Below are positions 1 through 5,157 of a stretch of 5,157 nt of DNA, one piece after another (the first letter of the stretch is position 1; every line of letters begins with the position of its first letter). The notes beneath the pieces are model-generated. The model was not told the origin of the DNA. It worked only from the letters and a program-made list of their open reading frames with translations, and made no database searches. Source of the stretch: an uncultured Eubacteriales bacterium (GTDB lineage: Bacteria > Bacillota_A > Clostridia > Christensenellales > Aristaeellaceae); NCBI GenBank assembly GCA_902766515.1, contig CACXEB010000209.1, forward strand, positions 1 through 5,157. The letters are read 5' to 3'. The translations under genes and the position numbers were made by a program.

Positions 1-405
1 GTCGACACCGTCTGCGTGAAGGCCTTCCCGGATCCGATCGACGCCCCGGTGGATACCGTCGTCGTCGACGCGGACAAGATCCCGGCGGACATGGAGGGCT
101 GCGACATCGGCCCGAAGAGCGCCGCGCTGTACGCGGAAGCCGTAAAGGGCGCGAAGACCGTCATCTGGAACGGGCCCATGGGCGTCTTTGAGAACCCGAC
201 CCTGGCGGCGGGCACCCTGGCCGTGGCGAAGGCCCTGGCCGAGAGCGAGGCCGTGACCATCATCGGCGGCGGCGATTCCGCGGCGGCCGTGGAGCAGATG
301 GGCCTGGCTGACAAGATGACGCACATCTCCACCGGCGGCGGCGCTTCCCTGGAGTACCTGGAAGGCAAGATCCTGCCCGGCGTCGCGTGCCTGGATGAAA
401 AATAA
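1..405 (+). CDS. pgk: Phosphoglycerate kinase, C-terminal part (5' end outside window)
   Basis: Cytosolic glycolytic enzyme that transfers the acyl phosphate of 1,3-bisphosphoglycerate to ADP, giving ATP and 3-phosphoglycerate. The reading frame is open from base 1, and 134 residues of the usual ~395-400 are visible, that is, most of the C-terminal nucleotide-binding domain. Signature stretches seen in order are DIGPKS (visible residues 36-41), WNGPMGVFE (56-64), the glycine-rich GGGDS (89-93) and STGGGAS (110-116), followed by the usual C-terminal [12 protein letters not shown]. These are the ADP/ATP-binding loops of PGK, and none of the key residues looks altered. Translation does not start at the internal GTG at base 16; the gene is simply cut by the window edge. 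tpiA starts 15 bp after its TAA, so the two are almost certainly co-transcribed, as in the common gap-pgk-tpi order of Bacillota. Identification is firm. Confidence 0.97.
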
Positions 406-412
406 GGAAGGA
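406..412 (+). promoter_or_regulatory. Ribosome binding site of tpiA
   Basis: GGAAGGA lies in the 15-bp gap between the pgk stop and the tpiA ATG, with an 8-base spacer. It supports the ATG at 421 as the start and shows that tpiA has its own initiation signal within the pgk transcript. Confidence 0.75.
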
Positions 413-420
413 CAGCGTAT

Positions 421-1173
421 ATGCGTAAACCGATTATTGCGGGCAACTGGAAAATGAACAAGACCCCCGACGAGGCGGTCGAACTGGTCAATGCCCTGAA
501 ACCCCTTGTCAAGGACGCCGCCTGCGACGTGGTGGTATGCGTGCCCGCCGTGGACATCCAGCCGGTGAAAGCGGCCGTCAAAGGCAGCAATATCCATGTG
601 GGCGCCCAGAATGTCCACTTTGCGGCCAGCGGCGCCTATACCGGCGAGCTGTCTGCCGATATGCTGGTCAAGAGCGGCGCGGAGTATGTGATCATCGGTC
701 ACAGCGAGCGGCGCCAGTACTTCGGCGAGACGGACGCCACCGTCAACCAGCGCGTGAAAGCGGCGGTCGCGGCCGGCCTGAAGGTGATCCTCTGTGTCGG
801 CGAGAAGAAGGAAGAGCGCGAAGCTGGTTATACGGACGCGCTGGTGGAATACCAGACCCTGATCGCGCTGACCGGGCTGGACAAAAAGCAGGTCGAAAAG
901 ATAATCATCGCCTATGAGCCGGTCTGGGCCATCGGCACCGGCCTGACGGCCACGGACGAGCAGGCCAACGAGACGATCGGCGTGATCCGCCAGGCGCTTG
1001 CGCGGAAGTATGGCAAGGGCACGGCGAACAAGGTCCGCATCCAGTACGGCGGCAGCATGAAGCCTTCCAACGTGAAGGGCCTCATGGCGCAGCCTGAAAT
1101 CGACGGCGGCCTGATCGGCGGCGCTTCTTTGAAGGCAGAGGACTTTGCAAAGGTCGTTTGCTTTGATCAATGA
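421..1173 (+). CDS. tpiA: Triosephosphate isomerase
   Basis: Cytosolic TIM-barrel enzyme that interconverts dihydroxyacetone phosphate and glyceraldehyde 3-phosphate in glycolysis and gluconeogenesis, usually as a homodimer. The 250-residue length is normal for bacterial TIM. All hallmark residues are present: Asn9 and Lys11 in AGNWKMNKT, the electrophilic His94 in IIGHSERR, the catalytic base Glu166 in [11 protein letters not shown] followed by the flexible loop 6 (about 167-177), YGGS at 209-212 (loop 7) and the phosphate-gripping GGLIGGASL at 229-237. The ATG start is supported by a GGAAGGA ribosome binding site and by the first beta strand (KPIIAGNWK) beginning at once. It lies 15 bp after pgk, and its TGA overlaps the ATG of the following gene. 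Nothing in the sequence suggests loss of activity. Confidence 0.98.
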
Positions 1174-1820
1174 TCGTATCTTACTGTAAGAAGTGCAAGA
1201 TGGAGAGCGAGGGCAGCGTTTGCCAGCAATGCGGCAAACGCGCCACCGCTTCCAGCACGCGGGATGTCTGGCACACCATCCGGGTGCCCGGCGCGGACGG
1301 CAGCGCGTGGCGCAGCGGCGTCGCGGCGCTGTTATGGGTGGTCATCATCCTCCTGATCAGCCTGCTGCTGATCGAGCGGATGAATACCACCGCCAATCGC
1401 TTCGCGGGGTCTATGAGTTCACTCATCTCCGGCGTGGCGATCGCCGGCGTCATCGGCCTGCTGCTGTGCCTGGCGGCCTTTTCCCTGCAGGGCAGGGAAG
1501 AGATCCGGTACATCCTTGATATGGACGGGGCGCACATGCAGGTCTGGTACCGCGCCTCGCCTGTACATGCCCTGGCGCGCCTGCAGCGCATTTCCATGAA
1601 ATCGGCAACGCCTTCCCGGGATGGTACGAAGTATGTGAAAGCGGAAGAGCGTTTCCTGCACTGGCGGGATATCAATGAGATCCGCTGTTCGCCGTCCACC
1701 GGCACGATCCGCCTCTACCGCGTGCCGCACCTGGCTCCGTTCATCCTCCGGATCCCGCCGGAGGAATATGAGCTGGCCGAAGCGCTGGTCAAAAAGCACG
1801 CGAAGAAGAATAAACGATAA
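1170..1820 (+). CDS. Zinc-ribbon, two-TM membrane protein of unknown function
   Basis: 216 residues, function not recognised. The N-terminus has a short zinc ribbon with CxxC pairs at Cys6/Cys9 and Cys18/Cys21. After a polar linker come two strongly hydrophobic segments at about 50-68 and 85-106, separated by a short loop, so both termini should lie on the same side of the membrane, presumably the cytosol. The rest (about 108-216) is soluble, alternates like beta strands ([38 protein letters not shown]) and ends in a helix with a basic tail (KKHAKKNKR). This resembles bacterial PH-like (bPH/YcxB-type) domains, but that is a tentative inference. The start is fixed because the next in-frame ATG (codon 11) would remove the first CxxC. 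There is no good ribosome binding site; the ATGA overlap with tpiA suggests termination-reinitiation coupling. The reading frame is confident; the function is unknown. Confidence 0.85.
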
Positions 1821-1834
1821 TCCGATCGTACAGC

Positions 1835-1876
1835 AAGAAGCTGATCCCTCAATTCGAAGGATCAGCTTCTTCTTTT
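1835..1876 (+). terminator. Rho-independent terminator of the pgk-tpiA block
   Basis: A perfect 13-bp stem (AAGAAGCTGATCC at 1835-1847 paired with 1859-1871) encloses an 11-base loop and is followed by a pyrimidine-rich tail, TTCTTCTTTTG. It starts 14 bp after the zinc-ribbon protein stop and lies in the only gap between the converging blocks. Read from the minus strand the stem is equally good, but its tail is only CTTCTTGCTG, so it may act weakly in that direction for the PII-like gene, which ends 14 bp beyond it. No separate terminator for that gene is visible here. Confidence 0.82.
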
Positions 1877-1890
1877 GCCTGGGATGATAT

Positions 1891-2583
1891 TCATTCTGCT
1901 GTGGTTTCTTCTTCGTCCTGTTCCAGCATGCGGAGGCCGGCGACCTGCGTCACAGGGAGGGAGAAGCAGATCGCACCGGCCGGCGATTCGGGGCCGGCCT
2001 TTTCCATGATGGCGCGCATGATTTCAGCTTTGTTGGAAGCCTTCGCGAGGATCAGGACGATCTCCTTCTCACTGGCCAATGTCAGCCCCTTGAACTTCTG
2101 GCCCTGATGGATGCCGGTGCCCTTGGCGGTCACGACGGTGCCTCCGCGCGCGCCGGCGGGCCTGGCGGCGTCCATCACATCATCCGAATATCCTTCATTC
2201 AGGATCACATAGATCAATTCATAATCGAATTTGAGGTCCGGTCTGCCGGGTTGAGGCGTCTGCTGATCAGTCAGTAAGGACAAGGTATTCGCACCTCCTA
2301 CGCTTTTTACGGGAATCGCCATCATGATGCCGTTTCCCGGAATATCCAGGAACATTTTGAGCATGGTCTGCCGGATGAGCTGCTTAGTGCGTTCCGAATC
2401 GGCCACGGTCGCGATGATCGCTTTTTCGGTGGGGGACAGTCCCCTCAGCGTCAGGTATTCCCTCGTCGCGGTGCCGTGACCGAGCATGGTCAGGGATACC
2501 TGCAGATTCAGCGATTTCAGGATACCGGTCCATTGATCCCGCTTGTCACGGTCCAGGATGGCCATCACATAATTCAACTGCAT
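1891..2583 (-). CDS. Tandem PII-like signalling protein
   Basis: 230-residue cytosolic protein, probably a dedicated regulator of the membrane protein encoded just upstream. Residues about 121-216 read as a PII-like (GlnB/GlnK superfamily) domain: first strand ELIYVILN, then GARGGTVVTAKGTG, a short T-loop, EKEIVLILA, and the closing AGAICFSLPVTQVAG. Residues about 3-97 form a second, diverged copy: YVMAILDR, LGHGTAT, GLSPTEKAIIATV and GIMMAIPVKSVGG. EK, PV and VxG of the two lobes align at an offset of 119 residues. A linker rich in Pro and Gln (about 105-118) joins them, and the protein ends in an acidic tail (EQDEEETTAE). The T-loops are shorter than in canonical GlnB, and no uridylylation tyrosine can be recognised, so covalent control is unlikely. 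The family normally forms trimers binding ATP/ADP between subunits; whether this one does is not shown. The ATG follows the upstream stop by 3 bp and has a strong GGGAGGT site. The PII-like assignment is strong for the C-terminal lobe and good for the N-terminal one; the effector is unknown. Confidence 0.87.
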   Translation of the reverse strand: MQLNYVMAILDRDKRDQWTGILKSLNLQVSLTMLGHGTATREYLTLRGLSPTEKAIIATVADSERTKQLIRQTMLKMFLDIPGNGIMMAIPVKSVGGANTLSLLTDQQTPQPGRPDLKFDYELIYVILNEGYSDDVMDAARPAGARGGTVVTAKGTGIHQGQKFKGLTLASEKEIVLILAKASNKAEIMRAIMEKAGPESPAGAICFSLPVTQVAGLRMLEQDEEETTAE

Positions 2584-2586
2584 CCG

Positions 2587-4119
2587 TTACACCTCCCACA
2601 GCTCGATGACGTCGTTCGCTTCGGGGACCGCTTCCAGCCGGGCCCGCCGAGCCGCGCGCCTGGATACGAGGACGGAAATGACGCCCATGATCTGCACTGT
2701 GATCAGCGGCATCATCGCGACCAGGGCAACCAGGCCGAACGCGTCCGTCATCACGTTGCCGTCCAGCGCGACCACGGTGCCCATCACGAACGGCAGCATA
2801 AACGCCGCGGTGAGGGGACCGCTGGCCACACCGCCCGAGTCGAACGCGATGGCGGTGAAGTTGCTCGGCACCAGGAACGCGAGCACCAGGGCGAGGGCAT
2901 AACCGGGAACGATAAACCAGAAGATGGAGATGCCGCTCAGCGCGCGTACCGCGCTGAGCCCCATGGCGGCGCCGACGCCGATGGACAGGCTGAATCCCAT
3001 GGCCTTGGCGGAAATCGCGCCGCCGCTGAGCTCTTCCACCTGCTTGTTCAGCACATGGACCGCCGGTTCCGCGTTGATGATCAGCCAGCCCATGATGGCG
3101 CTGACAGGGATCAGCAGGAAGCGCCATTGCGAATCGGCCATCTGGTAGCCCAGCATGTAGCCTAACGGCGAAAAGCCGACGTTGACGCCCGTCAGGAAAA
3201 GCAGCAGCCCTGCAAGCGTCAACACCAGGCCCATAAAGATCCGGAAAAACGGCCTACGCCGCAGGCGGAGCGTCACCACCTGGAAAATCAGGAAGAAGAT
3301 GACGATCGGCAGCATGGCCATGGAGACTTCGCGCAGGGTATCGGGGATCGCTTCCAGGTAGCCGTGTCCCAGGGCAACGGTATCCTGGTAGGAGACTGCG
3401 GGCTGGGTAACCGTATTGCTGTCCGTCGCTCCGCGCTGGTAAATGAAGCTCAGGATCAGGACGGCCAGGACGGGGCCGACGGAGCAAAGACCGATGAGCC
3501 CGAAGCTGTCCTGCTGGGCCCTGGCGTCGCTGCGCGTGGCGGCTACGCCGATGCCCAGCGCCATGATGAACGGGACAGTCATTGGTCCGGTCGTGACGCC
3601 GCCGGCGTCGAAGGAAACGGAAATATAGTTTTGATCCGCCAGGAGGGCCAGGAGGAAGATCAGCAGATAAAACCCGACGAGCAGCCACCGGAGCGAGTAT
3701 GAATAAAGGATGCGGGCCATGCTCAGCATCAGGAAGAGACCGACGCCCACGGATACCACGATGATCAGGACGAGGGTGTTGATGGCCGGCACGTTGGCCG
3801 CCAGCACCTGCAGGTCCGGTTCGGAGACCGTAATGGCCACGCCGAGCAGGAAGCTGACCACCAGTATCAGGACCGGATTGCGGCTGCGTGTCAGCGCGCC
3901 GCCGATGTGCGTGCCGATTTGTGACATGGAAATCTCTGAACCGACCGTGAACAGCGCCATGCCGATGATCAGGAACAGGGCGCCGATCAGGTAGGCCAGC
4001 ATCAGGTCCGTCTGGAGGGGGATCCAGAAACAGCTGAGAAAGGCCACGAGCAGGACGATCGGAAGCACCGCGCCCACAGCCTCTTTGAGCTTGTCAAGGA
4101 ATACGCTCTTATCCGGCAA
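2587..4119 (-). CDS. DUF1538-type multi-pass membrane protein, internally duplicated
   Basis: 510-residue integral membrane protein, recognised as a DUF1538-family protein; the substrate is unknown, and a transport role is inferred from its architecture and partner. It has about 12-14 hydrophobic segments and two homologous halves (about 11-227 and 262-482). Matching landmarks recur at an offset of 251-256 residues: LPIV (19-22, 270-273), SEPDLQVL/AEPAVHVL (99-106, 350-357), FDAGGVTTGP/FDSGGVASGP (170-179, 426-435) and DSFGL/DAFGL (204-208, 459-463). The conserved Glu-Pro and Phe-Asp-x-Gly-Gly sites inside otherwise apolar sequence are plausible ligand or ion sites. Basic clusters (RLRRRP 285-290; RRAARRAR 487-494) suggest cytosolic segments, and the soluble C-tail ends in EANDVIELWEV. 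The start is TTG: an AGGTGA site lies 6 bases upstream, an in-frame TGA occurs three codons before it, and the next Met is residue 40. The PII-like gene follows after 3 bp; leuS lies 66 bp upstream behind a terminator. Family naming is from memory of the motif pattern. Confidence 0.88.
   Translation of the reverse strand: MPDKSVFLDKLKEAVGAVLPIVLLVAFLSCFWIPLQTDLMLAYLIGALFLIIGMALFTVGSEISMSQIGTHIGGALTRSRNPVLILVVSFLLGVAITVSEPDLQVLAANVPAINTLVLIIVVSVGVGLFLMLSMARILYSYSLRWLLVGFYLLIFLLALLADQNYISVSFDAGGVTTGPMTVPFIMALGIGVAATRSDARAQQDSFGLIGLCSVGPVLAVLILSFIYQRGATDSNTVTQPAVSYQDTVALGHGYLEAIPDTLREVSMAMLPIVIFFLIFQVVTLRLRRRPFFRIFMGLVLTLAGLLLFLTGVNVGFSPLGYMLGYQMADSQWRFLLIPVSAIMGWLIINAEPAVHVLNKQVEELSGGAISAKAMGFSLSIGVGAAMGLSAVRALSGISIFWFIVPGYALALVLAFLVPSNFTAIAFDSGGVASGPLTAAFMLPFVMGTVVALDGNVMTDAFGLVALVAMMPLITVQIMGVISVLVSRRAARRARLEAVPEANDVIELWEV
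2591..2597 (-). promoter_or_regulatory. Ribosome binding site of the PII-like gene
   Basis: On the minus strand GGGAGGT precedes the ATG (2583-2581) with a 7-base spacer. It sits inside the last codons of the membrane-protein gene, so the two genes share one transcript and are probably translationally coupled. Confidence 0.75.
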
Positions 4120-4125
4120 TACAAA

Positions 4126-4131
4126 TCACCT
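4126..4131 (-). promoter_or_regulatory. Ribosome binding site selecting a TTG start
   Basis: AGGTGA on the minus strand, 6 bases before the TTG at 4119-4117. An in-frame TGA (4128-4126) overlaps this site, so no start further upstream is possible, and no ATG or GTG is available near the N-terminus. This makes TTG the best start of the DUF1538-type gene. Confidence 0.75.
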
Positions 4132-4134
4132 GCC

Positions 4135-4176
4135 AATATAAAGTAAAATGGCTGCCCCCGCGCGGAGGGCAGCCAT
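4135..4176 (-). terminator. Rho-independent terminator after leuS
   Basis: A perfect 10-bp stem (ATGGCTGCCC, 4148-4157, with GGGCAGCCAT, 4167-4176) has a 9-base GC-rich loop. On the minus strand it is followed by the T-rich run TTTTACTTTATATT (4148-4135). It begins 9 bp after the leuS stop. Only 3 bases separate the end of the tail from the ribosome binding site of the next gene, so it may work as a partial terminator or attenuator between leuS and the DUF1538/PII pair. The plus-strand side of the stem has no T-run, so it is directional. Confidence 0.85.
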
Positions 4177-4185
4177 CGGGAAGGG

Positions 4186-5157
4186 TTATTTGACAACGAT
4201 ATTCAGCAGCCGCCCGGGGACAAATACGGTTTTGACGATCTGTTTCCCGGCGATCAGCTTCTGTACCTCCTCCCGCGCGGGGAGCGTCTGGAGGCCTTCC
4301 TCACGGCTCATATCGCTGGGCGTCATGATGCGTCCGCGGACCTTGCCGTTGATCTGGATCGCGATTTCAATGCTGTCCGCGACCAGGTACCGGTCGTCCC
4401 AGGCGGGCCAGGGCTGATGGTGCACCGGCGCGCCAAAGCCGCAGCGCTCCCAGATCTCTTCGCAGATGTGGGGGCTGACGGGGGAGAGCAGGAGCAGGAT
4501 CATCCGGAATTCACCGCGGGTGACGGATCCCTTCTGATAGACGGTATTCACCAGGGTCATCAGCTGGGCGATCGCGGTGTTGAATTTCATGGCCTCGTAG
4601 TCTTCGCTGACCTTCTTGATCGTCTGGTGCACCGGGACGAGCATGTCCCTGGAAATGTCCTCATCGTCGGTCAGCAGCTCCTGTAGCCGCCATACGCGGT
4701 CCAGGAATTTGCGGCAGCCGCGGGCGCCGTTCGTCGACCACGGGATCGCCTGGTCAAACGCGCCCATGAACATTTCGTACATGCGGAACGCGTCCGCGCC
4801 GATCTCCGCGACCATATCATCCGGATTGATGACGTTGCCGCGGGATTTCGACATTTTTTCCCCGTTTTCACCCAGGATCATGCCGTGGCTGGTACGCTTC
4901 TGATACGGTTCGGGAGCGCTGACCAGGCCCAGATCATGGAGGAAGAGGTGCCAGAACCGGCTGTACAGCAGGTGCAGGGTTGTGTGCTCCATGCCGCCGT
5001 TGTACCAGTCCACGGGCATCCAGTAGTCGAGGGCTTCCTGGCTCGCAAACGCCTCACGGTTGTGCGGATCGCAATAGCGCAGGAAGTACCAGGACGAGCC
5101 GGCCCACTGGGGCATGGTGTCCGTTTCGCGCTTGGCGTCGCCGCCGCAGCAGGGGCA
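4186..5157 (-). CDS. leuS: Leucyl-tRNA synthetase, C-terminal part (5' end outside window)
   Basis: Class Ia aminoacyl-tRNA synthetase that charges tRNA-Leu with leucine in the cytosol. The frame is open to the right edge; 323 residues are visible of the ~800-860 usual for bacteria. The Met at 5115 is internal. The visible part begins CPCCGGDAKRETDTMPQWAG: a CPxC pair likely belonging to the zinc-binding insertion, then the catalytic-domain segment continuing SSWYFLRY. The KMSKS ATP-binding loop is intact (4843-4857, visible residues 101-105) and followed by RGNVINPDDMV. Then come the helical tRNA anticodon-binding domain (including WSTNGARGCRKFLDRVWRL, then SPHICEEIWE) and the small C-terminal domain (IQINGKVRGRI ending LLNIVVK). 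The HIGH motif and the editing domain lie outside the window. A hairpin terminator follows the TAA. It has no known functional tie to the downstream DUF1538/PII pair. Confidence 0.97.
   Translation of the reverse strand, partial: CPCCGGDAKRETDTMPQWAGSSWYFLRYCDPHNREAFASQEALDYWMPVDWYNGGMEHTTLHLLYSRFWHLFLHDLGLVSAPEPYQKRTSHGMILGENGEKMSKSRGNVINPDDMVAEIGADAFRMYEMFMGAFDQAIPWSTNGARGCRKFLDRVWRLQELLTDDEDISRDMLVPVHQTIKKVSEDYEAMKFNTAIAQLMTLVNTVYQKGSVTRGEFRMILLLLSPVSPHICEEIWERCGFGAPVHHQPWPAWDDRYLVADSIEIAIQINGKVRGRIMTPSDMSREEGLQTLPAREEVQKLIAGKQIVKTVFVPGRLLNIVVK

Follow-up and report, generated by a model that had tools for sequence, protein, structure and literature searches.

A gene for a DUF1538 membrane protein and a gene for a PII-like protein stand side by side in the window (the whole 5,157-nucleotide stretch of DNA analysed here), and this pairing is conserved far beyond chance and is nearly universal where it was tested. 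Our preferred reading, held with moderate confidence, is that the pair represents a monovalent-cation/proton antiporter of the UmpAB kind together with a dedicated cytosolic, ligand-sensing PII regulator that gates the antiporter. If true, the internal pH and the Na+/K+ balance of many Clostridia, spirochaetes and some proteobacteria would be wired to a metabolic sensor via PII, and PII gating would be extended from carriers of ammonium, urea, nitrate and bicarbonate to monovalent cation/proton exchange.

Each half of the pair was already known and the DUF1538-PII neighbourhood is visible in public annotation; an earlier reading of the letters alone (the sequence-only reading) had suspected that the pairing might not be new, and a description of the pairing was not found in the literature searched. 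Among the papers listed by our searches of the open-licence literature, none treats DUF1538 or UmpAB with PII, and a word search for PII or P-II in main texts naming UmpAB or DUF1538 (PMC5484666, PMC7221264, PMC12093952, PMC5996927, PMC6055358, PMC10030654 and PMC6440370) gave nothing relevant. In PMC7221264 the string "PII" occurs once, within a peptide motif.

The two genes and the elements around them are listed in the table below. Both reading frames are open and separated by 3 nt (2584-2586), and in the minus-strand junction sequence, GAG CTG TGG GAG GTG TAA CGG ATG, the Shine-Dalgarno sequence of the PII gene lies inside the final codons of the DUF1538 gene, 8 nt 5' of the PII ATG, in agreement with the two-gene module described by the sequence-only reading. 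The pair is placed between leuS (4186-5157, partial) and a convergent block of pgk, tpiA and a 216-aa ORF.

Features of the DUF1538-PII gene pair and its junctions in the window
Feature	Position	Strand	Remarks
DUF1538 gene	2587..4119	-	510 aa, TTG start; open reading frame
PII-like gene	1891..2583	-	230 aa, ATG start; open reading frame
Junction: DUF1538 stop, 3-nt gap and GGGAGG Shine-Dalgarno	2584..2600	-	read from sequence
Terminator-like hairpin, leuS/DUF1538 gene interval	4147..4177	-	pattern scan; fold z -2.6 (modest)
Hairpin between PII gene and convergent tpiA-side genes	1835..1871	.	RNA fold of 1818-1890

The RNA fold between the PII gene and the tpiA side is strong (z -5.4 on the minus and -4.5 on the plus strand, with none of 200 shuffles equally stable), and this hairpin, which is not among the pattern-scan sites, is probably a bidirectional terminator. 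The pattern scan of 1700-4400 gave five hairpin sites against a mean of 1.3 in shuffles, so that the single site on the leuS side counts as weak evidence. With hairpins on both sides, the DUF1538 and PII genes appear to be transcribed as a single unit. By tblastn (E <= 1e-5), leuS was detected in one of 80 relatives' loci, and tpiA, pgk and the 216-aa ORF in none of the 80, of which 54 extend over at least 9 kb and the remainder are shorter; the flanking genes are thus not conserved, and the conserved unit consists of the DUF1538 and PII genes. The 216-aa ORF (1170-1820, plus strand) overlaps tpiA by 4 nt, has an N-terminal CxxC...CxxC zinc-ribbon-like start and hydrophobic segments, and matches no Pfam or NCBIfam family at cut-off.

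Linkage of the DUF1538 and PII genes across bacteria

Among the nearest loci, which were picked by DUF1538 alone as the best 80 of 584 confirmed in genome_contigs, a PII-like gene was found directly downstream of DUF1538 in all 80. A sample of two phyla was likewise chosen by DUF1538 alone: the gene is carried by 101 of 299 genomes of the phylum of Mediterraneibacter catenae and by 27 of 149 genomes (26 over the cut-off) of the phylum of a genome labelled uncultured Spirochaetaceae, and 14 control genomes had no DUF1538. This sample held 141 DUF1538 clusters in 135 loci, and a PII gene was next downstream in 135 of the clusters, overlapping in 87 cases, within 50 nt in 39 and within 300 nt in 9, the overlap counts being overstated because the most upstream start codon was taken. 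Since the PII model had been built from DUF1538-linked proteins, the neighbours were rechecked with Pfam, and 123 of the 135 match P-II at E <= 0.001.

Six clusters are left without a downstream PII gene. One is a spurious 56-aa ORF at a locus where the real cluster has PII (L174), one lies at a contig edge (L226), and one is a broken half whose partner half has PII (L310). At L312 (genome G061) the DUF1538 gene is a pseudogene with internal stops and the genome is without any PF00543 match, and at L315 (G158) a single DUF1538 gene has PII directly upstream, cut by the contig start. The sole intact exception is L188 (G223), with a tandem PII elsewhere in the genome. At L312 the carrier has decayed and the sensor is absent, and L315 shows the only reversed gene order seen.

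All nine plasmid records with DUF1538 (7 species) have PII, seven by annotation and two unannotated records by profile. The plasmids of Methylocystis and Chelativorans carry the order umpA, umpB and a single P-II, and the Alphaproteobacterial plasmids share gene order. Together with the 80 nearest loci and the two-phylum sample, these records supply the conserved PII partner for which the sequence-only reading had proposed a survey of neighbourhoods. On the Chelativorans plasmid (L082, 4792-5064) the annotation gives the umpA-like gene a length of only about 90 aa, which may mean that the pair has degenerated on this plasmid, with P-II kept. No DUF1538-PII fusion protein was found in 266 loci.

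Domain organization of the carrier and of the PII-like protein

The DUF1538 assignment of the membrane protein stands, since Pfam finds PF07556 twice in the 510 residues with 433 bits against a cut-off of 22.6, and the domains extend over about 1-236 (A) and 237-510 (B). The NCBIfam matches to UmpA (171 bits, 2.6e-50; equivalog cut-off 490, NF041627) and UmpB (136 bits, 1.4e-39; equivalog cut-off 500, NF041628) do not reach the equivalog level, and all eight other DUF1538 proteins tried were likewise under the cut-offs. On these profile matches the protein is a distant UmpA-UmpB fusion, with the two halves in one chain. Its AlphaFold2 model (AF2; pLDDT 88.6, pTM 0.87) has two homologous halves, in each of which seven membrane segments can be counted among the helices, and gave no significant fold match in the PDB, leaving an antiporter fold without structural support. 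The bias of K+R is +5.4 for separate A domains (n=38) and +6.0 for fused A (n=57), against -2.7 for separate B domains (n=38) and -3.8 for fused B (n=57). Such an opposite bias would be expected of an inverted repeat, and by the positive-inside rule A begins and B ends on the cytosolic side of the membrane.

Each half carries one Glu, in a Glu-Pro motif at the TM3 break, and one Asp, in an Asp-x-Gly-Gly motif near the TM6 break, giving the putative ion-site acids E100 and D171 in A and E351 and D427 in B. Both positions are acidic in all 201 aligned domains (E 191 and D 10 at the first; D 187 and E 14 at the second).

The small protein is likewise PII-like, as had been proposed from the letters. 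P-II (PF00543) matches at residues 123-218 with 40.2 bits against a cut-off of 25 (E 4.7e-10), in the C half only; the N half has no Pfam match, and in Peptoclostridium the N half matches P-II with 26.2 bits. The family HMM detects two domains in all 80 PII proteins of the nearest relatives, and both domains of the predicted model have the ferredoxin-like PII fold and match solved PII/SbtB structures; no NCBIfam family was matched at E <= 1. The sequence-only reading had missed two points: the 230-aa protein consists of two PII folds in tandem, and in the membrane protein A and B are fused as inverted halves.

The N domain (about 1-104) keeps the B-loop as PGNG, and the C domain (about 121-220) keeps KGTGIH...EKE and has lost the B-loop PGxG. 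PGxG resembles the nucleotide-binding B-loop. In the window's clade, P82 and G85 of the N domain are found in 82 of 82 sequences and G83 in 80, the PGxG being intact in 80 of 82. The C domain there has A202 in 78/82 and mostly A or S at 204 (73/82), with G147, G148, T149, G155, F164 and E172 each in 82/82. With decay complementary in this way, the two domains may share a single ligand site. In the wider fused set (64 of each domain) it is the C domain in which pGxGI is kept, and the N domain varies more, which makes the shared site at most clade-specific. The T-loop residues 161-169 have pLDDT below 50 in the model, a feature also of switchable PIIs. The canonical motifs of PII (GlnB/GlnK), namely QKG...YRG of the T-loop, GDGKIF of the B-loop and the C-terminal RIRTGE, are absent from the window protein and from the consensus of the DUF1538-linked PII class, as compared with 8 other PII rows, of which 6 are canonical in sequence with these motifs visible.

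Proposed gating of the carrier and alternative explanations

The sequence-only reading knew of no function for DUF1538, and here it has to be corrected. UmpAB of Halomonas zhaodongensis is a DUF1538 pair characterised as a Na+(Li+,K+)/H+ antiporter, active at pH 6.5 to 9.5, which confers salt and alkali tolerance on E. coli KNabc and forms a UmpA-UmpB heterodimer by co-immunoprecipitation (PMC5484666). The transporter class is thus not blank, and of the earlier interpretation the PII-fold partner and the conserved pairing stood while the lack of an assigned function did not. Two observations that the sequence-only reading had named as fatal to it, absence of adjacency in related genomes and failure of the small protein to match a PII-like profile, were checked and did not arise. 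UmpAB shares with the window protein the Pfam family DUF1538, paralogous A and B in tandem, each with 7 predicted TM, and conserved acids; the window differs in that A and B are in one chain, far under the equivalog cut-offs, and a PII gene follows. The active 4.2-kb clone is described as ORF1-4 with umpAB as ORF3-4 and no PII gene, umpAB alone being sufficient (PMC5484666), and PII is thus more likely a modulator than an essential subunit. Two papers on cable bacteria name homologues of UmpAB when they describe adaptations to marine conditions or salt (PMC12093952, PMC10030654), and DUF1538 appears among the pH-adaptation features of a machine-learning study (PMC13255231), in line with a function in balancing pH or cations.

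In the mechanism that we propose, the UmpA- and UmpB-like halves would be fused as one chain with two oppositely oriented 7-TM repeats, and the Glu and Asp of each half would make up the sites for cations and protons. Where its N-domain B-loop contacts a neighbouring domain, the tandem PII would bind and sense a small ligand, with an adenine nucleotide as the likeliest candidate. In one ligand state the PII protein would attach to the antiporter from the cytosolic side and reduce antiport. Gating is proposed by analogy with AmtB-GlnK and SbtA-SbtB, in which a PII-type partner docks and lowers transporter activity (PMC10710835); the substrate in the window bacterium, the ligand, the docking and the inhibition are all inferred. 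Inhibition as the direction of control is a guess, and the activity of UmpAB free of PII is more in keeping with an inhibitor or modulator than with an obligate subunit. The known systems differ from the window pair in several respects. The carrier is a DUF1538 protein, which matches only this family in Pfam and not Amt, and unlike SbtB its PII partner has tandem domains and, with C206 as the sole Cys of the 230 residues, is without the C-terminal cysteine pair required for an R-loop disulfide (for the SbtB R-loop see PMC10991534). The T-loop QKG...YRG and the C-terminal RIRTGE of GlnK are also missing.

The cargo is one point on which the preferred reading is exposed, since the equivalog cut-offs of UmpA and UmpB are missed by far. 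To our knowledge UmpAB is the one assayed DUF1538 pair. Under the same gating, the DUF1538 protein of the window's clade might instead move bicarbonate, ammonium, an organic ion or another solute, and the known PII partners act on ammonium, urea and bicarbonate carriers (PMC10710835). The two acids, acidic throughout the 201 aligned domains, speak for a common ion mechanism and against a different cargo, which we regard as unlikely. The ligand could differ too, with PII sensing an ion or metal in the manner of CutA1, or c-di-AMP, in place of an adenine mononucleotide. The N-domain PGxG, with its likeness to a nucleotide-binding loop, and the Pfam scan of the PII protein, which at E <= 1 hits no c-di-AMP receptor family, argue against this possibility, to which we assign a small probability, and the missing T-loop and C-terminal arginine motifs argue for it. 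A PII-NG protein beside the CzcABC exchanger has been proposed as a metal sensor (Sant'Anna 2009, as cited in PMC7726332), and c-di-AMP controls potassium homeostasis in B. subtilis (PMC7857571). The PII-NG/CzcABC case resembles the window pair in that a PII-type gene is clustered with a cation exporter, CzcABC being proton-driven, and differs from it in that the window PII is linked to DUF1538 and not to a CzcABC/RND exporter. Sensing of this kind would form a direct feedback loop of ion homeostasis and is compatible with the preferred reading save for the ligand.

PII might instead serve the transporter as an accessory subunit or help in its assembly, and not be a ligand-dependent switch. 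In favour of this are the near-obligate linkage, the ribosome binding site inside the first gene, the C domain of the window's clade, which has lost the B-loop motif, and the absence of the canonical T-loop and arginine motifs. We nevertheless judge it rather improbable: the N-domain PGxG is kept in 80 of 82 sequences, residues 161-169 show the low confidence of a switchable T-loop, and UmpAB functions without PII. The separate location of the tandem PII at L188/G223, which also counts against the preferred reading as an intact carrier without adjacent PII, shows that DUF1538 and PII can live apart, as they might if they were operon neighbours with no functional contact and PII acted on enzymes or transcription elsewhere. 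The gene order kept in 135 of the 141 clusters in two phyla and on the Alphaproteobacterial plasmids, with the flanks of the window not kept, makes mere neighbourhood highly improbable. As only two genes are involved, the question of gating is directly testable, and the main text of the UmpAB paper makes no mention of PII or P-II (word search, PMC5484666).

Architectures and PII copy number

A further point against the preferred reading is that the PII-gated carriers known so far are trimers according to a review (PMC10710835), as opposed to the UmpAB heterodimer. This mismatch may be resolved by the variable number of PII copies; alternatively, three A-B units may make up a trimeric carrier. 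PII is found as one to three domains, separate or fused, and, if gating is true, the pair would offer a natural series (1, 2 and 3 PII domains) for how a threefold sensor fits a pseudo-twofold carrier. Among the 135 clusters, counted with kinship of the genomes uncorrected, a fused A-B carrier was combined with tandem PII in 65 (including L253 and L255, whose PII partners have 380 aa and only two detected domains), with triple PII in 9 and with two PII genes in 1. Separate A and B genes were combined with one PII in 22, with tandem PII in 14 and with two PII genes in 6; a single DUF1538 was combined with a single PII in 12 (one being the L310 fragment), and the remaining 6 were cut by contig edges or broken. 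An intact fused carrier with adjacent PII never had fewer than two PII domains in this set.

In a domain tree of 126 rows and 110 columns, made by a quick method and with many forks unresolved, 3 changes are enough to part first-position from second-position PII domains, and a single PII duplication before the fusion is suggested. The window N domain groups with first-position domains only, in a starred set of 20 rows, but on a very long branch for which the program warns of long branches meeting.

The triple-PII proteins have about 375 aa and stand beside DUF1538 proteins of about 500 to 735 aa, and it is possible that a protein with three PII domains represents a single-chain PII trimer. When 5.8 billion proteins were searched with one of them, 22 matches came up. 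Of these, 15 are without a Pfam domain, and the two that bear an organism name are from Spirochaetia. When four triple-domain proteins were tried, three had no Pfam match at E <= 0.01 and one was under the cut-off. The triple-PII loci of the Spirochaetaceae-labelled phylum sample are L247-L252, L254, L256 and L257 (probably also L253 and L255), and the DUF1538 protein is often enlarged there.

Taken at its widest, the material would describe a widespread, hitherto undescribed class of PII-gated cation/proton antiporters in which PII regulation has abandoned its trimer rule and re-established it in other forms. The sensor would be encoded by a single gene or by two paralogues, or be fused into a protein of two domains or of three, the last a possible single-chain trimer, and the carrier would range from a single gene through an A+B pair to the A-B fusion. 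In the window's clade the ligand site would be divided between two PII domains and nucleotide status would set Na+/K+ antiport. We offer this only tentatively and regard it as less likely than not.

Single-gene DUF1538 with single PII was seen at L180, L191, L201, L217, L220, L227-L230, L297 and L298. In 9 of 11 such genomes it is the only DUF1538 match, with a weak charge bias (+2 to +5), and being alone in the genome this type is presumably a homo-oligomer. At L271 and L272, ORFs of 579 and 583 aa end in a canonical PII domain, and our guess is that they are Amt fusions.
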